A stretch of DNA of 10,952 bases from Desulfobulbaceae bacterium (lineage in GTDB: Bacteria; Desulfobacterota; Desulfobulbia; Desulfobulbales; Desulfobulbaceae). Where the stretch lies: contig SKJK01000191.1 of assembly GCA_007121995.1 (NCBI GenBank), positions 1 to 10,952 of the forward strand, given 5' to 3'. This document shows, piece by piece, positions 1 through 10,952 of this stretch; position 1 is the stretch's first letter; every line of letters begins with the position of its first letter. The notes below the pieces were generated by a model. That model made no database searches and was not told the origin of the DNA. It was given only the letters and a program-made list of their open reading frames with translations. The position numbers and the translations under genes were made by a program.

Positions 1-1743
1 GACGTAGTTGCGGCTCTTCAGGCAATGGTCGGTCACCGAGAGCAATGTATTGGCATCTGGCGGCAGATAGACGCGAATGACGGCCGACTTTTTGTTGGCC
101 GCAACATCGATGAAGCCCGGGTCCTGGTGAGAAAAGCCGTTATGGTCCTGCCGCCATACATGCGATGACAACAGGTAGTTCAGTGAGGCAATCGGCCGGC
201 GCCAGGGAATTTCGCCGGTGACGTCCAGCCATTTGGCATGCTGGTTGAACATTGAGTCGATGATGTGGATAAAGGCTTCGTAGCAGGAGAAAAAACCGTG
301 CCGGCCAGTCAGCAGATACCCTTCCAGCCAACCCTCGCATTGATGCTCGCTCAGCATTTCCATAACGCGGCCATCGGGGGCGACGTGATCGTCGCCGACA
401 ATGATTTCTGCCGTCGAGCAGCGGTTTGTGACCTCGAACACTGCGTCCCAGCGGTTCGAGGACGTTTCGTCCGGACTGAAGATGCGAAAGGTGGCGGGAT
501 TGAGCTTGATAACATCGCGAATGAACTCGCCCTGGATGCGGGTGGCTTCGGCGTCCACGCCACCGGGTTGCGGCACCTGCACCGCAAAGTCGCGGAAATC
601 TGGCAGACGCAGGTCGCGCAGTAATAAACCGCCGTTGGCATGAGGATTGGCGCTCATCCGGCGCTCGCCTTTCGGGGCAAGATCAGCCAGTTCGGCGCGA
701 AGCTTGCCGGTCGTATCGAACAACTCCCGCGGCCGGTAGCTCTGCAGCCATGTCTCCAGAATCTTCACATGTCCCGGATGATTCATATTGCCCATCGGCA
801 CCTGATGCGAGCGCCAGGTGCCTTCCGTTGCTTTGTCATCGACGACCTTCGGGCCGGTCCAGCCCTTGGGTGAGCGCAGGATGATCATCGGCCACCGGGG
901 CCGCTCCTGGAACCCCAGGTTGCGGGCTTCATGTTGAATTCGCTGGATCTCGCCGACCACCTTGTCCAGCGTCGCGGCCATGAGAAGGTGCATCGCCTTG
1001 GGGTCATCGCCCTCGACAAAATAGGGCGTGTAGCCATAGCCGCGAAAGAGCGCTTCCAGTTCGTCATGAGAAATACGCGCCAGTACCGTGGGGCTGGCGA
1101 TTTTATAGCCGTTCAAGTGCAGGATGGGCAGCACAGCGCCGTCGTGAACCGGATTGAGGAATTTATTCGAATGCCAACTGGTGGCAAGCGGACCAGTTTC
1201 CGCTTCGCCATCACCGACGACACAGACCGCCAACAGGTCGGGATTGTCAAAAACCGCTCCGAATGCATGCGAGAGCGAATAACCCAATTCGCCCCCTTCA
1301 TGAATCGATCCCGGCGTTTCCGGGGCAACATGGCTCGGAATGCCACCGGGAAAGGAGAACTGGGTGAACAGACGCTTCATCCCATCCTCGTCTTGCGAAA
1401 TGTCAGGATACACCTCGCTGTAGGTTCCTTCGAGATAGACATTCGCCACGATCCCCGGCCCGCCATGGCCTGGCCCGCTGATATTAATCACGTTGAGGTC
1501 GTATTTGTTGATAATACGGTTGAGGTGAACATAAATGAAGTTCAGTCCCGGCGTCGTTCCCCAGTGACCGAGCAAACGCGGTTTGATGTGCGCAAGGGTA
1601 AGCGGTTTCTTCAGCAGTGGATTGTCATAGAGGTAAATTTGACCGACCGACAGATAGTTGGCGGCTCGCCAATAGGCATCCATCTTCTTTAGCAAATCCG
1701 GGGAGAGAGCTTGTGAATCCGGGAAGAGAGCTTGTGTTTTCAT
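1..1743 (-). CDS. xfp: Phosphoketolase, N-terminal 581 residues (C-terminus beyond window)
   Basis: Thiamine-diphosphate-dependent cytoplasmic enzyme of the XFP family, which cleaves xylulose 5-phosphate (and often fructose 6-phosphate) with phosphate to acetyl phosphate plus glyceraldehyde 3-phosphate or erythrose 4-phosphate. Translating the reverse strand from 1743 gives an uninterrupted frame to base 1. Family signatures seen: GHWGTTPGL at residues 59-67, GPGHGGP at 90-96, the [15 protein letters not shown] stretch from 148, the ThDP/Mg motif GDGEAETGP at 177-185, a SHQVP site, and [13 protein letters not shown] near 532-544. The conserved histidines that define the family (H60, H93, H148, H534, H539) are all present. 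Family members are about 790 residues, so roughly a quarter is missing to the left. The ATG at 1743 follows an AAAGGAA ribosome site with a 9-nt gap. Substrate preference cannot be read from sequence. It lies 229 bp downstream of the catalase on the same strand, with a hairpin between them. Confidence 0.96.
1695..1736. repeat. Two-copy 21-bp tandem repeat in the phosphoketolase 5' end
   Basis: Bases 1695-1715 and 1716-1736 are adjacent 21-bp units differing at a single position. Read on the minus strand they encode QALFPDS then QALSPDL, residues 4-17 of the phosphoketolase, so the duplication adds exactly seven residues in frame just after the start codon. One mismatch in 21 suggests a recent event. 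It lies upstream of the conserved catalytic region and probably does not affect activity. Confidence 0.85.
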
Positions 1744-1838
1744 GCTGTCATATTCCTTTATCCTGTCGGCGCTCCATTTTTTTCATTCCAGGTGCGGGTT
1801 TTTATCAATTCCTCTCCTTCGGGCAAGAAGGCGTCGAT

Positions 1839-1874
1839 CGCTTTGAAAGCGGTTCGCAGCACTTAGACAGTCTA
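1839..1874. promoter_or_regulatory. Two short perfect dyads upstream of phosphoketolase
   Basis: CGCTTTGAAAGCG at 1839-1851 is a perfect inverted repeat (6-bp arms, 1-nt centre), and TAGACAGTCTA at 1864-1874 is a second (5-bp arms, 1-nt centre). Their centres are 24 bp apart. They lie about 95-130 bp upstream of the phosphoketolase start, where an operator would be plausible. No convincing -35/-10 pair could be chosen in this gap. Dyads this short can arise by chance, so a regulatory role is inference. Confidence 0.25.
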
Positions 1875-1908
1875 CGAAAGGGCAAAACAAAAAGCGCTGT
1901 CGTGTAAC

Positions 1909-1971
1909 ATAATCCTGGACCCATGAGCGTTCACGGATTCAGGATAATCCGAGACGACGGACCAGGGTTAT
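1909..1971 (-). terminator. Nested hairpin region just after the catalase stop
   Basis: Starting two bases past the catalase stop codon, two inverted-repeat pairings compete. The inner one pairs ATCCTG (1912-1917) with CAGGAT (1940-1945) and continues through G-T/A-T, CC-GG and TGA-TCA pairs to a GCGT loop, with two mismatches. The outer one pairs 1909-1921 (ATAATCCTGGACC) with 1959-1971 (GGACCAGGGTTAT), 11 of 13 positions complementary. No T-run follows directly; a T-rich stretch appears only some 20-30 nt further on the minus strand (about 1880-1893). It could be a weak terminator, an mRNA 3'-end stabiliser, or a copy of a dispersed palindromic repeat. Confidence 0.4.
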
Positions 1972-1972
1972 A

Positions 1973-3427
1973 TCACTTCTCCTGAACACCTTTTGCTATA
2001 CGGTCGCCTGTTTCCTGGTCGATATTGCGCCAGTATTCCAAGGCTTTCTTCAGAACCGGTTGCGAAACTCCATCTTTGAGGTGCCCGACAACATTTGCTA
2101 CAAGCCGCTCACGTTGCGCATCGTCCATCACTTCTCGCACCAGGGTGCCTGGTTGAATAAAATCATCATCGTCTTGGCGTAACGTATAGGCACTGCGCAT
2201 GAATTCGCCGTTGGCACTCCAAGTCGCATCTTCTGGATAACGCTCAGCATCTGCTTGAGGCCCTCCCTTGGAGTTTGGCTTATATACGGGGTCGGAAACA
2301 TTGTCCATCCGCATGGTTCCACCCTTGCTATAGCTATGCACCGGACACTTCGGCCGATTGACTGGAATTTGCTTATAGTTGACTCCCAAGCGTGCTCGAT
2401 GGGCATCTGCGTATGATATCAAACGTGCCAATAACATTTTATCCGGGCTGGGGCCGATTCCAGGGACCAGGTTGTTTGGTTCAAAAGCTGCCTGCTCAAT
2501 TTCCGTATGAAAATCGGCCGGATTACGGGTGAGGGTTAATCGTCCGACTTCCTGAAGCGGGTAATCCCCATGCGGCCAGACCTTGGTGAGATCAAATGGA
2601 TTGAATCGATATGTCTCTGCATCCTCAAAAGGCATGATCTGAACTTTCAGAGTCCAGCTCGGATGGTCTCCCTGCTTGATTGCATTAAACAGATCACGAC
2701 GATGGTAGTCAGCATCGGTGCCGGCCAGACGATCAGCTTCTTCCTGCGTGAGAAAATCAATACCTTGATCTGTCTTGAAGTGGTATTTCACCCAGAAACG
2801 TTTTCCTTCGCCATTGACCCACATGTAGGTGTGGCTGGTATATCCATTCATATGCCGATAGCTTTTCGGAACACCCCGATCACTCATCAGAATGGTGACC
2901 TGATGCGCTGTTTCCGGCAAGAGGGTCCAAAAGTCCCACTGCATATCGTGGTCGCGTAAGCCATTATCGGCTCGCCGCTTTTGTGAATGAATAAAATCCT
3001 GAAATTTCATGGGGTCGCGAACGAAAAATACCGGAGTATTGTTGCCAACCATGTCGTAGTTGCCTTCGCTGGTATAAAATTTAAGGGCGAAACCACGCAC
3101 ATCCCGCCAGGTATCGGGGCTGCCGCTCTCGCCAGCAACGGTGGAGAAGCGAGCCAGCACATCTGTTCTGGTTCCTGGCTGAAACAGCGCTGCTTTCGTG
3201 TATGCGCTGACGTCCTGAGTCACTTCAAAGTGCCCGAAGGCTCCAGACCCTTTGGCATGAGGCTGGCGATCCGGTATCATTTCGCGGTTAAAATTGGCCA
3301 TCTGCTCCATAAGGTAGTGATCATGAAACAAAATCGGACCATCCTGGCCAACTGTCAGTGAGAATTCATCACTTGATACAGGTATTCCAGCGTCGTTGGT
3401 TGTAGGTTTTCGGGTACTTTCTTTCAT
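1973..3427 (-). CDS. katA: Monofunctional haem catalase, small-subunit type (484 aa)
   Basis: Converts hydrogen peroxide to water and oxygen with haem b; normally a cytoplasmic tetramer. The frame shows the catalase landmarks in order: distal catalytic histidine in HAKGSGAFG (H57), the substrate-pocket asparagine in [12 protein letters not shown] (N130), and the proximal haem-ligand tyrosine in [14 protein letters not shown] (Y339, with R335). The length (484 aa) and absence of a C-terminal flavodoxin-like domain fit the small-subunit class, many of which bind NADPH. The frame stays open upstream to an ATG at 3490, but ATG 3427 is preferred because AGGAGG sits 7 nt before it and the extra 21 residues do not resemble catalase. 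By eye its base composition is more AT-rich than the neighbouring phosphoketolase and acyl-fusion genes, so it may have a different history. The gene symbol rests on family membership only. Confidence 0.97.
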
Positions 3428-3434
3428 AATGAAA

Positions 3435-3440
3435 CCTCCT
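3435..3440 (-). promoter_or_regulatory. Ribosome binding site deciding the catalase start
   Basis: On the minus strand AGGAGG precedes ATG (3427) by 7 nt. This is a consensus Shine-Dalgarno and is the reason for choosing this start over the longer in-frame ATG at 3490, which has no comparable site. Confidence 0.8.
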
Positions 3441-3534
3441 GTTTCTTCTCTCAAAATAACTGACAATAAACGAACAGATCTATTATTCACAAGGTGAGAT
3501 ACAATATCAATGATGAAAAAAAGAGTATAAAAGA

Positions 3535-3549
3535 GGTAGTCTTTCTACC
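3535..3549. promoter_or_regulatory. Small dyad upstream of catalase
   Basis: GGTAG and CTACC form 5-bp perfect arms around a 5-nt centre (TCTTT). It lies 108-122 bp upstream of the catalase start, adjacent to a TATACT-like hexamer on the minus strand. I do not recognise a PerR, OxyR or Fur consensus here. It could be an operator or a leader hairpin; evidence is weak. Confidence 0.25.
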
Positions 3550-3624
3550 CGTTAAAACTGAATGACGGGCATGGTGGTTGAGGTTTGTTTAATATCCCCT
3601 GACGCACGTTTTTTTACATCCGCT

Positions 3625-3661
3625 CCAATCGGCAACCGTGCAGAGACCAATTGGCAACCGT
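3625..3661. repeat. Direct repeat of a 15-bp box with 22-bp period
   Basis: CCAATCGGCAACCGT at 3625-3639 recurs as CCAATTGGCAACCGT at 3647-3661, 14 of 15 identical, separated by 7 nt. The 22-bp period is close to two helical turns, so a protein bound to each box would sit on the same face of the DNA. It lies about 200 bp upstream of the catalase start and just before the TTGACA at 3686. A paired operator is the simplest reading. No matching regulator is encoded in the window. Confidence 0.6.
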
Positions 3662-3680
3662 TCGCCTGCGAAGCATTGCA

Positions 3681-3958
3681 CAATGTTGACAAGAACTGAG
3701 GGTGCAGGTCTTTTATTTTTTCTGAGTAAAGGTTTCAGCTTTTTTTGGTATGAAGGTTACGAGCGAAGAGAAAGCAGGGCACAATGATCAATTAACAATG
3801 ATTTAGCCGGCAGGTTATGTGTTTCCTTGGTCCCGATGTGAGAGGGCAGAAAGGCAGAAAGGGTGTAACCGTCATGTTCCAGCTTTCCTCGGCTGTGCGA
3901 AATCACTGCTGAAAGCCGATCATGAAGTAAAAAGCTCTGCGCAAAAGCACCACTACTC
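3681..3958 (+). repeat. Leader copy A: degenerate copy of the CheB/CheR promoter, leader and first codons
   Basis: This stretch aligns with 7931-8211 in the same orientation. The core 3731-3958 matches 7981-8211 at about 175 of 228 positions (about 77%, counted by eye) with only three gapped bases. The 50 bp before it aligns without gaps at about 60% and includes TTGACA at 3686-3691, shared with the other copy. The most conserved part is the last 22 nt (3937-3958), identical to 8190-8211. Homology stops abruptly at 3958, where AT-rich sequence begins. The copy precedes the cytochrome gene start by about 145 bp, so it may act as a leader for that gene or be a remnant of a lost gene. Confidence 0.85.
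3922..3958 (+). pseudogene. Stump of a second CheB/CheR fusion gene (first 12 codons)
   Basis: The 37 bases match the first 37 of the intact gene at 8175 in 33 positions, start codon aligned to start codon. Here codon 3 is TAA instead of AAA, and the aligned Shine-Dalgarno has changed from GGAGG to GAAAG, so it cannot be translated as in the intact gene. Nothing resembling the CheB domain follows. The best explanation is a duplicated gene whose body was deleted. An alternative is that only the promoter and leader were copied, the first codons coming along by chance. Confidence 0.6.
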
Positions 3959-4054
3959 GTATAAGATAATTTTTCTATCATAAATATATGCTTTATATTT
4001 CTATTGTATATTTTTGTAATTATTGGAATTTATAGTACGAATTATTTTTCGAAT

Positions 4055-4072
4055 GATACTGATCACAGTATC
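4055..4072. promoter_or_regulatory. 18-bp dyad (candidate operator) upstream of the cytochrome gene
   Basis: GATACTG and CAGTATC form perfect 7-bp arms around ATCA, 31 bp before the ATG at 4104, in otherwise AT-rich sequence. The core TGATCACA vaguely recalls CRP/FNR-superfamily half-sites, but spacing and bases do not match a consensus I can name. Its position, overlapping where a promoter should be, suggests a repressor or activator site. No RNA-polymerase hexamer pair could be assigned with confidence. Confidence 0.45.
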
Positions 4073-4103
4073 TTGTTTATAAGTTTAAACAGCAGGAGGA
4101 AGT

Positions 4104-4646
4104 ATGAAAACTCGCAACAGGTACAACTTGACAATTTTATTGCTGCTGCTTTTTTTCTTGATCCCCGCGCTGGTCTGGGCTGTGGATAAAGCCAAAGGAA
4201 AGCCCGAAGTTGAAGAGAACTTTCTTTCCTACATAACCGAGAGAGGAGAGGATTTTCTTTCTTATATCACTGAAGTCAAGCCATATAAGGAGTGGGACCT
4301 GTGGCCGGGTACTGAAAAAATGTACGAAGGCACGGAGCCGCACGGAGTACTGCTCACCACCTACGTCAATAAGCAGGCCCTGAAGGGAATTGAGCAAGGT
4401 ATGCTGGAACAGGGGATGCCGGATGGTTCCATAATAGTAAAAGAGAATTATTCCGCTGACAAAGAACTCATAAATGTGACCAGCATGTACAAAAGAAAAG
4501 GGTATAATCCCGAAGCCGGAGACTGGTTCTGGATTGTGCACACCCCAGACAAGGAAGTCGATAACGCCGGAAAGATTGGAATGTGCATTAGCTGTCACAG
4601 CCAGATGGAGCACCGGGACTATCTCTTTATCGGGCCTCATAGATAA
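4104..4646 (+). CDS. Exported cytochrome P460-family c-type haem protein (180 aa)
   Basis: Residues 1-26 form a signal peptide (basic start, leucine-rich core, cleavage near VWA|VD), so the mature protein is periplasmic. Residues 58-176 match the P460 fold: YKEWDLWPG, MYEGTEPHG, the MPDGSIIVKENY stretch at 105-116, MYKRKGYNPEAGDWFW at 128-143, and a single C-terminal haem c site CISCH at 161-165. Known family members are the hydroxylamine-oxidising cytochrome P460 of Nitrosomonas and the NO-binding cytochromes c'-beta. Most homologues are uncharacterised, and the lysine-haem crosslink typical of true P460 cannot be confirmed here. An 11-residue repeat (FLSYITE at 40-46 and 51-57) lies between signal peptide and domain. 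The start has AGGAGG 4 nt upstream. It appears monocistronic, with a dyad upstream and a terminator-like hairpin 8 nt after the stop. Family call is secure; function is not. Confidence 0.88.
   Translation: MKTRNRYNLTILLLLLFFLIPALVWAVDKAKGKPEVEENFLSYITERGEDFLSYITEVKPYKEWDLWPGTEKMYEGTEPHGVLLTTYVNKQALKGIEQGMLEQGMPDGSIIVKENYSADKELINVTSMYKRKGYNPEAGDWFWIVHTPDKEVDNAGKIGMCISCHSQMEHRDYLFIGPHR
4221..4274. repeat. Internal 33-bp-period repeat in the cytochrome gene
   Basis: Codons 40-46 and 51-57 both encode FLSYITE, 11 codons apart. The two 21-nt stretches differ at five positions (four third-position changes plus an isoleucine codon change), all silent. Silent-only divergence suggests an older duplication in which the peptide was kept. 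It forms an acidic, probably helical linker before the haem domain. Confidence 0.7.
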
Positions 4647-4653
4647 TTGTACT

Positions 4654-4681
4654 GCAAACCAGCTGGAGGTTGCTTTATTTG
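4654..4681 (+). terminator. Rho-independent terminator candidate after the cytochrome gene
   Basis: GCAAACC (4654-4660) pairs with GGTTGC (4668-4673) with one bulged A, around a 7-nt loop, directly followed by TTTATTTG. It begins 8 nt past the TAA stop at 4644-4646. The stem is only six pairs, so efficiency may be modest. It separates the cytochrome gene from the acyl-fusion gene, implying separate transcripts. Confidence 0.5.
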
Positions 4682-4797
4682 TAGTGGATTTCTTGCTCCG
4701 TGCCGAGCCTGCCCACTGTTCTCATTTCCTGCGGCTTGACTCTTCTCACAATGGTGCTGGTACTTGAAAATTTCGACTTGATTTCAGGTGGTACGTT

Positions 4798-7542
4798 GTG
4801 ACTATCGACAGCGTTCAGGCAGAAATGGACGGAAGTTCGGAACAGACTATGAAAGAATTCAAAACATTACAGGACTTGATGCAAAGTTTTCGCCAGCGGG
4901 GAGACAAGGAATGTCTTGTCCAGTTCGGCGACGACAAGACGCACCGCTTCTCTTATGTCGAGCTCTACGATAAGGTTACCAGCTTAGCCGGAGGACTAGC
5001 CGCTCAGGGAATCGGACCTGACAAAGTGGTGGGTGTTATAGCTGAAACCCGTTACCAGAGCATCTTGATTTCCCTGGCCGTAATCCACAGCGGTGCGACA
5101 ATAATGCCCATCGACCCTCAGTTCGATGGGGAAAATCTTGCCCATGTCCTCAACGATGCCTCACCCGCTCTGCTGTTTGCACCACAGGGACAGGCCAAAC
5201 GAGTGAAGGAGCTTAACCTCGAACGTAATCCGGATATTCTTTTCACTGATCGTGATGAGAGGCAAGATAAAAGCTGGTTCTCCATAGCTGACGCGAGTTC
5301 CGGTACCCTGCCGGAAATCGATGCCCGAGACACTGCCGCACTCTTTTATACCTCGGGCACTACAGGCAAACCCAAAGGGGTGCCGCTCTCGCACGCCAAT
5401 CTTGTCTTTCAGCTGAATGCCCTTATCAAATCCGGTATTGTTAGCGAAGGCGATCGGCTGCTTCTTCCCCTGCCGCTGCACCATGTCTATCCTTTTGTGG
5501 TAGGCATGCTCGCCCCGTTAGCTCTGGGATTAGCGCTCATTCTTCCTCGTGCTCTCTCGGGCACCCAGATGGCACGTGCTATCCATGATGGCGAAGCCAC
5601 GCTCATCGTTGGTGTGCCCAGACTCTATGAAGCTTTGGTTTCCGGGGTCGAGAGCCGTATCCAAGCCGCTGGATACACTGCTCAAATGATCGGCGGCCTT
5701 ACCCTGAAGTTGTGTATGTTCTGCCGCCGAACTCTTCATCTGCGGATTGGCAAATTACTGCTCGGCAAACTGCACCAGCAGTTTGGCAAGCAGCTTAAGG
5801 TTCTGGCATCGGGTGGTGCTCCGCTTGATCCGGAACTCGCCTGGAGGCTGGAGGGGCTGGGCTGGAAAGTGGCTATCGGCTACGGACTCACTGAAACATC
5901 ACCCATTCTCACTATCAATCCTCCGGGATCCGGCCGCATGCAAAGCGTAGGCAAGCCGCTCTCAGGGGTTGAGATCCGCATTGATGAAGGCGCTCGGCCG
6001 GAGGGAGAGGGACATCAGCATGAAGGAGGTGAAATTCAGGCCAAGGGCCCGGGAGTATTTGCCGGATACCGCCACCTGGATGAAAAGACCCGGGACACTT
6101 TCACCGATGATCAATGGTTTAAAACCGGCGATTTAGGTCGCATAGAAGACGGCTGGCTCATGGTTACGGGCCGGGTCTCGACCATGATTGTCACCCGTGG
6201 CGGAGAAAACGTGCAGCCCGACGAGGTGGAACATGCCATTGATGCCCACCCTTATATTAAGGAAGCAGGTGTTATGGCCCAGGATGGCGAGATCAAAGCC
6301 CTGATTGTTCCCCACACAAGCAATATTCGTTCGGACGGGGCAGAGGTTAATGAGGCAGCACACCGGGCGGTAAGTGAGGCCGTAGGCCAGCTTCCTTCCT
6401 ACATGCAGCCTACGGAGGTGGTGGTCTCACACAACTCTATCGAACGTACGCGTCTTGGCAAAATCAAGCGGCATAAACTCAAAGAGCACTACCGGCGCGC
6501 TCAGGAAAAGGACGAGGATGAAGGGTTGGCGCCGATGCCGCCGGAGCGTATGAACGCCGAGGACCGCATGCTCCTTGACGATCCGCGAGCATCTGCCACA
6601 TGGGATCTGCTGGTCAAACGCTTTCCCAAACGCGGTCTTTCTCCCGATGCAGATCTGGGCAGCGACCTCGGGGTGGACTCCATTGGCTGGTTGAATCTGT
6701 CCACGGAACTTCTTGGACAAACCGGAATAGATCTTGACGAGGAGGCAAGGGTCCGCATCAAGAGCGTCCGCGACCTGCTTAAAGAAATCCAACAGGAGAA
6801 AGAAAAAACCGGAAAGGAGCATGCTCATCCGGTGGAAAATCCAGAAAAATTCCTGGACGACGAGAGCGAACAGTGGCTGAGCGACCTTTCCGGAAGCCAA
6901 CGCGCTACGGCTCGGCTGGTTCACTGGTTTGTTAAAGTGTTCTCTCTGGTCTGGTTCCGTGCCGGCACCGAAGGAGTCGGCAACATTCCGGCAGATAAAC
7001 AGGTGGTCTTTGCTCCCAACCATGCAAGCTTTCTCGATCCTTTCGTTCTGGCGGCGCTGATTCCCTATAATGTGCTGCGGCAGACTCAGGTTGCAGGGCT
7101 GGCTGACGCAGCCTTTGCCAATTCCTTCACCACCTTCTTCGCCCGTCTGGCCCGCGCTTTCCCGGTGGATCCGTTGCGTAAACCAGGTACAGGTTTGGCT
7201 TATGGCTCGGAGGTCCTGAAAAGAAACCGCAGCCTGATCTGGTTTCCCGAGGGTGCGCGTTCACGTACCGGTCGACTTGGCGCCTTCCTTCCCGGTCTTG
7301 GCATGATTCTGGTCAAAAGGCCTTGTCTGGTAGTGCCGGTCTATATCGCCGGAACCCGTTCAGCCATGCCGCCGGGCAGCCTTTTGATCCGACCGAAAAA
7401 GATAACTGTCTATTTTGGCGAACCGGTTTCTTCCGAAGAACTGCGAAAAGAAGGCGAAGGTGAAGATCCGCACCAATGTATCATGGATGCATTGAAACAG
7501 CGGGTGGCGGAACTCGGCAGGCGGGCAGGAGAAGAGGCATGA
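4798..7542 (+). CDS. Acyl-activating AMP ligase - acyl carrier - PlsC acyltransferase fusion (914 aa)
   Basis: Three modules are visible. An ANL-superfamily adenylation domain spans about 20-575, with YTSGTTGKPKG at 184-194, GYGLTETSP at 361-369, KTGDLG at 442-447 and the catalytic-lysine motif GKIKRHK (K555). An acyl-carrier-like domain spans about 590-665, with LGVDSIGW placing the phosphopantetheine serine at S628. A PlsC-type glycerolipid acyltransferase covers about 700-910, with NHASFLD (H742, D747) and FPEGARS (816-822). The likely job is to activate a free fatty acid with ATP, load it on the built-in carrier and pass it to a lysophospholipid or similar acceptor at the membrane face. 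E. coli Aas joins similar ligase and acyltransferase functions in the opposite order and uses separate ACP. The GTG start has AGGTGG 6 nt upstream; in-frame ATGs at 4825 and 4849 lack good sites. A TTGACT at 4736 may be its -35. Acceptor and chain length are unknown. Confidence 0.92.
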   Translation: MTIDSVQAEMDGSSEQTMKEFKTLQDLMQSFRQRGDKECLVQFGDDKTHRFSYVELYDKVTSLAGGLAAQGIGPDKVVGVIAETRYQSILISLAVIHSGATIMPIDPQFDGENLAHVLNDASPALLFAPQGQAKRVKELNLERNPDILFTDRDERQDKSWFSIADASSGTLPEIDARDTAALFYTSGTTGKPKGVPLSHANLVFQLNALIKSGIVSEGDRLLLPLPLHHVYPFVVGMLAPLALGLALILPRALSGTQMARAIHDGEATLIVGVPRLYEALVSGVESRIQAAGYTAQMIGGLTLKLCMFCRRTLHLRIGKLLLGKLHQQFGKQLKVLASGGAPLDPELAWRLEGLGWKVAIGYGLTETSPILTINPPGSGRMQSVGKPLSGVEIRIDEGARPEGEGHQHEGGEIQAKGPGVFAGYRHLDEKTRDTFTDDQWFKTGDLGRIEDGWLMVTGRVSTMIVTRGGENVQPDEVEHAIDAHPYIKEAGVMAQDGEIKALIVPHTSNIRSDGAEVNEAAHRAVSEAVGQLPSYMQPTEVVVSHNSIERTRLGKIKRHKLKEHYRRAQEKDEDEGLAPMPPERMNAEDRMLLDDPRASATWDLLVKRFPKRGLSPDADLGSDLGVDSIGWLNLSTELLGQTGIDLDEEARVRIKSVRDLLKEIQQEKEKTGKEHAHPVENPEKFLDDESEQWLSDLSGSQRATARLVHWFVKVFSLVWFRAGTEGVGNIPADKQVVFAPNHASFLDPFVLAALIPYNVLRQTQVAGLADAAFANSFTTFFARLARAFPVDPLRKPGTGLAYGSEVLKRNRSLIWFPEGARSRTGRLGAFLPGLGMILVKRPCLVVPVYIAGTRSAMPPGSLLIRPKKITVYFGEPVSSEELRKEGEGEDPHQCIMDALKQRVAELGRRAGEEA

Positions 7543-7930
7543 ACGGGGATTGTCATTCGTATTCGTATTGTCTTCAGCCAAAACTCTTTCCCTTCATTCG
7601 TGTCCATTCAGAAACGGTACTCTTCTCCTGACTCTTTGTTGCGCTGTCAAATCTAATCCTGTAATAATACCCGGATCCGTGAGCGTTTGTCCGTGCGTCA
7701 GCTTTGTTGTTCGTGACTGTTCGATTAAAGTAAACTTTATCGGACGGTTACGGGCCATGAAGATGGCGTGCGGACGAACGCCCCGAAGGGCAGCGGGTGA
7801 GACATATTGCAATGAAAATCGCCGCATTTGTAATTTGATTGCAGCAAAATATATATCTAAAGCAAGAGCCCGGCTGCCGTCTCGGATTCAAGTAGTGTCC
7901 GCCTGCTTTTTCAGCTGTGAAAACCTGCGT
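7543..7930. other. 388-bp stretch without a credible gene
   Basis: After the acyl-fusion stop there is no clear terminator and no frame with coding character. Features seen: a short ATTCGT direct repeat at about 7555-7566; an AATCCTG...ATCCGTGAGCG stretch (about 7654-7686) resembling the hairpin after the catalase; overlapping small hairpins GGCGT/ACGCC (7765-7769, 7778-7782) and GCCC/GGGC with a CGAA loop (7780-7791); and a region near 7805-7855 with GCAAT/ATTGC complementarity. These could belong to a structured RNA, but I do not recognise a family. Confidence 0.6.
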
Positions 7931-7935
7931 CAATA

Positions 7936-7964
7936 TTGACAAAAATGAAGAGTCTAGATAGTTT
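7936..7964 (+). promoter_or_regulatory. Candidate promoter of the CheB/CheR gene
   Basis: TTGACA at 7936-7941 is a perfect -35 hexamer and is conserved in copy A (3686-3691). With 17-bp spacing the -10 would be TAGTTT (7959-7964), a poor match that keeps only the first, second and last consensus bases. In copy A the aligned hexamer is TCTTTT, poorer still. The conserved -35 is suggestive; the weak -10 keeps confidence low. Confidence 0.35.
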
Positions 7965-8000
7965 ATTGCTCACGATAAACGGTTTCAGTTTTTATTTGCC

Positions 8001-8057
8001 ATGAAGATTATGAGCGAAGAGTCCGCAGAGCACAATAGAGGATTAACAAGGGCTTAA
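8001..8057 (+). other. 18-codon mini-ORF in the CheB/CheR leader (copy A counterpart 3750-3806)
   Basis: In copy B ATG 8001 opens MKIMSEESAEHNRGLTRA and stops at TAA. In copy A ATG 3750 opens MKVTSEEKAGHNDQLTMI and stops at TAG at the same codon. Ten of 18 residues agree and there is no gap. Neither has a Shine-Dalgarno, and most base differences change the residue, so selection for a peptide is not evident. A leader peptide is possible but unproven. Confidence 0.3.
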
Positions 8058-8174
8058 CAGGTAGGTTATATATCCACTTGATCCCGATGTCAGAGCGAGC
8101 AGAAGGGCAGAAAGGGGTGAACAGGTGCGTTGCTGCTTTCCTCGGTTTTACGAGATGACTCCTGGAGGCAGACC

Positions 8175-10952
8175 ATGAAGAAAAAAAAACTGCGCAAAAG
8201 CACCACTACTCTGCCGCAAATTGTTCAGCCGGTGCAACCGCAGCAGCCGTCTTTTCCCATTGTCGGTATCGGCGCTTCCGCCGGCGGCCTGGTCGCCTTT
8301 GAAGCCTTTTTTTCCGGCATGCCCGCTGACACCAATTTGGGCATGGCCTTTGTGCTGGTGCAGCATCTGGCTCCGGATCACAAAAGCATCCTCACCGAAC
8401 TCATCCAGCGCTACACCCGCATGCAGGTCTTCGAGGTTGAAGATGGTATGCAGGTCGCGGTCAACTGTATTTACATCATCCCGCCCAATCGCGACATGGC
8501 CTATCTCAACGGCAAGCTCCTGCTGATGGAGCCCACGGCACCGCGTGGCCAGCGGTTGCCTATTGATTTCTTTTTTCGTTCTCTGGCCCAGGACCAGCGG
8601 GAACGGGCCATTGGTATCGTGCTGACAGGCACCTGTAGCGATGGCACGCAGGGCGTCCGGGCCATCAAAGGCGAAGGCGGCATGGTCATGGTCCAGAGCC
8701 TTGATTCAGCCGAGCACGATGCCATGCCGCGCAACGCCCTGGCTACCGGCATGGTGGACTTTGAACTGCCGCCGGCTGAAATGCCCGCCCAACTCATTGC
8801 GTATGCAGCCCATGCCTTTGGCATGCCCCCACTGGACACTGCAGCCCCTGAACTTGGGACCGGTCATACTCTGCAAAAAATCTTTCTCCTCCTGCGCGAC
8901 CAGACCGGACACGATTTTTCCTCCTATAAACCAAGCTCTATTCACCGGCGGATCAAACGGCGCATGGCCCTGAACCAGATCGAAACCATTGACAACTACA
9001 TCAAGTACCTGCAGCAAACGCCGGACGAAGTGGCAGTACTCTTTCGCGACCTGCTTATCGGAGTTACAAATTTCTTTCGCGATCCCGATGCGTTCAATGT
9101 GCTCAACCAACAGGCTATTCCGCAACTGTTTGCCGACAAACCCTCGGGAGCCACTATTCGCGTCTGGGTGCCTAGTTGCTCCACCGGTGAGGAAGCCTAT
9201 TCCATCGCCATCCTTCTCCAGGAACAACAGGAGTCCTTACACCAGAGTTACAAGGTGCAGATTTTCGCCACCGACATTGACAGCCGCGCCATAGCCGCGG
9301 CACGAATCGGTCTGTATCCGGCCGGGATTGCCATCGACGTTACCCCGGAACGACTGGCCCGATTTTTCACCCTTGAAGACAACGGTTCCTATCTGGTCAA
9401 CAAAAACATCCGCGACCTGCTGGTCTTTTCCGAACAGGATGTGATCCGTGATCCGCCTTTTTCCAGAATTGATCTCATCAGCTGCCGCAACCTGCTCATA
9501 TACCTCAACAGCGATCAACAGAAACGACTCATTCACCTGTTTCACTATGCACTCAACCCTGGCGGCTTCCTGTTTCTCGGTACCTCGGAAACCGTGGGCG
9601 ACATGGGAGACCTGTTTGCGGTACGGCACCGCCAGTCGCGGCTGTATCAGCACAAAAGAGATGTACATGGTATGCATCGCCTCACTTTGAACCAGTTTCT
9701 TCCCAACATGACAACAGATCCGGTCCACCCCCAATCCGCTGGTCCGAAAAACCCTTTTCCGCAGAAAAGACTGGTCCGTGAACTGACCGAGCGGACGATC
9801 CTGCAGCAGGTCGCTCCGGCTTGTGTTCTCGTTAATGATCAGGGTGATATTCTCTACATCCACGGCCGTACCGGCATGTACCTGGAGCCGGCTTCGGGAG
9901 AGACAGGCAACAACAACATTGTCAAAATGGCCCGGGAAGGATTGCAACACGAATTGGCCACATCCCTGCATAAAGTAATTCAGGGAAAAAAGACGGAGCG
10001 CTGCCCTGGCCTGCTGGTCAAAACCAATGGCGACTCCACCCTGGTCAACCTGACCATTCGTCCGGTGTTCGCCGGCACGGCAACGGTTGAGCAATTCCTC
10101 TACCTGGTGATCCTCGAGGAAGCGCCGTCTTCCGTGGACCAGGACCAATTACGGCTGAGAAGCCGGCTCATCTTTGGCGACCCAGATACTGCAGATCCGG
10201 ACATTGAACCACGTATTGCGGCCCTCAAACAGGAACTGCGGATGAAGGAAGAATACCTGCAGACATCCAACGAAGAGCTGAAATCAGCCAACGAGGAAAT
10301 GCAATCAATCAATGAAGAGTTGCAATCCACCAACGAGGAGATGGAAACCTCCCGAGAAGAGCTTCAATCAGTCAACGAAGAATTGACTACAGTCAACGCC
10401 GAGCTGCAGAATAAAATTCAGGAACTGTCCGGTGCCAATAACGACCTGAACACTCTCCTGGCCGGCCTGGGCATTGCTACCATCCTGGTGGATCATCAGC
10501 TCCGTATCCAGCGTTTCACCCCTGCCGCCACCAGGATCATCAATCTGATCGCCGGCGATATCGGTCGCCCGGTGGGCCATATTGTCTCCAACCTGGTCAA
10601 GTACGAAAACCTGGTAGCAGATACCCAGGCTGTGCTCGATACCCTGAGACCCATCGAGAAAGAAGTGCAGGCAACAGACGGCACCTGGAACCAGCTGCGT
10701 ATCTGGCCCTATCGCACCACGGAAAACATCATCGAAGGCGCGGTGATCACCTTTGTAGAGTGCACCGAGGTCAAGAAAACCCAGGATGCCCTGTGCCTGA
10801 ACGAAGAACGCATGCGCGTGGCCCTGCAAACCGTGCCCATTGTCATTGCCAACCAGGACAAGGCATTGCGCTACACCTGGATCTGCAATGAAGCTCCGTT
10901 TCCCGCATCCCGTATCCTCGGCAAGACCGATGCCGACCTCTTGCCACCCGAC
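8175..10952 (+). CDS. CheB-CheR-coiled coil-PAS signalling fusion, first 926 residues (C-terminus beyond window)
   Basis: Cytoplasmic sensory fusion. A CheB methylesterase domain spans about 27-215 with its catalytic triad intact: S35 in GASAGG, H64 in QHLAPDHKS, D156 in LTGTCSDGT. A CheR methyltransferase domain spans about 235-495: NFFRDP at 299-304, the SAM-binding stretch WVPSCSTGEEAYS at 331-343, and ISCRNLLIYL at 435-444. A PAS-like domain follows at about 540-650, then a long coiled coil (about 685-765) with seven exact NEEL-type heptads at 699-747, a second PAS at about 765-865, and the start of a third from about 876 ending in LRYTWICN...LGKTDADLLPPD. That last pattern commonly precedes a histidine kinase of the HisKA_2/HWE type, so a kinase probably lies to the right. 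There is no CheB receiver domain at the N-terminus. GGAGG lies 6 nt before ATG 8175. No chemotaxis genes are nearby, so a role outside flagellar chemotaxis is likely. Its leader is duplicated at 3681-3958. Confidence 0.95.
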   Translation, partial: MKKKKLRKSTTTLPQIVQPVQPQQPSFPIVGIGASAGGLVAFEAFFSGMPADTNLGMAFVLVQHLAPDHKSILTELIQRYTRMQVFEVEDGMQVAVNCIYIIPPNRDMAYLNGKLLLMEPTAPRGQRLPIDFFFRSLAQDQRERAIGIVLTGTCSDGTQGVRAIKGEGGMVMVQSLDSAEHDAMPRNALATGMVDFELPPAEMPAQLIAYAAHAFGMPPLDTAAPELGTGHTLQKIFLLLRDQTGHDFSSYKPSSIHRRIKRRMALNQIETIDNYIKYLQQTPDEVAVLFRDLLIGVTNFFRDPDAFNVLNQQAIPQLFADKPSGATIRVWVPSCSTGEEAYSIAILLQEQQESLHQSYKVQIFATDIDSRAIAAARIGLYPAGIAIDVTPERLARFFTLEDNGSYLVNKNIRDLLVFSEQDVIRDPPFSRIDLISCRNLLIYLNSDQQKRLIHLFHYALNPGGFLFLGTSETVGDMGDLFAVRHRQSRLYQHKRDVHGMHRLTLNQFLPNMTTDPVHPQSAGPKNPFPQKRLVRELTERTILQQVAPACVLVNDQGDILYIHGRTGMYLEPASGETGNNNIVKMAREGLQHELATSLHKVIQGKKTERCPGLLVKTNGDSTLVNLTIRPVFAGTATVEQFLYLVILEEAPSSVDQDQLRLRSRLIFGDPDTADPDIEPRIAALKQELRMKEEYLQTSNEELKSANEEMQSINEELQSTNEEMETSREELQSVNEELTTVNAELQNKIQELSGANNDLNTLLAGLGIATILVDHQLRIQRFTPAATRIINLIAGDIGRPVGHIVSNLVKYENLVADTQAVLDTLRPIEKEVQATDGTWNQLRIWPYRTTENIIEGAVITFVECTEVKKTQDALCLNEERMRVALQTVPIVIANQDKALRYTWICNEAPFPASRILGKTDADLLPPD

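Follow-up and report, generated by a model that had tools for sequence, protein, structure and literature searches.

The window, by which we mean the whole stretch of 10,952 nucleotides analysed here, corresponds to positions 1–10952 of contig C159 in a Desulfobulbaceae MAG (genome G000; 56.8% complete, 1,775,034 bases in 369 contigs). Its downstream part carries a cytochrome P460 family gene, an AMP-binding/carrier/acyltransferase fusion gene (hereafter the acyl gene) and a CheB/CheR-PAS fusion gene (cheB/cheR), and two similar same-orientation segments, copies A and B, lie upstream of the P460 gene and at the 5' end of cheB/cheR, respectively (Table 1). The A/B repeat is unrelated to the MITE-like element that separates copy B from the acyl gene.

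Table 1. Features of the A/B repeat locus in window coordinates
Feature	Coordinates	Strand	Remarks
Copy A	3681..3958	+	decayed duplicate of the leader and start of cheB/cheR
AT-rich stretch (22.8% GC, 145 bases)	3959..4103	+	from the end of the copy A similarity to the P460 gene
Cytochrome P460 family gene	4104..4646	+	own AGGAGG just upstream of the ATG
AMP-binding/carrier/acyltransferase fusion gene	4798..7542	+	domain scan
MITE-like element (decayed member of a dispersed family)	7670..7892	.	ends related to CCTGRATCCGTGA; hairpin of about 100 nt
Copy B	7931..8211	+	leader (7931–8174) followed by 37 coding bases from the start of cheB/cheR
CheB/CheR-PAS fusion gene	8175..10952	+	reading frame still open at the contig end after 926 codons

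The similarity of the two copies, put by an earlier note on this DNA at about 77% over about 230 bp (3731–3958 and 7981–8211), is real, and ungapped repeat search, BLAST and gapped alignment agree on it. The ungapped search of the window returned two repeat families, D2 (3840–3958 and 8093–8211, 77% identity, spacing 4253) and D3 (3740–3844 and 7991–8095, 74% identity, spacing 4251). BLAST within the own genome gave 76% identity over 3728–3958, and a search of the same genome at full length (278 query positions) gave 73% identity. The gapped local alignment of 3681–3958 with 7931–8211 scored 198, compared with a maximum of 29 and a mean of 18.8 in 1000 dinucleotide-preserving shuffles, so the repeat stands. 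The weaker similarity that had been noted for some 50 bp further upstream is also present, with 32 of 51 columns alike between the 5' edge of copy B (7931–7981) and copy A. No homology above chance was found 5' of positions 3681 and 7931, even with the insertion at 7670–7892 skipped (210 of 500 plain shuffles scored at least as high as the observed alignment).

Copy B forms the 5' part of a gene for a CheB/CheR-PAS fusion of the kind named "two-component system CheB/CheR fusion protein" in the sources. The domain scan identified CheB, CheR_N, CheR and PAS domains in its product, and nothing unusual was noticed in the gene. Its start is likely the ATG at 8175 rather than the TTG at 8130 given in the mechanical list of open reading frames, since a Shine-Dalgarno site lies just upstream and the same start is found in the orthologue from another genome, G007; with this start, the final 37 positions of copy B would be coding. 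Between copies A and B, 33 of these 37 bases are identical, against 141 of 190 in the leader, a weakly higher likeness of the coding part (Fisher p 0.056). The alignment closes with 22 identical bases, and the bin 8191–8210, identical at 20 of 20 positions, is slightly above the prediction of steady decay.

Copy A does not bear out the description of the pair as a promoter-leader-start cassette. Its relic start codon, the ATG at 3922, is followed by an in-frame TAA at codon 3 (3928–3930), so that the start of copy A translates as MK, a stop and KALRKSTTTRIR, and that of copy B as MKKKKLRKSTTTLPQ. The Shine-Dalgarno site, GGAGG in copy B and AGGAG in G007, has been lost in copy A, which has GAAAG, and the similarity halts at 3958, inside codon 13. 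Since the coding bases are kept, the frame and the Shine-Dalgarno site are lost and the end falls inside codon 13, copy A is, as read from the sequence, a broken copy of the cheB/cheR 5' end, not a leader-start cassette of the P460 gene, and we see no present function for it. The remainder of the cheB/cheR body was searched for in the four gaps 3422–3700, 3940–4104, 4640–4860 and 7500–7940, where the only match was the known one of 19 bases at the start (E-values otherwise no better than 0.36 for DNA and 1.7 for protein). As no remnant past codon 13 was detected, it may be that the complete gene was never part of the duplication. Partial gene duplications with pseudogene decay are similar in that homology crosses untranslated and coding sequence and halts inside the gene, and pseudogenes of 5' gene fragments likewise have a broken start region. 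However, the locus differs from a typical partial duplication in two respects: the rest of the copied gene was not detected in the four gaps, and between A and B there are now genes that were not found, at the cut-offs used, in the 22 other genomes of the genus.

In the own genome, as far as it is complete, two copies of the A/B sequence were found, both in the window. With copy A as a query, two of the 257 genomes of the order matched, namely the own genome and G007, in a search that scored at most two first-look candidates per genome and included several incomplete genomes of the genus. With copy B, three of 95 genomes matched, the own genome included, the others being G007 and G058; the latter was rejected as a third relative, the match covering only 34 bases, where an unrelated 181-aa open reading frame begins. 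In these searches the leader was not found before different genes in many genomes. In G007, which is probably Desulfobulbus alkaliphilus, the single copy lies directly 5' of the orthologous cheB/cheR reading frame (743 aa, 94% protein identity; one genome). Neither the region upstream of A nor that upstream of B showed homology above shuffles to the region upstream of the G007 cheB/cheR. Another member of the genus, G010, has an exact 120-base stretch in common with Desulfobulbus sp. GS12. Among the other fetched loci, that is, excepting the window's own loci and those of G007 and with the window-repeating loci L001–L004 left out of the database, no leader homology was found at E<=0.1, including at the other cheB/cheR genes of the own genome (contigs C277 and C27); when these two were rechecked singly, the best E-values among the matches listed were 0.53 and 0.62. 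Outside the contig, the only real copy found directly precedes an orthologous CheB/CheR gene, which points to gene duplication and favours the rearrangement (a lost paralogue plus insertion or deletion) that the earlier note had offered as one of its two explanations.

Of the two genes between the copies, P460 went unmatched at E<=1e-10 in the other 22 genomes of the genus, several of which are incomplete, and matched 13 of the 50 genomes from other genera of the family at 35–47% identity; in the phylum sample of 395, nine other genomes matched at E<=1e-40 (45–56% identity). Its best species-named match is from Desulfonatronum thiosulfatophilum (72%). The acyl gene likewise had no match in the 22 other genus genomes, several of them incomplete, at E<=1e-120, and at E<=1e-200 it was found in three other genomes of the 257 in the order (43–47% identity), its best named match being a Desulforhopalus MAG (89%). 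Because the best named relatives differ, we read the two genes as separate gains, in an order that we infer.

The non-coding part of the repeat appears to evolve without need for constraint. Between copy B and G007, 30 of 133 aligned columns in the 3' part of the leader (8037–8174, gaps aside) differ, compared with 39 of 344 fourfold sites of cheB/cheR, so that change in the leader is about twice that of the silent sites of the adjacent gene. Over the same leader interval 40 of 136 columns differ between copies A and B, a slightly higher proportion than between the orthologous leaders of B and G007, suggesting that the duplication looks old; by this yardstick the split of A and B would match the split from G007 in age or predate it, although a comparison of only three sequences does not tell whether the duplication came before or after the species diverged. 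The reasoning of the earlier note, that leaders rarely stay so similar unless recently duplicated or constrained, does not hold here. Within 8037–8174, B and G007 are the closest pair (103 of 133 columns alike), whereas A and B are closest over 7931–7981 (32 of 51, against 22 and 21 of 49 for the two versus G007). Among the three sequences, 24 changes over 7982–8174 are private to A, 11 to B and 19 to G007. With G007 as reference, the excess of A over B has a binomial p of 0.041, while A and G007 do not differ (p 0.54), i.e., faster decay of copy A is seen only against B.

We consider it highly probable that copy A is a decaying remnant of the 5' end of a second cheB/cheR, comprising its leader and about 12 codons, and that the locus was shaped by duplication and decay. 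The first step would most likely have been a tandem or segmental duplication of the cheB/cheR 5' end, although the order of events is one that we infer. The body of copy A would then have been lost, or was never copied, the P460 and acyl genes would have come to sit between the two 5' ends, and the MITE-like element would at some point have inserted upstream of B.

An unlikely alternative is a single-crossover integration, in which incoming DNA with the P460 and acyl genes and a related cheB/cheR 5' end recombined with the 5' end of the chromosomal cheB/cheR and left two partial copies as direct repeats on either side of the insert. It is a variant of the duplication and decay scenario, from which only the order of events sets it apart, so the weights we give to the two overlap and are not meant to sum to one. 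Integration accounts for same-orientation partial repeats around genes not found in other genomes of the genus, as well as for the sharp end of copy A inside codon 13. However, an identity of 73–76% is too low for efficient recombination, and with copies now so unlike the event would have to be old. Moreover, the P460 and acyl genes have different best named relatives, and no mobility domain was identified in the five proteins scanned.

The other explanation of the earlier note, a regulatory leader common to two unrelated genes, was considered in the form of a retained promoter and untranslated RNA in copy A that controls the P460 gene, the haem protein and the CheB/CheR protein being co-regulated; we regard this as quite improbable. 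The position of copy A upstream of P460 in the same orientation, the 73–76% identity over about 280 bp and the TTGACA hexamer common to the 5' ends of both copies (3686 and 7936) are in its favour, as are changes on both sides at 4 of the 36 pairs predicted in the three-sequence consensus fold. On the other hand, the covariation term of that fold is only -0.32, the RNA folding of the leader copies is no better than that of shuffled sequences (z-scores +1.16, +1.23 and +1.02), and the window has no Rfam match at E<=1; a regulatory RNA was rejected on these three grounds. A shared sigma-70 promoter was also rejected, as the promoter scan returned no full plus-strand sigma-70-like site inside A or B, although, with the TTGACA kept in both, a small probability of a promoter remains. 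Between the end of copy A and the P460 gene lie 145 AT-rich bases with a terminator-like site (4055–4072; consensus match only), and P460 is preceded by an AGGAGG of its own. Finally, copy A still carries useless, dead cheB/cheR codons behind a lost ribosome-binding site, and the leader changes faster than the fourfold sites, so that the shared leader is not supported. Also quite improbable in our view is a captured promoter-leader, in which a truncated duplicate of cheB/cheR would have put its control region before a horizontally gained P460 gene, which would thereby have joined the regulon of a CheB/CheR sensor gene in a Desulfobulbus lineage.

There is also a very slight chance that the contig was misassembled at the repetitive element 7670–7892 and that A and B are not true neighbours, which bears on the neighbourhood and is compatible with copy A as a cheB/cheR remnant. 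The contig does run through an element with many copies in its own genome. However, none of the 29 other copies compared has an exact match longer than 45 bases with the window element, a partial test that included nine copies from the own genome out of 34 other matches counted there, and the similarity of A and B is confined to each other and G007, tying both halves of the contig to one lineage. That the A/B repeat might be a mobile or repetitive element in its own right is scarcely credible in spite of two same-orientation copies in one contig, since the search of 257 genomes of the order yielded three copies (two in the own genome, one in G007), no inverted repeats were found at its ends (scores 12 and 11, against 99th percentiles of 20 and 15 in 500 shuffles) and both copy B and the G007 copy are located before orthologous genes.

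The element that precedes copy B is a member of a dispersed MITE-like family whose ends are 13-bp terminal inverted repeats, CCTGRATCCGTGA. Sites with this end motif number 735 in G007, 74 in G000, 72 in G001 and one in G020, and there are none in G010, G011 and G006; the reversed pattern was not found in any of the seven genomes. End pairs were retained if all five target bases matched, or four of five for elements shorter than 300 bases. Seven of the 14 retained pairs have the typical length of 218–219, and 5-bp target duplications, which are also seen by eye, are identical in all five bases in seven of the 14. The long hairpin of the element has a DNA z-score of -4.07, with one of 200 shuffles as good. 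In the window copy the ends are decayed and the flanking target bases are alike at three of five positions. A 30-base miniature flanked on both sides by ATAAT is located at 1914–1943, between the phosphoketolase and catalase genes. The family is similar to miniature inverted-repeat transposable elements in being short, without a transposase seen, with 13-bp terminal inverted repeats, 5-bp duplications and a high copy number. As a point of difference, no autonomous partner was found among the 14 retained pairs in 107,454 bases, a non-random sample of the genomes in which most stretches were chosen for having end sites. The papers found to contain the 13-base end motif are, by title and the beginning of the abstract, unrelated.

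For the biology of the group, the locus would represent one old duplication-and-decay event in a Desulfobulbus lineage that has little significance alone, and with it a candidate regulatory element is dropped from consideration. The MITE-like family is a by-product worth more than the A/B duplication: with hundreds of end sites in G007, it may give rise to rearrangements in this lineage.

The sequence between the acyl fusion gene and the CheB/CheR leader belongs to an abundant MITE-like family, whose members are about 218 bp long, form a long hairpin, have 13-bp ends (CCTGRATCCGTGA) and are flanked by 5-bp target duplications. End sites of this family number 735 in G007, 74 in the window's own genome and 72 in G001, another of the genomes compared. 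A miniature found elsewhere in the window consists of the two ends of the family fused together, with ATAAT on either side.

Repeats and related features in the window and in L087, the G007 contig stretch with the CheB/CheR orthologue
Feature	Position	Details
Tandem repeat	window 1695-1736	21-base unit, 95% identity; close to phosphoketolase gene start
Miniature of MITE-like family	window 1914-1943	30 bases
MITE-like family copy, decayed	window 7670-7892	single copy at this site
Repeats in CheB/CheR gene	window 10258-10404	6 matches of 42 bases, step 21 bases
G007 cheB/cheR ORF	L087:14960-17191	743 aa

Judged from its translation, the repeat region of the CheB/CheR gene appears coiled-coil-like. 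About 735 residues of the G007 ORF are alignable, and its stop falls within the repeat region, near the contig end, possibly reflecting an assembly or frame problem.

In a protein search, the best named relatives of the P460 protein (window 4104-4646) belonged to Desulfonatronum and Desulfonatronovibrio, which are soda-lake genera, suggesting that the gene was gained horizontally.
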